This document shows positions 1 to 56,836 of a stretch of DNA of 56,836 bases, one piece after another. A program made the position numbers and the translations under genes. The DNA comes from Verrucomicrobiota bacterium (lineage in GTDB: Bacteria > Verrucomicrobiota > Verrucomicrobiia > Chthoniobacterales > Terrimicrobiaceae): positions 1 to 56,836 of the forward strand of contig JAGWWS010000019.1 of the NCBI GenBank assembly GCA_018970255.1, in the 5' to 3' direction. Every line of letters begins with the position of its first letter. Within the stretch, counting starts at the first letter, position 1. The notes under the pieces are model-generated. The model saw only the letters and a list, made by a program, of their open reading frames with translations, ran no database searches and was not told the DNA's origin.

Positions 1-60
1 GTTTGCCAGTCTCTCGTTGCTTTCCCGAGCGTTGCATAATTTGACTGCGTTGCACAAGCC

Positions 61-747
61 GTGGGAATCACGGAATTAAGCAACGCCTTAAACATCGACA
101 AGTCAGTCGTCTCCCGGCTCGTCAAGAAAGGCATGCCCACGACCAGCGTGGACGCCGCCCAGGCGTGGCGCGAGACGAACGCCCCGCCCCGCGCCAAGCG
201 CGGCCAGCGCGGCACCCCACCGCCCAAACCGCAGGATGGACAAGTGGCTAAGTCACCGGGCTCATATCCCGGAGTCGCGGGTTCGACTCCCGCTCCTGCT
301 ACCCCCGCGCCCAAGGTATCAAATGATACCCCGCCCCCACACGACAGCGGCCCCGAACCCGACGACGAAGACAACACGCCGCGCCAATCCCTCCGCCGCG
401 CACGGCTCGCCGAGAAAGTCGGCTACAACGAACTCGTTCTCTGCAAGCGCAACGGCGGCAGCATCGAAGACATCCGCAAGGCAAACACGATTTACATCGC
501 CAGCCGGAACAACCGCATCAAAGCCGAGAAGGATTTCAAGGACTGGCAACTCCAAGAACGCAAGCTCCTGTATTTCGAAGAAGCCAAGGACATCACCTCC
601 CGCCCGCACATCACCGCCAAGCAGCTCCTCGAAGTCATGCCCAAAACCCTCGCTCCCCGGCTCCACGGCCAACCGCAGAAAACCATCGAGGCCTCGCTCG
701 CTGAGTGGGCCGACAACCTCACCACCATCATCCGCCAAGCCATATGA
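61..747 (+). CDS. terS: Phage terminase small subunit
   Basis: This 228-residue protein probably recognises the packaging site and recruits the large terminase subunit. Residues 1-30 form a helix-turn-helix of the Nu1/DUF1441 kind (KSVVSRLVKKGMPT). A Pro-rich linker (about 45-105) follows, then a charged helical part that ends in a hydrophobic tail. The start is GTG at 61, because the frame is closed by TAA at 37-39. A TTTGAC motif at 40-45 precedes the start by 21 bases. Position just ahead of the large terminase supports the call. Residues about 57-80 are encoded by an embedded tRNA gene (230-301), so the linker is partly tRNA sequence read as protein. Confidence 0.7.
   Translation: MGITELSNALNIDKSVVSRLVKKGMPTTSVDAAQAWRETNAPPRAKRGQRGTPPPKPQDGQVAKSPGSYPGVAGSTPAPATPAPKVSNDTPPPHDSGPEPDDEDNTPRQSLRRARLAEKVGYNELVLCKRNGGSIEDIRKANTIYIASRNNRIKAEKDFKDWQLQERKLLYFEEAKDITSRPHITAKQLLEVMPKTLAPRLHGQPQKTIEASLAEWADNLTTIIRQAI
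230..301 (+). tRNA. tRNA-Met (CAT), initiator-like, inside terS
   Basis: A full cloverleaf is visible. The acceptor pairs 230-236 with 294-300. The anticodon stem CCGGG (256-260) pairs with CCCGG (268-272) around loop CTCATAT, anticodon CAT at 263-265. The T arm is GCGGG TTCGACT CCCGC (277-293), and the discriminator is A301. CCA is not encoded. Two traits recall bacterial initiator tRNA: position 1 (C) does not pair with position 72 (T), and the anticodon stem carries three consecutive G-C pairs. It overlaps the terS reading frame on the same strand. Confidence 0.8.
315..330. promoter_or_regulatory. Palindrome GGTATCA-AA-TGATACC
   Basis: A perfect 7-base inverted repeat with a two-base centre lies inside terS, 14 bases after the tRNA. 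Its half-site TGATACC is the end of the 14-base motif repeated in module 2 (39.8-48.7 kb). It looks like a dimeric repressor operator, but no protein has been linked to it. Confidence 0.4.
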
Positions 748-752
748 AGTTT

Positions 753-1415
753 TTACCCTTGAAACCTAACGGCACTTCTTTCTGCCTGCCTAAGCAAAAC
801 AACATTCCCTTCTGGATATGAGAAAGGTTTCCCGTGGATTTTAATTTCATCAAAAGAAATCAAATTTGCGTGAACCATGTAGTGATGGTTTGGGCAAAGA
901 GTAACAAGATTTTCAACGCGATCCGTCCCCCCACTTCGCTTTGGGATAATATGGTGAACCGCTGTAGCATGGGAGAACCCGCAAATAACACATTTGCCTC
1001 CATCTCTTATTCTTGCGGCTTGTTTACCTCTTCGGTTATTTGTTCGCTTAACTTTGGCAATCTTTTTTCTAAACGCTTCTTTCCCGCATTCTTTAGAGCA
1101 GTAGCCAACCTTTTTTCCTTTCAAATAAGCAGATGTAACCTGCATGGGCTTACCGCAATTTTTGCAGGGCATTTCAGCCCTGTTATACATTGGGTTTTTG
1201 CTGCCAGTGAGTTTTTTCCTAAAACCATCACGGCAATCAATAGAGCAAAAAACTCTCTGTTTAATATGAGGCCGAGTGGCAAAAGTTTCACCGCAATTTT
1301 TGCATTGATGCTCAGCATATTCTTTTCTTCGTCCTCTTCCGTTATGCCCCGAAATAAATCTTTTTCCTTTATTGGTTTGTCCTCCACATCCGCATTCACA
1401 AAATCCATTTTGCAT
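753..1415 (-). CDS. HNH endonuclease with zinc ribbons
   Basis: Probable free-standing homing endonuclease of about 220 residues. The N-terminal half carries several CxxC pairs (CECGCGG; CKNCG; CSIDC; CKNCG; CSKEC), which look like zinc ribbons. The C-terminal HNH core reads CVICG, AVHHIIPKRSGG and LVTLCPNHH. I chose the ATG at 1415 (MQNGFCECG); an upstream ATG at 1451 would add 12 hydrophobic residues. The gene is antisense to all its neighbours and more AT-rich. It sits between terS and the methyltransferase, typical of an inserted mobile gene. Confidence 0.85.
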   Translation of the reverse strand: MQNGFCECGCGGQTNKGKRFISGHNGRGRRKEYAEHQCKNCGETFATRPHIKQRVFCSIDCRDGFRKKLTGSKNPMYNRAEMPCKNCGKPMQVTSAYLKGKKVGYCSKECGKEAFRKKIAKVKRTNNRRGKQAARIRDGGKCVICGFSHATAVHHIIPKRSGGTDRVENLVTLCPNHHYMVHANLISFDEIKIHGKPFSYPEGNVVLLRQAERSAVRFQG

Positions 1416-1444
1416 ATATGAAAGAAAATACAAAAAAACGAGAA

Positions 1445-2647
1445 ATGTCAAATCTTATTATCGAGCATTTAAAGCCTTCGGATTTGTGCCCGTATGCCCG
1501 TAATGCAAAACGGCACGACCCTGCTCAAATTTCAAAGTTGTGTGGATCAATCCGCGAGTTCGGCTTTAACAACCCCGTCTTGATCGACGCCGACAACGGC
1601 ATCATCGCCGGTCACGGCCGCGTCCTCGCCGCCCAATCCCTCGGCTTGGAAAAAATCCCCTGCATCCGCCTCGGCCACCTCACCGACACGCAGCGCCGAG
1701 CCTACATCCTCGCCGACAACCGCCTCGCCGAGATCGGCGGCGGGTGGGATGAGGAAATGCTCAAGCTGGAACTTGCGGATCTCGCGGCCTTGGATGTCGA
1801 TGTCGCTGAGATCGGCTTCGGTGCCGAAGACCTCGCCGACTTGGAAATCGAAGACGAGGCCGAGACCTCAGACGCCGAACCCCAGATCGACAAAGCCGAA
1901 GAACTCCGCGCCAAGTGGGGCGTCGAGCCTGGGCAACTTTGGGAGCTTGGCGACCATCGGTTGCTGTGCGGGGATTCGCGTCTTAAAAAATCAACGGAAG
2001 TTCTTATGGGGGGGGGTGTTGCTGACATGGTTATTACCGACCCTCCTTATGGTGTCGCTTATGTCGGGAAAACAAAAGACGCACTCAAGGTTGAAAACGA
2101 TGATGTGGATGAAAAAACCCTCGCTGAGATGTGCAAGGATTGGTTTGACCGCGCCGATGAAGTTTCGAGGGACGGAGCATATTGGGTTGCAACGGTCCCG
2201 GCGGGACCGTTGCATGGGGTTTTCTTTTTCGACTGGAAGCAACGCGGCATCCTTCGGCAGGTCATGGTGTGGAACAAGGATTCGATGGTGCTTGGCCACA
2301 GCGAGTATCACTACAAACACGAGCCGATTCTTTTTGGATGGAAGCCCGGCGACCGATTAAAGAACGCCGACCGAACCAAGACGACCGTTTGGGATTTCCC
2401 AAGACCCAAAGCCTCCCGCGAGCACCCAACGATGAAGCCGGTTGAGATGTGGTGCTACGCAATCCAAAACCACACGCGCCCGAAGGACACGGTTTACGAT
2501 CCATTCAGCGGCAGCGGCACCACGATCATTGCCTGCGAGCAACTTGGGAGGAAGGCACGCGCCATCGAAATCTCGCCCGCCTATTGTGCTGTGGCAATCG
2601 AGCGGTGGTCAACGGCTACCGGAAAAACGCCCCGCCGCATTTCGTAA
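1445..2647 (+). CDS. ParB-like/DNA methyltransferase fusion
   Basis: About 400 residues. The N-terminal 90 residues match a ParB/Srx-like nuclease fold (IIAGHGRVLAAQ, DTQRRAYILADNRLAE). The rest is a beta-class amino-methyltransferase: DPPY at about 199-202 comes before the AdoMet loop FSGSGTT at about 354-360. It should methylate adenine N6 or cytosine N4, and no paired restriction enzyme is visible. The start is uncertain: ATG 1418 is also possible, and I preferred 1445 because SNLIIEHLKP begins the fold. DNA after about 1980 is less C-biased than before, suggesting imported sequence. A run of nine G lies at 2008-2016. Confidence 0.85.
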   Translation: MSNLIIEHLKPSDLCPYARNAKRHDPAQISKLCGSIREFGFNNPVLIDADNGIIAGHGRVLAAQSLGLEKIPCIRLGHLTDTQRRAYILADNRLAEIGGGWDEEMLKLELADLAALDVDVAEIGFGAEDLADLEIEDEAETSDAEPQIDKAEELRAKWGVEPGQLWELGDHRLLCGDSRLKKSTEVLMGGGVADMVITDPPYGVAYVGKTKDALKVENDDVDEKTLAEMCKDWFDRADEVSRDGAYWVATVPAGPLHGVFFFDWKQRGILRQVMVWNKDSMVLGHSEYHYKHEPILFGWKPGDRLKNADRTKTTVWDFPRPKASREHPTMKPVEMWCYAIQNHTRPKDTVYDPFSGSGTTIIACEQLGRKARAIEISPAYCAVAIERWSTATGKTPRRIS

Positions 2648-3334
2648 AATAGACGCTCTTTGTTTTATGGACGCATCTGAAAATTTTAAAGAGCAGGGTC
2701 TGCACAATTTGCTTTTCCCGCGACCAGTGATTACCCCTCCGCACTTGTCGCATGCGATTCGTTTTGCGCCGCGCTTATTCATGGGCAAGCCGCCGTGTTC
2801 TATTTTATGGCATGGAGAGCACAGAGTTATCCCGTTGCAAACCTCAAAAGCCAAATGAGGATAAATCGACCAAGGCTTAATGTGGTGAGCGTGAAGCGCA
2901 GATATTGCGCCGCATTTCTGGCAGGAGTAATTGTCGCGATGAAAAACAAGTTTGCGCCATTGCTTGTATTTCCAAAGTCGTCGGCTGTTGGCGCAGGTTG
3001 TCGATGCGTCTTTCCTCATGGACTTGTAGCGACAATCTCGACCGCAAAATTTAATGCCCAAATGACCAGACTTTGGAGAAAACAATGTGCCGCAGTGTTG
3101 GCACTCAAGAAGCGTGCGCTTTCTTTTTTTTGCCGCATGCTTGGAACGACACGCCGTGGAGCATGTCTGAACAATGGCTCTTGCACCGAACCTTCTGCGA
3201 AAGCGGCTTCCACAAATTACGCAATTCGCATGATGGCACGGCTCGCAATACGTCCCACGCGGATTCGTCGTGGAAAACGCCACCCCACACAGCGGGCATT
3301 CGCGCTGTCTTTTTGTCACGGGCGGCTTGTTCAT
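2609..3334 (-). CDS. HNH endonuclease, second copy
   Basis: About 241 residues, with the same design as the gene at 753-1415: CxxC ribbons (CPLCG, CEPC, CVICG, CQHCG) and then an HNH core (CQKCGAISALHAHHIKPW, GITLCSPCHKIEH). A further ribbon (CDKCGG, CRPC) lies at the C-terminus. The start is taken at ATG 3334; ATG 3376 would add 14 residues. Its 3' end overlaps the methyltransferase end by 39 bases on the opposite strand. It separates the methyltransferase from terL and appears to have been inserted there (see the remnant at 3371-3421). Confidence 0.85.
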   Translation of the reverse strand: MNKPPVTKRQRECPLCGVAFSTTNPRGTYCEPCHHANCVICGSRFRRRFGARAIVQTCSTACRSKHAAKKRKRTLLECQHCGTLFSPKSGHLGIKFCGRDCRYKSMRKDASTTCANSRRLWKYKQWRKLVFHRDNYSCQKCGAISALHAHHIKPWSIYPHLAFEVCNGITLCSPCHKIEHGGLPMNKRGAKRIACDKCGGVITGRGKSKLCRPCSLKFSDASIKQRASILRNAAGRFSGSR

Positions 3335-3370
3335 TGGGACAAGTATATCCTGTTTCCAAGTAAATGCAAC

Positions 3371-3421
3371 CTCCAACGCTGGGCAGACGCCACCGGCAAA
3401 GAACCCAAGCGCCTCGCATGA
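3371..3421 (+). pseudogene. Displaced 3' end of the methyltransferase
   Basis: Read to the TGA at 3419, this stretch ends LQRWADATGKEPKRLA. The intact methyltransferase ends IERWSTATGKTPRRIS. The shared pattern RWxxATGKxPxR before a stop shows a second copy of the gene's last 17 codons. The copy's stop overlaps the terL ATG (ATGA at 3418-3421), the coupling used throughout this phage, so it is probably the original end, cut off when the HNH gene arrived. Confidence 0.7.
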
Positions 3422-5121
3422 CCCCCGCCGCCGAAGCCTTGCGCGAGCATCTGCGCGCCATCTACGCCCCGATCGACCGGCGCACCGTCACCGAGTGGTG
3501 CGCTGACGAGGTGGTCTTGAGCGAACGGCAAACGCAGATGCCGGGGAACTTCAGCACGCGCATGACGCCCTACCTCCGCGAGCCGCTCGAGTGTTTCGGC
3601 GATGTCGATGTTTCCGACCTCGTGCTTGTATTCGGAACGCAGACCGGCAAGACCACGATGGTCCAGGCAGGCACGGCGTGGAGGATTTGCAACAAGCCCC
3701 AGCCGGTCGTGTGGGTGATGCCCACCGAGGGACTCGCCCGCAGTTTCAGCGAGACGCGCTGGCTCCCGCTCTTCGAAGACAGCGCCACTCTCGCCGCCCA
3801 GAAGCCCGCGGACCGGCACCGCTTCAAAAACCTCGAGCAACATTTTTCGCGGTGCTCGCTCGTCTTCGTCGGGTCGAACTCCCCGGCCAACCTCGCCAGC
3901 CGCCCCGCCGGTCTCCTGCTCATGGACGAGGTGGACAAATTCGCCCGCGAGACCGACCAAGAAACCTCCGCCCTCTTCCTCGCAGAGAACCGCACGAAGT
4001 CCTTCGTAGGCGCGCTCCGCGTCAAGACCTCCACACCCACCACGCCCGACGGCGCAATCTGGCAGGAATACCAGAAAGGCACGCAGGAGAAATTCATGCT
4101 CGAATGCCCGCACTGCCACGACCGCATCGAACTCCTCTGGGAGCAAGTGAAGTGGGACACCGAGGCGAAGACCGCCGGCAAGTGGAACATGGCCCGCGTC
4201 GAAGAGTCCGCACGCTACATTTGCCAGCGATGCGGCGGCGAGTGGAACGACGGCCAGAAAATCGAAGCCCTTCAAGGCGGCATCTGGCAAGCCACCAACC
4301 CCGCCGCGCAACGCGGATTCCGATCCTTCCACCTGAACAGCCTCTACGCCCCGTGGCGCTCCTGCACCTTCGGCGCGCTCGCCGTGAAATTCCTCCGCGA
4401 CAAAGACACGCTCAACGGCCTCCAAGATTTCACCAACTCCACAATGGCCATGCCGTGGGAGCAGATCGAAACCAGCATCGGCGACGCCAACATCCTCGCC
4501 CTCCGTGGTGACTACACGCGCGGCACCTGCCCCATCGAACCCGCGCATGTCGTCACCTGCGCCGACATCGGCCAGGACAAACAGCACTGGGCCACCGTTG
4601 CATTCGATACGACCGGCCAGAGCTTCGTCCTAGACTACGGAACAACGCTCACCATCGAAGACCTCCTCGCCGATTCACCCCGCCGCGTCTACCGCACACC
4701 GAGCGGGCAGGAGGTCCGCCCCGAGTGCGGCCTCATGGATTCCGGCTTCGCCACCTTCCGCGTTTACACCGCCTGCCAAATGAGCGGCGGATTCTGGCAC
4801 GCCGCCAAAGGCTCCGGCGCAACCTTCGGCAGCCGCATCGGCCGCACCGTCATCGATGACTTCCCCGGCGTCGTGCTCTACACCTTCGTCGACCACGCCA
4901 TCAAGACCGAGCTTTTCATCGACCGCATCCGCAACGGCAAGCCCCCGCTCGCCATCCCCCGCGACACCGGCGAAGACTTCCTTCGCGGCATGAGCGGCCA
5001 GCGCCTCGTCCCCCGCAAGACCGCAACCGGGCAAGAGTTCGTGTGGAAATCCGTGGCGCAAGATCACTACATGGACGCCGTGAAACTCTGCCACATCGCC
5101 TGGCACATTTTGAAAAACTGA
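3418..5121 (+). CDS. terL: Terminase large subunit, GpA family
   Basis: Packaging ATPase/nuclease of 567 residues, normal for lambda gpA relatives. Walker A is FGTQTGKTT (about 72-80) and Walker B is LLLMDEVD (about 166-173). A zinc-ribbon-like pair follows (ECPHCHDR; ICQRCGGEW). The C-terminal nuclease begins near TCADIGQDK. I chose ATG 3418 rather than 3364, because the codons between belong to the displaced methyltransferase end and because ATGA coupling is the local rule. It acts with terS to cut concatemers and fill the prohead. Confidence 0.92.
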   Translation: MTPAAEALREHLRAIYAPIDRRTVTEWCADEVVLSERQTQMPGNFSTRMTPYLREPLECFGDVDVSDLVLVFGTQTGKTTMVQAGTAWRICNKPQPVVWVMPTEGLARSFSETRWLPLFEDSATLAAQKPADRHRFKNLEQHFSRCSLVFVGSNSPANLASRPAGLLLMDEVDKFARETDQETSALFLAENRTKSFVGALRVKTSTPTTPDGAIWQEYQKGTQEKFMLECPHCHDRIELLWEQVKWDTEAKTAGKWNMARVEESARYICQRCGGEWNDGQKIEALQGGIWQATNPAAQRGFRSFHLNSLYAPWRSCTFGALAVKFLRDKDTLNGLQDFTNSTMAMPWEQIETSIGDANILALRGDYTRGTCPIEPAHVVTCADIGQDKQHWATVAFDTTGQSFVLDYGTTLTIEDLLADSPRRVYRTPSGQEVRPECGLMDSGFATFRVYTACQMSGGFWHAAKGSGATFGSRIGRTVIDDFPGVVLYTFVDHAIKTELFIDRIRNGKPPLAIPRDTGEDFLRGMSGQRLVPRKTATGQEFVWKSVAQDHYMDAVKLCHIAWHILKN

Positions 5122-5193
5122 CCATTTTCGCAGCGTCACGAAAACAGTCCCCACCCGCCGCGCTTGTGTTCATGCGGCTCCGCAAGCCCAAAA

Positions 5194-5222
5194 AACTTTT
5201 TTCACTTTTTTGAAAAAAAGTT
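5194..5222. other. A/T stem-loop after terL
   Basis: AACTTTTTTCA (5194-5204) can pair with TGAAAAAAAGTT (5211-5222) around CTTTTT. TTGACG at 5224-5229 could be a -35 box for the small genes that follow, but no clear -10 box was found. A weak terminator or insulator is possible. Confidence 0.3.
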
Positions 5223-5307
5223 GTTGACGAGATTTCAAGAGCGTGCGAGAGTGTCCACAGATCGAAGGCACAACGCCGGAGACAAAAACGAAAAACCAAA
5301 CCAAAAA

Positions 5308-5556
5308 ATGAAAATCGAAAACGCAATCAAGAAGCTCAACAAAGAAGGATTCACAGTTACTGAAGCCAACGGCTTTTACTCCGCAAAAAAAAGCGGTTGC
5401 AAAAAGTTGGTTGAGTTTCACCGGAACGGACGAAGTGACGAAGCCACTTGCATCGGATACCGCCGCGAAAACCACCACAGCGACAGCATGACCGACTATT
5501 GCGCAACTTTCTTCTGCGACAGCCTCGCACGCGCTATCAAACTCGCCCTTGCCTAA
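5308..5556 (+). CDS. Small hypothetical protein
   Basis: An 82-residue basic protein of unknown function. It opens MKIENAIKKLNKEGF, like an amphipathic helix, and then has a probable small alpha/beta fold containing CKKLVEFHRNG. Three Cys and several His residues are present without a clear metal motif. The start at ATG 5308 follows an A-rich, Shine-Dalgarno-free leader. It lies between terL and the portal, where accessory genes are common. A tRNA-like hairpin begins ten bases after its stop. Confidence 0.6.
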   Translation: MKIENAIKKLNKEGFTVTEANGFYSAKKSGCKKLVEFHRNGRSDEATCIGYRRENHHSDSMTDYCATFFCDSLARAIKLALA

Positions 5557-5565
5557 CTCCCTCCC

Positions 5566-5592
5566 GGCGCGGGTTCGATCCCCGCGCCAACC
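5566..5592 (+). other. tRNA T-arm-like hairpin
   Basis: GGCGCGGG-TTCGATC-CCCGCGCC forms a perfect 8-base stem with a canonical TpsiC loop sequence, followed by AACC. It looks like the 3' part of a tRNA, but I find no matching acceptor, D or anticodon arm upstream. It could be a tRNA remnant, an old attachment core, or a tRNA mimic. Confidence 0.45.
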
Positions 5593-5641
5593 TTGACCAA
5601 CCAAACCCAAAAACAGACAACCAAAAGAAAGAACCGAAAAA

Positions 5642-6163
5642 ATGAAAATCACGATCCGCGGAACCACCGACTCCCTCGACCCCAACAACACCTGCAACAA
5701 CCCCAAGCAATCGCTCGCAAACTACAACGCCGAACTCGACGCGGCCATCTTGGCCGAATACCCAAACGCCGAAATCATCCACGAAAATATCGACGATTGC
5801 TCGGGAATTGTTGTGGTCGGTCAAACCGACGAAGAGCGCGCTGTCGAAGATGAAATCCGCGATTTCGTCCAACGCACCGGCGAAGACATTTACGCCGCCG
5901 GAAACTTTTGGGAGCCCCCCTTCCAACTCACGCGCACCGTCAGCAGCACCGGACCGGTTTACCGTGGCCAGCGGCGCGAATGGCGCGTTGAGGTTGCCGC
6001 CGACCTCAACTCATTCCAGGTCATTAACGACAATAGCGACTCCGACACATTCGAGCGCACCGGCGAGAATTTTGAGGAATCGCACTCCGCTGGAGTCACT
6101 GAAGACTGGACCCAATCCGACTTTCAAATCGTCATCAACGAAATCAACCGCCTCCAAAAATGA
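5642..6163 (+). CDS. Hypothetical acidic protein
   Basis: A 173-residue, strongly acidic and Asn-rich protein that I do not recognise. It starts MKITIRGTTDSLDPNN and has a hydrophobic strand around CSGIVVVGQ. No signal peptide, membrane segment or catalytic motif is evident. The start follows an A-rich stretch without a ribosome site. It overlaps the next gene by ATGA (6160-6163), so the two are probably co-translated. Confidence 0.6.
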   Translation: MKITIRGTTDSLDPNNTCNNPKQSLANYNAELDAAILAEYPNAEIIHENIDDCSGIVVVGQTDEERAVEDEIRDFVQRTGEDIYAAGNFWEPPFQLTRTVSSTGPVYRGQRREWRVEVAADLNSFQVINDNSDSDTFERTGENFEESHSAGVTEDWTQSDFQIVINEINRLQK

Positions 6164-6387
6164 AATCAGCAGTCTACGAAGTAACCGGATGTATCGGCTC
6201 ACAAAAATTCCGCGAGCGTTCGGAATACGACACCATGCGCGAAGCGAAAGCAGAAGCGAAGCGTCTTAATAACCACCGTGCAGGAATGCAGGGGAAGTCC
6301 CTGCGTGAATTCATGGACGACCTAAATGACGAAGGCAAATTTTTCGCAGGGAAAGCAGGCAACAATGGAGCGCCACTTCAACGATGA
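6160..6387 (+). CDS. Small hypothetical protein
   Basis: A 75-residue basic protein (MKSAVYEVTGC at the start). A charged helix, EYDTMREAKAEAKRLNNHR, follows a short strand, which suggests a small DNA- or protein-binding domain, but no family is recognised. Four-base overlaps on both sides place it in a coupled trio with the genes at 5642 and 6384. Confidence 0.55.
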   Translation: MKSAVYEVTGCIGSQKFRERSEYDTMREAKAEAKRLNNHRAGMQGKSLREFMDDLNDEGKFFAGKAGNNGAPLQR

Positions 6388-6572
6388 GCAAGCCCACCAC
6401 CCACGGCGGCCCGCGCAAAGGCGCCGGCCGCAAAGTCGGCAGCAAAAACAAAAACGCCAAAGGCCGCACCGCCGTCACCCGCAGCGTCTCCATGCAACCC
6501 GAGTCCTGGCAAAAGCTCGACCGCGACCGCGGCACCCTCTCCCGCGGCAAATACATCGAGTCCCGCCTTTGA
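6384..6572 (+). CDS. Small basic protein, possible ribbon-helix-helix
   Basis: 62 residues. The N-terminus GGPRKGAGRKVGSKNK is the Arg/Lys-rich arm seen in many phage regulators and also at the start of this phage's portal. The C-terminal part (SVSMQPESWQKLDRDRGTLSRGKYIESRL) has the spacing of a ribbon-helix-helix DNA-binding domain. A role as a small repressor is inferred from this only. It ends in TTTGACTC. Confidence 0.55.
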   Translation: MSKPTTHGGPRKGAGRKVGSKNKNAKGRTAVTRSVSMQPESWQKLDRDRGTLSRGKYIESRL

Positions 6573-6753
6573 CTCCCCCGCCCAGAATGCCGGCGGGGCA
6601 TCGAGGGCGGTGCGCCACTCAGTCGTAGCCTGGGGCGGGTGACACGGCGGGACTCCGCGACCCTTACTCGGCTGAAACAACCCGAGGAAGCGCATCAGGC
6701 AACCGAGCGACCTGGACCCCGTCGGCCCAACTCACAAGCAATCCTTTCAAGTT

Positions 6754-6796
6754 CCCCCTCCGTGTTCTCCGTGTCCTCTGTGTCCTCTGTGGTCAA
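6754..6796. repeat. Host-style CCGTGTTCTCCGTG / CCTCTGTG repeat
   Basis: Degenerate tandem units (CCGTGT, TCTCCGTGTCC, TCTGTGTCC, TCTGTGG) occupy an untranslated gap. On the other strand they read TTEDTEDTENTEG. From memory, this kind of sequence is a common scattered repeat in Verrucomicrobiota, Planctomycetota and similar genomes. The surrounding gap 6573-6833 holds no gene that I can support. Confidence 0.5.
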
Positions 6797-6833
6797 TCCC
6801 CTCGTTTGATTTTTTGACTCCCGCCCCTCGGGC

Positions 6834-7106
6834 ATGGAGTCCCTAAAACTTTCCGGCATCAAATCCTTCCTCCGCCGCACCAAGACCACGGCGGAACTGG
6901 AAGCTCTCGCCGCGTCCACATTCGCCAGCGCCACCGAGGAAGTCACCATCACCTCCATCGGCACCGAGGGAACATCCTCCTCTGGTCAAATATCCATGCC
7001 GAAGTGGCTCCTCCTCGAAGCCATCGAAGACCTCCTCGCCGAAGGCACCCACGGCCGCCAGCTTTTCGCCATCGCAGACCGCTCCCGCTACGGCACCGCT
7101 GTTTGA
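6834..7106 (+). CDS. Possible gpW-like head completion protein
   Basis: A 90-residue alpha/beta protein (MESLKLSGIKSFLRRTKT). It sits exactly where lambda has gpW, between terL and portal, and the size fits. The sequence itself is not clearly gpW-like, so the function rests on position. TTTGACTCC at 6813 precedes the ATG by 21 bases, with a small CCCG/CGGG hairpin between. Confidence 0.45.
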   Translation: MESLKLSGIKSFLRRTKTTAELEALAASTFASATEEVTITSIGTEGTSSSGQISMPKWLLLEAIEDLLAEGTHGRQLFAIADRSRYGTAV

Positions 7107-7121
7107 CACGCGCCCTGTGGC

Positions 7122-8666
7122 GTGTCCGCGAAAATCAAAAAATCAAGTTGGGGCGGCTCCCGCCCCGGAGCAGGCCGCCCGCGCAATCCCAGCGCCGTCA
7201 CAAACGCCCAAGCCGCCGCCTTCGAAGCCGCCCAGCCCTCGCTGAACCGCGGGCTCATCTGGATCCCCACCACCGACCCCAAGCGCGAACTCACCGCCTA
7301 CACCCGCCTCGAAATCCTCCGCCTCGCCCGCTGGCTCTACAACAACGCCCCCCAAGCCACCTACATCGTCGAGCACCTCGCCCAGCGCGCCATCGGCACC
7401 GGCATCGTCGTCCAGCCGAAAACCTCGAACCTCGCTTGGAACAAAAAAGTCGACCAGTATTTTGAAGACCGCAACTGCGCCGAAGCATGGGCATTCGATG
7501 CCGGCGCGCAGGTAAATTTTTACACCGCGCAATCTCTCATCCTCCGCCAAGTCGCCATCGACGGCGACTTCTTCGCGCAGTTCCTGAAAACCAAAGAAGG
7601 CGCCGCCCGCGTCCGCTTCATCGGCGGCGAAGCCATCGGCGGCATCGGCACAGGGGACCAGAATTCCCACGACGGCGTGCAGCTCGACCGCTTCGGCGCC
7701 CCCACCGCCTACGCGCTCAACCTCCCAGAAAACCAAACTCAAAAAATCCCGGCAGATCAAATCCTGCACTTCCGCCACATCCGCCGCCATGCCCAGCCCC
7801 GCGGCGTCTCCTGGTTCCACTCCGCCGTCGCAAACCTCCGCGACATCTCCGAAATCAATGGCTTCGTGAAGGGCGCTTACAAAGCGGGCGCCCAGATCGG
7901 CTACATGGTCACGAGCACCGAAGTCGCCAAGATCGGCCTCGGCGTCGGGCGCAAATCCACCACCAACGAAGTCGGAGACCTCACCACCAGCGACCTCCCG
8001 AACGGCGTCCTCCTCCCCCGCCTTAAGCCCGGCGAAAAACTCGAAGCCTTCAAAAACGACATCCCCGGCCAGACCTACGAAGCCGTGATGCGCGCCCTCC
8101 GCTCCGATGTCGCTTTCGCCATCGGCCTCCCGCCCGAAGCCATGATGGTCAATGTCGGCCTCGCAGGCACCGAGCAACGCGCCGTTCTCGAAGTGACCCA
8201 GAATTTCCTCGAGCGCCTTCAGCAGCAGGTCATCGATCAGTTTTGCCGACCTTTTTACAAGTATTGGTTGTGGCACGAAATGCTCGCCGGGCGCCTCGAA
8301 TACCCCGGCGACGACTGGTGGCGCCACGAATGGCTCGCCCCGAAAAAGATCACCGTGGACAGCGGGCGCGACGCCCGCGCCTACAGCGAGCAACTCGACA
8401 AGGGCCACCTCTCGCCCACCCGCTTCTATAACATGCAAGGACTTAGAGCGGAAGAAGAGGAGGAGGATGTGATCCAGACCTACCTCCGCCGGAAACAAAA
8501 ATGCGAAGCCCTCGGCCTCGATGTCGAAAAGGTCTTCCCAAACACCCTCCGCAACGCCGCAGCCGCCCAGCAACCCGCCGAAGACACGCAGGACGACGAA
8601 GACGACGACGAAGACGACGACGAAGGGGACGAGGCAATTCCAACCGCTCCAACCAATGGCCGTTGA
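7122..8666 (+). CDS. Portal protein, lambda gpB family
   Basis: 514 residues, the usual length. After a basic arm (GGSRPGAGRPRNP) the body carries signatures of the lambda portal family: LARWLYNNAPQATYIVEHLAQ, a central IPADQILHFRH, and RALRSDVAFAIGLPPEAMM. The tail is extremely acidic (runs of D and E from about 485). Portals form the dodecameric ring at the capsid vertex and dock the terminase. The start is GTG at 7122, 20 bases after TTTGACAC. Confidence 0.9.
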   Translation: MSAKIKKSSWGGSRPGAGRPRNPSAVTNAQAAAFEAAQPSLNRGLIWIPTTDPKRELTAYTRLEILRLARWLYNNAPQATYIVEHLAQRAIGTGIVVQPKTSNLAWNKKVDQYFEDRNCAEAWAFDAGAQVNFYTAQSLILRQVAIDGDFFAQFLKTKEGAARVRFIGGEAIGGIGTGDQNSHDGVQLDRFGAPTAYALNLPENQTQKIPADQILHFRHIRRHAQPRGVSWFHSAVANLRDISEINGFVKGAYKAGAQIGYMVTSTEVAKIGLGVGRKSTTNEVGDLTTSDLPNGVLLPRLKPGEKLEAFKNDIPGQTYEAVMRALRSDVAFAIGLPPEAMMVNVGLAGTEQRAVLEVTQNFLERLQQQVIDQFCRPFYKYWLWHEMLAGRLEYPGDDWWRHEWLAPKKITVDSGRDARAYSEQLDKGHLSPTRFYNMQGLRAEEEEEDVIQTYLRRKQKCEALGLDVEKVFPNTLRNAAAAQQPAEDTQDDEDDDEDDDEGDEAIPTAPTNGR

Positions 8667-10122
8667 ACTCCAGCCCACCGAAGCCATGGCGGAAGAAGCC
8701 GAGCGCGGCCTCGCCTGGCGCGAAGAGTTCAACCGCGGCGGCACCGCCGTGGGCGTCGCCCGCGCCCGCGACATCAAAAACCGCAAGAACCTCTCCGAAG
8801 ACACCGTCCGCCGCATGAAGTCCTACTTCGCCCGGCACGAAGTGGACAAAGAAGCCGAGGGATTCAGCCCAGGCGAAGACGGCTACCCATCCGCCGGCCG
8901 CATCGCATGGGCGCTCTGGGGCGGAGACCCCGGCCAATCTTGGGCAAACGAACGCGTCCGCCAACTTGACAACAACGACTCACAAAACAAACCCATGAAC
9001 CAACAACCCACCCACAAATTCTATGCTCTGGAAAAAACCGGCGACGGCGAAACCACCATCCACCTGTATGACGAGGTCGGTGCTTTCGGCGCAGGCAGCA
9101 AAGACTTTCTCGCCGACCTCGGAAAACTCGACGGCCAGCACATCCATCTCCGCATCAATTCGCCCGGCGGGTCTGTCATCGAAGGCACCGCCATTTACAA
9201 CGCCCTCCGCCGCCACCAAGGCGGGTTGACGGTTCACATCGACGCTCTGGCCGCGAGTATGGCGAGCGTCATCGCCATGTCGGGCAACCCGGTCTACATG
9301 GCGGACAACGCCCTCATGATGATCCACAACCCGTGGACCGTGAGCGCAGGCGACAGCGACCAGCTCCGCCGCGAAGCAGACCTCCTCGACAAACTCAAAT
9401 CCACCCTCGTCAACGCCTACAAGCGCAAGAGCGGCATGGATGAGGAAGAGATCGCCGACATGATGGACAAGGAAACCTGGCTCGACGCCGTGGAAGCCGT
9501 CGCCCTCGGTTTCGCCGATGCCATCGAAGAAGGCGTGGCCGCCGCAGCCACCGCCACCCCCGAGCAACTCCGCGCCCGATTTGACACTTTTGCAAAGGGC
9601 ATGACAGCAGAAACACCCGCACCCGAAGCCCCGGAGGTCCAAGCCCCCGCCATCGAAACCGATTCCGCTCCCGCAGCCGCGCAGCCCGAAGCCCCCGCCG
9701 CCAGCGAAAACGCACCCGCCGCATCGCCCGAGCAAGAAGCGCCCGCCGCAGAAGAGCCGCCTGCCGAGCCGCAGGCCAAAGTCTCCACCGCCGTTGACGC
9801 CATCCTGGCGAAATACAACGACGCCCTCGCCGAGCGCGACGCCGCACTCGCCGAATCCTCCGCCTACCGCTCGAAATTCGAAGCCCTCTCCACCGAGGTC
9901 GAAAACCTCCGCGCCAGCCTCGCAAAAGACCGCGAAGACCTCGAGCGCCTCCAGCGCTCTTTCGCCCTCGCCCCGGCACGCGAAATCCCGGAAATCACCG
10001 AAGCGGAAACCGCCGCTTCCATCTGGGACCAATGGAAGAACTCCACCGGCGCGGAAAAAACCAAAATCTTCCGCGCACACCGCAAGACCCTCGAAGCCTT
10101 CGAGCGCTCCCAAAAAATTTGA
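8656..10122 (+). CDS. Prohead protease (ClpP/S49-type) with scaffold tail
   Basis: 488 residues in three parts. Residues 15-100 are a small domain (GGTAVGVARARDI, VRRMKSYFARHEVDK, AWALWGGDPG) that I recall from other phage head proteins. Residues 114-330 are a ClpP-like serine protease: RINSPGGSVIEG, the nucleophile in ALAASMAS (S201 or S204), and the His in MMIHNPW (H224). The remainder is Ala/Pro/Glu-rich and then coiled coil (LAERDAALAESSAYRSKFEA), like a scaffold. Start 8656 overlaps the portal end by 11 bases. An internal ATG at 8995 could yield a protease without the first domain. Confidence 0.85.
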   Translation: MAVELQPTEAMAEEAERGLAWREEFNRGGTAVGVARARDIKNRKNLSEDTVRRMKSYFARHEVDKEAEGFSPGEDGYPSAGRIAWALWGGDPGQSWANERVRQLDNNDSQNKPMNQQPTHKFYALEKTGDGETTIHLYDEVGAFGAGSKDFLADLGKLDGQHIHLRINSPGGSVIEGTAIYNALRRHQGGLTVHIDALAASMASVIAMSGNPVYMADNALMMIHNPWTVSAGDSDQLRREADLLDKLKSTLVNAYKRKSGMDEEEIADMMDKETWLDAVEAVALGFADAIEEGVAAAATATPEQLRARFDTFAKGMTAETPAPEAPEVQAPAIETDSAPAAAQPEAPAASENAPAASPEQEAPAAEEPPAEPQAKVSTAVDAILAKYNDALAERDAALAESSAYRSKFEALSTEVENLRASLAKDREDLERLQRSFALAPAREIPEITEAETAASIWDQWKNSTGAEKTKIFRAHRKTLEAFERSQKI

Positions 10123-10178
10123 CAGACCGTCAATCCACGAAACCCACAACCACCTAAACCAACCACCACCACACCACC

Positions 10179-11084
10179 ATGGCCACCACCATCAGCTCCG
10201 AACTCAAACTGAATGTCGTCCTCGACAGCGCCCTCGTCGCGCTCCGCGAGGCGCTTCTTCCGCTCAACTCCTTCTCGACTGTCTACAACAGCGTTCCGCT
10301 CAAAGGCACCGACAAGATCGCCGTCCCCTTCTTCCCGTTGGCGACTGACGCGACGAGCGATTTCAACGGCACCTATGCGTTCAACGACACGAACGCCATC
10401 AACTCCCGCGAGATCACGATCAACAAGCGCAAATACCAGTCGCTCTCGTTCACCAGCGCGGAACTCGCCCGCCAGCCCTACTTCAACCCCGAGCAACTCG
10501 GCTTCCAAAAAGGCCGCAAGCTCGCCGAAGACATCCTCCGCGATGTCCTCTCCGTCGTCACCGCGGCGAACTACGGCACCGCCATCCACACCGGCCTCGC
10601 CTCCGCGTTTGATTCGGACGACATGATCACCATCAAGACCGCCCTCGATGTCGCCAAGTGGCCCAAGACCAGCCGCACCATGATCCTCGACAACGCCTAC
10701 GAAGGCGCGCTCCTCAAGGATGCCGGCATCAAAAACGCCGCCGCAGTCGGCAGCGCGAGCGCCATCCAGAATGGCCGCCTCCCGCAGATCGCAGGCTTCG
10801 ATGTCATCGGCACGAACCTCATCCCCGGCAACAGCCAAAACCTCGTCGGCATGGTCGCGCTCCCCGAGGCGATCCTGGTTGCCTTCTCGCCCGTGCAGCC
10901 CGCGCCCGGCGTCCGCAACAACCTCACCGCCTACGAGTCCGCCACTGACCCCGAGACCGGCCTCACCATCGAGTATCGCTCCTGGGGCGATCCCGACACG
11001 GACACCGAGAAGAGCGTCATGGAAGTCAACTACGGCTTCGCCAAAGGCCACGAGGCCGCCCTCAAGCGCATCGTCTCGGCCTAA
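10179..11084 (+). CDS. Major capsid protein, HK97-like
   Basis: 301 residues, directly after the protease/scaffold gene. The helix-rich N-terminus, the stretch ITINKRKYQSLSFTSAEL, and the late region with RSWGDPDTDTEKSVMEVNYG fit an HK97-fold coat protein. The assignment rests on fold-like features, length and gene order. The start lies after a CCACCACCACACCACC leader with no Shine-Dalgarno. Confidence 0.85.
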   Translation: MATTISSELKLNVVLDSALVALREALLPLNSFSTVYNSVPLKGTDKIAVPFFPLATDATSDFNGTYAFNDTNAINSREITINKRKYQSLSFTSAELARQPYFNPEQLGFQKGRKLAEDILRDVLSVVTAANYGTAIHTGLASAFDSDDMITIKTALDVAKWPKTSRTMILDNAYEGALLKDAGIKNAAAVGSASAIQNGRLPQIAGFDVIGTNLIPGNSQNLVGMVALPEAILVAFSPVQPAPGVRNNLTAYESATDPETGLTIEYRSWGDPDTDTEKSVMEVNYGFAKGHEAALKRIVSA

Positions 11085-11089
11085 GCCCC

Positions 11090-11332
11090 ATGCGCCTCGG
11101 CATCACACTCAACCGCATCGGCAACGCTTGGCAGGTCACGCACCTGCCGAGCGTCCCGCTCGCAGACCAACTCGCCGACTTCAAAGCCAAGCAAGTCGCC
11201 GGCGGGTTCACTGCCGACGAGACCCTCGTCGTCAGCCTCAGCGACACGCTCAAGCGCCACGCGAAAAAAGCCAGCGCCCCCGAGCCCGTCGTTGAAGGGG
11301 AAGAGTCACCCAAAGCCAAAAAGAAAAGCTAA
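11090..11332 (+). CDS. Hypothetical head gene
   Basis: 80 residues, five bases after the capsid gene. It has a compact N-terminal half (MRLGITLNRIGNAWQVTHL) and a Lys-rich acidic/basic tail ending PKAKKKS. Position suggests a head decoration or connector accessory, but no family is recognised. A strong terminator follows, so the capsid gene and this gene end a transcript. Confidence 0.6.
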   Translation: MRLGITLNRIGNAWQVTHLPSVPLADQLADFKAKQVAGGFTADETLVVSLSDTLKRHAKKASAPEPVVEGEESPKAKKKS

Positions 11333-11355
11333 CTCGCGCGCCTCACTCCGCGCCC

Positions 11356-11402
11356 AGCGCCCGGTGGTTTTGCTCATTTTCCACCGGGCGCTTTCTTTTT
11401 TT
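11356..11402 (+). terminator. Rho-independent terminator after capsid genes
   Basis: AGCGCCCGGTGG (11356-11367) pairs perfectly with CCACCGGGCGCT (11381-11392) around a T-rich loop, and is followed by TTCTTTTTTT. The T tract runs directly into the TTTGACAC motif of the next gene. Confidence 0.92.
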
Positions 11403-11419
11403 GACACCCCGCCTCCAGC

Positions 11420-11743
11420 GTGACCGCCGCCGCCGTTGAATCCTTCCGCCACCGCTCCGCCACTGTGGCGCACCACGCCCACGGCGTCCCCGTCACCTTC
11501 CGCGGCCAGGAGGTGCGCGCCATCCTCTCCCCCATCGCCATCGGGCTCGACCTCGAAACCGGCGGGCTCCGCCAGGGCGGCGAATTCCGCTGCCGCTTCC
11601 TCGCCTCCTCCCTCGCCTCCGCCCCCCGCCGCGGCGAGCAGATCGCCTTCGGCGGGCGCACCTACATGGTGATGGAGGTGCACCAGCTCCCGCACTCCGG
11701 CACCGAGCATGTCTGCACCATAGCCCCCGGCTCCCGCCAATGA
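11420..11743 (+). CDS. Head-tail joining protein (FII-like)
   Basis: 107 residues, beta-rich (VRAILSPIAIGLDLETGG, GGRTYMVMEVHQLPHSG, EHVCTIAPGSR). Size and place fit the lambda FII/head-closure group that plugs the filled head. GTG at 11420 is 20 bases after TTTGACAC. The stop overlaps the next start (ATGA). Confidence 0.6.
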   Translation: MTAAAVESFRHRSATVAHHAHGVPVTFRGQEVRAILSPIAIGLDLETGGLRQGGEFRCRFLASSLASAPRRGEQIAFGGRTYMVMEVHQLPHSGTEHVCTIAPGSRQ

Positions 11744-12132
11744 ACCTCGCCATCGAAGCCGCCCTCGCCTCCTGGCTCCGCTCCCTCGACCCCTTCGAAG
11801 GCCTCGCCATCCACACCGGGCAATCCAACGAAGAAATCCCCGGCGACGCCTCCGCCCTCGTCGTCGCCTGCGATACCAGCGAAGCCGTCGGCGGCCAGCT
11901 CCACCGCGCCACCGCCAGCATCCTCCTCACCACCCCGGCAGTCCTCGACATCGAGCACCACACCGCCCTGGCCGCCGCCCTCCGCACCGCCGTTTACTCC
12001 CCCACGGCATTGGACGCCGCCTTTGCCCCCGCCGTCCTGCACGGCGCCGTGCTCCTCAGTTTCTCCGAAACGCAGGCCTCAGACCGCTGGCTTACCACCG
12101 CCCAGCTGGTCCTCGGCATCGCCGGGATTTGA
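11740..12132 (+). CDS. Tail completion / terminator-like protein
   Basis: 130 residues, Ala/Leu-rich, with mixed helix and strand (ALAAALRTAVYSPTALDAAF; RWLTTAQLVLGIAGI). It lies between the head-joining and tail-tube genes, where lambda Z/U-type tail terminators are found. The assignment is by position and length. It ends ATTTGACACC, so its stop codon is inside the recurrent motif. Confidence 0.5.
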   Translation: MNLAIEAALASWLRSLDPFEGLAIHTGQSNEEIPGDASALVVACDTSEAVGGQLHRATASILLTTPAVLDIEHHTALAAALRTAVYSPTALDAAFAPAVLHGAVLLSFSETQASDRWLTTAQLVLGIAGI

Positions 12133-12170
12133 CACCGGCACACACACGAAACCCAACCACCACCACCACC

Positions 12171-12533
12171 ATGCCAGCCACCATCTACAAAGCCTCCACT
12201 GTCTCCTCGGTCGAATTCGGCGCGCCCAGCGTCACCGGCCTCGTCGTCAACTCCTTCTCCCGCTCCCGCAGCGCCGACAAGGTGGAACTCAAGGACAACG
12301 ACGGCGATGTCGTCGCAGTCGCCATCCCGCCCACCATTGGCGAACTCACCATCGAAGGCGTCGTCAACGGCCTTACCCCGCCCACCGTCGGCGGCACGCT
12401 CTCCCTCACCGGCATCAGCACCACCGGCACCGTGATCGTGAACTCCGTCGAGGAGACCGCCACCAACGAAGGATTCAAGACGATCTCCATCAATGCCTCG
12501 GAATACGACGGCACGATGACCGCCGCGTCCTAA
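12171..12533 (+). CDS. Probable major tail tube protein
   Basis: 120 residues, almost all beta (TVSSVEFGAPSVTGLVVNSF, TIGELTIEGVVNGLTP). Thr/Ser/Val-rich content and place before the G/GT chaperone genes suggest the tube subunit, although it is short for one. ATG 12171 follows a CACC-rich leader, as at the capsid gene. Confidence 0.55.
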   Translation: MPATIYKASTVSSVEFGAPSVTGLVVNSFSRSRSADKVELKDNDGDVVAVAIPPTIGELTIEGVVNGLTPPTVGGTLSLTGISTTGTVIVNSVEETATNEGFKTISINASEYDGTMTAAS

Positions 12534-12595
12534 TCCACCACACACCCACCGCCGCCTCGGCTCCCCGGCGAAAATAGGGAGCCGTCACAGAAATT

Positions 12596-12997
12596 TTGCA
12601 AAACCCGCTCAACCTCTTCCACACCGCTTCTATGCCGCTCGCCGCGGCACTCGTCACCCTCGGCTGGGACTTCTACGCCGAGGAACCCATCACCCGCCTG
12701 GTGGACGAGCACGGCAAGGAAACCGTGAAATTCTGGTTCCACGCCGCGCACCCCACCACCGGCGAGAGCGCCTTCGCCACCTTCGAGAAATTCGACAAGC
12801 ACGCCGAGGTCTTCGCCGCCGAGCATCCCGAGCACCCGCTGAACTACATCCGCGCCGCGCTCCTGAACCGCAACGAACTCGTCGGCCTCGTCAAAAAAAC
12901 CCACCGCCTCGTCACCATCGCCCGCAACGGCAAGCGCATCGCCATCTCCGAACGCGCCGATGCCGAAACCAAGAAAAAATTCAGCCGCTTCCTCTAA
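12596..12997 (+). CDS. Hypothetical tail gene
   Basis: Up to 133 residues from TTG 12596, or 121 from ATG 12632 (MPLAAALVTLGWDFY), which I think equally likely. It is a mixed alpha/beta protein with a basic C-terminus (KTHRLVTIARNGKRIAI). Not recognised. It lies between the tube gene and the tail chaperones. Confidence 0.55.
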   Translation: MQNPLNLFHTASMPLAAALVTLGWDFYAEEPITRLVDEHGKETVKFWFHAAHPTTGESAFATFEKFDKHAEVFAAEHPEHPLNYIRAALLNRNELVGLVKKTHRLVTIARNGKRIAISERADAETKKKFSRFL

Positions 12998-13039
12998 CCT
13001 CCCCCACTGAAAACTGAACCCTGAAAACTAAAAACTAAA

Positions 13040-13435
13040 ATGGAAACCACCGACCTCCTCACCGACGACGAAGCCCTCCGCGAGACCGCCATGACCAGCG
13101 GCCCGCAAAAATGCTCCCGCTGGGAAATGCGCCCCACCGCCGCCCTCGAAATCTCCTGGATGCAGCGCAACAAAATCCTCTCCCCCGAGATGGACATCCT
13201 CTGGCGCTCCGCCGGGTTCGCCTTCATCCACTCCTCGCCAAAGCCCACCGTGCGCGCCGTCGTGAACGACCACGCCCGCTTCGTCGCCGCCGTGGACGAG
13301 TGGCTGGACAAAAACAACCCCACCCCGAACGACATCGCCGCCCTGCAAAAGCTCTGCCTCGAGCGCACGAACCAATACTTCGCCAGCTTCAGCGAAACCC
13401 CCGCAGGCAACCCAGGGAACCCCGCGGGAAACTGA
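13040..13435 (+). CDS. Tail assembly chaperone G
   Basis: 131 residues, helical and acidic, placed just before the tape measure region as lambda G is. It binds the tape measure during tail assembly by analogy. Its stop TGA (13433-13435) is directly preceded by the slippery heptamer GGGAAAC, so a fraction should be extended into the -1 frame to give a GT protein. Confidence 0.75.
   Translation: METTDLLTDDEALRETAMTSGPQKCSRWEMRPTAALEISWMQRNKILSPEMDILWRSAGFAFIHSSPKPTVRAVVNDHARFVAAVDEWLDKNNPTPNDIAALQKLCLERTNQYFASFSETPAGNPGNPAGN
13426..13432 (+). promoter_or_regulatory. -1 ribosomal frameshift site GGGAAAC
   Basis: The heptamer fits X XXY YYZ in the G frame (G GGA AAC) and abuts the TGA stop. Lambda uses GGGAAAG at the same step. 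After slipping, reading continues CTG AGC and stays open to 13656. Confidence 0.85.
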
Positions 13436-13656
13436 GCAGCCCCGGCTGGCTCGCAGGCTATGTCTACCGCATCGCCAAGATCACCGGCTGGGGCTTCCGC
13501 GAAATCCTGGAGGACCTCCCCTTCGCTGCAGGGCTCCAGATCATCCACGCCGACGACACCGCCCACGGCCGCCGCCGCCCATGGACACGCAACCGCCGCG
13601 CCACCGATTTTGACTCCTTGGCGGAAATAGACGCCGCCATCGCAAGAATTCGATAA
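13432..13656 (+). CDS. T extension of the GT tail chaperone
   Basis: Seventy-four codons in the -1 frame follow the slip (LSSPGWLAGYVYRIAKITGW and so on to IDAAIARIR). There is no good independent start, and the frame joins G without interruption, giving a 205-residue GT fusion. GT proteins bridge tape measure and tube subunits in lambda. The next gene begins at the base after its stop. Confidence 0.75.
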   Translation: MSSPGWLAGYVYRIAKITGWGFREILEDLPFAAGLQIIHADDTAHGRRRPWTRNRRATDFDSLAEIDAAIARIR

Positions 13657-14301
13657 ATGCCAAAAAAATCCGCCAGCATCCAAGTCGTCGCCAGCGATTT
13701 CACCCGCGCCATGCGTGAACTCGCCCAGATGACCGGCGTCTCCTTCGGCGAAATCATCCGCGCCGAGACGAAGTCCATCCTCGAAGCCGCCTCCCGCAAG
13801 ACCGCCGCCGCCCAAGTAAAACTAATCGAATCCCGCGCCCGCGAAAAAGTCGCCCGCACCCACAATGGCAAAACCTACCTCATGAACGGCTCCGCCCACG
13901 CCCCCCGCGGCTGGCGCCTCCCCGACGAAGTCTGGCGCGCCATCCAAGACCAAATCAAAACCGGCATCAGCCGCCGCAAAGCCGCCCGCGGCCTCTCTAA
14001 AAAATCATGGCTACAAGCCGCGCAAAACCTCGGCATCGAAATTTCCGTCCCAGGCTATGTCGCCAAAGCCACCACCCCCACCGGCGACTACCCCGAAAAC
14101 GCCACAGGCCAGGAAATCACCAAAGGCCGCAATTTTTTTATCCAGATCACAAACGCCCGCACCTACTCCCCCAGCGTCTTCGACTCCATCCGCGCCGCCC
14201 TTCGCGGTCGCACGAATTTTTTTAAGAAAAACCTCCGCCTCGGCGTTTTCCAAAAAACCTCCGAGATTGCCCGGAAATACCCTGGCTTAAAAGTCGCCTG
14301 A
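13657..14301 (+). CDS. Minor tail protein, unknown
   Basis: 214 residues, basic and mostly helical at the N-terminus (FTRAMRELAQMTGVSFGEIIRAETK), then a strand-rich part. It is not clearly of a known family. It lies between GT and the tape measure, so a tail-assembly role is likely. Confidence 0.6.
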   Translation: MPKKSASIQVVASDFTRAMRELAQMTGVSFGEIIRAETKSILEAASRKTAAAQVKLIESRAREKVARTHNGKTYLMNGSAHAPRGWRLPDEVWRAIQDQIKTGISRRKAARGLSKKSWLQAAQNLGIEISVPGYVAKATTPTGDYPENATGQEITKGRNFFIQITNARTYSPSVFDSIRAALRGRTNFFKKNLRLGVFQKTSEIARKYPGLKVA

Positions 14302-14305
14302 CCCC

Positions 14306-16510
14306 ATGGCCGAAGGAAACGCCATCTCCGTAAAAATCGGCGCCGAGACAGACGGCATCGAGCAAGGTCTTCGCTCCATACAAAGCTCCCTCGGTCGCCT
14401 GGAGAACTCCAGCAAGCAAAGCGGCGACATCTTTGACGCCAGCTTTGGAAAGATTGCCGGAGCCACCGCCGTCGGCCAGCTCGCCGTCAAAGCCTTCACC
14501 GGCGTCGTCGATGCCGCCTTCGCCGGAGTCCGCAATACCGTCGCCGAGTTTGGCAACGCCCTCGACCTCGGCGGCCGCCTCTCCGATCTCTCCGGCCGCA
14601 CAGGCGAGACCGCGGGCAATCTCCTACTCCTCGAACGCGCATTCGACAACTCCGGCGTCGGCGCGGAAAAAGTCGGCCAGAGCGTCAACAAGCTCCAGAA
14701 GTTCATGGAAGACGCCTCGGCAGGCGGAAAAAATCAAACCGAGGTGATGAACGCCCTCGGCCTCTCGCTCGCTGATCTGTCAGGAAAAGCCCCCACCGAG
14801 CAGATGCAAATCTTCGCCTCGCGCATCGCAGGCATCGAAGACCCCGGCAAGCGCGCAGCCCTCGCCATGGAAATCTTCGGAAAATCCGGCGGAGAGCTTT
14901 TGCCACTCCTCACAAATTTCAGCGGTGAACTCGAAACCGCCCGCGGCCAACTCGGCAGCATGACCGACATCATGGACCGCCGCGCCGCCGTATTTGATTC
15001 CGTCTCCGACAAAATCGCCATCATCAGCACAAAGTTCACCGATTTCGCCGCAGGCATCCTCGACCGCGCCATCCCCGCCCTTGATGCCATTACCGAGGGT
15101 CTCTCCCGCATCGACGCTGCCGGTGTCGGGCAAAAACTCGCCGATGCATTCCTGGGCGGCACAGGAGCCATGGCAGGCTTTCAACAAGCAGTCGATGCTT
15201 TCTCCACCGGGAATATTTCCGGCGCTCTCTCCATTCTTTGGGACTCCGTCGTGCTGCAAGCCCAGATGACGGCAAATTCCATTTACAAAAACCTCAGCGC
15301 CGCATTTGCCACGGCCGGTGATGTTCTCGGTCAAATCTTCCGCTCCGATGGTCCGGCTTTCATGACAATCATTTCCGCCTTCGATTATTTAAGCGGATAC
15401 ATCAAATCGACTATTGCAGGCTCTTTGGCTGATACATTTGCAAGCTTAGGCCCCGCATTTACAAACATCTCCGAAGGGCTAAGAATCGCCGCAGATGCAG
15501 GCGCGGCCTCTGCGGAACTCGCCTTGCAACGCATACCCGTCGCCGCCGGACTCGCTGCCGAAGACATCGCTGCAAAACTCGGCGCCGCTCCTGAGCTTTT
15601 CAAACAAAACCTCACCACCGCAGGCGACATCATCCCCGGTCTCACCGAAAAAGCCGCACTCTTGGCTGAAACGACCGGACAAAGCTCAGACAAAGCCGCC
15701 GCCTTCACCGCCAACCTCGGCGACGGCCGCAGAAAAATGGAAGCCCTCATCGAGGCGCAAAAGAGTTCTTACGATCAAGAAACCGCCAAAGCAGAGGCCG
15801 CCGCACAAACAAGCGTGGAGGCCCAAAAAGCCGTCCAGCTCGAGATCGACCTGAACAACGCCAAGGCCGCAGGCAACGAAGAACTCGTCAAGGAACTCGA
15901 GTCCCGCAAGCAAGCCGTCGCCGACCAGGAAAAAATCAACAAGCTCACCGAGGAATACAAAAAACTCATGCCGGAAGAAGTCGCCCGGCAAATGGCTCAG
16001 GAACTCGTCAATTCCCAAAACGCCGCCGCTGGCCTTTCAACCAACACAAAAACCTTCGCCTCCTGGCTCGACTACATCGAAGGCACCCAGCCAGAAGAGC
16101 CCGTCAAAAAAATGTCCGAAAAAGCCGCCGATGCCCGCAAGGAAATCGAAGCCTTCGGCAAATACATCGGCACCGACCTCTCCGGCATGTCCTTCCCGGA
16201 CATCGCCAAAAAACTCGGCGTCGACACCCTCGGCACCACCGGCAGCGACCAGATCGACGCCATCCTCTCCCACCTCGATTCCGAACGCCAAAAACTCCAG
16301 GGCATCATCCCCGTCGACGAATCCGGCTCGAAAACAAAAATCGACGAACTCGGCACCCACCTCGAAAAGAATTTCAAAAAATCCGTCGACCTCGCCCTCA
16401 ACGGCTCCGACGGCAGCAAAATCCTCTCCGAGGTCAAGACCCTCGTCTCCGGCATTAAAGACCTCGTCGCCAAAATCGAACCCAAGCTCCCCCAGCAAGC
16501 CCTCGCCTAA
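14306..16510 (+). CDS. Tape measure protein
   Basis: 734 residues. The first 50 have the usual opening for this family (VKIGAETDGIEQGLRSIQSS). Hydrophobic helices around 45-75 and 250-420 alternate with Ala-rich coiled coil (about 470-560, EAQKSSYDQETAKAEAAAQT). It sets tail length and is ejected ahead of the DNA. Length predicts a tail near 110 nm by the usual 0.15 nm per residue, which is only indicative. Confidence 0.85.
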   Translation: MAEGNAISVKIGAETDGIEQGLRSIQSSLGRLENSSKQSGDIFDASFGKIAGATAVGQLAVKAFTGVVDAAFAGVRNTVAEFGNALDLGGRLSDLSGRTGETAGNLLLLERAFDNSGVGAEKVGQSVNKLQKFMEDASAGGKNQTEVMNALGLSLADLSGKAPTEQMQIFASRIAGIEDPGKRAALAMEIFGKSGGELLPLLTNFSGELETARGQLGSMTDIMDRRAAVFDSVSDKIAIISTKFTDFAAGILDRAIPALDAITEGLSRIDAAGVGQKLADAFLGGTGAMAGFQQAVDAFSTGNISGALSILWDSVVLQAQMTANSIYKNLSAAFATAGDVLGQIFRSDGPAFMTIISAFDYLSGYIKSTIAGSLADTFASLGPAFTNISEGLRIAADAGAASAELALQRIPVAAGLAAEDIAAKLGAAPELFKQNLTTAGDIIPGLTEKAALLAETTGQSSDKAAAFTANLGDGRRKMEALIEAQKSSYDQETAKAEAAAQTSVEAQKAVQLEIDLNNAKAAGNEELVKELESRKQAVADQEKINKLTEEYKKLMPEEVARQMAQELVNSQNAAAGLSTNTKTFASWLDYIEGTQPEEPVKKMSEKAADARKEIEAFGKYIGTDLSGMSFPDIAKKLGVDTLGTTGSDQIDAILSHLDSERQKLQGIIPVDESGSKTKIDELGTHLEKNFKKSVDLALNGSDGSKILSEVKTLVSGIKDLVAKIEPKLPQQALA

Positions 16511-16513
16511 CAA

Positions 16514-17215
16514 ATGAGCTACACCATTTTCAGCAAATCCGCCGCCTTCCCCGTCGCCATCGGCGGATCGAAGATTGTGAAAACATTCCCCTCCGGGCTC
16601 GTCCTCGTCAGCCAGGAATACGCCGTCCCCCGCGGGCAGGAAGACACCTACGCCGCCGCCTTCGCCGTCGGCCAGCCCCTCGCCGTCGACAGCCCCGCCA
16701 TCGACGGGCTCTACATCTTCCCCGAGCCCGAGTGGCGCGACAGCGGCGACGGCTTCACCCGCCTCACCGTCTCCGCCTACGGCCGCAGCAAAATGCCATC
16801 GGCAAACTCTTTTGAACGAAATTCATTCAAAAACTCTTATTTATACATGCAGAGTTTTTTCCAAGGTCCCACAAGTTCATTATTAACAACCATTTCGTCT
16901 TCCTTTCCGGCAATCAGCGACACATTCACCCAGCGCGGCGTTTTTTTATCTTCCACCCCCCCCCCGCTGCAAAAACCCACCTCCGCCGCCCCGCTCGTTT
17001 TGCCAGGTCCCGCTTTTAACACGCCACTTGTCGCAGGCACGGTAGTCACAGGCTCTACTTTCCAACACGCAGGTCAGACTTGGGAACCCATCAAAACCAC
17101 ACACTTGGACATTTATTTAAACGGATACACGGTCACAAATTTCGGCACCTTCTCGGAATTTGTTGTCGTTTGGGAATCTTTTGCCCAAGTCGGAGATGGA
17201 TACCGGGTTGTGTAG
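16514..17215 (+). CDS. Minor tail protein, mosaic
   Basis: 233 residues. The first 95 are GC-rich and look like a tail-tip protein (IDGLYIFPEPEWRDSGDGFTRL). From about 16800 the DNA turns AT-rich and the sequence becomes Ser/Thr/Phe-rich, as in host-range regions. A run of ten C lies at 16956-16965 (codes PPP). No enzyme motif is seen. Confidence 0.65.
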   Translation: MSYTIFSKSAAFPVAIGGSKIVKTFPSGLVLVSQEYAVPRGQEDTYAAAFAVGQPLAVDSPAIDGLYIFPEPEWRDSGDGFTRLTVSAYGRSKMPSANSFERNSFKNSYLYMQSFFQGPTSSLLTTISSSFPAISDTFTQRGVFLSSTPPPLQKPTSAAPLVLPGPAFNTPLVAGTVVTGSTFQHAGQTWEPIKTTHLDIYLNGYTVTNFGTFSEFVVVWESFAQVGDGYRVV

Positions 17216-17217
17216 CC

Positions 17218-17613
17218 ATGCCTGCGAACCCTCCCATCGACTTCGAGGCACTCGCCAGATCCGGCGGCTCCCCGGCCACCGGCGGCTACCCCTACACCAT
17301 CAAGGCCGCCGACCTCATGCGGAACTTCGTCTATGCCTCCTTGGATACCGACGACAGCTTGGTCGAGACCACCAGCGGCCAGGGCGGCCACCAGCAGCGT
17401 CGGCTTAAAATCAGCCCCGGCACCGCCGCCGGCCAGCTCGCCGTGTGGGACGGCTCCCGCTGGGTTCCCACCCCCACGCCCACCTCCGCAAACACCATGC
17501 TCCTTTGGAACGGCACCGCCTGGACCTCCACACCCGCCCCGCCCTCCGCCGGCACCCATGTCCTCGGCTCAGTCGCAGGTCAAATACAATGGATGGAAAC
17601 AGAGGAATGCTAA
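17218..17613 (+). CDS. Small tail/fibre protein
   Basis: 131 residues. An N-terminal segment (IDFEALARSGGSPATGGYPYTIKAADLMRNF) is followed by short repeats resembling fibre stalk pieces (LAVWDGSRWVPTP; LLWNGTAWTSTP). Related phrases occur at 22908-23135 (TGTHTLKSIEGILTW compared with AGTHVLGSVAGQIQW). A receptor-binding accessory is likely. Confidence 0.55.
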   Translation: MPANPPIDFEALARSGGSPATGGYPYTIKAADLMRNFVYASLDTDDSLVETTSGQGGHQQRRLKISPGTAAGQLAVWDGSRWVPTPTPTSANTMLLWNGTAWTSTPAPPSAGTHVLGSVAGQIQWMETEEC

Positions 17614-18321
17614 GTGGCTACAATTAAAAAAAACGGAAACTTCATTCTTTTAAAAAGCGGCAAGGTGTCATGTAGTTGTTGTGCGGAGCCGTGCTGTATG
17701 TATCCGGCGCAGGCGCTGATAGACGGGCTTTATACGGTAGATGATTTGCCGGACGAGGTTCTTTTCAACGATGGATCAAGGCCGCCAACTATTTTGCAAA
17801 AAACATTAGATCCAGAATTGGTTGGAGGTGTTGGGTATCCGTGGCCTGAAGACGGCTCTGATGATGCTGGCATATATTTTATCGTTATAAATGACGGAAG
17901 CGATCCAATAACTTGGGCCTTTGGAGATGATCGCGGTGAAGGAAGTTTCCCTTGCCTTATTCAAGGAGATGGAAATCTCACTCCAAATAATAATTTATCT
18001 GAAGACCAATTCGCGGACACTTACACGATTACATATAACAGCGATATAACATGCGAAAGCGTGTCATCAACCGTTACTCGAGAATCATTGTGCGTGTGGA
18101 GGGGGATAGCTGATGATGGATCAACCATTACGCTGGAAATAGAATTTGGCAGCTTTAGCAATCTTTATGCTTGGACTACCAACGCCCCGAACTGCGGAGG
18201 TAACAAGCGGGGAATTGGAATGCCATTTGATCGATATAATAATCTCGGGAGATTAAACACTCCGCTGGGCAATTATGAGGACGAAATCACTCCAGGCTCA
18301 ATAATACATACTGTCTCATGA
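17614..18321 (+). CDS. AT-rich Cys-motif tail protein
   Basis: 235 residues from GTG 17614. The N-terminus has a Cys cluster (CSCCAEPCCMYPA), like a motif I recall from Verrucomicrobiota phage tail genes. The rest is Asp/Asn/Gly/Thr-rich with predicted strands, like a secreted or virion adhesin. Codon use is clearly more AT-rich than in its neighbours, which suggests recent transfer. Confidence 0.6.
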   Translation: MATIKKNGNFILLKSGKVSCSCCAEPCCMYPAQALIDGLYTVDDLPDEVLFNDGSRPPTILQKTLDPELVGGVGYPWPEDGSDDAGIYFIVINDGSDPITWAFGDDRGEGSFPCLIQGDGNLTPNNNLSEDQFADTYTITYNSDITCESVSSTVTRESLCVWRGIADDGSTITLEIEFGSFSNLYAWTTNAPNCGGNKRGIGMPFDRYNNLGRLNTPLGNYEDEITPGSIIHTVS

Positions 18322-18539
18322 CCTGCCCACATATCACCACCACGACTAAAGAATACAACTCCTGCGCGCTCGGACTCTACGGCGGCAAGCCCAGTCACGG
18401 CACATGCCAAGTTTGCATTGCAAAAGGCCAGAACAATCCCGAATATGCTAAACAGCTTTTTGCTAAATCCGAGCGCACCCACCCCAGTGACCTCCCGCGC
18501 GTGAGCGGGTGCTGCGACAGCGCCTTGCATTACCATTAG
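18318..18539 (+). CDS. Small Cys-rich protein
   Basis: 73 residues with six Cys and five His (MTCPHITTTTKEY, GTCQVCIAKGQNNPEYA, GCCDSALHYH), perhaps a zinc-binding fold. It is coupled by ATGA to the preceding gene and intermediate in composition. An inverted repeat (CTTCC/GGAAG, 18541-18565) follows the stop. Confidence 0.55.
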   Translation: MTCPHITTTTKEYNSCALGLYGGKPSHGTCQVCIAKGQNNPEYAKQLFAKSERTHPSDLPRVSGCCDSALHYH

Positions 18540-18596
18540 CCTTCCACGCGGAGCCGCGCGGAAGCCTGATTTGACACTCCGTGCCGCAGTAGCGGC

Positions 18597-19895
18597 ATGA
18601 AGTTTTTCATCGATCTCAGCAAAAAGCAGCTCATCAAGTCGGCGGCTTCGAATGTCGCCCTCGAGCGCATCGTGCTCAAGCGCCGCGACAGCCTCGCCGT
18701 CGAGGTCGTCTTCGTCAGCCGCAACTCCCTCGCCACCATGCCCGCGGGCACCACGGTCAGCGTCGCCCTCAAACGCACCTTCGCAGATACCAGCTTCCTC
18801 GCTTCGGCCTCCGGGACACCGCCCATCCTAAACCTCAACACGGTCCCCTTGGAGGCCCTCTTTACCGCCACCGCCCCCAGCGCCATCCCCGCCCTCCTCG
18901 AGATCCGCTGGACCGTGCCCGGCGAAACCACCCGCACCGCCACCCTCACCGCCGAAGTCCAGAACTCCGTCATCCTCGGCACCGAAGGCACCCCCGAAGC
19001 TGTCCCCGACCTCAAAGCCACCCAAACGGAAGCCCAAGCCGGAACGAACAACGAAAAGTGGATGACCCCGCTGCGCACCGCCCAAGCCATCGCCGCTTGG
19101 ATCGCCAGCAACCTCTCCTGGTCCACCCTCACCGGGAAGCCATCCACTTTTCCGCCTTCTGCCCACACGCACGCCACCAGCGAGGTCACCGGCCTCGACC
19201 AAAATCTCGCCTCCCTCGAAGCCGCCGATGCCGCCCTGGATGCACGGATCGACTACATCTCCGCCAACCTCGACCCCGCCGCGCTCGACTCCATCGCCGA
19301 AGCCGCCGCCAGCATCAACTCGCTCCAAAACCAGCTCGACACCCACACACACACAGCCGCCGATATCACCGACTTCGCCACCGCGGTCGTCGCCGTCTCC
19401 CCGCCGGTCGATTGGAGCAGCCTCACCGGCAAGCCCACCGAGTTCCCGCCCGAGGCGCACACGCACGCCACCAGCGAGGTCACCGGCCTCCAGACCGCCC
19501 TCGACGGCAAAGTCACAGCCTTCCGTCACTCTGATACGACCATGCCCGATCTCGCGCCAGCAGCCCTCGGATTGCGAGATAATGAAGAATTCGACACTGT
19601 CGCATTACAGTGTGACGGGGGTCTACTCCCTCAAAATAATCCTTGGCAAGTTCTCTTCCCCGACCAATTCCGCGACGCCATCTCCGCCGCCGACGCCGCC
19701 TCCCTCGGCACCCTCTCCCAGCAAAACGCCGACGCCGCCGCCATCACCGGCGGCACCGCCTATTTTGACACCCTCGAAGCAGCGACCGCCCACGCCGCCG
19801 CCGAAGGCACCCTCACCATTTCCGCCACCGGGGACATCCTCGGCAGCGGCACCAACCGCATCCTTGGTTTCATCGCCGGGGGAGCAACCTACTAA
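18597..19895 (+). CDS. Tail fibre protein
   Basis: 432 residues. The N-terminal 130 residues form a beta attachment domain (MKFFIDLSKKQLIKSAASNVALERIVLKR split across strands). Two fibre repeats contain THATSEVTGL at about 185 and 290. The C-terminus (LSQQNADAAAITGGTAYFD to GFIAGGATY) is shared with the fibre at 20358-22055. TTTGACAC and a TGCCGC/GCGGCA hairpin precede ATG 18597. Confidence 0.75.
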   Translation: MKFFIDLSKKQLIKSAASNVALERIVLKRRDSLAVEVVFVSRNSLATMPAGTTVSVALKRTFADTSFLASASGTPPILNLNTVPLEALFTATAPSAIPALLEIRWTVPGETTRTATLTAEVQNSVILGTEGTPEAVPDLKATQTEAQAGTNNEKWMTPLRTAQAIAAWIASNLSWSTLTGKPSTFPPSAHTHATSEVTGLDQNLASLEAADAALDARIDYISANLDPAALDSIAEAAASINSLQNQLDTHTHTAADITDFATAVVAVSPPVDWSSLTGKPTEFPPEAHTHATSEVTGLQTALDGKVTAFRHSDTTMPDLAPAALGLRDNEEFDTVALQCDGGLLPQNNPWQVLFPDQFRDAISAADAASLGTLSQQNADAAAITGGTAYFDTLEAATAHAAAEGTLTISATGDILGSGTNRILGFIAGGATY

Positions 19896-19914
19896 CACCA
19901 CCACATACCACCAC

Positions 19915-20307
19915 ATGATCAACAAAACCCTCGGCATCCTTGCCATCACCCTCGCCGCCCTCGGCACCGTCAGCGCCCAGCAGGCACCCCTGCTCATCAC
20001 CACCTCCCCCACGCTAGCCAGCATCCGCATGGGCCAGCCCGCCAGCCTCACCCTCAGCGTGCGCGGCGGCACCCCGCCCTACACCTGGAGCCTGGAGAGC
20101 GGCAAGCTCAACGGCCTCACCCTCACCCCCGCAGGCCAGATCATCGGCTACCCCGGCTCCCGCGACACCCTCACCATCAAAGCCGTCGCCACCGACAGCA
20201 CCGCGCCCACCCGCATCTCCACCGCCCGCATCTTCAAGCTCTCCATCCTCCCCGCCCTGAGCACGAACTCCACCGGCAACTTCACCTCCAGCAACTCCAC
20301 CAACTAA
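19915..20307 (+). CDS. Secreted Ig-like protein
   Basis: 130 residues with a clear signal peptide (MINKTLGILAITLAALGTVSA, split before AQQ). The body is one putative Ig-fold module of the He_PIG type (GTPPYTWSLESGKLNGLTL, AGQIIGYPG, DTLTIKAVATD). An exported Ig protein between two fibre genes may alter the lysogen surface or bind carbohydrate; this is inferred. Confidence 0.65.
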   Translation: MINKTLGILAITLAALGTVSAQQAPLLITTSPTLASIRMGQPASLTLSVRGGTPPYTWSLESGKLNGLTLTPAGQIIGYPGSRDTLTIKAVATDSTAPTRISTARIFKLSILPALSTNSTGNFTSSNSTN

Positions 20308-20357
20308 CCCTTTCCACCAAGGAAAAACCAACCACCACAACCAAATAACACACCACT

Positions 20358-22055
20358 ATGGCACTCCCAACTGATCCAATCCGCTTCCGCCAACGCCACC
20401 GCCTCAATGATGGCATCAACCAACCCGGCGCACCCGTCGATGGCCTCACAGCCGAGCTCACCATCGACATGCCAGGCGAAATCATCTACGCCGGTTTCGG
20501 TGACGATGGCGAAGGCAACGCCACCACCCAAGTCCCCATCGGCGGCGCAGGCCACTTCGCCACGAAAGCCTACGCCGAAGGCCTCTCCGAAGCCGTCCAG
20601 GAAAACCTCGATGCCGAAGTCAGCGCCCGCACCTCCGCCATCGACACCCTCACCAACCGTGTCGCCAATATCGAGAGCAATGTCGATCCCGAGGCCCTCG
20701 ACTCGCTGACAGAAGTCGTCTCCGCCTTCCAAAGCGCGGACAACACCCTCAACGGAGCCATCACCAGCCTCGCCGAGAGCGCATCCTCTGCTTTGGCCGC
20801 CGAAGCCGCCACACGCGCTTCCGCCGATAGCGATCTCCAAGACGCCATCGACGCCGAGGCCGCCACACGCGCCTCCGCCGACACCACCCTCACTCAAAAC
20901 CTCGCCTCCGAAGTCAGCGCCCGCCAATCGGCCGTCTCCGACGAAGCCGCCGCCCGCGCCGCAGCCGACCTCGTTTTGGAGACAGCCATCACCGAGGAGA
21001 TCGCAGACCGCGAAGCCGCCATCTCCGCCGAAGCCGCCGCCCGTGCCGCCGCCATCAGCGCCGAGACCTCCGCTCGCACCGCAGCCGACACCGCACTCCA
21101 GACGGCCATCACCGCCGAAGAGACCGCCCGCATCGCCGCCGACTCCACCCTCACCACCGCCATTGCGGATGAGGCCACAGCCCGCGCCGCCGCCATCACC
21201 TCCGAAGCCAGCACCCGTGCCGCCGCCGACACCGCCCTGCAAACCTCCCTCACCAGCGAGGCCAGCACCCGCGCCGCAGCCGACACCGCGCTCCAGACCG
21301 CCCTCACAGCGGAAGAGACCGCCCGCATCGCCGCAGATACCGCCCTCGGCCAGCGCATCGACAATGTGTTGAGCAATGTGGACGGAGCCGCCCTCGATAG
21401 CTTGACCGAAGTCGTCACCGCCTTCCAAGCCGCCGATGCGAACTTGAACGGAGCGATCACCTCCCTGGCATCCAGCGCCTCCAGCGCCCTCGCCACCGAG
21501 ACCGCCGCCCGCACCGCCGCCGATACGGCCCTCACCGCATCCATCGCCTCCGAGGCATCCACCCGCGCCACAGCCATCTCCGCCGTCGAGGCCAGCCTCG
21601 CCAGCGAAGCCAGCACCCGCGCCAGCGCCGTCAGCACCTTGGAAGCCTCCATCGCCTCCGAGACCAGCGCCCGTCAGGCCGCCATCACCGCCGTCGAGAG
21701 CAGCCTCGCCAGCGAGACATCCGCCCGCGAGAGCGCCGATAGCGATCTCTCCGGTCGCCTCGACACCGCCGAGAGCACCCTCGCCGACCACGAAACCCGG
21801 CTCGACAACGCCGAAACCACCATCGCGGGTCTCGGCACCCTCAGCACGCAGAATGCCGATGCCGTTGCAATCACTGGAGGCACTGCCACCCTCGACAGCC
21901 TCGAAGTCGGCCAGGCCAATGCTGCTGTGAACGCCGCCGCCACCATCAACGCCGATGGCAGCGCCTCGTTCACCAACCTCATCCTCTCCGGCAACCTCAC
22001 CGGCTCCGGCACCTCCGTGCTCACCGGCTTCGTCATCGGAGGCCAGACCTACTAA
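20358..22055 (+). CDS. Long tail fibre with coiled-coil repeats
   Basis: 565 residues. The N-terminus (ALPTDPIRFRQRHRLNDGI) should bind the tail. Residues about 75-480 are a long stalk of repeats such as AEAATRASAD, SAEAAARAAA and TSEASTRAAADTALQT. The C-terminus matches that of the fibre at 18597 (LSTQNADAVAITGG to GFVIGGQTY). The DNA of the stalk is a degenerate direct repeat and a likely recombination hot spot. Confidence 0.8.
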   Translation: MALPTDPIRFRQRHRLNDGINQPGAPVDGLTAELTIDMPGEIIYAGFGDDGEGNATTQVPIGGAGHFATKAYAEGLSEAVQENLDAEVSARTSAIDTLTNRVANIESNVDPEALDSLTEVVSAFQSADNTLNGAITSLAESASSALAAEAATRASADSDLQDAIDAEAATRASADTTLTQNLASEVSARQSAVSDEAAARAAADLVLETAITEEIADREAAISAEAAARAAAISAETSARTAADTALQTAITAEETARIAADSTLTTAIADEATARAAAITSEASTRAAADTALQTSLTSEASTRAAADTALQTALTAEETARIAADTALGQRIDNVLSNVDGAALDSLTEVVTAFQAADANLNGAITSLASSASSALATETAARTAADTALTASIASEASTRATAISAVEASLASEASTRASAVSTLEASIASETSARQAAITAVESSLASETSARESADSDLSGRLDTAESTLADHETRLDNAETTIAGLGTLSTQNADAVAITGGTATLDSLEVGQANAAVNAAATINADGSASFTNLILSGNLTGSGTSVLTGFVIGGQTY

Positions 22056-22073
22056 CCCGTAAATAAACCCACC

Positions 22074-22103
22074 GCCGGGGGCGGGAATCACCCCGCCCCC
22101 GGC
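22074..22103. terminator. Strong GC stem-loop after fibre gene
   Basis: GCCGGGGGCGGG (22074-22085) pairs perfectly with CCCGCCCCCGGC (22092-22103). No T tract follows, so it may be Rho-dependent or an RNA-stabilising end rather than an intrinsic terminator. Confidence 0.45.
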
Positions 22104-22145
22104 ACCCTTAAAAACCACCTCAACACCTAAACACACATCACTCCT

Positions 22146-22904
22146 ATGCCAAACTACATCAAACTCGGAAACCTCCGCATCGAAATCCCAGAGCCCGCCA
22201 ACAACGGAGGAGGCGGCGGTGGCGGCGGAAGCTCCAGCCTCCTCACCGGCCTCCTCGCCTTTTACAACCTGAGCGATCTCACCGATGCTTCAGGCAACGG
22301 CAACACGCTCACCAATAATGGAATCAGTTTCTCAGCCGGTAAAATTGGGAATGCTGCAAATGGCGGTTCTGGTTCCCAATATCTCACAGCCGCAAATCTG
22401 ACTCTCGGCAACCTGTCTGCTTTGACGGTTACTTTTTGGACAAACCATCAAGACAAAACAGGAGGCGATCTTCTTGATGAGATTTTTGGGGCTTGGTATG
22501 GCGGATCAAATCCGTTTTTGCTTGCCTTCGGAGGATTCGGTCAGTATCAAGCCATTGGAGTCAATACCCTCGGTGTTGGGTTAAAGACCAGTTCCGGTAT
22601 GAAGTTTCACTGGGACACAACTCCCCGAACAACAAATGCTTGGAGATTTGTCGCAGCTAAATTTGTTGCTGATGACGCAGTCAGCATCAAAACAAATAAC
22701 GAAGCTTGGTTGTCTTCCAGTGTCTCTGGAGGGCCACTCTCTCCGCAAATACAACCTGTTCGTATCCTCGATGGCGGAGACAACCAAGGGTTGCGCTCTC
22801 CAAGCCAACTCGATGCCCTCGGTATCTGGAACCGCGCCCTCACAGACGCCGAAGTCACCGAACTCTACAACGCCGGAGCGGGCAAAGAGCACCCCTTCGC
22901 GTAA
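22146..22904 (+). CDS. LamG/concanavalin-like tail protein
   Basis: 252 residues. A short N-terminal part (MPNYIKLGNLRIEIP) and a Gly8 hinge lead into a LamG-like sugar-binding domain (GLLAFYNLSDLTDASGNGN, SLSALTVTFW-type strands, LDALGIWNRALTDAEVTELYN). The domain DNA (about 22270-22800) is AT-rich compared with both ends, so it was probably swapped in. It probably binds surface glycans. Confidence 0.7.
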   Translation: MPNYIKLGNLRIEIPEPANNGGGGGGGGSSSLLTGLLAFYNLSDLTDASGNGNTLTNNGISFSAGKIGNAANGGSGSQYLTAANLTLGNLSALTVTFWTNHQDKTGGDLLDEIFGAWYGGSNPFLLAFGGFGQYQAIGVNTLGVGLKTSSGMKFHWDTTPRTTNAWRFVAAKFVADDAVSIKTNNEAWLSSSVSGGPLSPQIQPVRILDGGDNQGLRSPSQLDALGIWNRALTDAEVTELYNAGAGKEHPFA

Positions 22905-22907
22905 CCA

Positions 22908-23135
22908 ATGGACCTCGGGCACATACTGCCCCTCACATCCTCCGTCGCCGGGCGAACCCCGGCGGCGGACATGTGGTTGGAGAACGAGATCGCGGTCAAC
23001 ACCGCCGACGGCCTCCTTTTCCAAAAAATCAACGGCCAGCCCGTCGTCATCTCCCGCCGCATCCCCGCCCCGCCCCCCACCGGCACCCACACCCTCAAAT
23101 CGATCGAAGGAATCCTCACATGGGTCGCCGACTAA
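22908..23135 (+). CDS. Small tail-associated protein
   Basis: 75 residues (MDLGHILPLTSSVAGRTP). The ending TGTHTLKSIEGILTWVAD resembles the end of the protein at 17218-17613, so the two may share a fibre-attachment piece. It overlaps the next gene by 16 bases. Confidence 0.5.
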   Translation: MDLGHILPLTSSVAGRTPAADMWLENEIAVNTADGLLFQKINGQPVVISRRIPAPPPTGTHTLKSIEGILTWVAD

Positions 23136-23494
23136 TTCTCCTCCTCACCGCCAGCCTCACGCTCGCCGCCTGCGCCCTGCCGCCCGCGCCCGAGCCGGAA
23201 TTCGCGGGGGTTTACCGCAACGCCTGCCTCCCAGAGGCGATCGCCATGTCGCAGAGCCTCAAACGCCACGGCATCGAAGCGAGAGTCTTGGGCATCTACA
23301 CGCCCACATGGGGCCACGCCGTCACCACCTACCTCTACCCACCGGGGCAAAACCGTTTGTGGGCCTGGGACAGCACCTGGAAATCCCTCCGCCTCCGCGC
23401 TTGGACGAACGACGCCGACTCCATCGCCCGCGCCTGGCTCGCCTCCACCCACCCCGGCACCCAGCTCCGCACCGCCACTTTTCTTGACCAATGA
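23120..23494 (+). CDS. Lipoprotein with cysteine-peptidase-like triad
   Basis: 124 residues. A lipoprotein signal ends in the lipobox LAAC (about residue 17). The mature part contains NACLPEAIAMSQSL, a glycine-flanked His (TWGHAVTTYLY) and WAWDSTW. That order C-H-D, with an invariant-looking C near the start, resembles transglutaminase/NlpC-like cysteine peptidases. Being first in the lysis cassette, it may act on peptidoglycan or on superinfecting phage. The function is inferred and the family not certain. Confidence 0.55.
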   Translation: MGRRLILLLTASLTLAACALPPAPEPEFAGVYRNACLPEAIAMSQSLKRHGIEARVLGIYTPTWGHAVTTYLYPPGQNRLWAWDSTWKSLRLRAWTNDADSIARAWLASTHPGTQLRTATFLDQ

Positions 23495-23757
23495 GCTACG
23501 AAACCGTCCGCAACAAACCTGGCGTGCGAATGTCCATCGGCGAAGCCATCGCCGCCCTCGCCCTGGTCTGCACCATCTTCGGCTTGAGCCAGTCCCTTTT
23601 CATCCTGCCCGAAAAGGTCCGCGCCGTCGAAGTCCTCAACGAAAAGCAAGACCAGCGCATCATGGGCATGGAAGCCCTCGCCGCCGAGCGCGCCGAAACC
23701 CTCGCCCGCATCGACGAGCGCACCAAGCGCATCGAAGCCGCGCTCACCCCCCGGTAG
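23491..23757 (+). CDS. Holin/spanin-like membrane protein
   Basis: 88 residues. One membrane segment (AIAALALVCTIFGLSQSLFI) is followed by a charged helix (NEKQDQRIMGMEALAAERAE) that would be periplasmic or cytoplasmic coiled coil. It lies in the lysis cassette and is ATGA-coupled to the lipoprotein. An inner-membrane spanin or class of holin are both possible. Confidence 0.55.
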   Translation: MSYETVRNKPGVRMSIGEAIAALALVCTIFGLSQSLFILPEKVRAVEVLNEKQDQRIMGMEALAAERAETLARIDERTKRIEAALTPR

Positions 23758-23781
23758 TCTTTTGACACCCGCCGGAGAGTG

Positions 23782-23949
23782 ATGAAACTCATCCTCGCCC
23801 GGCTCAAAGAGCCCTCCACCATCCGCGGCCTCGCCATCCTCCTCGGCCTGGCCGGCATCAACCTCGAGCCCTCCCAGGTCAACGCCATCAGCGCGGCCAC
23901 GGTCGCAGTCCTCGGCCTCGTCGAGGTCTTCCGCAAAGAAAAAAAATGA
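23782..23949 (+). CDS. Small holin-like protein
   Basis: 55 residues: MKLILARLKEPSTIRGLAIL, then hydrophobic helices (LLGLAGINLEPSQVNAISAA; TVAVLGLVEVF) and a Lys-rich end. Similar short EPST-start proteins occur beside endolysins in other phages, which is from memory. ATG 23782 is 21 bases after TTTGACAC. The stop overlaps the next start. Confidence 0.6.
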   Translation: MKLILARLKEPSTIRGLAILLGLAGINLEPSQVNAISAATVAVLGLVEVFRKEKK

Positions 23950-24095
23950 GGTCCCTGCTCGGCACCCTCCTCGCCGCAGCCTTCCTTGCCCTCGCCCTCG
24001 CATTCCTCACCGGCTGCGAAACCCTGCGCGTCGGCTTCACCACCGACTTCGGCACCTTCAGCTACGAGCTTCCCAAGCCCCGCCCCGGCAAATGA
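23946..24095 (+). CDS. Small lipoprotein, Rz1-like position
   Basis: 49 residues with a lipoprotein signal (hydrophobic LLAAAFLALALAFLTGC, lipobox LTGC) and a short mature part (ETLRVGFTTDFGTFSYELPK). Coupled on both sides (ATGA), between the holin-like gene and the amidase. By place it could be an outer-membrane spanin; it lacks the Pro-rich tract of classic Rz1. Confidence 0.6.
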   Translation: MRSLLGTLLAAAFLALALAFLTGCETLRVGFTTDFGTFSYELPKPRPGK

Positions 24096-24721
24096 TCTTC
24101 GCCTGGCTTCAACGCATTTTTGGAGGGACGCCCTCCGTGGCGTCCGCCAAGCCCCGCACCACCCCGCCGCCGCCCGCCCCGCCCACCGCGCACCCTGCGC
24201 CCCCTGCGCAATCCCCCATCCGCCATCCGTCCTCGGCGGCCACGCCGCCCCACTACCAGCAAACCAACAAACGCACGCCGAACCTCAGCCCCGGCCGCAC
24301 CATTAAGCCCACCCACATCATCCTCCACCACACCGACGGCGCCTACGCCGGATCCGTCGCCTGGTGCCTGGACCCCGTCAGCCGCGTCAGCTACCACTGC
24401 ATAGTTTCGCAGCTCGGCAAACGCACCGTCCTCGCCCTCCCCACCCAGCGCACCTGGCACGCAGGCAAATCCTCTTGGCAAGGCCGCCCCGACGCCAACT
24501 CCTGGTCCATCGGCATCGCCTTTGAAGGCAACACCTACATCAGCCCCCCCAGCCCCGCCGCCATCCTCTCCGCCGTCGAATACCTCCTCCCCATCATCGA
24601 AGACCACAAAATCCCATTGGCAAACCTCCTCCGCCACGCCGATGTCGCGCCCGGGCGCAAAGACGATTGCAGCCCCGCCGCCCACCTCGCCCTGGTGACC
24701 GCCCTCAAGCGCATCGTTTGA
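24092..24721 (+). CDS. N-acetylmuramoyl-L-alanine amidase (endolysin)
   Basis: 209 residues. An N-terminal Pro-rich tail (about 20-60) precedes an Amidase_2 (PGRP-like) domain. Expected zinc ligands are visible: HH in IILHHTDG (79-80), TWHAG, and the late RHADVAPGRKDDCSP, in which H and a C/D-rich loop complete the site. It should cut the amide bond between MurNAc and the stem peptide. Codons 11-19 (GGTPSVASA) are encoded by a host-style repeat. Confidence 0.88.
   Translation: MIFAWLQRIFGGTPSVASAKPRTTPPPPAPPTAHPAPPAQSPIRHPSSAATPPHYQQTNKRTPNLSPGRTIKPTHIILHHTDGAYAGSVAWCLDPVSRVSYHCIVSQLGKRTVLALPTQRTWHAGKSSWQGRPDANSWSIGIAFEGNTYISPPSPAAILSAVEYLLPIIEDHKIPLANLLRHADVAPGRKDDCSPAAHLALVTALKRIV
24122..24145. 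repeat. Host-style hairpin repeat inside endolysin
   Basis: GGACGCC (24126-24132) pairs with GGCGTCC (24139-24145) around CTCCGT, and GGAGGG/CCCTCC offers a rival stem. I recall this element, translating as GGTPSVAS, as a common palindrome of Verrucomicrobiota chromosomes. Here it is translated in frame. Confidence 0.5.
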
Positions 24722-24739
24722 CACCCGCACCCTCATCGC

Positions 24740-25735
24740 ATGCCCACCACCAGCCGCCGCAGCCTGGTTGAAATAGTCAACGCGAGCAAAGTCACCGCCG
24801 CAGAAAGCGACGCCGCCCAAGCCCGCGCCCAACTCGAAGCCGAGCGCCGCGCCCACGCCGAAACCGTCAAAGCCCTCGAGCGTTCCCGCTTCGCCAAAGC
24901 CCCAAAAAAAATCACCCCCGCCACCTCCAAAGCAGGCACCGGCGACATCGTCGAAGTCATCTTCAGCGATGTCCACGGCAACAAGCACGACCCCGCCGCC
25001 ATGGCCGCCCTCCTCGGCGACCTGAAAACCCTCTCGCCCGACCGCATCATCATCGGCGGCGACTTCATTGACTGCGGCGGGTTCCTCGCCGAGCACCACA
25101 CCCTCGGCTATGTCGCCGAAACCGAAGACAGCTACGAAGACGATGTCGCCGTCTCGAACTCCCTCCTCGACCAAATCCTCCACGCCGCCAGCCCCAAGGA
25201 AGCCCACTACATCGAAGGCAACCACGAATGGCGCGTCGAACGCTGGGCACTCACCCAACGCCTCGCCCACCACAAAGATGTCGACCTCCTCCGCCGCACC
25301 TTCTGCCCCGAGCATGTCCTCCGGCTCAAAGACCGCGGCATCCGCTACTACCGCCAGGGCCAAATGCACGGCGACTGCGACACCCCCGGCTGGGTGAAAT
25401 TCGACAAAGCCTTTTTCGTCCACAAGATCAGCAACGCCCGCGACGCCGCCGGCCAAGCCATGGCCAAAGCCGCCGCAAACATCGTCTTCTTCGACACCCA
25501 CCGCGCCGCCTTCAAGCCCATGCACCTCCCCGGCGTCGGCCTCATCAGCGCGTGGAACCCCGGCTGCCTCTGCAAACGCCAGCCCCTCTACGCCAACACC
25601 CGCCCCACCGAGTGGACCCACGGCTACCTCGTCCGCTTCATCAGCCGCCGCACCGGAAATTTCCAAATGACGAACATCACCATCAACGAAGGCACCTCCT
25701 ACGCCAGCCTCCTCCTCAAAAGCAAAGCCCCGTGA
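24740..25735 (+). CDS. Calcineurin-like phosphoesterase
   Basis: 331 residues. After a coiled coil (residues 20-50) comes a metallophosphoesterase core with its motifs in order: FSDVHG (75-80), GGDFID (106-111), GNHEWR (about 158), and later FFDTHRAAF. Two metals and hydrolysis of a phosphoester are expected; the substrate is unknown. It follows the lysis genes, 23 bases after TTTGACAC, and couples (GTGA) with the next gene. Confidence 0.8.
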   Translation: MPTTSRRSLVEIVNASKVTAAESDAAQARAQLEAERRAHAETVKALERSRFAKAPKKITPATSKAGTGDIVEVIFSDVHGNKHDPAAMAALLGDLKTLSPDRIIIGGDFIDCGGFLAEHHTLGYVAETEDSYEDDVAVSNSLLDQILHAASPKEAHYIEGNHEWRVERWALTQRLAHHKDVDLLRRTFCPEHVLRLKDRGIRYYRQGQMHGDCDTPGWVKFDKAFFVHKISNARDAAGQAMAKAAANIVFFDTHRAAFKPMHLPGVGLISAWNPGCLCKRQPLYANTRPTEWTHGYLVRFISRRTGNFQMTNITINEGTSYASLLLKSKAP

Positions 25736-26157
25736 AAACCTTCGCCGCCATCGTCACCAAGCACAAAGCCGCCAAGCACCGCATCCCCGCCGGGCAAGGT
25801 TGGAAGACCCGCCAGCAAGTCGCCCGCGAACTCGGCGTCAACGCCCGCGACCTCCGCGGCCACCTCGCCGACGCCCTCGCCGCAAAAGACATCGAGGAAA
25901 AAAAATTTAGCGAGTGGGACGCCGCCGCCATGAAAGCCGTCCCAGTCACCTGTTATCGCATCGTCGAAAAGCCCGAAGGCAAATCCCCCGCCAAATCCGC
26001 CAAGCCCGGCAAACCCGGCGACGACCTCACCACCGCCATCCGCGCCGCCCACGCCCGGCACCCCCACTTGAGCGCCAGCCGCCTCCGCGAATACATCCCC
26101 AAGCGCCACCGCCACGCCTGCACCGCCGACCAAGTCGCCGCCATCCTCGGCAAATAG
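25732..26157 (+). CDS. HTH DNA-binding protein
   Basis: 141 residues from GTG 25732, overlapping the phosphoesterase stop. The helix-turn-helix is TRQQVARELGVNARDLRGHL (about 25-44). The middle is Lys/Pro-rich and the C-terminus (SRLREYIPKRHRHACTADQVAAIL) is basic. A late regulator or DNA-packaging accessory is possible. Confidence 0.6.
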   Translation: MKTFAAIVTKHKAAKHRIPAGQGWKTRQQVARELGVNARDLRGHLADALAAKDIEEKKFSEWDAAAMKAVPVTCYRIVEKPEGKSPAKSAKPGKPGDDLTTAIRAAHARHPHLSASRLREYIPKRHRHACTADQVAAILGK

Positions 26158-26161
26158 CGCC

Positions 26162-26461
26162 ATGCCCGCGCGCCAAAAAACCGCCCGAGTAAAAATCCGC
26201 GGCCAGCACTGGCGCATTGTGGTCAAAAAACTCCCCCCCCGCCGCGTCGGCAAAGATTATCTTTCCATGCACGGCGAGTGCGAATACGCCACCCGCACCA
26301 TCTACCTCAACCCCGACTTCAACCCCCACAGAACCTTGTTGCACGAAGTCCTCCACGCCGCCCTCCCCGACCTCGAGGAACTCACCATCCTCCAGGTCGA
26401 AGAAGCCCTCGCCGACTCCATCGCCGCCCTCGCCCGCATCACCCAAAAAAAGCACGATTAA
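26162..26461 (+). CDS. SprT-like small metalloprotease
   Basis: 99 residues. It has HEVLHA (HExxH zinc-protease signature, about residue 60) after YLNPDFNPHRTLL, as in SprT or ImmA/IrrE-like phage proteins. Too short for a full protease of either family. The target is unknown; ImmA-type enzymes cleave repressors, which would suit the position next to the integration region. Confidence 0.65.
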   Translation: MPARQKTARVKIRGQHWRIVVKKLPPRRVGKDYLSMHGECEYATRTIYLNPDFNPHRTLLHEVLHAALPDLEELTILQVEEALADSIAALARITQKKHD

Positions 26462-26523
26462 ACGCGACTCGGGCAACAACGGGCAACAGATTCGCAACCA
26501 TTTGAAAATCAAATAGCCGATAG

Positions 26524-26576
26524 CGACTCAAAATCGCGTTTCTAACGAAGTGTGGGTTCGAGCCCCTCCGCCGGCA
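26524..26576 (+). other. tRNA-Leu(CAA)-like 3' part, att core
   Basis: GCGA-CTCAAAA-TCGC (anticodon loop reading CAA) is followed by a long variable region, then a T arm (GTGGG TTCGAGC CCCTC) and acceptor-like CGCCGGCA. The 5' half of the tRNA is absent. Phages that integrate in tRNA genes carry just such a 3' fragment to restore the target. The mismatch in the T stem and missing 5' half argue against an active tRNA. Confidence 0.6.
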
Positions 26577-26593
26577 AAACCCCTTCTATGGAT

Positions 26594-26635
26594 GCCCGCA
26601 GAAGCCCATGAACACTGGCTCTGCGGGCTTTTTGT
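26594..26635 (+). terminator. Rho-independent terminator beside att core
   Basis: GCCCGCAGA (26594-26602) pairs with TCTGCGGGC (26620-26628), extended by AGCC/GGCT inside, and is followed by TTTTTGTTG. It would end the late transcript before the integrase, or be the host tRNA terminator carried along with the core. Confidence 0.85.
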
Positions 26636-26727
26636 TGTCTGAAAAAAAACGGCAATAAAAGGCACAAACAGGAAAAAAATAGTTGAGAAATCGGGCAACA
26701 CGGGCAACAAGTTGGGCAACAGACCAG

Positions 26728-27732
26728 ATGTCGTTCTTTGTTTCCCATTACCCAGCACGCCCGAAAACCCCTTGGAAACTGGAAATCCGAGCCGCAACCG
26801 CGGGCCGGCGCGTCCGAAAATTCTATGCCGCGGAAGCCGAAGCTTTCTCAGAGGGCCGCAGGCTTTGCGAACAGATCAAGGCGAAGGGCGCCGACTCGCT
26901 CAAGACCCCCGAAGGCATGGCCGTGGAGCGCGCCGTGCGAATGTTCAACAGCCAGTTCCAGGACTACTCGAAGAGCCATTCCGAAAAGGTGGAAAAAGTC
27001 ACGCGGTGGATCGCCAGGGATTTCAAGGGACCGCTGGAATCCGTCACGCCAGTGCGTTGCCTGGAATGGTTCCGGTCGATTGCCGGGTCCTCCACCAGCC
27101 GCGCCACGGTATTCCGCTACGCACGCTTGTTTTTCAACTGGTGCGTGAAGGTGGACATGCTCGCCAAGTCCCCCTGGCGCCCGGTGGTTTGCCCGCAATC
27201 GACTCCGAAGCGGAACATCCTCTCGGCCGCCGAAATGAAAACCCTGCTCGCAGAAGAAATGAGCGGGCACTTGATGGCGTCGATCCTTTTGGGCGGCTTT
27301 GCGGGTTTGCGGACGGTGGAAATCCAGAGGCTGCAATGGCAGGATGTTTCCCGCGGGCAGATTTATATCGGACCGGAAGTGGCGAAGCAGAAAAAAAAGG
27401 GAAACCGAGAGCGCCTGGTCGACATGACGGAGCCGCTGAAAAAACGAATGAAGATTTTCGCCGGCAAGCGAGGCCCCCTCATCCCCGTCACGGAGGCGGA
27501 ATTTTACAAGGAAAGACGGGCACTGGTCAAACGCCTGCGGAACTCCGGCAAACTGGACTGGAAAACTTTCCCGGAGAATTCCCTGCGGCATTCCTTCGCC
27601 ACCTACCACCTCGGAAAAAGCGGCAACCCCGGCACCACCGCCTACCAAATGGGCACCTCAATTCAGTTGGTCGTCTCCACCTACGCCGTGCCCGCCCGCC
27701 GAAGCGATTGGCGGGGCTGGTGGAGGATTTGA
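26728..27732 (+). CDS. int: Tyrosine integrase
   Basis: About 334 residues from ATG 26728 (MSFFVSHYPARPKTPW); an upstream start at 26683 is possible. The N-terminal core-binding domain (about 75-165) is followed by the catalytic domain: Arg in GFAGLRTVEIQRL, a Lys-rich beta region (AKQKKKGNRERLVDM), NSLRHSFATYHL (HxxR-like), and the tyrosine in VSTYAVPA. The usual His of the GHS position reads GTS. It should recombine attP with a host tRNA gene. The end (DWRGWWRI) matches relatives. Confidence 0.85.
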   Translation: MSFFVSHYPARPKTPWKLEIRAATAGRRVRKFYAAEAEAFSEGRRLCEQIKAKGADSLKTPEGMAVERAVRMFNSQFQDYSKSHSEKVEKVTRWIARDFKGPLESVTPVRCLEWFRSIAGSSTSRATVFRYARLFFNWCVKVDMLAKSPWRPVVCPQSTPKRNILSAAEMKTLLAEEMSGHLMASILLGGFAGLRTVEIQRLQWQDVSRGQIYIGPEVAKQKKKGNRERLVDMTEPLKKRMKIFAGKRGPLIPVTEAEFYKERRALVKRLRNSGKLDWKTFPENSLRHSFATYHLGKSGNPGTTAYQMGTSIQLVVSTYAVPARRSDWRGWWRI

Positions 27733-27737
27733 AAATT

Positions 27738-28055
27738 CTACTTCGACGAGCGTGCCTGCCGCTTCGTGGGATAGCGGATCGGAAGAGTTTTTGACCCACC
27801 AGCGGATGTCTTGCGTGGATTCAAAGTCACAGCCCCAGAGTGAGGTTGGGGCGAGGGGTTTCCCCCGTCATTAAGCATGATGGCGGATGCCTTTTCGCGA
27901 CGCATTGTTTTTTCCACGCAGTCCGCGATGATTTTGGACAGCGGCACCACGGCGATCCGCGTTTTTTTCTGCTCTTCCCTCTGCCTTTTCACCACCCAGG
28001 AATGGAGTTCAAGCGGCAGAGTGATGTTCAGTTTTTTGTGGGTTTTGACTTTCAC
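27738..28055 (-). CDS. Possible ribbon-helix-helix repressor
   Basis: 105 residues, convergent with the integrase. The N-terminus (KTHKKLNITLPLELHSWVVK) has the strand-then-helix pattern of CopG/Arc regulators, and PLSKIIADCVEKTM would be the second helix. Encoded opposite to the early operon and facing its promoter region, it is a good candidate for the lysogeny repressor. This is inferred from layout. Confidence 0.55.
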   Translation of the reverse strand: MKVKTHKKLNITLPLELHSWVVKRQREEQKKTRIAVVPLSKIIADCVEKTMRREKASAIMLNDGGNPSPQPHSGAVTLNPRKTSAGGSKTLPIRYPTKRQARSSK

Positions 28056-28226
28056 TCTTTCCCACCAGTAGCACCGAAAGCACCATAAATCAAATCCCGC
28101 CGAAAATTTTTTTCGCCCGCCGGTGTAGTGTTCATCGGGATGTCAATAGAAAAATGAGTGGTAGGAAAACACCCCATTGATTTTTTTTGTTGAGCATCGG
28201 TAGCACCGGAAATATCGGTATTACTA
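28056..28226. promoter_or_regulatory. Divergent control region with GTAGCACCG repeat
   Basis: GTAGCACCGAAA (28068-28079) lies just upstream of the leftward gene, and GTAGCACCGGAAA (28200-28212) just upstream of the rightward gene, at nearly mirror positions. TTGAGC (28190) with TATCGG 17 bases on could be a weak rightward promoter. The pattern suggests one regulator controlling both directions. Confidence 0.5.
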
Positions 28227-28388
28227 ATGCAAACGGGCTACATCAAAACATCCATCAGCCTCCCGCCGGAAATTTTCCAATTCCTCAAAAGCAAAGCGGA
28301 GGAGACCGGCGCCCCGATTTCCCGGCTCATCGCAAAAGCAATCCGCGAGGAAGCCGGCAAACAGAAACGGAGGGCGGCGGGAAAATGA
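28227..28388 (+). CDS. Small ribbon-helix-helix protein
   Basis: 53 residues. YIKTSISLPPEIFQFLKSK then TGAPISRLIAKAIREEA is a clean CopG-like strand-helix-helix. First gene of the rightward early operon, probably a Cro-like or autoregulatory protein. It overlaps the next gene by ATGA. Confidence 0.7.
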   Translation: MQTGYIKTSISLPPEIFQFLKSKAEETGAPISRLIAKAIREEAGKQKRRAAGK

Positions 28389-28612
28389 CCGCCACAGATT
28401 TCATGACGGTAAAGGAAGCCGCGGCACAAATCCGGGCTTGCGAGCGCACGGTTCTTTCCTGCCTGCGCCGCGGCGAATTCCTCGCATCGCTCCCGCGCGG
28501 CCGCCGCGGCGGTTGGCTGATCGTCCGCGAAAGTTTCGAGCGTTGGTGGTCCGCCCGCATGGGCGCCACCTCCAACCGCTCCGCAGCAACCCTCAGCAAA
28601 AAACAAAAATGA
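28385..28612 (+). CDS. Excisionase-like HTH protein
   Basis: 75 residues. FMTVKEAAAQIRACERTVLS and GWLIVRESFERWW form a MerR/excisionase-type winged helix. Close to the integrase and in the first early transcript, it may be the directionality factor. It could equally be a plain regulator. Confidence 0.6.
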   Translation: MTATDFMTVKEAAAQIRACERTVLSCLRRGEFLASLPRGRRGGWLIVRESFERWWSARMGATSNRSAATLSKKQK

Positions 28613-28764
28613 ACACCCGTCTCTACCATTGCCTCGCCAACGGCATCTTCGGCCGGTTTGGCGACTACATCTGGGCGCCCACCCGCGCCCAGGCAGAAGT
28701 GGAATTCTACCGCCAGCACGGCTCATGGCCCTCGCAGGTCTCACTCGTCAGGAGGGCCGCGTAG
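28609..28764 (+). CDS. Small hypothetical protein
   Basis: 51 residues (MNTRLYHCLANGIFGRFGDY). It reads like a small alpha/beta protein with an AQAEVEFYRQHGSWP helix. Function unknown. Coupled by overlap on both sides. Confidence 0.5.
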   Translation: MNTRLYHCLANGIFGRFGDYIWAPTRAQAEVEFYRQHGSWPSQVSLVRRAA

Positions 28765-28865
28765 TGGAAACCGAGATCGTCGCCATCTCCGCCCTCTGGG
28801 AGTTCCTTTGCAAGGTCGGTCCCGCATTCGCCCTCGGCGCCGTGGCGTGGCGCTTTCGCCCATGA
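28764..28865 (+). CDS. Very small hydrophobic protein
   Basis: 33 residues from GTG 28764, which shares a base with the preceding TAG. It has a hydrophobic helix (FLCKVGPAFALGAVAWRF), perhaps membrane inserted. Supported only by its place in a coupled series (the next ATG overlaps its stop). Confidence 0.35.
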   Translation: METEIVAISALWEFLCKVGPAFALGAVAWRFRP

Positions 28866-29044
28866 GCATCGCAGACCTCCGCGCCATCGAATTCATGGCC
28901 CGCTTTGGCGACGCCTTCACCCGCGCCCTGGCGCACACCGCCGCCGCTGCCACCCCCGACAAGCTCGCCCAACTCAAGGCCAGCTTCCCCGAAATCTTCG
29001 ACGAATACGCCAACTGGCCGACCCCGCAGGAAGACCCCGAGTGA
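28862..29044 (+). CDS. Small helical protein
   Basis: 60 residues, Ala-rich helices (ADLRAIEFMARFGDAFTRAL; PDKLAQLKASFPEIFDEYA) and an acidic end. Unknown function; ATGA-coupled to the preceding gene and 67 bases before the recombinase gene. Confidence 0.5.
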   Translation: MSIADLRAIEFMARFGDAFTRALAHTAAAATPDKLAQLKASFPEIFDEYANWPTPQEDPE

Positions 29045-29111
29045 TTTGAAAACCCACCCCGCCGGAACCGCGGAGACCGCCGGGGCAAACCAAAATCCGC
29101 AACCCAAAAAA

Positions 29112-30038
29112 ATGAACATCATCAAAGGCAAAATCCAACGACCCCAGCGGGTCGTCATCTACGGCGTGGAGTCGGTGGGCAAGTCCACCTTCGCCGCGCA
29201 ATTCCCGAGCCCCCTCTTCTTCGACATTGAGGGCGGCACAGCACACTTGGACACCGACCGCGTTCCAGTCACCTCCTGGCAGGAACTCCTCGGCGGCCTC
29301 GCCGCAGCCACGAAGACCCCCTACCAGACCATTGTCCTCGACAGCGTCGATTGGGCCGAGCGCCTCTGCGTCGAAGACCTCCTTGCCACCAGCAAAAAAC
29401 AATCCGTCGAGGATTTCGGCTACGGGAAAGGCTGGGTCATGGTTGCCGAGCGCATGAGCCGCTTCCTCAGCGCCTGCGACCGCGCCATCGAAGCCGGCAA
29501 GAATGTCGTCGTCATCGCCCACAGCAAAGTGCAGCGCGTCGAGCCGCCGGACCTCCTCGCCGCCTACGACCGTTACGAGTTGAAGCTCTCGAAGCAATCC
29601 TCGCCGCTCGTCAAGGAATGGGCGGACGAACTCTGGTTCTTCCGGTTCAAGGTCAAAGCCATCGCCCAGGAGAATGGGCGCGCCAAGGGCATCGGCGGCA
29701 AGGAGCGCGTGATCCTCACCACCCACAGCGCCGCCTACGATGCTAAGACCCGCTCCGGGCTCGCCGAGGAACTCCCCTTGGAGTGGTCCAGCGTCGCCCA
29801 CCTCTTCCCACAGGCCGCGAAACCCGCACCCGCCGCCCAGATCGGCAAGGAGACCAAAGACGCCGTCGCACTCCTCGAAAGCCACGAAGGCCCCGTCAAT
29901 GCCTACCTCGCCGCCCGCGGCAGCATCCAGCCCGGCCAGACATGGCGCGATGCCAGCGAGAAGCTCCTCGCCCAGATCATGGAGCGCCCGCAGGCCCTCA
30001 TCGACAAAGCCACCAGCCAACCCGTGGAGGCCGCATGA
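29112..30038 (+). CDS. Sak4-like single-strand annealing ATPase
   Basis: 308 residues with a RecA-like core: Walker A GVESVGKST (18-26), FFDIEGGTAHLD after it, Walker B TIVLDSVDW (73-81), and a further HSKVQRVEPPD segment. Sak4 proteins promote homologous pairing in phages and work with an SSB. The next genes (Cas4/RecB-like nuclease, SSB-like protein) complete such a set, and ATGA coupling joins the first two. Confidence 0.75.
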   Translation: MNIIKGKIQRPQRVVIYGVESVGKSTFAAQFPSPLFFDIEGGTAHLDTDRVPVTSWQELLGGLAAATKTPYQTIVLDSVDWAERLCVEDLLATSKKQSVEDFGYGKGWVMVAERMSRFLSACDRAIEAGKNVVVIAHSKVQRVEPPDLLAAYDRYELKLSKQSSPLVKEWADELWFFRFKVKAIAQENGRAKGIGGKERVILTTHSAAYDAKTRSGLAEELPLEWSSVAHLFPQAAKPAPAAQIGKETKDAVALLESHEGPVNAYLAARGSIQPGQTWRDASEKLLAQIMERPQALIDKATSQPVEAA

Positions 30039-31042
30039 GGGAAATTCGCCCCTCCGACATTCCGAAGCTCGAGGGCTGCGCCGTCTTCCGCAGTGAAGGC
30101 ACCGCAGGCCCCGCAGCCCACCGCGGCACAGACATCGATGCCGCCACCCGCGGCATCCTCCAGGCAAACCTCGCACCCCTCGGCAAACTCCCACCCGAGG
30201 ACATCGAGGCCGCCCAATGGGGCGCCGAGAAACTCCGCGAACTCGGCGGCCTCCACCATGTCGAGACCCGCGAGGAATTCCTCGCCATGGCAGTCCCCTG
30301 GCTCTCCGTCATTGGCACCGCCGATGCCGTCTGCCGCGCCGGCCGCTGGGTTGCAGACATAAAAACAGGCGCCCAGCGCGATTACAGCGGGCAACTCGCA
30401 GCCTACGCCCTCGCATGCATGAACGATGCCTTCTGCGAAGAATGGACCGCCCATGTGGTCTATGTGGACCAGCGCCAAGTGCGCTCCTACCGCTTCACCC
30501 GCGACGAAGCCGAGGAAAAGGTCCGCACCACCATCGAGCGCGCCACCTCCGGCGAAGCCGAGCCCACCCCCTGCGACTACTGCTCCTGGTGCGCCCACCG
30601 CCCCACATGCCGGGCGCTCGTCCGCCAGAGCACCGAAGCCCTCGCCCTCGTCGCCAGCCCCGGCGCCAGCCTCGAAGGCATCCTCCAGCGCATCCTCGCC
30701 AGCCCCGAGGAACTCAGCGCCTTCGCCGCAAACTGGAAGACCGCCGAGCGATTCATCGCCGAGCCAGCCCTCGAAGCCCTCAAAGCCCGCCTCTCCGCCG
30801 GCGAGGACATCCCCGGCTGGCGCACCACCACCACCACCGGCCGCGAATATGTCGAAGCCCCAGCCATCCTCGCCGCGGCGAAAGATGTTTCAAAGGAAAC
30901 CCTCGTCTTCGCCATGGGCGGGAAAATGACCGGCAAAGCCTACCGCGCGTTCTGCGCCGACTCCGGCATCTCCCCAGACGAATCCGCCGTCCTCACCGGC
31001 GCACCCATCACCACCCTCAGACAAACCAAAAACAAAAACTAA
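30035..31042 (+). CDS. Cas4/RecB-like PD-(D/E)XK nuclease
   Basis: 335 residues. The nuclease core shows AVPWLSVIGTADAV then VADIKTG (D-x-K), with QLAAYALA after it. A Cys cluster (CDYCSWCAHRPTC) at about 184-196 would hold an iron-sulphur cluster, as in Cas4 and AddB. It probably resects DNA ends for the recombinase encoded just upstream. Confidence 0.75.
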   Translation: MREIRPSDIPKLEGCAVFRSEGTAGPAAHRGTDIDAATRGILQANLAPLGKLPPEDIEAAQWGAEKLRELGGLHHVETREEFLAMAVPWLSVIGTADAVCRAGRWVADIKTGAQRDYSGQLAAYALACMNDAFCEEWTAHVVYVDQRQVRSYRFTRDEAEEKVRTTIERATSGEAEPTPCDYCSWCAHRPTCRALVRQSTEALALVASPGASLEGILQRILASPEELSAFAANWKTAERFIAEPALEALKARLSAGEDIPGWRTTTTTGREYVEAPAILAAAKDVSKETLVFAMGGKMTGKAYRAFCADSGISPDESAVLTGAPITTLRQTKNKN

Positions 31043-31056
31043 ACCACACCAAAACC

Positions 31057-31542
31057 ATGCCCACATACACATCCGTCCAGGACGAGGTCTATTTCCTCGA
31101 GCCCGGCACCTACGAAGCCGAAGTCACCGCCGCTCGCGAAGACATCTCCAAAAAAAGCGGGAACCCCATGATCGTCCTTACCGTCCGCGTCAAATGCCCG
31201 GACGGCTCCCCCGGCCCCTCCCTCCGCGAATACCTCACCTTCACGGAAAAAGCCGCCTTCAAAATCGACCAATTCCGCCGCTCCATCGGCGACACCGTCA
31301 CCGCAGGACAGCCCTGCACCCTCGAGCCCGAAGACTGCATCGGGAAGACCGGCTGGGTGGAGCTTGAAGAAGAGCCCGGCAGCCAAAACCCCGAAGCCCG
31401 CTTCAACAAAATCGCCCGCTGGCTCAAGCCCGACCAAGCCGCCAAATCCATTGCCAAAGCCGCAAAACCCACAGCCACCACCCCGGCACCCACGCCCATC
31501 GGAAAAACCAAAGACGACAACGGCGATGACATCCCGTTCTGA
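31057..31542 (+). CDS. SSB-like protein (DUF669 type)
   Basis: 161 residues. The N-terminal 100 residues are a beta domain (YFLEPGTYEAEVTAAREDI; NPMIVLTVRVKCPDG). A flexible Ala/Lys/Pro linker follows. The end is acidic and hydrophobic (DDNGDDIPF), like the tip of bacterial SSB (DDDIPF) that recruits repair proteins. That tip, and the neighbours, support a single-strand-binding role. Confidence 0.7.
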   Translation: MPTYTSVQDEVYFLEPGTYEAEVTAAREDISKKSGNPMIVLTVRVKCPDGSPGPSLREYLTFTEKAAFKIDQFRRSIGDTVTAGQPCTLEPEDCIGKTGWVELEEEPGSQNPEARFNKIARWLKPDQAAKSIAKAAKPTATTPAPTPIGKTKDDNGDDIPF

Positions 31543-31777
31543 CCGCATCGAAATCAGCCTGGCCGCCGGTCAACTCCGGCGCCAGGACGAACTGATCGCC
31601 TTATTGAAAGCCACCGAGCGCCGTCTCGACGCCGTCCAGACCCAGCTCCTCGAGCAGCAAGGCACCATCCGCCACCTCCGCGAGTCCCTCCGCGACGACC
31701 AGTTCGAGATCCGCCGGCTGGAACTCGAACGCGACAACGCCCTCGCCCTCCTCAAAAAACACCAATGCACCCGCTAA
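31526..31777 (+). CDS. Small coiled-coil protein
   Basis: 83 residues, almost entirely coiled coil (ELIALLKATERRLDAVQTQL; LRDDQFEIRRLELERDNAL). It overlaps the SSB-like gene by 17 bases. Function unknown; perhaps an oligomerising partner or regulator. Confidence 0.55.
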   Translation: MTSRSDRIEISLAAGQLRRQDELIALLKATERRLDAVQTQLLEQQGTIRHLRESLRDDQFEIRRLELERDNALALLKKHQCTR

Positions 31778-31905
31778 GCCCCCCGCCCCTCAAAGCCTGG
31801 CTCGCCGCCGCGCTCGTCACCGCACTTTTCCTTTTCGCCATCGCCATGGTCTGGAGCGAGCGCGCCCACCCGAACCTCACCCTCTGCCCTCTCTGCGGGA
31901 AATAA
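31765..31905 (+). CDS. Small membrane protein
   Basis: 46 residues with one membrane helix (AWLAAALVTALFLFAIAMVW) and a short tail holding a CPLC pair. Overlaps the previous gene by 13 bases. Unknown; early phage membrane proteins of this kind often serve exclusion or host takeover, which is only a general guess. Confidence 0.5.
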   Translation: MHPLSPPPLKAWLAAALVTALFLFAIAMVWSERAHPNLTLCPLCGK

Positions 31906-33393
31906 ATGTGGATACTCCCAAGACCATTACACACATCGGGCTTTGTGCCGGATATGGCGGCATTGAACTTGGACTCCACCGATTTATCCGAAATCTGCGC
32001 ACGGTCGCTCTTTGTGAGATCGAAGCCTTCGCCTGCGCGAACTTGGTCGCAAAAATGGAAGCGGGACTCTTGGACCCGGCACCTCTCTGGACGGATATTA
32101 AAACCTTCCCATGCGAGGAGTTTCGAGACCGGGTGGGCCTGCTTGTGGCCGGTTATCCCTGCCAGCCCTTCAGCGCGGCCGGCAAGCGGCTCGGAGCCGA
32201 AGACCCCCGCCACCTCTGGCCACACATCTTGGGAGCAATCCGAATTATTCGCCCCCGACTCTGTTTCTTCGAAAATGTCGAGGGACACATTAGCCTGGGA
32301 CTGCGCGAAGTCCTCGGAGACTTGGGAGCAGCAGGTTACACGGCGGCGTGGGGAATATTCTCTGCGAGTGAAGTCGGCGCGCCGCATCAGCGGAAGCGGG
32401 TCTTCATCTTGGCCTACCGCAACGAGTCAGGATGGCAAGCAAGGTGGCATAACGCCATATCAAGCCAATGGCGGCAACCACACGAACTTGCTGCATGTGG
32501 CGGCGATCAAGGAGGAGCAGAAGAATTGGCCTACCGCAAATGCGAGGGACTGGAAAGATTCTATAACGGGAACACATCCGCCGAGCCGTCCGAACATGTC
32601 GGAGCAGACGCTTGGACAAGCGGTGAGTGTGGTCCATGGCCAAGCCGCCCCGGCGAACAGCAGCACGCATGGGAGCCGCCAAGGGTTGTGGGAGCCGTCC
32701 CAGCAAAACTGGCAAACTTTTGCTCACGGGACTCACAACAGGGGCGAGACACCGCACAGGCAGGTGGTGAGAGCATTAGTGCATGGAGAAAAAACGAAGA
32801 CGCAATGCCTCACAGTAGATCAAGTGTTTGCGGAGGAGATCAAGGGGACGAACAAGCAATGGGGAACTCCATCATGCATGGACACGCTTCCGGCGAGATC
32901 ACCGGAGGCACTGGCGCGGGCGAAGGAAAAGGGCGGGTGCAAAAACCTTCGGGAGGAAGTGGTGCAATGGGCAACGCCTCGCAGCGGCAAGACCACGGAC
33001 GAGAATCCAGAGACTTGGGCCTTGCGGCAGGAGAAGGGCGATGTGGCAACGATGCCGTTGACGGCACAAGTGAAGGCATGGGCAACGCCACAGAGCCGCG
33101 ATGCGAATGGAGCAGAGGGCCGAATGATTCGGGATGGCCACCTCCCGAGCCAAACGGAAGTTGCACCCACGGGGCAATGGAATCGAAACAACGGCAAACT
33201 CAACCCCCGCTGGGTCGAGACGCTGATGGGCCTGCCGATTGGGTGGACTATGCCGAGCTGTGTGTCTCCTGTGACAATCGCACCGATGAACTCCGCCTCC
33301 TCGGCAACGGAGTCGTCCCCGCCACCGCAGCAAGAGCTTTTCGAGTGCTTTGGCATGAACTCATCAACCAATGAAAACCCTTCCCGTGGATAA
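31906..33393 (+). CDS. Overlapping +1 frame over methyltransferase locus 1
   Basis: An unbroken 495-codon frame from ATG 31906, directly after the preceding stop, covering the whole methyltransferase gene. It holds W(P/A)TPxxxD-type repeats (SWPTATSQD, NWPTANARD, QWATPRSG, AWATPQSRD) and LNPRWVETLMGLPIGWT near the end. I recall such phrases from recognition regions of phage cytosine methyltransferases. A 30-residue segment matches the +1 frame of the locus at 40.5 kb at 20 of 30 positions. Whether it is translated, alone or through frameshifting, is not known. Confidence 0.45.
   Translation: MWILPRPLHTSGFVPDMAALNLDSTDLSEICARSLFVRSKPSPARTWSQKWKRDSWTRHLSGRILKPSHARSFETGWACLWPVIPASPSARPASGSEPKTPATSGHTSWEQSELFAPDSVSSKMSRDTLAWDCAKSSETWEQQVTRRRGEYSLRVKSARRISGSGSSSWPTATSQDGKQGGITPYQANGGNHTNLLHVAAIKEEQKNWPTANARDWKDSITGTHPPSRPNMSEQTLGQAVSVVHGQAAPANSSTHGSRQGLWEPSQQNWQTFAHGTHNRGETPHRQVVRALVHGEKTKTQCLTVDQVFAEEIKGTNKQWGTPSCMDTLPARSPEALARAKEKGGCKNLREEVVQWATPRSGKTTDENPETWALRQEKGDVATMPLTAQVKAWATPQSRDANGAEGRMIRDGHLPSQTEVAPTGQWNRNNGKLNPRWVETLMGLPIGWTMPSCVSPVTIAPMNSASSATESSPPPQQELFECFGMNSSTNENPSRG
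31908..33374 (+). CDS. C5-cytosine DNA methyltransferase, locus 1
   Basis: 488 residues from GTG 31908. The catalytic half has all motifs in order: AGYGG (I), PCQPFS with the nucleophile Cys (84-89, IV), FFENV (about 121-125, VI), GAPHQRKRVFILAY (VIII). Motif X (LLGNGVVPATAARAF) is at the far C-terminus. The 170-460 region, where target recognition should lie, is Gly/Gln/Ser-rich and low in hydrophobics, unusual for a folded domain. The +1 frame over the same DNA is open throughout and looks more like a recognition domain. Confidence 0.85.
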   Translation: MDTPKTITHIGLCAGYGGIELGLHRFIRNLRTVALCEIEAFACANLVAKMEAGLLDPAPLWTDIKTFPCEEFRDRVGLLVAGYPCQPFSAAGKRLGAEDPRHLWPHILGAIRIIRPRLCFFENVEGHISLGLREVLGDLGAAGYTAAWGIFSASEVGAPHQRKRVFILAYRNESGWQARWHNAISSQWRQPHELAACGGDQGGAEELAYRKCEGLERFYNGNTSAEPSEHVGADAWTSGECGPWPSRPGEQQHAWEPPRVVGAVPAKLANFCSRDSQQGRDTAQAGGESISAWRKNEDAMPHSRSSVCGGDQGDEQAMGNSIMHGHASGEITGGTGAGEGKGRVQKPSGGSGAMGNASQRQDHGRESRDLGLAAGEGRCGNDAVDGTSEGMGNATEPRCEWSRGPNDSGWPPPEPNGSCTHGAMESKQRQTQPPLGRDADGPADWVDYAELCVSCDNRTDELRLLGNGVVPATAARAFRVLWHELINQ

Positions 33394-33661
33394 ACCGTGC
33401 AAAACGCACAACCCCCCGGCAAACGCCGGGTGGCAGGGGCTGGCCGGCTCAAGCAACAGCCAGCCCCTGCGCGGGAAACCCGACCCCTTCTTCATCGGCG
33501 AGGGCGATACCAGGCGCTGCCCACAATGCTCCGGCTCCGGCACCCGCGGCCACGGCATCGGCCACTTCGGAGATTGCAATGGCGACGCCGGCGAGGCCTG
33601 GAAACCCGCCCGCTCCCTCTGCCCCACATGCTACGGCCGCGGCGTCATGCCCGCACTGTGA
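33371..33661 (+). CDS. Small zinc-ribbon protein
   Basis: 96 residues. CPQCSGSG and CPTCYGRG are two CxxCxGxG units of the DnaJ zinc-finger kind, separated by a His-rich loop. The N-terminus is unstructured. ATGA coupled to the methyltransferase. Could bind nucleic acid or act as a chaperone fragment. Confidence 0.6.
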   Translation: MKTLPVDKPCKTHNPPANAGWQGLAGSSNSQPLRGKPDPFFIGEGDTRRCPQCSGSGTRGHGIGHFGDCNGDAGEAWKPARSLCPTCYGRGVMPAL

Positions 33662-33678
33662 CAACCCACCCCTGACTT

Positions 33679-34131
33679 ATGGCTGAATGGATTAAAATGG
33701 AACTCCACCTCCCCGAAAAACCCGAGGTGCTACAAATCGCCGAAGCGACCAAAATGGACCCCGACCTCGTCGTCGGGAAGCTCTTCAAAATCTGGGGCTG
33801 GGCCACCCGGAATTGTAACGCTGACGGCGTTACACATATTGCAGCACTTTCGCATTTGAACATTTTGGCCGGTCATTCCGGCTTCGCGGAAAGCATGGTG
33901 GAAGCAGGGTGGTTGCGCATCAAAGATGCCAAAATCACCTTCCCGAACTTCGACCGCCATTGCAGCCAAACAGCTAAAGAGCGGGCACTTATATCAAGGC
34001 GCGTCGCCAAGCACCGCTGTAACGGAAGTGTAACGGAAATGAAACGCCCCGACCGTTACAAAAGCGTTACCAGAATAGATAAGAATAGGAGCGGGGGCGG
34101 TGCCCCCGCCGCAGCCCCCTCCTGCCTATGA
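33679..34131 (+). CDS. Replisome-organiser-like protein, copy 1
   Basis: 150 residues. The N-terminal winged-helix-like domain (EWIKMELHLPEKPEVLQIAE, DPDLVVGKLFKIWGWA, AGWLRI, FPNFDRH) is of the kind found in phage replication initiators. The C-terminus is short and basic. It is a clear paralogue of 39062-39778. The coding DNA carries GTAACG/CGTTAC iterons, and the DnaB gene follows with ATGA overlap, as expected for a lambda O-like origin-binding protein. Confidence 0.7.
   Translation: MAEWIKMELHLPEKPEVLQIAEATKMDPDLVVGKLFKIWGWATRNCNADGVTHIAALSHLNILAGHSGFAESMVEAGWLRIKDAKITFPNFDRHCSQTAKERALISRRVAKHRCNGSVTEMKRPDRYKSVTRIDKNRSGGGAPAAAPSCL
33815..34070. other. Candidate replication origin 1 (GTAACG iterons)
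   Basis: GTAACG at 33815, 34019 and 34030, and CGTTAC at 33828, 34054 and 34065. The first pair makes an inverted repeat around CTGACGG. Four copies cluster within 52 bases and are followed by an A/G-rich stretch (AATAGATAAGAATAGGAG). Lambda has its origin inside gene O in the same way. Confidence 0.6.
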
Positions 34132-35414
34132 CCATGGCCCAAGAAAACATCATTCCCATGGCGCGCGCCATCCCCGCGAGCGAAACGAGCGAGCGATCCG
34201 CCATCTCCTGCCTGCTCCAGAATTTCAACCTCCTCAACGCCACCACCTGGCCGGAGGAACTTTTCCTCAACCCCAGGCACCGCACGATCCTCTCCGCCAT
34301 CAAGGAACTCCATGCCGAAGGAACGAAAACCGACTTCTTCGCCGTCCAATCCCTCCTCGAAGGCGCCAACCTCCTCGACAGCGTCGGCGGCCACCACGGG
34401 CTCACGGACATCCTCACCGTCATGCCCACCGGAGACCCCGGTATCGCCGAGTGGCACCGCAAGACCCTGGTGGACGCCGCCCGCTACCGCCGCGCCCTCG
34501 CCACCGTGCGCGAAGCCGAAGAGGGCCTCATCCGCCAGGAAGCCGATATCGCCGCCCTCTCGCTCGCCCTCGCAGAGACCGCCGCCCTCGCAGACAAGCC
34601 CCGCGCCTCCACCAGCGAACTCATCGGCAAACTCACCGAGGAACTCGAGCGCCGCGAACCCGCCGAAGCCTTCGGCACAGGCATCCCCGCCCTCGACCGC
34701 GCCACCACCGGCGGGGTCAAGCGCGGCGAACTCCTCACCATCGCAGCCCCCACCTCCGGCGGCAAATCCATCCTCCTCGCCCAGCTCGCCCTCCACTCCC
34801 TCCTCGCCGGCAAGCGCGTCGTTTTTTTCTCCCTCGAAATGTCCGCCACCCAGGTCATCGCCCGCCTCCTCTCCTCCATGTGCGGGTTCAACATCCACGC
34901 CCTCCGCGCCTCGAAGCCCGACCCGAAAGCCGCCCACCTCCTCCCCCAATTCATCTCCGCAGCCACCAAGCTCTCGAAGCTCCCCCTCCAAGTCGAGTCC
35001 GGCTTCACAGACATCGAGTCCATCGACTCTTCCACCCGCGAACTGCACGCGAAGGGCAAGTGCGACCTCGCCATCGTCGACTACATCCAGCTCGTCCACC
35101 TCCGCGCCCTCGGCGCCAACGAAACCCGCGAACAGCATGTCAGCGAGATCACCAAGCGCCTCAAAGCCCTCGCCCTCCAGCTCAACATCGCCACCGCCAC
35201 AGCCAGCCAACTCAACGACGAAGGCAAGCTCCGCGAATCCCGCGCCATAGGCCACCACTCCGACCATGTCTGGCTCATCTCCCACACGGACGAAAGCGCC
35301 TGGATCGCCGTTGAAAAAAACCGCGACGGCGAGCGCGGCCTCTCCATCCCCGCCACCATGCGCGGCGCCACCTCCCAGTTCGTCGAACTCACCCAAAAAA
35401 CACCCACACCATGA
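34128..35414 (+). CDS. dnaB: Replicative DNA helicase, DnaB family
   Basis: 428 residues, normal length. The N-terminal domain starts at about 20 (SERSAISCLLQNFNLLN). The RecA-like motor has Walker A APTSGGKS (207-214), FFSLEMSA, and Walker B LAIVDYIQL (314-322). NIATATASQLN and RESRAIGHHSDHVWLI include later motifs. It unwinds the fork as a hexamer. An internal ATG at 34134 is an alternative start. Confidence 0.9.
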   Translation: MTMAQENIIPMARAIPASETSERSAISCLLQNFNLLNATTWPEELFLNPRHRTILSAIKELHAEGTKTDFFAVQSLLEGANLLDSVGGHHGLTDILTVMPTGDPGIAEWHRKTLVDAARYRRALATVREAEEGLIRQEADIAALSLALAETAALADKPRASTSELIGKLTEELERREPAEAFGTGIPALDRATTGGVKRGELLTIAAPTSGGKSILLAQLALHSLLAGKRVVFFSLEMSATQVIARLLSSMCGFNIHALRASKPDPKAAHLLPQFISAATKLSKLPLQVESGFTDIESIDSSTRELHAKGKCDLAIVDYIQLVHLRALGANETREQHVSEITKRLKALALQLNIATATASQLNDEGKLRESRAIGHHSDHVWLISHTDESAWIAVEKNRDGERGLSIPATMRGATSQFVELTQKTPTP

Positions 35415-35842
35415 AACTCCACATCGGCATCGACCCCGGACTCTCCGGCGGCATCGCATTCATCCCAGCCATCGGCAACCCATGGGCGCACAAAATGCCC
35501 GAGACCGACCGCGACCTCATCGACCTCCTCCGGGATTCCATCTCCCTGCACGAACCCACAGCCCTCATCGAACTGGTCCATTCTTCGCCCCAGATGGGCG
35601 TTAAAAGCGCTTTTACCTTCGGAGAAGGGTATGGGCGCATCCAAGCCACCCTCACCGCGCTGGCGGTCCCCTACGAGCGCGTGCGCCCCGCCGCTTGGCA
35701 GAAAGCCATGGGCTGCCTCACCCGCGGCGACAAGAATGTCAGCAAACGCCGCGCCCAGGAACTCTTCCCCACCCTCCGCATCACCCATTCCATCGCGGAT
35801 GCCCTCCTCATCGCAGAATTCTCCCGCCGCTCCCGCCCATGA
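35411..35842 (+). CDS. RuvC-like Holliday junction resolvase
   Basis: 143 residues. The RNase H-fold begins IGIDPGLSGG (first Asp). Glu lies in ALIELVHS and the final Asp in SIADALLIAEF. FTFGEGYGRIQATL matches phage RuvC-type proteins. It should cut recombination or replication junctions. Coupled to the helicase gene. Confidence 0.8.
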   Translation: MKLHIGIDPGLSGGIAFIPAIGNPWAHKMPETDRDLIDLLRDSISLHEPTALIELVHSSPQMGVKSAFTFGEGYGRIQATLTALAVPYERVRPAAWQKAMGCLTRGDKNVSKRRAQELFPTLRITHSIADALLIAEFSRRSRP

Positions 35843-36075
35843 AAACCCCCCGCCCCTACGACGAAAAAGGATGCCGCTCCCTCATGTGCGCCCTCGTCCT
35901 CAGCGCCGTCGAAGACGCAAACATCCGCACCGACTACAAACTCGCCACCCGCAACGCCGAGAACCTCCTACACCAGCAAACCGCCATCGAATTCCTCCGA
36001 TCCCCGCTTTTCCGATCCTTCTGCACAAATTTCCGACTCCCCGCCGATAAAATCCTGCGCGCCGCTTTCAAATGA
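35839..36075 (+). CDS. Small hypothetical protein
   Basis: 78 residues, helical (CRSLMCALVLSAVEDANIRT; NAENLLHQQTAIEFLRSPLF). Not recognised. ATGA overlaps on both sides tie it to the resolvase and the next HTH gene. Confidence 0.55.
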   Translation: MKTPRPYDEKGCRSLMCALVLSAVEDANIRTDYKLATRNAENLLHQQTAIEFLRSPLFRSFCTNFRLPADKILRAAFK

Positions 36076-36629
36076 ACCCACACGCCCACCCGACATTCCC
36101 GAACGAATCCGCCCGCCTCTACGCCGCCCACCAGGACGAACCCGCCTACTGGCCAGACATCGCCAGCGAGGTGGACCGCCCAGAAGAAACGCTCGCCGAT
36201 ACCCTCGGCACCACGCCGGCCGTCGCGCTAAAGGTCATGGCCTTGGTCGAATCCGAGGTCCGCAAATCCCAATCCCTCCTCCTCGGGCGCGCCGTCGGCC
36301 TACTCCTCGAAACCAACAACCTCCCCGTCATGGCCCACGCCATCGCATTCGCCGCCGGGCTCGACCAGCTCAACGGCAAACGCTCCCAAGCCCAGGTCGC
36401 CCGCGAGTTGGGCGTCACCCGCGCCCTCGTCTCGCACTATGTCATCGGCGTCCGCGATGTCCTCTCGGGCAAAGCCAACGCGTTCGACAACACAAAATTC
36501 CGCAAAGCCAACTCCTCCCGCAAGACCTTCAAGGAAAAAGCCATCTCCCCCTTCCTCGCAGCCAAACGCGCCGCCATTGAACGGCGCAAAAACCAAACCA
36601 ACACCACCACCACCACCACATGCAACTAA
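36072..36629 (+). CDS. HTH transcription factor-like protein
   Basis: 185 residues. The centre has a strong helix-turn-helix (RSQAQVARELGVTRALVSHY, about 105-124). The C-terminus is basic. The first half is helical and may be a partner-binding domain. It could be the late-gene activator, being last in the first early block, but that is a guess from place. Confidence 0.65.
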   Translation: MNPHAHPTFPNESARLYAAHQDEPAYWPDIASEVDRPEETLADTLGTTPAVALKVMALVESEVRKSQSLLLGRAVGLLLETNNLPVMAHAIAFAAGLDQLNGKRSQAQVARELGVTRALVSHYVIGVRDVLSGKANAFDNTKFRKANSSRKTFKEKAISPFLAAKRAAIERRKNQTNTTTTTTCN

Positions 36630-37045
36630 TCGACACCAGCACATTCACCACCGAAACCGTCAACATCCCCGAGAACTGCACAATGCACGACTGGATGCAG
36701 ATCCACCGCAGCATCCTCCTCTGCAAGAACGCCGCCTCCAAGTGGCTCGCCCAATCCCGCGCCTACGCCGTCGGCAAATGGGGGAACGAATGGACCGCCG
36801 ACGCCGAAGCCCAACTCGAACTCGACCTCGGTCTCCCCCAGCCAGAAGCCCAACCCTCCCTCAACCCACCCGACAAATCCCGCGGCATCGTGACCATCGA
36901 GGGGCTGTCCCAGAAGTTCGAACTCTGGCAGCGCAAAATGGAAGACGAGATCACCACCTGGGACACCGACCGCCTCAACCGCGCCCTCGAACTTCTTACC
37001 CCATTCGAAGCCCAGGCCGCGCGCATCCGGTCCTTGCTTGGATGA
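36620..37045 (+). CDS. Hypothetical protein
   Basis: 141 residues. The middle (ILLCKNAASKWLAQSRAYAV, GKWGNEWTADAEAQLELDLG) is helical and the C-terminus (WDTDRLNRALELLTPFEAQA) likewise. Function unknown. It overlaps its neighbours by 10 and 4 bases. Confidence 0.55.
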   Translation: MQLIDTSTFTTETVNIPENCTMHDWMQIHRSILLCKNAASKWLAQSRAYAVGKWGNEWTADAEAQLELDLGLPQPEAQPSLNPPDKSRGIVTIEGLSQKFELWQRKMEDEITTWDTDRLNRALELLTPFEAQAARIRSLLG

Positions 37046-37308
37046 GCGACACACCGGAAACAGACGCCAAAGCCAGCGACATCATCGGCTTCTTCAGTTG
37101 CGCCACCGTGCCAGCCGAATTCGCCCGCAACCTGGAGCGTGAACGCGACGAGGCGATCCGTCAGCGGGATGAAACAAACAGGTCTTCCAAATACGCTTGT
37201 GACTACAACTATGAGCAGAAATTAAAGGCAGAGCGCGAGCGCGACGAGGCGAGGGCAACGCGGGATTTCATTCCTAGTTGTCATGCGCGGCGACATCTCG
37301 CGGTTTGA
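37042..37308 (+). CDS. TPETD/ERERDEAR coiled-coil protein 1
   Basis: 88 residues. It opens MSDTPETDAKA, then VPAEFARNLERERDEAIRQR, and a second ERERDEARATRD. The family pattern (TPETD head, an aromatic/acidic middle, VxxDFARRLERERDEAR) recurs at 37347 and 38440. Function unknown; I recall similar genes in other metagenomic phages. The C-terminus (FIPSCHARRHLAV) departs from the pattern. Confidence 0.6.
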   Translation: MSDTPETDAKASDIIGFFSCATVPAEFARNLERERDEAIRQRDETNRSSKYACDYNYEQKLKAERERDEARATRDFIPSCHARRHLAV

Positions 37309-37346
37309 AGAAGGAGAAAAACAAGACAAAAAGAAAAAATAAATAG

Positions 37347-38153
37347 ATGAACACAGACACACCAGAAACAGATAAAGAGCGCCACGAAGCGCGGGCGCGA
37401 GTCGAAATAATTACGCCCAATGAAAATAATCCCGTAGCGGAGTATTTTTCATCACCCAACACACCAGAGACGGATGCTCGCGCCTATAAATTTAATGATG
37501 AAGACGGCGTCCATTGCGAGGCGGTTCATGCCGATTTCGCCCGCCGCCTTGAGCGCGAACGCGACGAGGCAAGGGAAGCTATTCATATTGCTGAAAGCCT
37601 TATTAAACCGCAAATTGAACGCGAGCAAGTCACACCAGAGGCAAAGCCGGACAACGACAAGCAGCGTGACATGACCGCATTGTTGAGGCTTCTGCGAGAA
37701 GTTAGGCGCGAGCGTGACGAGGCGAGGAATGAGTTGGAAGACTACAAGGCTTCGACAATTCATAGTTGCAATGAAGAATGCAAACGCCCCATGTGCGTGT
37801 TGCGCCGCCAACGACGCGAAGCGCGTGAGGATGCCGAGCATTGGAAGACTGAATACCTAATCGTCGCTGCGCGCCTGTGTGGAAAGAAGCATCCCCGTGA
37901 CAACGGAATCATTTCTGAACATGAAATCATTCCAAAGCTAGAGCGAGAGCGCGACGAGGCGCGGGAAAAAGCCGAACGCTATCGACTTGAAGCAAATGCC
38001 ATGATGCTTCAGCGCGACGAACTAAAGAAAATCGTAGAGCAACGCATCTTGGTCGGCGCTGAAATTCACAACAAGGCGAACGCAATGGATGATTATTTGG
38101 CAAACAAACAAACAAACAACCATCCGCTATATGGAGGAGATTCACTATTATGA
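37347..38153 (+). CDS. TPETD/ERERDEAR coiled-coil protein 2
   Basis: 268 residues with two TPETD heads (residues 4 and 44) and several ERERDEAR or RRERDEARNELEDY units, so it looks like tandem fused copies. A Cys/His knot (HSCNEECKRPMCVLRR) interrupts the coiled coil. The gene is more AT-rich than most of the region. A purine-rich leader (AGAAGGAGA) lies about 35 bases before the start. Confidence 0.6.
   Translation: MNTDTPETDKERHEARARVEIITPNENNPVAEYFSSPNTPETDARAYKFNDEDGVHCEAVHADFARRLERERDEAREAIHIAESLIKPQIEREQVTPEAKPDNDKQRDMTALLRLLREVRRERDEARNELEDYKASTIHSCNEECKRPMCVLRRQRREAREDAEHWKTEYLIVAARLCGKKHPRDNGIISEHEIIPKLERERDEAREKAERYRLEANAMMLQRDELKKIVEQRILVGAEIHNKANAMDDYLANKQTNNHPLYGGDSLL
37711..37809 (+). 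repeat. 99-base direct repeat, copy 1
   Basis: Encodes ERDEARNELEDYKAS and HSCNEECKRPMCVLRR. It differs from copy 2 (38587-38685) at about four positions, two or three of them altering the protein. This is a recent duplication or gene conversion between family members. Confidence 0.85.
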
Positions 38154-38443
38154 CAAATGAGCAAATCAACATCGCCATCGCGGAGGCGTGCGGTTGGAAG
38201 CCCGACAAGCGGGGGCTTGGATGGCTAAATGGGGGCGGCTACTATGACGAACTCCCCGACTACCTCACCGACCTGAACGCCATGCACGAGGCGGAGGAAC
38301 ATTTGCGCGGACATCAATTTCAGCGATACGCCGAAATGCTGGATGACATAATCGGAAGCCTTGGAGGAATCCGAGCCACCGCCCGTCAACGCGCCGAGGC
38401 GTTTCTTAGGACATTAGGCAAGTGGAAGGAGGGCGCGAAATGA
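38150..38443 (+). CDS. Hypothetical protein (small phage ABA-type)
   Basis: 97 residues: MTNEQINIAIAEACGWKPDK, then GGYYDELPDYLTDLNAMHEA and a helical end (ARQRAEAFLRTLGKW). This resembles the small proteins with ELPDYLNDLNAM that accompany TPETD genes in other phages, from memory. Coupled by ATGA to both neighbours. Confidence 0.6.
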   Translation: MTNEQINIAIAEACGWKPDKRGLGWLNGGGYYDELPDYLTDLNAMHEAEEHLRGHQFQRYAEMLDDIIGSLGGIRATARQRAEAFLRTLGKWKEGAK

Positions 38444-38778
38444 ACTTCGGGGAACTCATTTTAAATGAACCGCTAGTTAAGTGTTTTGCATCGACAACCC
38501 CGGAAACAGATTCTGAAACAAACTATTGCGACGCAATTCCGGATATGCCGTGGGTGGATGTAGATGTGGCCCGCCGATTGGAGCGCGAGCGAGACGAGGC
38601 GAGGAATGAGTTGGAAGACTACAAGGCTTCAACAGTCCATAGTTGCAATGAAGAATGCAAACGCCCCATGTGCGTGTTGCGCCGCGAGCGCGACGAGGCG
38701 AGGGAAATGGTGAAGCAGGTTTGCAAAAGCCAGTTTGGCACCGATGTGACATTCCTGCCAAAGGAGGACGACCAATGA
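38440..38778 (+). CDS. TPETD/ERERDEAR coiled-coil protein 3
   Basis: 112 residues. TTPETDSETNYC is followed by DVDVARRLERERDEARNELE and the same HSCNEECKRPMC knot as the gene at 37347. The C-terminus (MVKQVCKSQFGTDVTFLPKE) is its own. Start taken at ATG 38440, which overlaps the previous stop. Confidence 0.6.
   Translation: MNFGELILNEPLVKCFASTTPETDSETNYCDAIPDMPWVDVDVARRLERERDEARNELEDYKASTVHSCNEECKRPMCVLRRERDEAREMVKQVCKSQFGTDVTFLPKEDDQ
38587..38685 (+). repeat. 99-base direct repeat, copy 2
   Basis: Second copy of the sequence at 37711-37809, about 96 percent identical by eye, in the same reading phase in both genes. Confidence 0.85.
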
Positions 38779-39062
38779 CCGGCGAGGAACTGCGCGACGA
38801 GGGGATCGAGCGCGTGGATGGGGTCGCCGGGGCTTGGAAGGAGGCCGCGGATGCGATGATTGCCGCGCTGGCCGCGGGCGGGCGGGAGTTTTCCGCCGAA
38901 GACCTGCGGGCGTGGGTGGGCGATCCGCCGCACCCGAATGCCCTTGGGGCGCGGTTCATGGCGGCGATCCGGAGCCGGCGCATCCAGCGCGTCGGCTGGA
39001 AACACGCCACGCGGGCCAGCGCCCATGCGAGGGCTTTGGCGGTTTACCGGGGGGCGTTTTAA
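38775..39062 (+). CDS. Phage winged-helix-like protein
   Basis: 95 residues. MTGEELRDEGIERV then AGGREFSAEDLRAWVGDPPH and ALGARFMAAIRSRRIQRVGW read as a small winged helix. Similar proteins are common before replication genes in other phages. From this gene on, the sense strand becomes much richer in G, marking a change of origin although ATGA coupling to the preceding gene is kept. Confidence 0.65.
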   Translation: MTGEELRDEGIERVDGVAGAWKEAADAMIAALAAGGREFSAEDLRAWVGDPPHPNALGARFMAAIRSRRIQRVGWKHATRASAHARALAVYRGAF

Positions 39063-39778
39063 TGGCTGGCGATTGGATCAAGGTGGAACACGCCACGCCC
39101 GACAAGCCGGAGGTTTACACCATGGCCGCGGACTTGGGGATCGACCCCGACGCCGTGGTCGGCAAGCTCGTCCGGTTTTGGATTTGGTGCGACCAGCAAT
39201 CGATTTCCGGTAACGCTCTCACCGTTACAGATTCCGTTCTCGACCGTATCACCCACCAGCCTGGTTTCTCCGATGCGCTCCGCAAGGTCGCCTGGCTTGA
39301 AGTCCGCTCCGGCTCGCTTCAAGTCCCGCGCTTTGATCGGCACAACGGTCAAACTTCCAAGGCCCGTGCGGTTTGCAACAGGCGAGTCGCGGAACACCGT
39401 AACAAATGTAACGCCCCGAGCGTTACAAATGTAACGCCGCAAGCGTTAGAAAAACCGTTACCAGAGAAGAGAAGAGAAGAGAAGAGTAGTTCTTCCTCTA
39501 ACGAGGAAGAAGGGGCGGCGGTCCCGGTCAACCTCCAGACGCCGGCATTTGCCGCGGCTTGGGAGGCGTGGTTCGCCTACCGGAAATCGGCCAAGCTGAA
39601 GCGGCTCGCCCCGGTTTCCATCGCGCAGCAACTGAAAAAGCTGGGCGAGATGGGCCACGACCAGGCAATCGCCGCGATCAACGAGAGCATCGCGAACGGC
39701 TGGCACGGCATCTTCCCGCCGAAAACCAAAATGCCGGAGGCGGCTCCGGCGCAACAACAGGAGGTCGAAAAATGGTAG
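39062..39778 (+). CDS. Replisome-organiser-like protein, copy 2
   Basis: 238 residues. The N-terminal domain (DWIKVEHATPDKPEVYTMAA, DPDAVVGKLVRFWIWC, VAWLEVRS, VPRFDRH) is paralogous to 33679-34131. A Ser/Glu-rich linker follows, then a C-terminal domain (FAAAWEAWFAYRKSAKLKRL) of the type that recruits helicase. The gene carries the same GTAACG iterons. Its stop overlaps the DnaC-like gene. Confidence 0.75.
   Translation: MAGDWIKVEHATPDKPEVYTMAADLGIDPDAVVGKLVRFWIWCDQQSISGNALTVTDSVLDRITHQPGFSDALRKVAWLEVRSGSLQVPRFDRHNGQTSKARAVCNRRVAEHRNKCNAPSVTNVTPQALEKPLPEKRREEKSSSSSNEEEGAAVPVNLQTPAFAAAWEAWFAYRKSAKLKRLAPVSIAQQLKKLGEMGHDQAIAAINESIANGWHGIFPPKTKMPEAAPAQQQEVEKW
39210..39486. other. Candidate replication origin 2 (GTAACG iterons)
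   Basis: GTAACG at 39210, 39408 and 39431, and CGTTAC at 39223, 39421 and 39456, plus near-copies GTAACA (39399) and CGTTAG (39444). The cluster at 39399-39461 is followed by a purine tract of GAGAA repeats (39463-39486). Layout and position within the gene match candidate origin 1. Confidence 0.65.
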
Positions 39779-40503
39779 CGAATGCAGTTTTGACTGATAC
39801 CGAGCCTGTTATCGAGGTGGGCGCGTGCAGCGAGTGCTTCACGCCCATGCGGACCGAGGTCATATCGTTCCTCGGGCGGCGCTTGGACTACGCGGTGCTG
39901 TGCGAATGTTGCCAGCGCCGTTTGACCTCCGAACGCGAAGCGGAAGAAGCCCGCAACCGCGCAGGGAGGCTCGCCAAGGCATTCGACGCGATGTGTCCGC
40001 CACTCTACCGCGAAAGCGACCCGCAGCGCCTTGCAGGGGCGTTCCTGCGCGAAAGCGAGGCATGGGAGTTTTCGCCCGAGGGGCTGGGGTTCATCGGGGC
40101 CGCAGGGACCGGGAAGACCCGGTGCGCGTGGCGGCTGCTCCGGCGACTGCATTTCGCCGGGAGGCGGGTCTACGGGCTGACGGCGACCGCCTACGCGAAG
40201 GCGTGCGCGGACCAGTTCCACGACGCCCCGGAGGTGAAGGCCGGCGCCGAGGCGGTGCTGGGCCGGTGCCGCCGGGTGGAGGTGCTGCTCCTCGATGACA
40301 TGGGCAAGCAGCGGTTCACCGAGCGGGCCGAGATGGAACTCTTCGCGCTGCTGGAGGAGCGGACGGGCAACCTCCTGCCGACGATCTGGACGGCGAACGC
40401 CGAGAAGGGCGACCTCAAAAAAATGCTGTCGCCCGACCGCGCCGAGCCGCTCATCCGCCGGCTCGTGGAATTCACCAAGGTGGTGAGGGGAGAAGACAAG
40501 TGA
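39772..40503 (+). CDS. DnaC-like helicase loader
   Basis: 243 residues. A Cys pair region (CSECFTP; CECCQRR) forms a zinc-like N-terminus. The AAA+ core has Walker A GAAGTGKTR (109-117) and Walker B VLLLDDMGK (171-179). IWTANAEKGDLKKML would include sensor I. It should load DnaB at origin 2. The ATG overlaps the organiser stop. The 14-base motif TTTTGACTGATACC lies inside codons 6-10. Confidence 0.85.
   Translation: MVANAVLTDTEPVIEVGACSECFTPMRTEVISFLGRRLDYAVLCECCQRRLTSEREAEEARNRAGRLAKAFDAMCPPLYRESDPQRLAGAFLRESEAWEFSPEGLGFIGAAGTGKTRCAWRLLRRLHFAGRRVYGLTATAYAKACADQFHDAPEVKAGAEAVLGRCRRVEVLLLDDMGKQRFTERAEMELFALLEERTGNLLPTIWTANAEKGDLKKMLSPDRAEPLIRRLVEFTKVVRGEDK
39788..39801 (+). promoter_or_regulatory. 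TTTTGACTGATACC motif, copy 1
   Basis: Exact 14-base copy inside the start of the DnaC-like gene. The same string is found at 41484, 43182 and 48667, and inverted at 45135. Confidence 0.5.
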
Positions 40504-41489
40504 ATGGAGCTTTTTACAATGACATCGACCCCAAAGCCTGCGCCTGGCTGCGCGAACTCATCGCCGGGGGACACATCGCCCCCGGCACCGTGGACAACCG
40601 CAGCATCGCCGACATCGACCCCGGGGAACTCCGCGAATTCACCCAAGTCCACTTTTTCGCTGGAATCGGAGGCTGGTCCCTCGCCCTGCGCTGGGCGGGC
40701 TGGCCCGACGACCGCCCCGTCTGGACCGGCTCATGTCCCTGTCAGCCGCTTTCGTGCGCGGGACAGCGAAAAGGCCATGCCGACGAACGACACCTGTGGC
40801 CCGCTTTTTACTCTCTCATCGCCGAGTGCCAGCCTCCAGTTGTCTTTGGAGAGCAGGTTGCGAGCAAGGATGGGCGCGAATGGCTCGCCGGAGTTCGCGC
40901 TGACTTGGAAGGAATTGGATATGCCCTCGGGGCCGCCGATCTGTGCGCTGCGGGCGTCGGAGCGCCGCACCGCAGGCAAAGGCTGTTCTGGGCTGGTGCA
41001 TTGGTCAACGCCCACGGTGCAAGACAGCGCGAACAACGCCGGGCCGTCGCAGTTCGAGAGAAACACACACCCGCTGAATGTGCAGGCAGCGCTTTCGGGT
41101 TGGCCGACGCCGCAGGAGGACAATGCGAACAACGCCTATGGCCATGCGGGGACGCAATTCAGCAACCTGCCGACCACGGCGCAACTGGCGGGCTGGGCGA
41201 CACCGAACACCATGGACTCCCTGCCGATCCGCAGCGACGAGGCGCTGGCCAGGTCGAAGGCGAAAGCGGGCTGCGCGAACCTCAAGGACCAAATCCCGGT
41301 TGGCCCGGTTGGGGGCGGTTTGAAACCATCTATTGCCGGGACGGAAAAACGCGCCGCTTTGAACCCGGCTCATTCCCGCTGGCTCATGGGATACCCGGCC
41401 GCGTGGGACTCCTGCGGGGCTACGGCAATGCAATTGTCCCGCAAGTCGCCGCCGAATTCATCAACGCCTTCCAAAAAACAAAGTTTTGA
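40500..41489 (+). CDS. C5-cytosine DNA methyltransferase, locus 2
   Basis: 329 residues from GTG 40500 (GTGA overlap with the loader gene). The first 45 residues are an extra phage-type start (DPKACAWLRELIAGGHIAPG). Then HFFAGIGGWS (I), CPCQPLS (79-85, IV), FGEQV (VI, Asn changed to Gln), GAPHRRQRLFWAGA (VIII) and GYGNAIVPQVAAEFI (X). The middle is Gly/Gln/His/Ala-rich. The +1 frame is open over the entire gene. Confidence 0.85.
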   Translation: MNGAFYNDIDPKACAWLRELIAGGHIAPGTVDNRSIADIDPGELREFTQVHFFAGIGGWSLALRWAGWPDDRPVWTGSCPCQPLSCAGQRKGHADERHLWPAFYSLIAECQPPVVFGEQVASKDGREWLAGVRADLEGIGYALGAADLCAAGVGAPHRRQRLFWAGALVNAHGARQREQRRAVAVREKHTPAECAGSAFGLADAAGGQCEQRLWPCGDAIQQPADHGATGGLGDTEHHGLPADPQRRGAGQVEGESGLREPQGPNPGWPGWGRFETIYCRDGKTRRFEPGSFPLAHGIPGRVGLLRGYGNAIVPQVAAEFINAFQKTKF

Positions 41490-41493
41490 CTGA
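40504..41493 (+). CDS. Overlapping +1 frame over methyltransferase locus 2
   Basis: An unbroken 329-codon frame from ATG 40504. Its second half has WSTPTVQDS, GWPTPQEDN, GWATPNTMDSLPIRS and LNPAHSRWLMGYPAAW, matching the pattern of the +1 frame at locus 1. The first half is Ser/Pro/Thr-rich and looks like shadow coding. Either the frame is translated, or it preserves an ancestral recognition domain now read out of phase. Confidence 0.45.
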   Translation: MELFTMTSTPKPAPGCANSSPGDTSPPAPWTTAASPTSTPGNSANSPKSTFSLESEAGPSPCAGRAGPTTAPSGPAHVPVSRFRARDSEKAMPTNDTCGPLFTLSSPSASLQLSLESRLRARMGANGSPEFALTWKELDMPSGPPICALRASERRTAGKGCSGLVHWSTPTVQDSANNAGPSQFERNTHPLNVQAALSGWPTPQEDNANNAYGHAGTQFSNLPTTAQLAGWATPNTMDSLPIRSDEALARSKAKAGCANLKDQIPVGPVGGGLKPSIAGTEKRAALNPAHSRWLMGYPAAWDSCGATAMQLSRKSPPNSSTPSKKQSFD

Positions 41494-41497
41494 TACC
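41484..41497 (+). promoter_or_regulatory. TTTTGACTGATACC motif, copy 2
   Basis: Exact copy in the leader between the methyltransferase and the SSB-like gene, 30 bases before ATG 41527. Confidence 0.5.
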
Positions 41498-41526
41498 AAC
41501 AACCAACCCAAAACCAAAAACAACAC

Positions 41527-42030
41527 ATGACCACACACGAATTGGCCGAGCAGGCCGGAACCCGATATGTCAACCAAGAAGGCGCCTACAAGTGCAAGGT
41601 GAAGGAACCCGGAAACGGGTGGTTTGGCAAAAGCCCCAAAAAGCAGACCCCGTTCATCCGCATCCCGGTGAGGGTGGACGACCCGGCATCGCCCCAGCAC
41701 GGCAGGGAGGTGGTTTGGCAGGGCTGGCTGAACAGCCGCGAAAACATGGTCAAGGTGAAGGAGCGGCTCGACGAGGCGTTTGGCATCGATTGGACATGGG
41801 ATTCGCTTAAGGACGGGCGGTCCTCGTTCGCCGGCAAAAGGTGCATGGTCGGCGTGAAGGACGAACCCTACGAGGGCAAACCGATGTTCAAGGCGGTTTG
41901 GCTGAAGCCTGTGGATGGCGAAGTGGAGGAATCCCCGGGGGCATTGCCGAAACACGAGGTGGACGAGCTGGTCGAATCGCTGATGGCCGCCACCGCCCCG
42001 AAACCCACGGAGGAAGACCCGGGCTTCTAA
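41527..42030 (+). CDS. Possible ssDNA-binding protein
   Basis: 167 residues. An OB-like beta core is suggested by GAYKCKVKEPGNGWFGKSP, FIRIPVRVDD and KRCMVGVKDEPYEGKPMFKAVW. The C-terminus is acidic and ends TEEDPGF, like an SSB tip. With the organiser, loader and RusA genes around it, a single-strand-binding role is likely but the family is not certain. Confidence 0.6.
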   Translation: MTTHELAEQAGTRYVNQEGAYKCKVKEPGNGWFGKSPKKQTPFIRIPVRVDDPASPQHGREVVWQGWLNSRENMVKVKERLDEAFGIDWTWDSLKDGRSSFAGKRCMVGVKDEPYEGKPMFKAVWLKPVDGEVEESPGALPKHEVDELVESLMAATAPKPTEEDPGF

Positions 42031-42031
42031 A

Positions 42032-42229
42032 ATGAAAAGGCGACGCCGCGCCCGCGGATACAGCAAGACCTGCCAGACGCGGGTCGGCCACCGGGAGGAA
42101 ATCTGGCTGCTCTACTTGGCGAGCCAGGTGGGCGCGGCGTGCGACAAGTTTTGGCAGCAGACCGAGGAGCGGCGGCAAATCGAGCGCGAATACCGCAAAC
42201 ACAAAAGGCACCCATGGCTGATCATGTAG
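42032..42229 (+). CDS. Small basic protein
   Basis: 65 residues, very basic (MKRRRRARGYSKTCQTRVGH), then a helix (CDKFWQQTEERRQIEREYRK). Perhaps a nucleic-acid binder. Starts one base after the previous stop and overlaps the next gene by 16 bases. Confidence 0.5.
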   Translation: MKRRRRARGYSKTCQTRVGHREEIWLLYLASQVGAACDKFWQQTEERRQIEREYRKHKRHPWLIM

Positions 42230-42780
42230 CAAACATTCCATTCCTGGGCGGCTATTTGCCGGTCCTCGTGGACATGGCCGAAACCCACCACCGCAGGGGC
42301 TGGCTCAACGCCAACCTTTTTGCGGTGAAAGCGCACCCGGGGCGCGTGTGGGAGTTCCATGCGCTCCTGTTCCTGCCCGAGGGCGGGGCGGTCTACCGGG
42401 AACTTCCCCTCCACGCGCTGGCCCACGGGCCGGACGCGGAGCCGAACTGGCAACCGCAGGACGCCCAGACATGGGACTGCTACGGGCGCCAGTTCACAAG
42501 TATCGTTTACGAATACCTCGCCGGCCTGCGGTGCAAGGTGCGGACCTCGGGCGGCGAACATTTCGGCCACTATGTGTTCACGATCGCCCCCTACGGCGAT
42601 GCGTTCAGCAATGACCCGGGGCAGGCGAAGGAGTTCTACTTGTGCGCTCTCGACAACGGGCGCTTCACGCTCCAGCCGACCAACCACATCCTCATCGAGG
42701 AGCGCAGCCACACCGAAACCCTCGGCAGCGCCTGGCCCTCCGGCCTCAAGCGCAAAACCACCATCCATTCCTGCGAGTGA
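42214..42780 (+). CDS. Hypothetical protein
   Basis: 188 residues with no recognised family: MADHVANIPFLGGYLPVLVD, then a beta-rich body (HYVFTIAPYGDAFSNDPGQA). The conserved-looking FYLCALDNGRFTLQPTNHIL is near the C-terminus. Coupled by GTGA to the RusA gene. Confidence 0.6.
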   Translation: MADHVANIPFLGGYLPVLVDMAETHHRRGWLNANLFAVKAHPGRVWEFHALLFLPEGGAVYRELPLHALAHGPDAEPNWQPQDAQTWDCYGRQFTSIVYEYLAGLRCKVRTSGGEHFGHYVFTIAPYGDAFSNDPGQAKEFYLCALDNGRFTLQPTNHILIEERSHTETLGSAWPSGLKRKTTIHSCE

Positions 42781-43151
42781 ACTGGACCCATGAACAACTG
42801 CGACAACTCGGCTACCGGCAAAACCCCGACGGCAGCTACTCTCACACTTCAACTACCGGGCTACCTCACGCCCAGCCTCAACCGGCTGCTGGGCCAGCAT
42901 TGGGCGACCCTCGCGAAGGAAAAAATCCGCGCAAAGCTCGCACTACTCTCGTCATTGAAAGGTGCGCTTGCTCGCTCCTCGACGCTGACAATTTCGCAGG
43001 CGGTTGCAAGCCTCTCATCGACCAACTGCGCTACGCGAAGCTCATTGCCGACGACGACCCGGAGACGGTCGAAATCCTCTTCCGGCAAACCAAGGTCAAA
43101 ACCAAAAAGGAAGAAGGCACCAAAATCACCATCGAAACCCGGGGGGTATAA
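42777..43151 (+). CDS. rusA: RusA-like Holliday junction resolvase
   Basis: 124 residues from GTG 42777. The catalytic half is typical: LLDADNFAGGCKPLIDQLRY then LIADDDPETVEILFRQTKV, with the Asp residues that bind metal. The N-terminal 60 residues (TGLPHAQPQPAAGPALGDP) are not like a RusA core. That core is instead visible in the frame of 42790, so the gene may need a frameshift, or may have changed its N-terminus. Confidence 0.75.
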   Translation: MNWTHEQLRQLGYRQNPDGSYSHTSTTGLPHAQPQPAAGPALGDPREGKNPRKARTTLVIERCACSLLDADNFAGGCKPLIDQLRYAKLIADDDPETVEILFRQTKVKTKKEEGTKITIETRGV

Positions 43152-43191
43152 GGGGGGTTTTGGAAAACCTTGTCAAGGCATTTTTGACTGA
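42790..43191 (+). CDS. Alternate frame holding RusA N-terminal half
   Basis: From ATG 42790 this frame reads LTLQLPGYLTPSLNRLLGQH then WATLAKEKIRAKLALLSSL, which looks like the first half of RusA proteins. After about codon 60 it becomes Ser/Arg/Lys-rich shadow. A -1 shift near the A6 run at 42920-42925 would join it to the catalytic half in the 42777 frame. Translation is uncertain. Confidence 0.4.
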   Translation: MNNCDNSATGKTPTAATLTLQLPGYLTPSLNRLLGQHWATLAKEKIRAKLALLSSLKGALARSSTLTISQAVASLSSTNCATRSSLPTTTRRRSKSSSGKPRSKPKRKKAPKSPSKPGGYKGGFGKPCQGIFD

Positions 43192-43195
43192 TACC
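43182..43195 (+). promoter_or_regulatory. TTTTGACTGATACC motif, copy 3
   Basis: Exact copy immediately before the small terminase gene, with TTTGAC starting 23 bases before the ATG. Confidence 0.5.
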
Positions 43196-43205
43196 TTGAA
43201 ACCGG

Positions 43206-43592
43206 ATGAAAGCGAAAAAGAAACACGGCAGGCCAAGCATCTGGTCGCAGGAACTGGCAGACCAAATCTGCGAACGCATTTCCAACGGCGAAACCCTGCG
43301 TGCGGTTTGCCGCGACATCAAAATCGCGCCATCCACGGTCATCGAGTGGACATGGAAGAACAAAGAGTTTTTTGAACAATACACGCGGGCAAGGCAGAAG
43401 CAGGCCGACGCCTACGCGGACATGATCCTCGACGAGGCGTTCAACTCCATCGACCCGCAGATCGGGCGGCTCCGGGTGGACGCGCTCAAGTGGGTCGCGA
43501 GCAAGCTCGCGCCGAAACGCTACGGCGACAAGGTCGAGGTCGAGCAGACCGGGACGCAAAAGGTGCGGGTGATCATCGGCGGCGATGCTTGA
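43206..43592 (+). CDS. terS: Terminase small subunit, module 2
   Basis: 128 residues. GRPSIWSQELADQICERISN, GETLRAVCRDIKIAPSTVIEW (HTH) and DMILDEAFN match the common small terminase family of podoviruses. RLRVDALKWVASKLAPKRYG and DKVEV near the end are typical. Binds the packaging site. It overlaps terL by eight bases. Confidence 0.85.
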   Translation: MKAKKKHGRPSIWSQELADQICERISNGETLRAVCRDIKIAPSTVIEWTWKNKEFFEQYTRARQKQADAYADMILDEAFNSIDPQIGRLRVDALKWVASKLAPKRYGDKVEVEQTGTQKVRVIIGGDA

Positions 43593-44910
43593 CGCCGTCC
43601 CCGAGGTGGAAATCCGCCCGAGGCGGCAGTTCCGCGAATACATCGACCGCAGCCAACGCTGGGCCTGCATGGTCGTTCACCGGCGGGCCGGGAAGACCTT
43701 TGCGTGCATACAGGATTTGATTGCCCGGTCGCTCACGCACACGCGCAGCGGGCCGGCGTTGCGGTATGCCTACCTGGCGCCCACGAGGGACCAGGCAAAG
43801 GACATCGCGTGGGGTTACATGAAAACCTTCCTGTCCCAAATCCCCGGCGTGAAGATCAACGAGGCCGATCTCATGGCGACCCTTCCAAACGCGGCCACGA
43901 TCCGGCTTTACTCCGGCGAAAGCTACGAGCGGATGCGCGGGCTTTATTTTGACGGCGTGGTCATCGACGAGTTTGCGGACATCGACCCCTCGGCGTGGCA
44001 CTCGGTGGTGCGACCCACCCTTACCGACTACAACGGCTGGGCGACCTTCATCGGGACACCGAAGGGCAGGAATGCTTTCTGGAGGTTGTGGACCGAGGCG
44101 AGCGAGGCCGCGGATTGGTTCACCTTGCTGCTCAAGGCCAGCACCTCGGGCATCATTCCGGAGGGCGAGCTGGCCGACATCCGCAAGGGAACGCCGGCGC
44201 ACATTTTCGAGCAGGAATACGAATGCTCCTTCGCCGTGGGCCGCCCGGGCGCAATCTATGTGCGGCAGCTCGAAAAGGCCCGCGCCGAAAAGCGGATCAC
44301 AGGCGACATCCTGTGGTTCAAGGAGGCGCCGGTCTACACCTCATGGGATGTGGGCGCCCCGCTCAACCAGAAGGTGTGGATATGGCAGATGGTTGGCGAC
44401 CGGCTCAACTTTCTGGAGTCGCTTTCCGGGGACGACGATTGCAAGACGCCGGCGGATTGGGCCGCGAGGCTCAAGGCCAAGCAGTATGCCTACGGAGCGC
44501 ATTTCCTGCCGCACGATGCCTGCGCGGAAAATGGCGGCCTGTGGCAGGGGGGACTCGCCACCGCGGGGCTGACCGGGGTCGTCCCGGTGCCGCGGCAACT
44601 CTCGGTGTGGGACGGGATCAACCTGGCCGCCGATGCCTTCCCGCGCATCCATTTCAACGCCGATGGCTGCGCCCACGGGCTGGATGCGCTTGATGCCTAC
44701 CACAGCAAGGAGGAGCGCGATGGCGTCACCATCAAGGATGTCCCGGTCCACGATTGGAGCAGCCACTTCTCGGACGCCTTCAGCCTCGCCCACCAGGCGA
44801 TCAACCGGGGCATGGTCATCGACCGCTCGGCCATCGCCCGCAAGCCGGTGCTGGAACGCCCGAAGGTCGTGGCGGGATTCCGGGGGTCGTTTGCCCGGGT
44901 GAAGCGGTGA
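43585..44910 (+). CDS. terL: Terminase large subunit, module 2
   Basis: 441 residues. Walker A is VHRRAGKT (31-38) and Walker B GVVIDEFAD (124-132); FIGTPKGRN is the coupling motif. The nuclease begins TSWDVGAP (first Asp) and includes FLPHDA with a later Asp/His pair. It is unrelated in detail to the GpA-type protein of module 1, so the window holds two packaging motors. Confidence 0.92.
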   Translation: MLDAVPEVEIRPRRQFREYIDRSQRWACMVVHRRAGKTFACIQDLIARSLTHTRSGPALRYAYLAPTRDQAKDIAWGYMKTFLSQIPGVKINEADLMATLPNAATIRLYSGESYERMRGLYFDGVVIDEFADIDPSAWHSVVRPTLTDYNGWATFIGTPKGRNAFWRLWTEASEAADWFTLLLKASTSGIIPEGELADIRKGTPAHIFEQEYECSFAVGRPGAIYVRQLEKARAEKRITGDILWFKEAPVYTSWDVGAPLNQKVWIWQMVGDRLNFLESLSGDDDCKTPADWAARLKAKQYAYGAHFLPHDACAENGGLWQGGLATAGLTGVVPVPRQLSVWDGINLAADAFPRIHFNADGCAHGLDALDAYHSKEERDGVTIKDVPVHDWSSHFSDAFSLAHQAINRGMVIDRSAIARKPVLERPKVVAGFRGSFARVKR

Positions 44911-45284
44911 GCGTGCAAGCCGAGATCGCCGAACTCTACCGGCGCTACCCGCAGCCGCGCACCTTCGCCGAGGATGTCGCGCTCCACGCCCGGCATGGGG
45001 TCGCCATCGTGCTGCCGCATTTCGTTTTCCTCGCCCGCCCGGTGGACATCCACGACCCGCAGGAACGGTGGGTCGATCCCGCCCACCGCTACAACATCTT
45101 GGGGTGCGACTGCTGGTTCATCCACCTCTATTGTGGTATCAGTCAAAATAATCCTTGCAACTTCGCGCCGATGCGGTTCCCTTGGATCGCGTGGAGCCGC
45201 CGCGACGGCCGCGTCCGCGTTTACGAAACCCAAAAACTTTACGACAAATGCGAAATTCTGACCCGGTCGAAAACCCGCTTGTAG
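44907..45284 (+). CDS. Hypothetical phage protein
   Basis: 125 residues from GTG 44907 (GTGA overlap with terL). It is aromatic and mixed (FVFLARPVDIHDPQERWVDP, CWFIHLYCG), perhaps an enzyme-like or structural fold, unrecognised. An inverted copy of the 14-base motif lies within it (45135-45148). Confidence 0.55.
   Translation: MSVQAEIAELYRRYPQPRTFAEDVALHARHGVAIVLPHFVFLARPVDIHDPQERWVDPAHRYNILGCDCWFIHLYCGISQNNPCNFAPMRFPWIAWSRRDGRVRVYETQKLYDKCEILTRSKTRL
45135..45148 (-). promoter_or_regulatory. TTTTGACTGATACC motif, inverted copy
   Basis: GGTATCAGTCAAAA on the + strand, the only copy in reverse orientation, inside the coding part of the gene at 44907-45284. Confidence 0.5.
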
Positions 45285-45538
45285 CGGCCACCACCTGTTG
45301 GTTTGGCGGCGGTGGCGGCGGTGGCGGCGGCAAAAGCAGGCCTGTAAACATTCCCCCTCCGCCCCCGCCCCCTCCGCCCCCTCCGCCCCCTCCGCCCGCT
45401 GCCATGGTGGACACGCAGCAAACCGGTCAAGAGGTTGTCCAAAACGACGCTGCAAAGCGCCGCGGGATGCGCCGTTCCATTTTGGCCGGTGAAAGCAACC
45501 AAACGCCGATGACCACGGGTCCATCCACACTTGGTTGA
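45248..45538 (+). CDS. Small low-complexity virion protein
   Basis: 96 residues. A run of nine Gly (about 20-28) and one of fifteen Pro (about 35-49) are followed by a conserved-looking end (RRGMRRSILAGESNQ). Small proteins with an RRGRxSTIL-like end are found next to podovirus portals, from memory. Overlaps both neighbours. Confidence 0.6.
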   Translation: MRNSDPVENPLVAATTCWFGGGGGGGGGKSRPVNIPPPPPPPPPPPPPPPAAMVDTQQTGQEVVQNDAAKRRGMRRSILAGESNQTPMTTGPSTLG

Positions 45539-47216
45539 TTTGACCGCTTTGATGAAATCCCGCACCGACCTTGCCGACCGGGTGCTACAGCGGCACCTCG
45601 ACCTCGTTTACCAGCGGGCCACATGGGAAACCCTGTGGGAGGACATTGCGAAGTATGTGATGCCCCGCAAGGCGGGCATTTTCACCAAGGAGTCGCAGCC
45701 CTCGGTCGAGGACGAGACGCTCCTGTTCGACGGCACCGCCGTCCGAGCCAACATGGTGCTGGCAAACGGCCAGCTCTCGTGGATGACCCCCATGGAAAGC
45801 CGGTGGTTCACCATGGAGCCGCCGAAGCCCATGGAAAGCGAGGACTCCATCGAGCAATGGTTCCAACGCTGCACCGAGGTCGTGCAGGCCGAGCTGGCGC
45901 GGTCGAATTTCTACACCGAAATCCACGAGCTGTATCTGGACCGCGGCGCGTTCGGCACCGCGGCGATCATGGTTGAGGCGGGGCGGTCCTCCTCGCTCAA
46001 TTTCACCAAGCTCGACATCGGCACCTTCGCGATCAGCGAAAACGACGAGGGGCTGGTGGACACGATTTCCCGCGAATACGAGATGACCGCCCGGCAGGCG
46101 GCGCTCAAGTTCGGCGTGGAGTCGCTCCCCGAACCGATGCGGAAGGAACTGGAGTCGCCCAAGGGCAACCGCAAGTTCCCCATCGTCCACACGATTTACC
46201 CCCGCGGCCCCGGCGAAATCGAATTCGGCAAGCGCGATTCCGCCAACAAGCCGTTTGCGAGCGTGTATGTGTGCAAGCAGACGCGCACCGTGCTGTTGGC
46301 GTCCGGATTCGACGAGCAGCCGTTTTTCTGCACCCGCTACCTCAAATGGAAAAACGCCGAAGCCTACGGCTACTCCCCGAGCTGGACCGCATTGCCCGAG
46401 GCTCGGCAGCTCAACTTCCTTGAGAAGCAGCTCGACAGCCTGGCCGAACTCACGGCGTTTCCGCGCATTCTCATCCCCGCGGACTTCGACGGCGACATCG
46501 ACCTCCGCGCCGGCGGCGTGACCTACTTCGACCCGAACAACCCCTCGGCGACCCCGAAGGAGTGGGGGACCGGAGGGCGCTACGATGTCGGCGTGGCGCG
46601 TGCCGAAACCAAGCGCAACGCGATCAACGAGGCGTTCCATGTGGACCTCTTCAAAATGTTCGCGATGCTGGAAAAACAGATGACCGCCCGCGAGGTCATG
46701 GAGCGCAGCGCCGAGAAGCTCATCCAGTTTTCGCCCACATTCGCCCGGATGACCACCGAGCTGTTCAACCCCATGCTCCGGCGGACATTTGCCATCCTCG
46801 CCCGGCAGGGGAAATTCCCACCGCCGCCGCAGCAGCTCGTGATGATCGGCGCCATCCCCGAGCCGGAAATTTCCTACAACTCCCGGGTCGCCCTTGCGAT
46901 CAAGCAACTGGAGAACGCCGCATTCATCCGCACGAGCGAAATGCTCCTGCCCTACGCGCAGATCAAGCCCGAGATGCTCGACAACTTCGATTTCGACGAG
47001 ATCACCCGCGACATGGCCCGCAACGACGGCCTGCCCGCCAGGTGGCTCATGGACGAGGACATGGTCGCACAAATGCGGGCGCAAAGGGCGCAGGCCGCCC
47101 AGGCCGCCATGGAAGCCGAGCAACTGGAGCGCACCGCCAGCGCCCTCGGCAAGGCCGGCGCCGTCAAGCAGGACTCCATGCTCGCAGGGATGCTGCCCGG
47201 ACTCCGCGCCGCATGA
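45531..47216 (+). CDS. Portal / head-to-tail connector
   Basis: 561 residues from TTG 45531, or 554 from ATG 45552. It matches podovirus head-tail connecting proteins: LWEDIAKYVMPRKAGIF, NGQLSWMTPMESRWF, a middle KWKNAEAYGYSPSWTALPEA, and FHVDLFKMFAMLEKQMTARE. The Ala/Glu-rich C-terminus suits the DNA tunnel. Preceded by TTTGAC at 45539, 13 bases before ATG 45552. Confidence 0.88.
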   Translation: MVDLTALMKSRTDLADRVLQRHLDLVYQRATWETLWEDIAKYVMPRKAGIFTKESQPSVEDETLLFDGTAVRANMVLANGQLSWMTPMESRWFTMEPPKPMESEDSIEQWFQRCTEVVQAELARSNFYTEIHELYLDRGAFGTAAIMVEAGRSSSLNFTKLDIGTFAISENDEGLVDTISREYEMTARQAALKFGVESLPEPMRKELESPKGNRKFPIVHTIYPRGPGEIEFGKRDSANKPFASVYVCKQTRTVLLASGFDEQPFFCTRYLKWKNAEAYGYSPSWTALPEARQLNFLEKQLDSLAELTAFPRILIPADFDGDIDLRAGGVTYFDPNNPSATPKEWGTGGRYDVGVARAETKRNAINEAFHVDLFKMFAMLEKQMTAREVMERSAEKLIQFSPTFARMTTELFNPMLRRTFAILARQGKFPPPPQQLVMIGAIPEPEISYNSRVALAIKQLENAAFIRTSEMLLPYAQIKPEMLDNFDFDEITRDMARNDGLPARWLMDEDMVAQMRAQRAQAAQAAMEAEQLERTASALGKAGAVKQDSMLAGMLPGLRAA

Positions 47217-47509
47217 TGGCACCCCTCGACAAGGAGGCCGCGGTCCAGCGCGAGCGCGAGCGACAGAAAACCATCAACGCCTACCACCGCGTGTTTTCCA
47301 ACAAGGACGGCCTTTTGGTCATCGAGGACTTGAAGCGCCAGTTCGGCACCGAGTCGCAGGCCTTCCTGCCCGGCTATGACTACAACCCGGTCGTCGCCGC
47401 CCTGCGCGACGGCCAGCGGGGCGTCGTCCTCCACATCGAAGCCATGCTCAAGCGCCCGCCCATGGCCGACGGCAACATTGAAACCCCCAAGCGGAAGGTC
47501 AAAAAATGA
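47213..47509 (+). CDS. Bbp19-like small structural protein
   Basis: 98 residues, charged helix first (KEAAVQRERERQKTINAYHR), then FGTESQAFLPGYDYNPVVAA and DGQRGVVLHIEAML. This is a small conserved podovirus gene found after the portal; function not firmly known. Overlaps portal and the next gene by ATGA. Confidence 0.65.
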   Translation: MMAPLDKEAAVQRERERQKTINAYHRVFSNKDGLLVIEDLKRQFGTESQAFLPGYDYNPVVAALRDGQRGVVLHIEAMLKRPPMADGNIETPKRKVKK

Positions 47510-47685
47510 AAAAGCCACTCAAGGAAAAAAAGCCGGCCGCCCCCGACGCAAGCCAGCCGCCGGAGCAAGACCCGGCGCTCGGCGACAAGACGCCCGAATT
47601 TGTCGAGTGGCTGCGCGACCACGACCCCGAGGAATTCGCCAGGCGCTACAAGGGCCGACGCACCCACCTTGGGTGGCACAACTGA
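47506..47685 (+). CDS. Very small hypothetical protein
   Basis: 59 residues: Lys/Pro-rich start (MKKPLKEKKPAAPDASQPPE) and a helical end (TPEFVEWLRDHDPEEFARRY). Unknown function; sits between the Bbp19-like and scaffold genes and is ATGA-coupled. Confidence 0.5.
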   Translation: MKKPLKEKKPAAPDASQPPEQDPALGDKTPEFVEWLRDHDPEEFARRYKGRRTHLGWHN

Positions 47686-47688
47686 TTT

Positions 47689-48564
47689 ATGGAAACATCC
47701 ACCATCGACACCCCCGCCGAGGAGTCCCTCCTCACCGGGGCCGATCCCAGCGCCGCGCCCGCGGCACCGTCGCAGCCGCCCGCAGCGGACGCATCCACCA
47801 CGCAACCCGCCGCAGGATTTGTCAATCCCGACGGCACCTTCTCGGACAAGTGGCTCGACGCCCTGCCCGAGGACGCCAAGGAATACAAGGACACGCTGGC
47901 AAAATACAAAAGCGTTCCCGACATGGCCAAGGCGCTTGCCAACGCCAACCAGCTTATCGGGAAAAAGCTCGGCGTCCCGAACGAGAAATCCTCGCCCGAG
48001 GAAATCGCCGCCTACCGCAAGGCCGCCGGCATTCCCGACACGCTGGAGGACTACAAGTTCGCTCCCGATGCGCTGCCCGAGGGCATGGAGTGGAGCGACG
48101 AATTCGCGAAGCCCTTTGCCGAGGTCGCCCACAGGCACAACATCCCGCCCGCAGCCATGAAGGCGCTCGCAAACCAATTCACCGTTTACGAGAAATTCAA
48201 GGTCGAGGCCATCCAAGGCGCCTACGAAAAGCAGCGCACCGAGGCCGTCCAAACGCTCCAGAAAGAATGGGGCGGCGAATTCGCGAAGAACATCGGGATC
48301 GCCAAACAGGCCGCCAAAATGGCCGGCGTGGATGCGAATTCCCACGGGTTCAGCGACCCGGAGGTTGTGCGCGGTTTTGTCCGCCTTGCCGGCATGATGG
48401 GCGAGGACCGGGTCGGACGCGGCGCCACCTCCGTCGATTTCCTGGCCGGCAAGGCCCGCGCCAACGACATTATGAAAAACCCGGAAAACCCTTGGCACAA
48501 ACGCTACCAAGAGGGCGACCGCGAGGCCGCCGCCCTTGTCACCTCCCTGCTCCGGCAGGGCTGA
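47689..48564 (+). CDS. Scaffold protein
   Basis: 291 residues. The N-terminus is Ala/Pro-rich; after about 55 come conserved pieces (LPEDAKEYKDTLAKYKSVPD; LGVPNEKSSPEEIAAYRKA) and helices up to a C-terminal part (WHKRYQEGDREAAALVTSLL). It stands directly before the capsid gene, so it should guide coat assembly and then leave the head. Confidence 0.75.
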   Translation: METSTIDTPAEESLLTGADPSAAPAAPSQPPAADASTTQPAAGFVNPDGTFSDKWLDALPEDAKEYKDTLAKYKSVPDMAKALANANQLIGKKLGVPNEKSSPEEIAAYRKAAGIPDTLEDYKFAPDALPEGMEWSDEFAKPFAEVAHRHNIPPAAMKALANQFTVYEKFKVEAIQGAYEKQRTEAVQTLQKEWGGEFAKNIGIAKQAAKMAGVDANSHGFSDPEVVRGFVRLAGMMGEDRVGRGATSVDFLAGKARANDIMKNPENPWHKRYQEGDREAAALVTSLLRQG

Positions 48565-48579
48565 CACGCACCCCCTTGC

Positions 48580-48650
48580 CGCAGGATGGAGAAACGGTAT
48601 CTCACGAGGCCCATAACCTCGGGTTCCGGGTTCGACCCCCGGTCCTGCTA
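48580..48650 (+). tRNA. tRNA-Met (CAT)
   Basis: Cloverleaf with acceptor CGCAGGA/TCCTGCT (position 1-72 unpaired, C and T), anticodon stem CGAGG/CCTCG with loop CCCATAA, anticodon CAT at 48612-48614, T arm CCGGG TTCGACC CCCGG, discriminator A48650. No CCA encoded. The acceptor is identical to that of the tRNA at 230-301. It lies between scaffold and capsid genes, followed by T7. Confidence 0.85.
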
Positions 48651-48666
48651 TTTTTTTGAAAAAAAG

Positions 48667-48680
48667 TTTTGACTGATACC
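48667..48680 (+). promoter_or_regulatory. TTTTGACTGATACC motif, copy 4
   Basis: Exact copy between tRNA and capsid gene. The gap 48651-48823 has no gene; it may hold the capsid promoter or leader. Confidence 0.5.
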
Positions 48681-48811
48681 GCGCCATGCGGTAATCCTCA
48701 CCCCGTTAGAGCAGACACCTCCTTGCGAGCCTGCTCCCGCAAAACCCGCAGCCGAAGACCCCGCAGGGACACTCGGAAGGCGAAGGGAGCAACCGAAACG
48801 CAACCACAACC

Positions 48812-48818
48812 AAGGAGG
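48812..48818 (+). promoter_or_regulatory. Strong Shine-Dalgarno of capsid gene
   Basis: AAGGAGG, five bases before ATG 48824. It stands out because most genes in the window have none; the next gene also has AAGGAG. High translation of virion genes is the likely reason. Confidence 0.8.
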
Positions 48819-48823
48819 ACAAA

Positions 48824-49726
48824 ATGTCCGCTCTCACACAAATTCCCGAACACTACACGACCCAGTTCGACACGAACTGGAAACACCTCGTGCAGCAGAA
48901 AAACTCCAAGCTGCGCGAATATGTCACCCTCGACCAGGTCCAAGGCAAGGAGAAGTCCTACAACCAACTGGCCGAATCATCCATGCAGCTCATCACGAGC
49001 CGCAGCGGCGAAACCCGCATCACCGACCAGGCCACCGCGAAACGCTGGGTCCGCCCGAAAGGCTACGACACGGCGAAGCTCTTCGACGAGTTCGACGAGC
49101 AGCTCCTCGGCGAAGTCGTGCTGCCCACCAGCCCGGTCGTGCAAAGCCACGCCGCGGCCTACGCCCGCACCTGCGACTCGATCATCATCGACGCCCTCGG
49201 AGGCACCGCCTACACCGGAGAGTCCGGCACCACCGCCACCTCGCTTCCCGGCACCCAGAAGGTCGCCGTCAACTATGTCGAGTCCGGCGCAGCCGCCAAC
49301 TCCGGCCTCACCATCGCCAAGCTCCGCGCCGCGAAGTTCATCCTTGATTCCAACGATGTGGACGAGGAGGAGGAGCGCATCATCGTGGTCAGCGCCAAGC
49401 AGCTCCAAGACCTGCTCCGCACCACCGAGATCACCTCGGCGGACTTCAACAGCGTCAAGGCGCTCGTGGACGGCAGCGTGAACACCTTCATGGGATTCCG
49501 CTTCCGCCGCACCCAGCTCCTGCCGCTCGTATCCGCCACCGATGTCCGCAGCGTCTATGTGTATGTCAAATCCGGCGTCGTCCTGGCCGAGCGCGGCCTC
49601 AAGACCCACCTCGACATCCGCACGGACCTCTCGCACTCCCTGCAAATCCGCTCCGTGGCCAACCTCGGCGCGACCCGCATGGAGGAGAAAAAGGTCGTCG
49701 AAATCGCCTGCGACGAATCGCCGTAG
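48824..49726 (+). CDS. Major capsid protein, module 2
   Basis: 300 residues. YTTQFDTNWKHLVQQKNSKL opens the protein and RTQLLPLVSATDVRSVYVYV lies late, as in the capsid group of podoviruses with a scaffold gene in front. The C-terminus (LQIRSVANLGATRMEEKKVV) is also typical. The call rests on recognisable pieces, gene order and the strong ribosome site. Confidence 0.85.
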   Translation: MSALTQIPEHYTTQFDTNWKHLVQQKNSKLREYVTLDQVQGKEKSYNQLAESSMQLITSRSGETRITDQATAKRWVRPKGYDTAKLFDEFDEQLLGEVVLPTSPVVQSHAAAYARTCDSIIIDALGGTAYTGESGTTATSLPGTQKVAVNYVESGAAANSGLTIAKLRAAKFILDSNDVDEEEERIIVVSAKQLQDLLRTTEITSADFNSVKALVDGSVNTFMGFRFRRTQLLPLVSATDVRSVYVYVKSGVVLAERGLKTHLDIRTDLSHSLQIRSVANLGATRMEEKKVVEIACDESP

Positions 49727-49769
49727 TCCTTCGATACCAGCGCAACCACCAACCAAGGAGAAATAGTAT

Positions 49770-50237
49770 ATGGCTACATTCTACACAGCAGAAGCAACCA
49801 CGCAGAACACCGGCGAACTCAAGAGCCGGGTGCAGGGCGACCTCGCGAGCGGCGACATCCGCTACGCCGAGTTCACCTACACCTTCACCGGCACCGAGGC
49901 CGCCAGCGGCGACACCATCGAGATCGGCGACATCCCTGTCGGCGCCGTTGTCATCCCGGAACTCTCCCGGGTGGCCAACGAGGCGTCCATGGGCGGTTCC
50001 GCCCTCGCCATCACCAAGATCGGCGACTCGACCGACGACGACCGCTACTCGGCCACCAGCATCAGCATCCACTCCTCCAACGCCGGAGTGACCTCGCTGA
50101 CGCCCAATGTCGGGGCCAGCGTCATCCCGCGGTTCACCATCACCGCGGCCACCAAGAGGCTCGTGGCGACCTTCACGCGCACCAATGCCGCCACCGCCGG
50201 CAAGAAGATCGCGTTCGTGATCGCACACCGCATCTGA
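49770..50237 (+). CDS. Capsid-associated structural protein
   Basis: 155 residues, nearly all beta (YAEFTYTFTGTEAASGDTIE, IPVGAVVIPELSRVANEAS). It follows the capsid gene with its own AAGGAG site, so a decoration or head protein is likely. Confidence 0.65.
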   Translation: MATFYTAEATTQNTGELKSRVQGDLASGDIRYAEFTYTFTGTEAASGDTIEIGDIPVGAVVIPELSRVANEASMGGSALAITKIGDSTDDDRYSATSISIHSSNAGVTSLTPNVGASVIPRFTITAATKRLVATFTRTNAATAGKKIAFVIAHRI

Positions 50238-50286
50238 TCCACACCCCGCTGGCAGACCGGGAAATGTCTGCCACCCCTTTTTTGAA

Positions 50287-51582
50287 ATGACCACCGATGT
50301 CGATGTCTGCAACCTGGCACTCGCCCGTTTGGGCGATGCCCGGATTTCCTCGATGTCGGACGGGTCCGCGCAGGCCGCCTACTGCACGACCTTCTACGCG
50401 CACACGCTCAAGGAACTCCAGACCGACTACGATTGGCAGTTCTGCCGCAAGCTCGCCACCGCCACGGCCACCACCGCGCCCGCGTTCGGCTATTCCGCCG
50501 CCTACACCCTGCCCGCCGATTTCCTGCGCCTGCTCCGGGTCAACGGCATCGACGAGGACGAGAATTTCGGAAAATGGGAAATCGTCGGCGCGACCCTGCA
50601 CACCTCGCTCACCGCGCCCATCCAGATCGACTACATCGCCAATGTGACCACGGTCACCCTGTTCCCCCCGGTTTTCACCGAACTTTTTTCCCTCAAGCTC
50701 GCCGCAAATCTTGCGATGCCGCTCACCGGGTCCAAGGAACTCTTCACCCAGATCGCGGAAGCCTTTGCCGCAAACCTCCAGCGCCCCTCCGTCAAACAAC
50801 TCGTTATGACCAGCGCCCGGGAACGCACAGCGCCATCCACCAGCGTGGACGAGCTTTGCCGCCAGGCGATCCTGCGCCTCGGCACCGCGGACCAATTCGG
50901 CTCCAGCACCCAAGCCCAGCTCCTCGCCCAATCCCTCTACCCGCAGGTGCGCGATGCCCTGCTCCTCACCGGCTCGTGGACATGGGCCATGAAATCCACC
51001 ACCCTCACCGCGGACCCCCTCGCCCCCGAGTTCAAGTGGGACAACCGCTTCGCCCTCCCCTCCGATTGCCTGCGCGTTTTCCGGGTCGATGACACCCTTG
51101 CCGAGAGCAACGAGGAGGATTGGGAGGTCGCCGGGGACTACCTTCTCACCGACGCCACCTCCACCGCCCCCGATTGGAAAACCGGCCGCACCTACGCGGT
51201 CGGCAACGCCGTGGCCCAATCCGGCACCGTCTACCGCTGCCTTGCCGCCCACACCGCAGGCACCTTCGCCACAGACCTCGCCGCCGCCCGCTGGGCCGCC
51301 TGGACCGGCGATGTCCTCGCCATCGAGTATGTTTCCCGGGTCACTGACCCCGCCAAATTCGACTCCCTTTTCATCGACCTGCTCACGGCCAACCTCGCCG
51401 CCAAGCTCGCCGTTCCCATCACCGGGGATGCAGGCAAAGCCAAACTTTACGCCGCGGAGGCCGAAAACCTCCTCAAAAACCCAGCCATGCGCCGCGACTC
51501 CACCGAGCGCCGCTCGCGTGTCCGCCCCGCCTGGCTCAACTCCCGCCTCGTGGCCCAACGCGCCATCGGCGGCATTCCTTAA
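50287..51582 (+). CDS. Duplicated tail tubular protein A (gp11-like)
   Basis: 431 residues made of two similar halves. Half 1 has VDVCNLALARLGDARISSM, LPADFLRLLRV and LKLAANLAMPLTGS. Half 2 has VDELCRQAILRLGTADQFGS, LPSDCLRVFRV and LLTANLAAKLAVPITGD. Each matches the T7 gp11 pattern (helical tail-gatekeeper fold). Half 2 holds an insert with WKTGRTYAVGNAVAQSGTVY and HTAG then RWAAW, like a small carbohydrate-binding module. Forms the ring between portal and nozzle. Confidence 0.8.
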   Translation: MTTDVDVCNLALARLGDARISSMSDGSAQAAYCTTFYAHTLKELQTDYDWQFCRKLATATATTAPAFGYSAAYTLPADFLRLLRVNGIDEDENFGKWEIVGATLHTSLTAPIQIDYIANVTTVTLFPPVFTELFSLKLAANLAMPLTGSKELFTQIAEAFAANLQRPSVKQLVMTSARERTAPSTSVDELCRQAILRLGTADQFGSSTQAQLLAQSLYPQVRDALLLTGSWTWAMKSTTLTADPLAPEFKWDNRFALPSDCLRVFRVDDTLAESNEEDWEVAGDYLLTDATSTAPDWKTGRTYAVGNAVAQSGTVYRCLAAHTAGTFATDLAAARWAAWTGDVLAIEYVSRVTDPAKFDSLFIDLLTANLAAKLAVPITGDAGKAKLYAAEAENLLKNPAMRRDSTERRSRVRPAWLNSRLVAQRAIGGIP

Positions 51583-51585
51583 ACC

Positions 51586-51831
51586 ATGAGAATCGCAGAC
51601 TACCAACCCACCGTCACAGACATCACCGCAACCGGCGTCACGCCCGCCGGCGCCCCGGCGCTCCTTCCGGTCCAGTTCCCGGCTTGGGACTACCGGGAGT
51701 TCACCCATGTCAACGGAAACACCACGAGCGTGGTTTACAAAAAAGGCGGCGCTGCCGGAACCGTCGTTGCCACGCAAACCCTCACTTGGTCGAACAACCT
51801 GCCCGCCACCGAAGCAATCACTTACCCTTAA
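51586..51831 (+). CDS. Small beta protein
   Basis: 81 residues (MRIADYQPTVTDITATG). Likely a strand-rich attachment protein for the fibre encoded next; not recognised otherwise. Starts three bases after the tail tube gene. Confidence 0.5.
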   Translation: MRIADYQPTVTDITATGVTPAGAPALLPVQFPAWDYREFTHVNGNTTSVVYKKGGAAGTVVATQTLTWSNNLPATEAITYP

Positions 51832-51834
51832 CCC

Positions 51835-53694
51835 ATGGCCTACCGCTTCAACCCCTTCACCTCGCAGCTTGACTTCTACCAAGAAGACACCCAATTCGTC
51901 TCCTCCGGCGGCATTGCGAACCTCACCAGCGGCCAGCAGGATTTGATCCGCGAAGGCAGCATCGTCACCACCACCGACGGCCGCCGCTGGGTCTACTCCG
52001 GCACCGGGTCGAAAAACCTTGAAGCCAGCTATGTCGAACTTGCCGACATCACCCCCGAGTGGTCGGTCATCGCCGGCAAGCCCTCCATCCCCACCGCAGC
52101 CCCCGCCGCCGGGCAAATCATGGCCGGCAACGCAGTCGGCACCGCATTTGCCACGGTCAGCGTCAGCGGCGATGCCACCCTCGCCGCCACCGGCGCCCTC
52201 ACCATAGCAAACAACGCCGTCACCACCGCCAAGCTCGCAGACAACTCTGTCACCTCTGCGAAAATCGCCAATGGCACCATTACGAATGACGATATGTTTG
52301 CCAACGCCGCCATCGGCCTTGCCAAGCTCGCCAACCTTCCCAGCGGACAGGTCGTTGTCGGGAATGCAACCAATGTCCCCACCGCCACAGCCATTTCCGG
52401 GGACGCCACCCTCTCCAACACCGGCGCCCTCACGATCTCTGCCGGAGCCATTGGCACCTCCAAGCTCGGGGGCGACATCACCACAGCGGGCAAAGCCCTT
52501 TTGGATGATGTAGACGCCGCCGCGCAGCGAAGCACCCTCGGCCTCGGGAATAGCTCCACGCTCAATGTCGGCACCACCACCGGCACCGTCGCCGCCGGGG
52601 ACGACTCCCGCCTCTCCGACGCCCGCACACCGACCGCCCACACCCACGGCAACATCACCAACGACGGCAAGATCGGCATCACCTCCGGCCTCCCCGTTGT
52701 CACCACCACCTCCGGCGCCCTCACCACCCTCCCCCTCGGCACCGCCGGCCAGGCTCTCGTCGTCAACTCCGGCGCCACCGCCCTTGAATTCGCCACTCCC
52801 GCAGGCGGCGTCACCTCCGTCACAGGCACATCCCCCATCGCATCCTCTGGCGGCACGACTCCTGCGATTAGCATTGCAGACGCGGCTGCGGATGGAACCA
52901 CGAAAGGCGCGGCGGCATTTAATGCATCCGATTTCAACTCTGCTTCGGGAGTCATCTCAATCGACTATACGAATGGTCAATCTGCTTCCGCATCCAACAA
53001 AGGTTTCCTCGCTTCTACGGATTGGACTACCTTTAACAACAAGATCGGCACGGGAGCCTACACCACGCAGACCGGGCTGACGATGAACACCTCCCGCTTG
53101 TTGGGCAGAACTACGGCAAGCTCTGGTGCGGCGGAAGAAATTAGCATTGGAACCGGGCTTTCGCTCACATCTGGAACCCTTTCAGTTACGGGTGGAGGAT
53201 CAACAAATATTTGGATTCCCGCCAGCGCATGGATACCCCGCACGACCAACGGCTGCGGAGTAGACTCCCGTGAACTCGCCACCAACCGCACGAACTGGGA
53301 CGAACTCCTATTCGACGCAGGCACGGATGAATTCGCCCAAGCCCTCACGATCCTGCCAAACAACTACAATTTAGGCACGATCACGGCTCGCTTCTACTGG
53401 ACAGGAAGCGGAGCCACAGACGCCACCGATGATGTCATCTGGGGAATCCAAGCCCGCGCCTTCGCGGATGCTGATGACTTGGACATCGCATTCGGAACAG
53501 CCCAGACAGTCACCGACACGCTTGCTGTGATCAACGATATGCAGATCAGCGCAGCGACCAGCGCGGTCACGATTGGCGGAACACCCGCAGCCAACCGCCC
53601 GATTCTCTTCCAAATCTACCGCGATGCAGACGCAGGCGGCGACAACTACGGGCATGATGCAAGGCTCCTCGGCGTGGAAATCCTCTTCAACTAA
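51835..53694 (+). CDS. Tail fibre protein, module 2
   Basis: 619 residues. MAYRFNPFTSQLDFYQ is the usual start of phage fibres. The stalk has repeats (AVTTAKLADNSVTSAKIANG; GDATLSNTGALTIS) and RLSDARTPTAHTH, then a Ser/Gly-rich shaft. From about residue 455 (IWIPASAWIPRTTNGCG) the head domain begins, which fits a receptor-binding or sugar-binding beta fold. DNA changes to a less biased style near 52860, so the head may have been exchanged. Confidence 0.8.
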   Translation: MAYRFNPFTSQLDFYQEDTQFVSSGGIANLTSGQQDLIREGSIVTTTDGRRWVYSGTGSKNLEASYVELADITPEWSVIAGKPSIPTAAPAAGQIMAGNAVGTAFATVSVSGDATLAATGALTIANNAVTTAKLADNSVTSAKIANGTITNDDMFANAAIGLAKLANLPSGQVVVGNATNVPTATAISGDATLSNTGALTISAGAIGTSKLGGDITTAGKALLDDVDAAAQRSTLGLGNSSTLNVGTTTGTVAAGDDSRLSDARTPTAHTHGNITNDGKIGITSGLPVVTTTSGALTTLPLGTAGQALVVNSGATALEFATPAGGVTSVTGTSPIASSGGTTPAISIADAAADGTTKGAAAFNASDFNSASGVISIDYTNGQSASASNKGFLASTDWTTFNNKIGTGAYTTQTGLTMNTSRLLGRTTASSGAAEEISIGTGLSLTSGTLSVTGGGSTNIWIPASAWIPRTTNGCGVDSRELATNRTNWDELLFDAGTDEFAQALTILPNNYNLGTITARFYWTGSGATDATDDVIWGIQARAFADADDLDIAFGTAQTVTDTLAVINDMQISAATSAVTIGGTPAANRPILFQIYRDADAGGDNYGHDARLLGVEILFN

Positions 53695-54422
53695 TGAGAG
53701 CGCGGCACAGGCATTTTAATCCAAGATTTGCTGGAGCCGATTTGGTTCTTGATAGCCGTTACATAAATCAAGCCGACAATACAGCAGTCACATCATGGGC
53801 AGATCGAAGTGCAAATGCATTTAATGCTGACCAAACAACTCCAGCAAATCAACCTACATTTCAAACAAACGAAGTTGCAAGCAATGGGGTTGTAAGATTT
53901 GACGGAAGTAATGACTTCTTAACTTGTGGTGATAATTTAGATATTTTAACAAGAAGCGTTACAATGATTGGAGTTGCAAAGTTTGCATCAACAGCAGAAG
54001 GATGTATTTGTGGTAAAGCTGCCGCAATAGGGGCCGCTGGAAGATATTCAATACACAGAACAGGATCAAGTTTTAGGGCTTTATGGAACGATGTTGGAAC
54101 TTTTCCTACTGATAAAGCCTCAGACACAAGCACATCTTGGCGAATAAATACTCAAACAGTTGAGCGAAATGTTGCAAATACTTTGTTTTGGGACGGCGCT
54201 CAACAAGCACAACAGACAGGGTTGAGTGGAACTACAAGTTATGACACAATTTTTCCTTTTTTTGTAGGAGCTTATCAAAGTCCTAATTCAACAGGAACCC
54301 CTCCAATAATTCCAATAAACGGAGATATTGCACAAGTTGTTGTAATGTTTTCTTTCAATACTCCACTCCGCCGCCGCCTTGAACACGCCGCCGCTTATTC
54401 CTTCAAAATCGCCTGCTCATAA
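53694..54422 (+). CDS. Concanavalin/LamG-like protein, AT-rich
   Basis: 242 residues. ADLVLDSRYINQADNTAVTS, VVRFDGSNDFLTCGDNLDIL and VTMIGVAKFAST match LamG/concanavalin-like domains, and PLRRRLEHAAAYSFKIA is the common closing helix. Codons are AT-rich except for the last 60 bases, which return to the GC-rich style. The start shares a base with the fibre stop. Confidence 0.65.
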   Translation: MRARHRHFNPRFAGADLVLDSRYINQADNTAVTSWADRSANAFNADQTTPANQPTFQTNEVASNGVVRFDGSNDFLTCGDNLDILTRSVTMIGVAKFASTAEGCICGKAAAIGAAGRYSIHRTGSSFRALWNDVGTFPTDKASDTSTSWRINTQTVERNVANTLFWDGAQQAQQTGLSGTTSYDTIFPFFVGAYQSPNSTGTPPIIPINGDIAQVVVMFSFNTPLRRRLEHAAAYSFKIACS

Positions 54423-54425
54423 AAT

Positions 54426-54488
54426 ATGAAAACATATCTCACCCTCGACAAACAACTCCGCTCCGAAACCGAACTTTCTCATAAATAA
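54426..54488 (+). pseudogene. Truncated GC-rich start of the next gene
   Basis: Codes MKTYLTLDKQLRSETELSHK and stops. The first 15 codons match those of the intact gene at 54494 (MKTYLKLDSQLRSET), but in the GC-rich style of module 2. It is a broken homologue, cut where the AT-rich sequence begins. Confidence 0.7.
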
Positions 54489-54493
54489 AAATC

Positions 54494-54910
54494 ATGAAAA
54501 CTTATCTTAAATTAGACAGCCAACTCCGTTCAGAAACCGATCAAACAATTGTTGCAAATCTTGTTCGCAAAGGTTGGACTGAAGTTCCCCAGCCTTCATT
54601 CAATCCTTCTACGGAGCTTTGTGAATGGGTCGGAGGTTCTTGGCAAGTCCAGCCAATTCCTGTTCAAAATTATACAGCAGAACAATGGCTGGAGAAAGAA
54701 GGTTATTCTGGAAACCGTCCCACAGTTCTTCTGTATCAGAAAATGCGCTTGGATGCCACCAATCAAACTTCTCCAAAGCTTTCTGCTGTTCAGAGTTGGT
54801 TGGAATCAATGATTGCTGCAGCCACTGCTCCAGCCACTTCTGATTGGCCTTCTGCTCCTCATAGCTTTGAAGAAACTTTGCACGAGACTCTAGCAGTCCT
54901 TGCAAATTGA
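54494..54910 (+). CDS. Small phage tail protein (fibre-associated)
   Basis: 138 residues, AT-rich. The first half (TIVANLVRKGWTEVPQPSFN, VGGSWQVQPIPVQNYTAEQW) resembles small fibre-chaperone or tail-accessory proteins; the second half is helical. Place after a fibre and LamG gene supports that. The family is not certain. Confidence 0.55.
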   Translation: MKTYLKLDSQLRSETDQTIVANLVRKGWTEVPQPSFNPSTELCEWVGGSWQVQPIPVQNYTAEQWLEKEGYSGNRPTVLLYQKMRLDATNQTSPKLSAVQSWLESMIAAATAPATSDWPSAPHSFEETLHETLAVLAN

Positions 54911-54931
54911 ATTTAGAAAGGAACCAAAGTC

Positions 54932-55054
54932 ATGAGTCGTGAATCCAACCAAAGACGCAAGGAAGTTAAAAAGCCCAAACAAGCAGGTTCAAAGTCTTCC
55001 CAAAAGGGAGCTGTTAAAAAGAAGAACAAAAAGCAATCTTCTATGAAGCCTTAA
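54932..55054 (+). CDS. Very small basic protein
   Basis: 40 residues: MSRESNQRRKEVKKPKQAGS then a Lys/Ser-rich tail ending SSMKP. Highly basic and disordered, perhaps nucleic-acid binding. A GGAACC element lies 12 bases upstream. It converges with and overlaps the gene at 55041 by 14 bases. Confidence 0.45.
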   Translation: MSRESNQRRKEVKKPKQAGSKSSQKGAVKKKNKKQSSMKP

Positions 55055-55532
55055 AAGCTTCTAAAAGGATCTCCAAAGGAGACTTTTGTTTGACAGTCTC
55101 TGCAGGTTGTTTAATTTCTTCTTGATAATCTCCATAAGGATCGTCGTTTAAGTTGCTTTGAATGACACTTGAAGGCACTTCTTGAACAGATGAAAAGAAC
55201 AAATGCGGAAGATCTTTTTGGACTCTTGCAACAATTGTGTTCAGGAGTAAAGATAAGAATAGATCTTTAGAACAACTGGCAACAAATTCTTCCACATCGG
55301 TCTTTTTAAACTTTCCGGAAAGTTGGTCAAATGGCTTTTCATAACCGAGAAAGACATAAAGAGGGAGGAACTTTAAGGTAATTTCAGCACAATCTTTGAT
55401 CACATGAGCTGCTGCCGGATTGTTAATTTGAATGCCAATCGAAGGGTTTTCTGAAGCTTTCTTGGCTGCATTGTAGAGCTTTGCTTGCTTCAGCGAACTA
55501 TTTTCAAAAAGGATTTTCAAGAAATTGATCAT
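55041..55532 (-). CDS. Hypothetical protein on minus strand
   Basis: 163 residues, the only minus-strand gene outside the HNH/repressor set. Helical with FLPLYVFLGYEKPFDQLSGK and LFLSLLLNTIVARVQKDLPH. Acidic C-terminal third. Not recognised; it belongs to the AT-rich region and points to a different genome organisation there. Confidence 0.6.
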   Translation of the reverse strand: MINFLKILFENSSLKQAKLYNAAKKASENPSIGIQINNPAAAHVIKDCAEITLKFLPLYVFLGYEKPFDQLSGKFKKTDVEEFVASCSKDLFLSLLLNTIVARVQKDLPHLFFSSVQEVPSSVIQSNLNDDPYGDYQEEIKQPAETVKQKSPLEILLEAFKAS

Positions 55533-55570
55533 AATCCTATTTAATTTGCAGATGAACTATAAATAATAAT

Positions 55571-56056
55571 ATGAAGAAGTTTGATTTAATTTTTGAAAAG
55601 CATTTGTGGGCTCTTAATGAACAAGAATATGTTACAGCAACGTTCGAAGATAACATTAATGCTCTTGTTAAGATTTTGAAGGATAATGATTATCTTTCTG
55701 CTGAGAAAGATGTTGATCAAGTTGTCAAAGGTTTGATGGCTCAACCAAAGAACGTTAAAGAAATTGTTTTGGATACAAAAGAACTGAGTCTTCCAGCAAT
55801 GAAGCTCCATGTCAAGCAAGAATCAGATTCAGAATCTTTCTCAGTCACCGTGATTAATCTCGAAAAGCCCGAAGAGCAAAAAGAATTTACGAACTCAATG
55901 CTCGAAACGATCTTTGACGATGTTGTGGAATATATCAAGACCACAGCTCTTCAAGGAATGGCTCCTGAAGCTGCTGTGGAAGAACTACCTGCAGACCAAA
56001 GTGCAGGAGCCCAGCCCGGAGGTTCTGAAAAAGGTTCAGCTCTCCCCGCTGTTTGA
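55571..56056 (+). CDS. Hypothetical protein, AT-rich region
   Basis: 161 residues. MKKFDLIFEKHLWALNEQEY is followed by a helical body (YLSAEKDVDQVVKGLMAQPK), strands (SESFSVTVINLEKPEEQKEF) and an acidic Pro/Gly tail. Similar small proteins may belong to large myoviruses, but I cannot name a family. It is separated from the minus-strand gene by 38 bases of AT-rich promoter-like DNA. Confidence 0.6.
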   Translation: MKKFDLIFEKHLWALNEQEYVTATFEDNINALVKILKDNDYLSAEKDVDQVVKGLMAQPKNVKEIVLDTKELSLPAMKLHVKQESDSESFSVTVINLEKPEEQKEFTNSMLETIFDDVVEYIKTTALQGMAPEAAVEELPADQSAGAQPGGSEKGSALPAV

Positions 56057-56071
56057 AGTTAAGTAGTTTGC

Positions 56072-56836
56072 ATGGCCAGTGTTTTAACACCACAACCGGT
56101 TTTATATTTTCTTCAGCAGATTCTTTCATATCCTGCAAGCGCTTTGCCCAAAGGAGCTCAGTGGGTTGTTGCCTTTGAAGACTTGCAAGGAAGAATTTTG
56201 CCCGGAATTGCCTTGGCGTGCAGTTATGAGCCCGATGGAAAGAACTGGCTTGTGGAAAAGGCAAACAGTGTTCTTTTGCATGAAAGTTACCAAAGCAAAC
56301 AAGGTTGCATGTTCTGCCAAGCAATTGATTTGCCGGGAGATGGAACAGCAGCAGTTGTAGAAGGAAACATTAAATCCAATGCATTCCTTCGTTCTTGGGT
56401 GGGAGCAGGAAGGGAAGATTTTCCTCAAATGCGCATGACGTTTCTTGAAACCAATGTATCATTTGCTGATAACTTTTTGAGAGGATGGGCCCTCTCAACA
56501 TCAAATTTCGGAATGATTGCTCGCGCTAAAAATGATTCAAAAAATTATAGAACAAATTTGATTTGCTATAAAATTGGAACAATTGATCCGGATCGTCCTC
56601 CCTTCGTTCTCATGAAAATGTCCTTTTATGACATTTGCTGCATTTCTGTTTCCAATGAAGAATACAATTATGCTCCAGCCACAACTCCAACAATGAGGGA
56701 GGCTCGGTTTATTTTCAACCACTATTCGATTGATACCACAACAGCTAATAACTCAAACTTGTTTGTCCAACCGCAAGCTCAAGTTCCCCTCGTTCCCAAT
56801 TATTCAAATCCAGCTGATATTCAAGCAAGAAATGCT
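56072..56836 (+). CDS. Possible tail tube-like protein, partial
   Basis: At least 255 residues from ATG 56072; open to the window edge. MRMTFLETNVSFADNFLRGW (about residues 120-140) recalls tail-tube or baseplate proteins of T4-like phages (gp19/gp54), in which FxxxNxxFVERxLRPW occurs. LICYKIG and FVLMKMSFYDICCISVSNEE are strand-like. The assignment is tentative. Confidence 0.45.
   Translation, partial: MASVLTPQPVLYFLQQILSYPASALPKGAQWVVAFEDLQGRILPGIALACSYEPDGKNWLVEKANSVLLHESYQSKQGCMFCQAIDLPGDGTAAVVEGNIKSNAFLRSWVGAGREDFPQMRMTFLETNVSFADNFLRGWALSTSNFGMIARAKNDSKNYRTNLICYKIGTIDPDRPPFVLMKMSFYDICCISVSNEEYNYAPATTPTMREARFIFNHYSIDTTTANNSNLFVQPQAQVPLVPNYSNPADIQARNA

Follow-up and report, generated by a model that had tools for sequence, protein, structure and literature searches.

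Two Almost Fully Overlapping Reading Frames as Candidate Halves of a Split C5-Cytosine Methyltransferase

In M.HhaI, all motifs and the recognition domain lie in one chain. The β subunit of M.EcoHK31I is said, in work from 1995, to be encoded inside the α gene in another frame. Genes of cells and large phages rarely show same-strand overlaps of ∼1 kb in which selection acts on both frames. The accessible part of PMC3404938 describes two two-polypeptide enzymes: M.EcoHK31I (YGGCCR), whose larger subunit carries motifs I through VIII and X together with the predicted recognition domain and whose smaller subunit carries motif IX, and M.AquI (CYCGRG), in which catalysis and recognition are split and motifs IX and X both lie in the smaller subunit. 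The accessible portions of the open-licence literature, including PMC3404938, PMC3439449, PMC5582158, PMC4574080, and PMC8227390, yielded no description of phage examples of the arrangement reported here.

The window, a 56,836-nucleotide stretch of contig JAGWWS010000019.1 from a Verrucomicrobiota bacterium, contains two loci of phage DNA. In each, a C5-cytosine methyltransferase frame (frame 0; herein α) shares nearly its whole length with an open reading frame (ORF) in the +1 frame (herein β). Their parts are as follows.

31908..33374, + strand: α1, C5-cytosine methyltransferase frame of locus 1; GTG start, 488 residues, motifs I through VIII and X
31906..33393, + strand: β1, +1 frame ORF of locus 1; ATG start, 495 residues
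32400..33246, + strand: putative recognition region of locus 1, starting where α motif VIII ends and running through the β motif IX-like segment
32860..32961, + strand: putative recognition unit of locus 1, common to locus 2, WGTPSCMDTLPARSPEALARAKEKGGCKNL and on
33199..33246, + strand: motif IX-like segment of β1, LNPRWVETLMGLPIGW
33303..33317, + strand: motif X (GNGVV) of α1, in the α frame
40500..41489, + strand: α2, C5-cytosine methyltransferase frame of locus 2; GTG start, 329 residues, motifs I through VIII and X
40504..41493, + strand: β2, +1 frame ORF of locus 2; ATG start, 329 residues
41194..41295, + strand: putative recognition unit of locus 2, common to locus 1, WATPNTMDSLPIRSDEALARSKAKAGCANL and on
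41359..41406, + strand: motif IX-like segment of β2, LNPAHSRWLMGYPAAW

The start codons of β1 and α1 share bases as ATGTG, and the ATG of β2 lies four bases downstream of the α2 GTG (GTGAATG). PF00145 matches α1 over residues 9 through 188 (E = 3.9e-31) and also matches α2 (E = 1.1e-14); phrog_363 matches both (E = 2e-55 and 5.9e-78, respectively). The catalytic-lobe motifs I, IV (PCQ), VI, and VIII were found in both α frames, with ENV in α1 and GEQV in α2. Above the Pfam and NCBIfam cut-offs only α is recognized, β having no Pfam domain. In β1, which contains five WxTP/WxTA units and the motif IX-like segment, phrog_1008 matches with E = 5.8e-21 (best over residues 84 through 218), and in β2 it matches residues 42 through 313 (E = 3.6e-22). 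The C terminus of α1 also has a weak match to phrog_1008 (E = 3.9e-4).

The segment shared by the two loci drew attention because the +1 frames appeared better conserved than the methyltransferase frames, at about 20 versus 8 of 30 residues. These counts hold: the β frames are identical at 20/34 residues, none of which lies beyond position 30, and the α frames at 9/34, 8 of them within the first 30; the third frames share 12/34. The initial annotation had also placed the locus 2 start correctly at 41194, and its locus 1 start of 32862 lies two bases off the first tryptophan codon, at 32860. The underlying DNA is identical at 59/102 bases; counted by β codon position, the mismatches number 13 at the first, 10 at the second, and 20 at the third. 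Over whole frames, the best ungapped 30-residue match scores 20 for β against β and 16 for α against α; in 300 shuffles of β2 it averaged 9.5 and reached at most 13. Whole-gene local scores are higher for α (180) than for β (118) because of the catalytic lobe; β is better conserved than α in the recognition region and the motif IX-like segment.

The two-frame arrangement recurs in nearly all related loci examined: both frames are open there, and each is homologous from locus to locus. The +1 overlap is present in 224/225 loci (185 distinct at 98.5% identity; the 225 count both loci of the window and 40 near-duplicates), among them all 84 retrieved by α queries, and in 79/80 loci retrieved from bacterial genomes by β (the best 80 of 178); among these best 80 of 178, no stand-alone β and no β fused in one frame was found. 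The median GC of the 185 distinct loci is 0.57, and the overlap is also present in P. larvae phages (fetched stretches of 44 to 45% GC) and in phage C75C1 (41% GC). The GenBank records of K1ind2, fTaEco03, and Leyra carry submitter annotations for both ORFs. A β without a long overlapping α occurs in 2/305 loci, and in these two the frames are short or displaced. In an Arsenophonus locus (L283) both frames are short and overlap by 29 nt; in L136, counted within the 224, the α frame ends early and the β frame continues into α-like sequence.

Codon-based, frame-specific rates across homologs reveal that selection switches frame along the gene. For 67 pairs of distinct loci, the naive dN/dS in the catalytic lobe is 0.22 for α and 1.06 for β, and in the recognition region it is 0.19 for β, 1.06 for α, and 2.16 for the third frame; β reaches 0.06 in the motif IX-like segment and α 0.12 at motif X, with the third frame at 1.9 to 4.1 along the gene. 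The proposed selection on the +1 frame, the most constrained of the three in the recognition region, is thus borne out there: pN is below pS in that frame for 45/48 pairs of distinct loci, and β third positions take 63% of recognition-region substitutions and 86% of those in the motif IX-like segment (44 pairs). The better conservation of the +1 frame stands for these two regions; in the N-terminal lobe and at motif X it is the methyltransferase frame that is better conserved, so that the two frames divide the labor along the gene rather than one prevailing over the other. In the N-lobe overlap, where dN/dS is 1.06 for β and 1.86 for the third frame, the β frame shows little constraint apart from being kept open. 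In locus 1 the recognition region likewise shows selection on the β frame and an α frame kept open, in a comparison of β1 with its eight nearest rows, duplicate contigs among them; in locus 2 there are 10, 3, and 10 substitutions over only 120 alignable sites.

Duplicate contigs do not account for the switch: with them included, 83 pairs give recognition-region values of 0.20 (β), 1.10 (α), and 2.04 (third frame), with pN below pS in 54/58, and their removal, leaving 185 distinct loci, left codon-position and dN/dS counts nearly unchanged. The motif IX-like region (R4) was delimited by the β pattern and is therefore partly circular; weight was put on the recognition region (R3) and on an α-anchored profile. 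In that profile, computed on α-retrieved loci (39 pairs, identical copies included), the frame switch broadly persists, with two small bins 120 to 180 nt after motif VIII favoring α (27 and 34 substitutions). A search bias toward β was rejected as the cause, since the switch persists on α-selected loci with α anchors, these two bins being contrary. The α frame is not free of constraint in the recognition region; a conservative-change test, run with duplicate contigs included, gives an α shift of 0.65 there versus 0.17 in flanking genes. Its signal in the N-lobe weakens with the assumed transition bias, and stops also fell below expectation in the flanking-gene control (61 versus 86 and 89 versus 135), so that stop avoidance in this test is partly method bias and we use the test as weak support.

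Conserved β starts are found in family 1 and in part of family 2. After a redundancy filter 103/225 loci were kept and 11 without a recognizable motif I were excluded, leaving 42 loci of family 1 and 50 of family 2 as assigned by text pattern (42 of the 50 with an RSI site). In family 1, β starts 2, 5, or 8 nt upstream of the α start in 41/42 loci, as against 81/619 for near-coincident starts in an internal control; the exception, L064, is a family-2 sequence with displaced frames. Part of family 2 has its β start behind an internal Shine-Dalgarno sequence: of the 42 family-2 loci that have an RSI site, 18 contain GGAG (5.9 expected) and 24 lack it, and its presence is associated with a β ATG (16/18 versus 9/24 without GGAG; p = 0.0012).

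The motifs are divided between the frames. A motif X pattern lies near the C-terminal end of α in 169/185 distinct loci and of β in 1/185, while a family motif IX-like pattern occurs in 150/185 β and 1/185 α frames. A strict M.HhaI-like motif IX pattern matches none of the 185 α and none of the 185 β frames; motif IX in β therefore rests on the family pattern and on spacing, by which the LNPxxxxWLMGYP segment is a candidate motif IX. The AlphaFold model of α2 has an ordered, mostly confident N-lobe and pLDDT <50 at residues 188 through 271; residues 289 through 292 and 294 through 309, just before and at motif X, are also below 50. The 50 Foldseek matches listed for the α model are all C5 methyltransferases or complexes with them, and it aligns with M.HhaI over ∼190 columns (TM ∼0.33). 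The β model is poor (mean pLDDT 55, pTM 0.21), with four BFVD matches in Foldseek at E ≤ 0.001 (TM ≤ 0.25, 28 to 35% identity), one of them named methyltransferase. A search of the β profile against solved structures gave no real match, one antibody chain appearing at E = 0.31.

We propose, with a probability of roughly 0.8, that each locus encodes a C5-cytosine methyltransferase split over two genes that overlap almost completely and are initiated separately. In this proposal, drawn from sequence, α would supply the catalytic lobe with its PCQ loop as well as motif X, its stretch from motif VIII to motif X being an open linker under weak constraint. The β product would contribute the motif IX-like segment along with the WxTP units as target-recognition repeats, and would dock onto α for DNA reading. 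The products would be two stable polypeptides that form a heterodimer and methylate DNA, with specificity set by the WxTP units. In family 1, and similarly at window locus 2, β would start at an ATG (rarely a GTG) nearly coincident with the α start, so one ribosome-binding site could serve both frames; in part of family 2, an internal Shine-Dalgarno sequence and an ATG inside α codons would start β. The arrangement likely arose from a one-frame ancestor through two compensating frameshifts around the recognition domain.

The order of the selected frames along the gene also fits exactly a single polypeptide made by two programmed frameshifts, from the α lobe by +1 into the recognition region and back for motif X. 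Such a product would need neither an open α in the recognition region, nor an open β upstream of motif VIII, nor conserved β starts, yet the last are found in 41/42 family-1 loci and both frames are open. In a codon-shuffle test of 81 loci (80 distinct) from 165 with both motifs found, α is open across the recognition region in 81/81 (1.5 expected; 0 stops versus 422) and β over the 120 codons before motif VIII in 80/81 (21.3 expected; 3 stops versus 108), with stops in the remaining frame as expected. Where one frame carries the signal, the other nevertheless stays open; this counts against a frameshift fusion and leaves it very improbable. Long open frames are favored by the median GC of the 185 distinct loci, and α alone is recognized by Pfam and NCBIfam, as expected if α were the sole protein and the β frame an accident of base composition. 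The codon shuffling, the expected stops in the third frame, and the β frame still present at 41 to 45% GC rule out base composition behind the open β frame, and with a recognition-region dN/dS far lower for β than for α or the third frame, this account has next to no chance of being right.

That β is a small protein of its own, serving some purpose other than methylation (e.g., as a regulator or an anti-restriction factor), its overlap with α being incidental, would agree with its lack of a Pfam domain above cut-off, its poor AlphaFold model, and its failure to match the strict motif IX pattern. We regard this as unlikely, given that β has a conserved segment with motif IX spacing that is absent from α, that the model leaves α unfolded from motif VIII to motif X, and that β lacks a long overlapping α in just 2/305 loci, whose frames are displaced or short. 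The methyltransferase divided between α and β remains our preferred reading.

The 185 distinct loci offer a direct view of two proteins evolving on one DNA. For annotation, methyltransferases named by the α frame alone would be without a recognition domain, and assays of α alone could give false negatives. The odds seem to us even that a large class of phage cytosine methyltransferases consists of obligate heterodimers encoded in ∼1 kb or more, in which family-1 starts 2 to 8 nt apart share one ribosome-binding site, start choice sets the subunit ratio, and recognition units are exchanged in β while α is merely kept open. If so, the recognition stretch would carry no meaning in many of the proteins now catalogued as complete methyltransferases, which would be inactive halves.

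Compared with known systems, α resembles M.HhaI-type enzymes (PF00145) in its N-lobe and motif order and differs in having no same-chain recognition domain or motif IX (strict pattern 0/185, family pattern 1/185). The families phrog_363 (α) and phrog_1008 (β), both called DNA methyltransferase, are catalogued separately, yet at each window locus they match the two frames of a single DNA stretch. As far as the accessible descriptions go, M.AquI shares the proposed split of catalytic and recognition parts; its motifs IX and X lie together in the small subunit, whereas here motif X is in α and at the β end in only 1/185. M.EcoHK31I is similar in having motif X in the large subunit (here at the α end in 169/185) and in a small subunit that is reportedly nested in another frame (here 224/225 and 79/80 loci). 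Its motif IX lies in the small subunit; here the family pattern occurs in 150/185 β frames and the strict pattern in none. Within the literature covered, the present loci are set apart from it by their occurrence in many phages and by the two nearly coincident starts of family 1, as well as by the predicted recognition domain, which in M.EcoHK31I is placed in the larger subunit and here, by selection, in β.

Two cytosine methyltransferase genes lie in the window, which also carries phage genes for a DnaB-like helicase (34128), an IstB-like ATPase (39772), a large terminase (43585), and a head-tail connector (45531). At both, a +1 frame (beta) is open across almost the whole span of the methyltransferase frame (alpha); positions are those of the forward strand.

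31906-33393: beta 1, +1 frame open across almost all of alpha 1, 495 aa; phrog_1008 match
31908-33374: alpha 1; PF00145 and phrog_363 matches
40500-41489: alpha 2; PF00145 and phrog_363 matches
40504-41493: beta 2, +1 frame open across almost all of alpha 2, 329 aa; phrog_1008 match

Beta stops 19 bases (locus 1) and 4 bases (locus 2) past the alpha stop; the median beta stop in the comparison set is 23 nt upstream of it. The family matched by beta at both loci, phrog_1008, is a phage family likewise named DNA methyltransferase; a Pfam search of beta gave nothing above cut-off (top, DUF4379, E 0.054), and an NCBIfam search matched zero models. Besides these matches, phrog_1008 weakly matched the motif X region of alpha 1 (residues 442-483, E 3.9e-4), and a different arrangement may occur among its members. 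A single phage holds two alpha/beta pairs (31906-33393 and 40504-41493) of different families with one recognition unit in common. Separately, 37098-38707 contains small genes whose repeats encode stretches resembling LERERDEAR; the segments 37706-37828 and 38583-38705 share 90% identity.

The initial annotation held that the +1 frame is better conserved than the methyltransferase frame in a segment shared by the two loci. Aligned on the tryptophan codons that begin at 32860 and 41194, the segment bears this out, with 20 of 34 residues identical in beta against 9 of 34 in alpha and 12 of 34 in the third frame; the proposed locus 2 start (41194) stands, and that of locus 1 (32862) moves two bases earlier. 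DNA identity is 59/102, beta third positions hold 20 of the 43 mismatches, and a shuffle control reached at most 13 matches in 30 residues. The segment is one of the repeated WxTP units of beta; its pattern is present in 19/225 loci (16/185 distinct), and its place among the units varies.

Frame-specific rates across homologues also uphold the proposed selection on the +1 frame, with dN/dS in the recognition region of 0.19 for beta versus 1.06 for alpha. For the codon-position counts, each locus was used in one pair only (divergence 1.5-12%); flanking genes take 62% of substitutions at third positions.

Substitutions at third codon positions (44 pairs of distinct loci; in parentheses, 52 pairs with duplicates kept) and naive dN/dS (67 pairs of distinct loci)
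Catalytic lobe: 59% (58%) at alpha third positions; dN/dS alpha 0.22, beta 1.06, third frame 1.86
Recognition region: 63% (64%) at beta third positions; third-frame dN/dS 2.16
Motif IX-like segment: 86% (86%) at beta third positions; dN/dS beta 0.06, alpha 5.45, third frame 2.52
Stretch up to motif X: 69% (69%) at alpha third positions; dN/dS of the motif X region alpha 0.12, beta 0.80, third frame 4.07

A profile anchored on alpha motifs (39 pairs of alpha-found loci) places the switch from alpha to beta immediately after motif VIII and the return ∼30 nt upstream of motif X; beta is also favoured in a bin ∼420 nt upstream of motif VIII (57% at beta third positions), and two bins 120-180 nt past motif VIII are alpha-leaning (27 and 34 substitutions). 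When locus 1 is compared with the eight rows nearest to it, which include duplicates, the beta third-position fraction is 0.48 in the recognition region and 0.80 in the motif IX-like segment, and 0.72 of changes near motif X fall at alpha third positions. For locus 2 against six rows, 17/21 changes in the motif IX-like segment are at beta third positions; its recognition region is too short to show a frame preference.

Four viral-contig scans, one per frame, together with five phage records and the window's two loci supplied the 225 loci; two scans contributed their best 80 matches each, which biases the set toward closer relatives, and 40 near-duplicates leave 185 distinct loci. Among these listed matches, alpha and beta open frames overlap by >200 nt with beta at +1 in 224/225, and in 84/84 of those recovered by alpha queries. 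The exception, L064, has the two in displaced frames (locus stretch 1-1000), possibly through an indel or assembly error. L136 (3891-5341), counted among the 224, has an alpha frame that stops early and a beta frame continuing into alpha-like sequence, probably a displaced frame too. Bacterial loci (beta-profile search, best 80 of 178) overlap in 79/80, the exception (L283) having short frames with 29 nt of overlap; a one-frame beta-alpha fusion occurs in 0 of these 80. In a set of 58 genomes made up of the window's genome and 57 relatives, 2 have a match, the window's genome being one, as expected of a phage gene. The layout recurs in phage C75C1 (41% GC) and in P. larvae phages, whose retrieved stretches have 44-45% GC. 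The nested pair is present in low-GC Gram-positive phages (Paenibacillus larvae, L314-L316); in the HB10c2 record, from a P. larvae phage, the alpha-frame gene is named BsuMI methylase subunit YdiP. Across 17 phage records, both frames are annotated in 3 (K1ind2, fTaEco03, Leyra), beta only in 1 (W5_chr3), and alpha only in 13.

Such a pair could yield two polypeptides or a frameshifted fusion. We examined 81 nonredundant loci out of 165 with both motifs found. With synonymous beta codons shuffled in the recognition region, alpha is open in 81/81 versus 1.5 expected; with alpha codons shuffled over the 120 codons upstream of motif VIII, beta is open in 80/81 versus 21.3 expected. Stops in the remaining frame numbered 719 (692 expected) and 305 (311 expected). 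Because a fusion requires neither alpha to be open in the recognition region nor beta before motif VIII, two polypeptides are preferred. In a conservative-change test, alpha gained 0 stops in the recognition region versus 33 expected; stops in flanking genes were likewise below expectation (89 versus 135), and alpha changes were more conservative than expected over and above this bias. Alpha is partly constrained there, not entirely free.

Starts were counted after removing loci at least 88% identical (103/225 remain, 92 with motif I found), in two families sorted by text pattern. In family 1, which includes locus 1, beta starts 2, 5, or 8 nt upstream of alpha in 41/42 loci (ATGTG, 25; -5 position, 13; GTGTG, 2; -8 position, 1), L064 being the exception; an internal alpha control gives 81/619. 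Family 2 has 50 loci, 42 with an Arg-Ser codon site; these alpha codons read GGAG in 18/42 (codon use predicts 5.9), associated with a downstream beta ATG in 16/18 versus 9/24 without GGAG (Fisher p 0.0012). GGAG marks a candidate internal beta start in these 18; the remaining 24 lack it. Locus 2 matches neither form exactly: its beta ATG lies four bases 3' of the alpha GTG (GTGAATG), preceded upstream by GAGGGGAGAAG.

Among the 185 distinct loci, the family motif IX-like pattern occurs in 150 betas and 1 alpha, and a strict M.HhaI-like pattern matched neither frame; the family pattern and its spacing suggest that beta probably carries motif IX. In the AlphaFold model of alpha, 10-residue pLDDT means are 30-39 at residues 191-270, residues 294-309 are also <50, and the lobe is mostly 80-96. 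Beta-frame selection, alpha modelled as unfolded in this region, and the repeated WxTP units argue that beta would be the DNA-reading half; the poor quality of the beta model (pLDDT 55) leaves sequence evidence as the basis for this role. Alpha and beta are predicted to be two interacting polypeptides that would methylate DNA sequence-specifically.

An open-licence literature search found no account of this arrangement's spread in phages, a frame-by-frame selection map of such a pair, a recognition domain in beta, or the near-coincident double start. The kind of arrangement is already known from M.EcoHK31I, whose beta is reportedly coded inside alpha in another frame. The motif split given for that enzyme (PMC3404938), with motifs I-VIII and X in alpha and IX in beta, probably applies here too. 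The same paper assigns the predicted recognition domain of M.EcoHK31I to the large subunit (PMC3404938), whereas in the loci studied here that region is under beta-frame selection.
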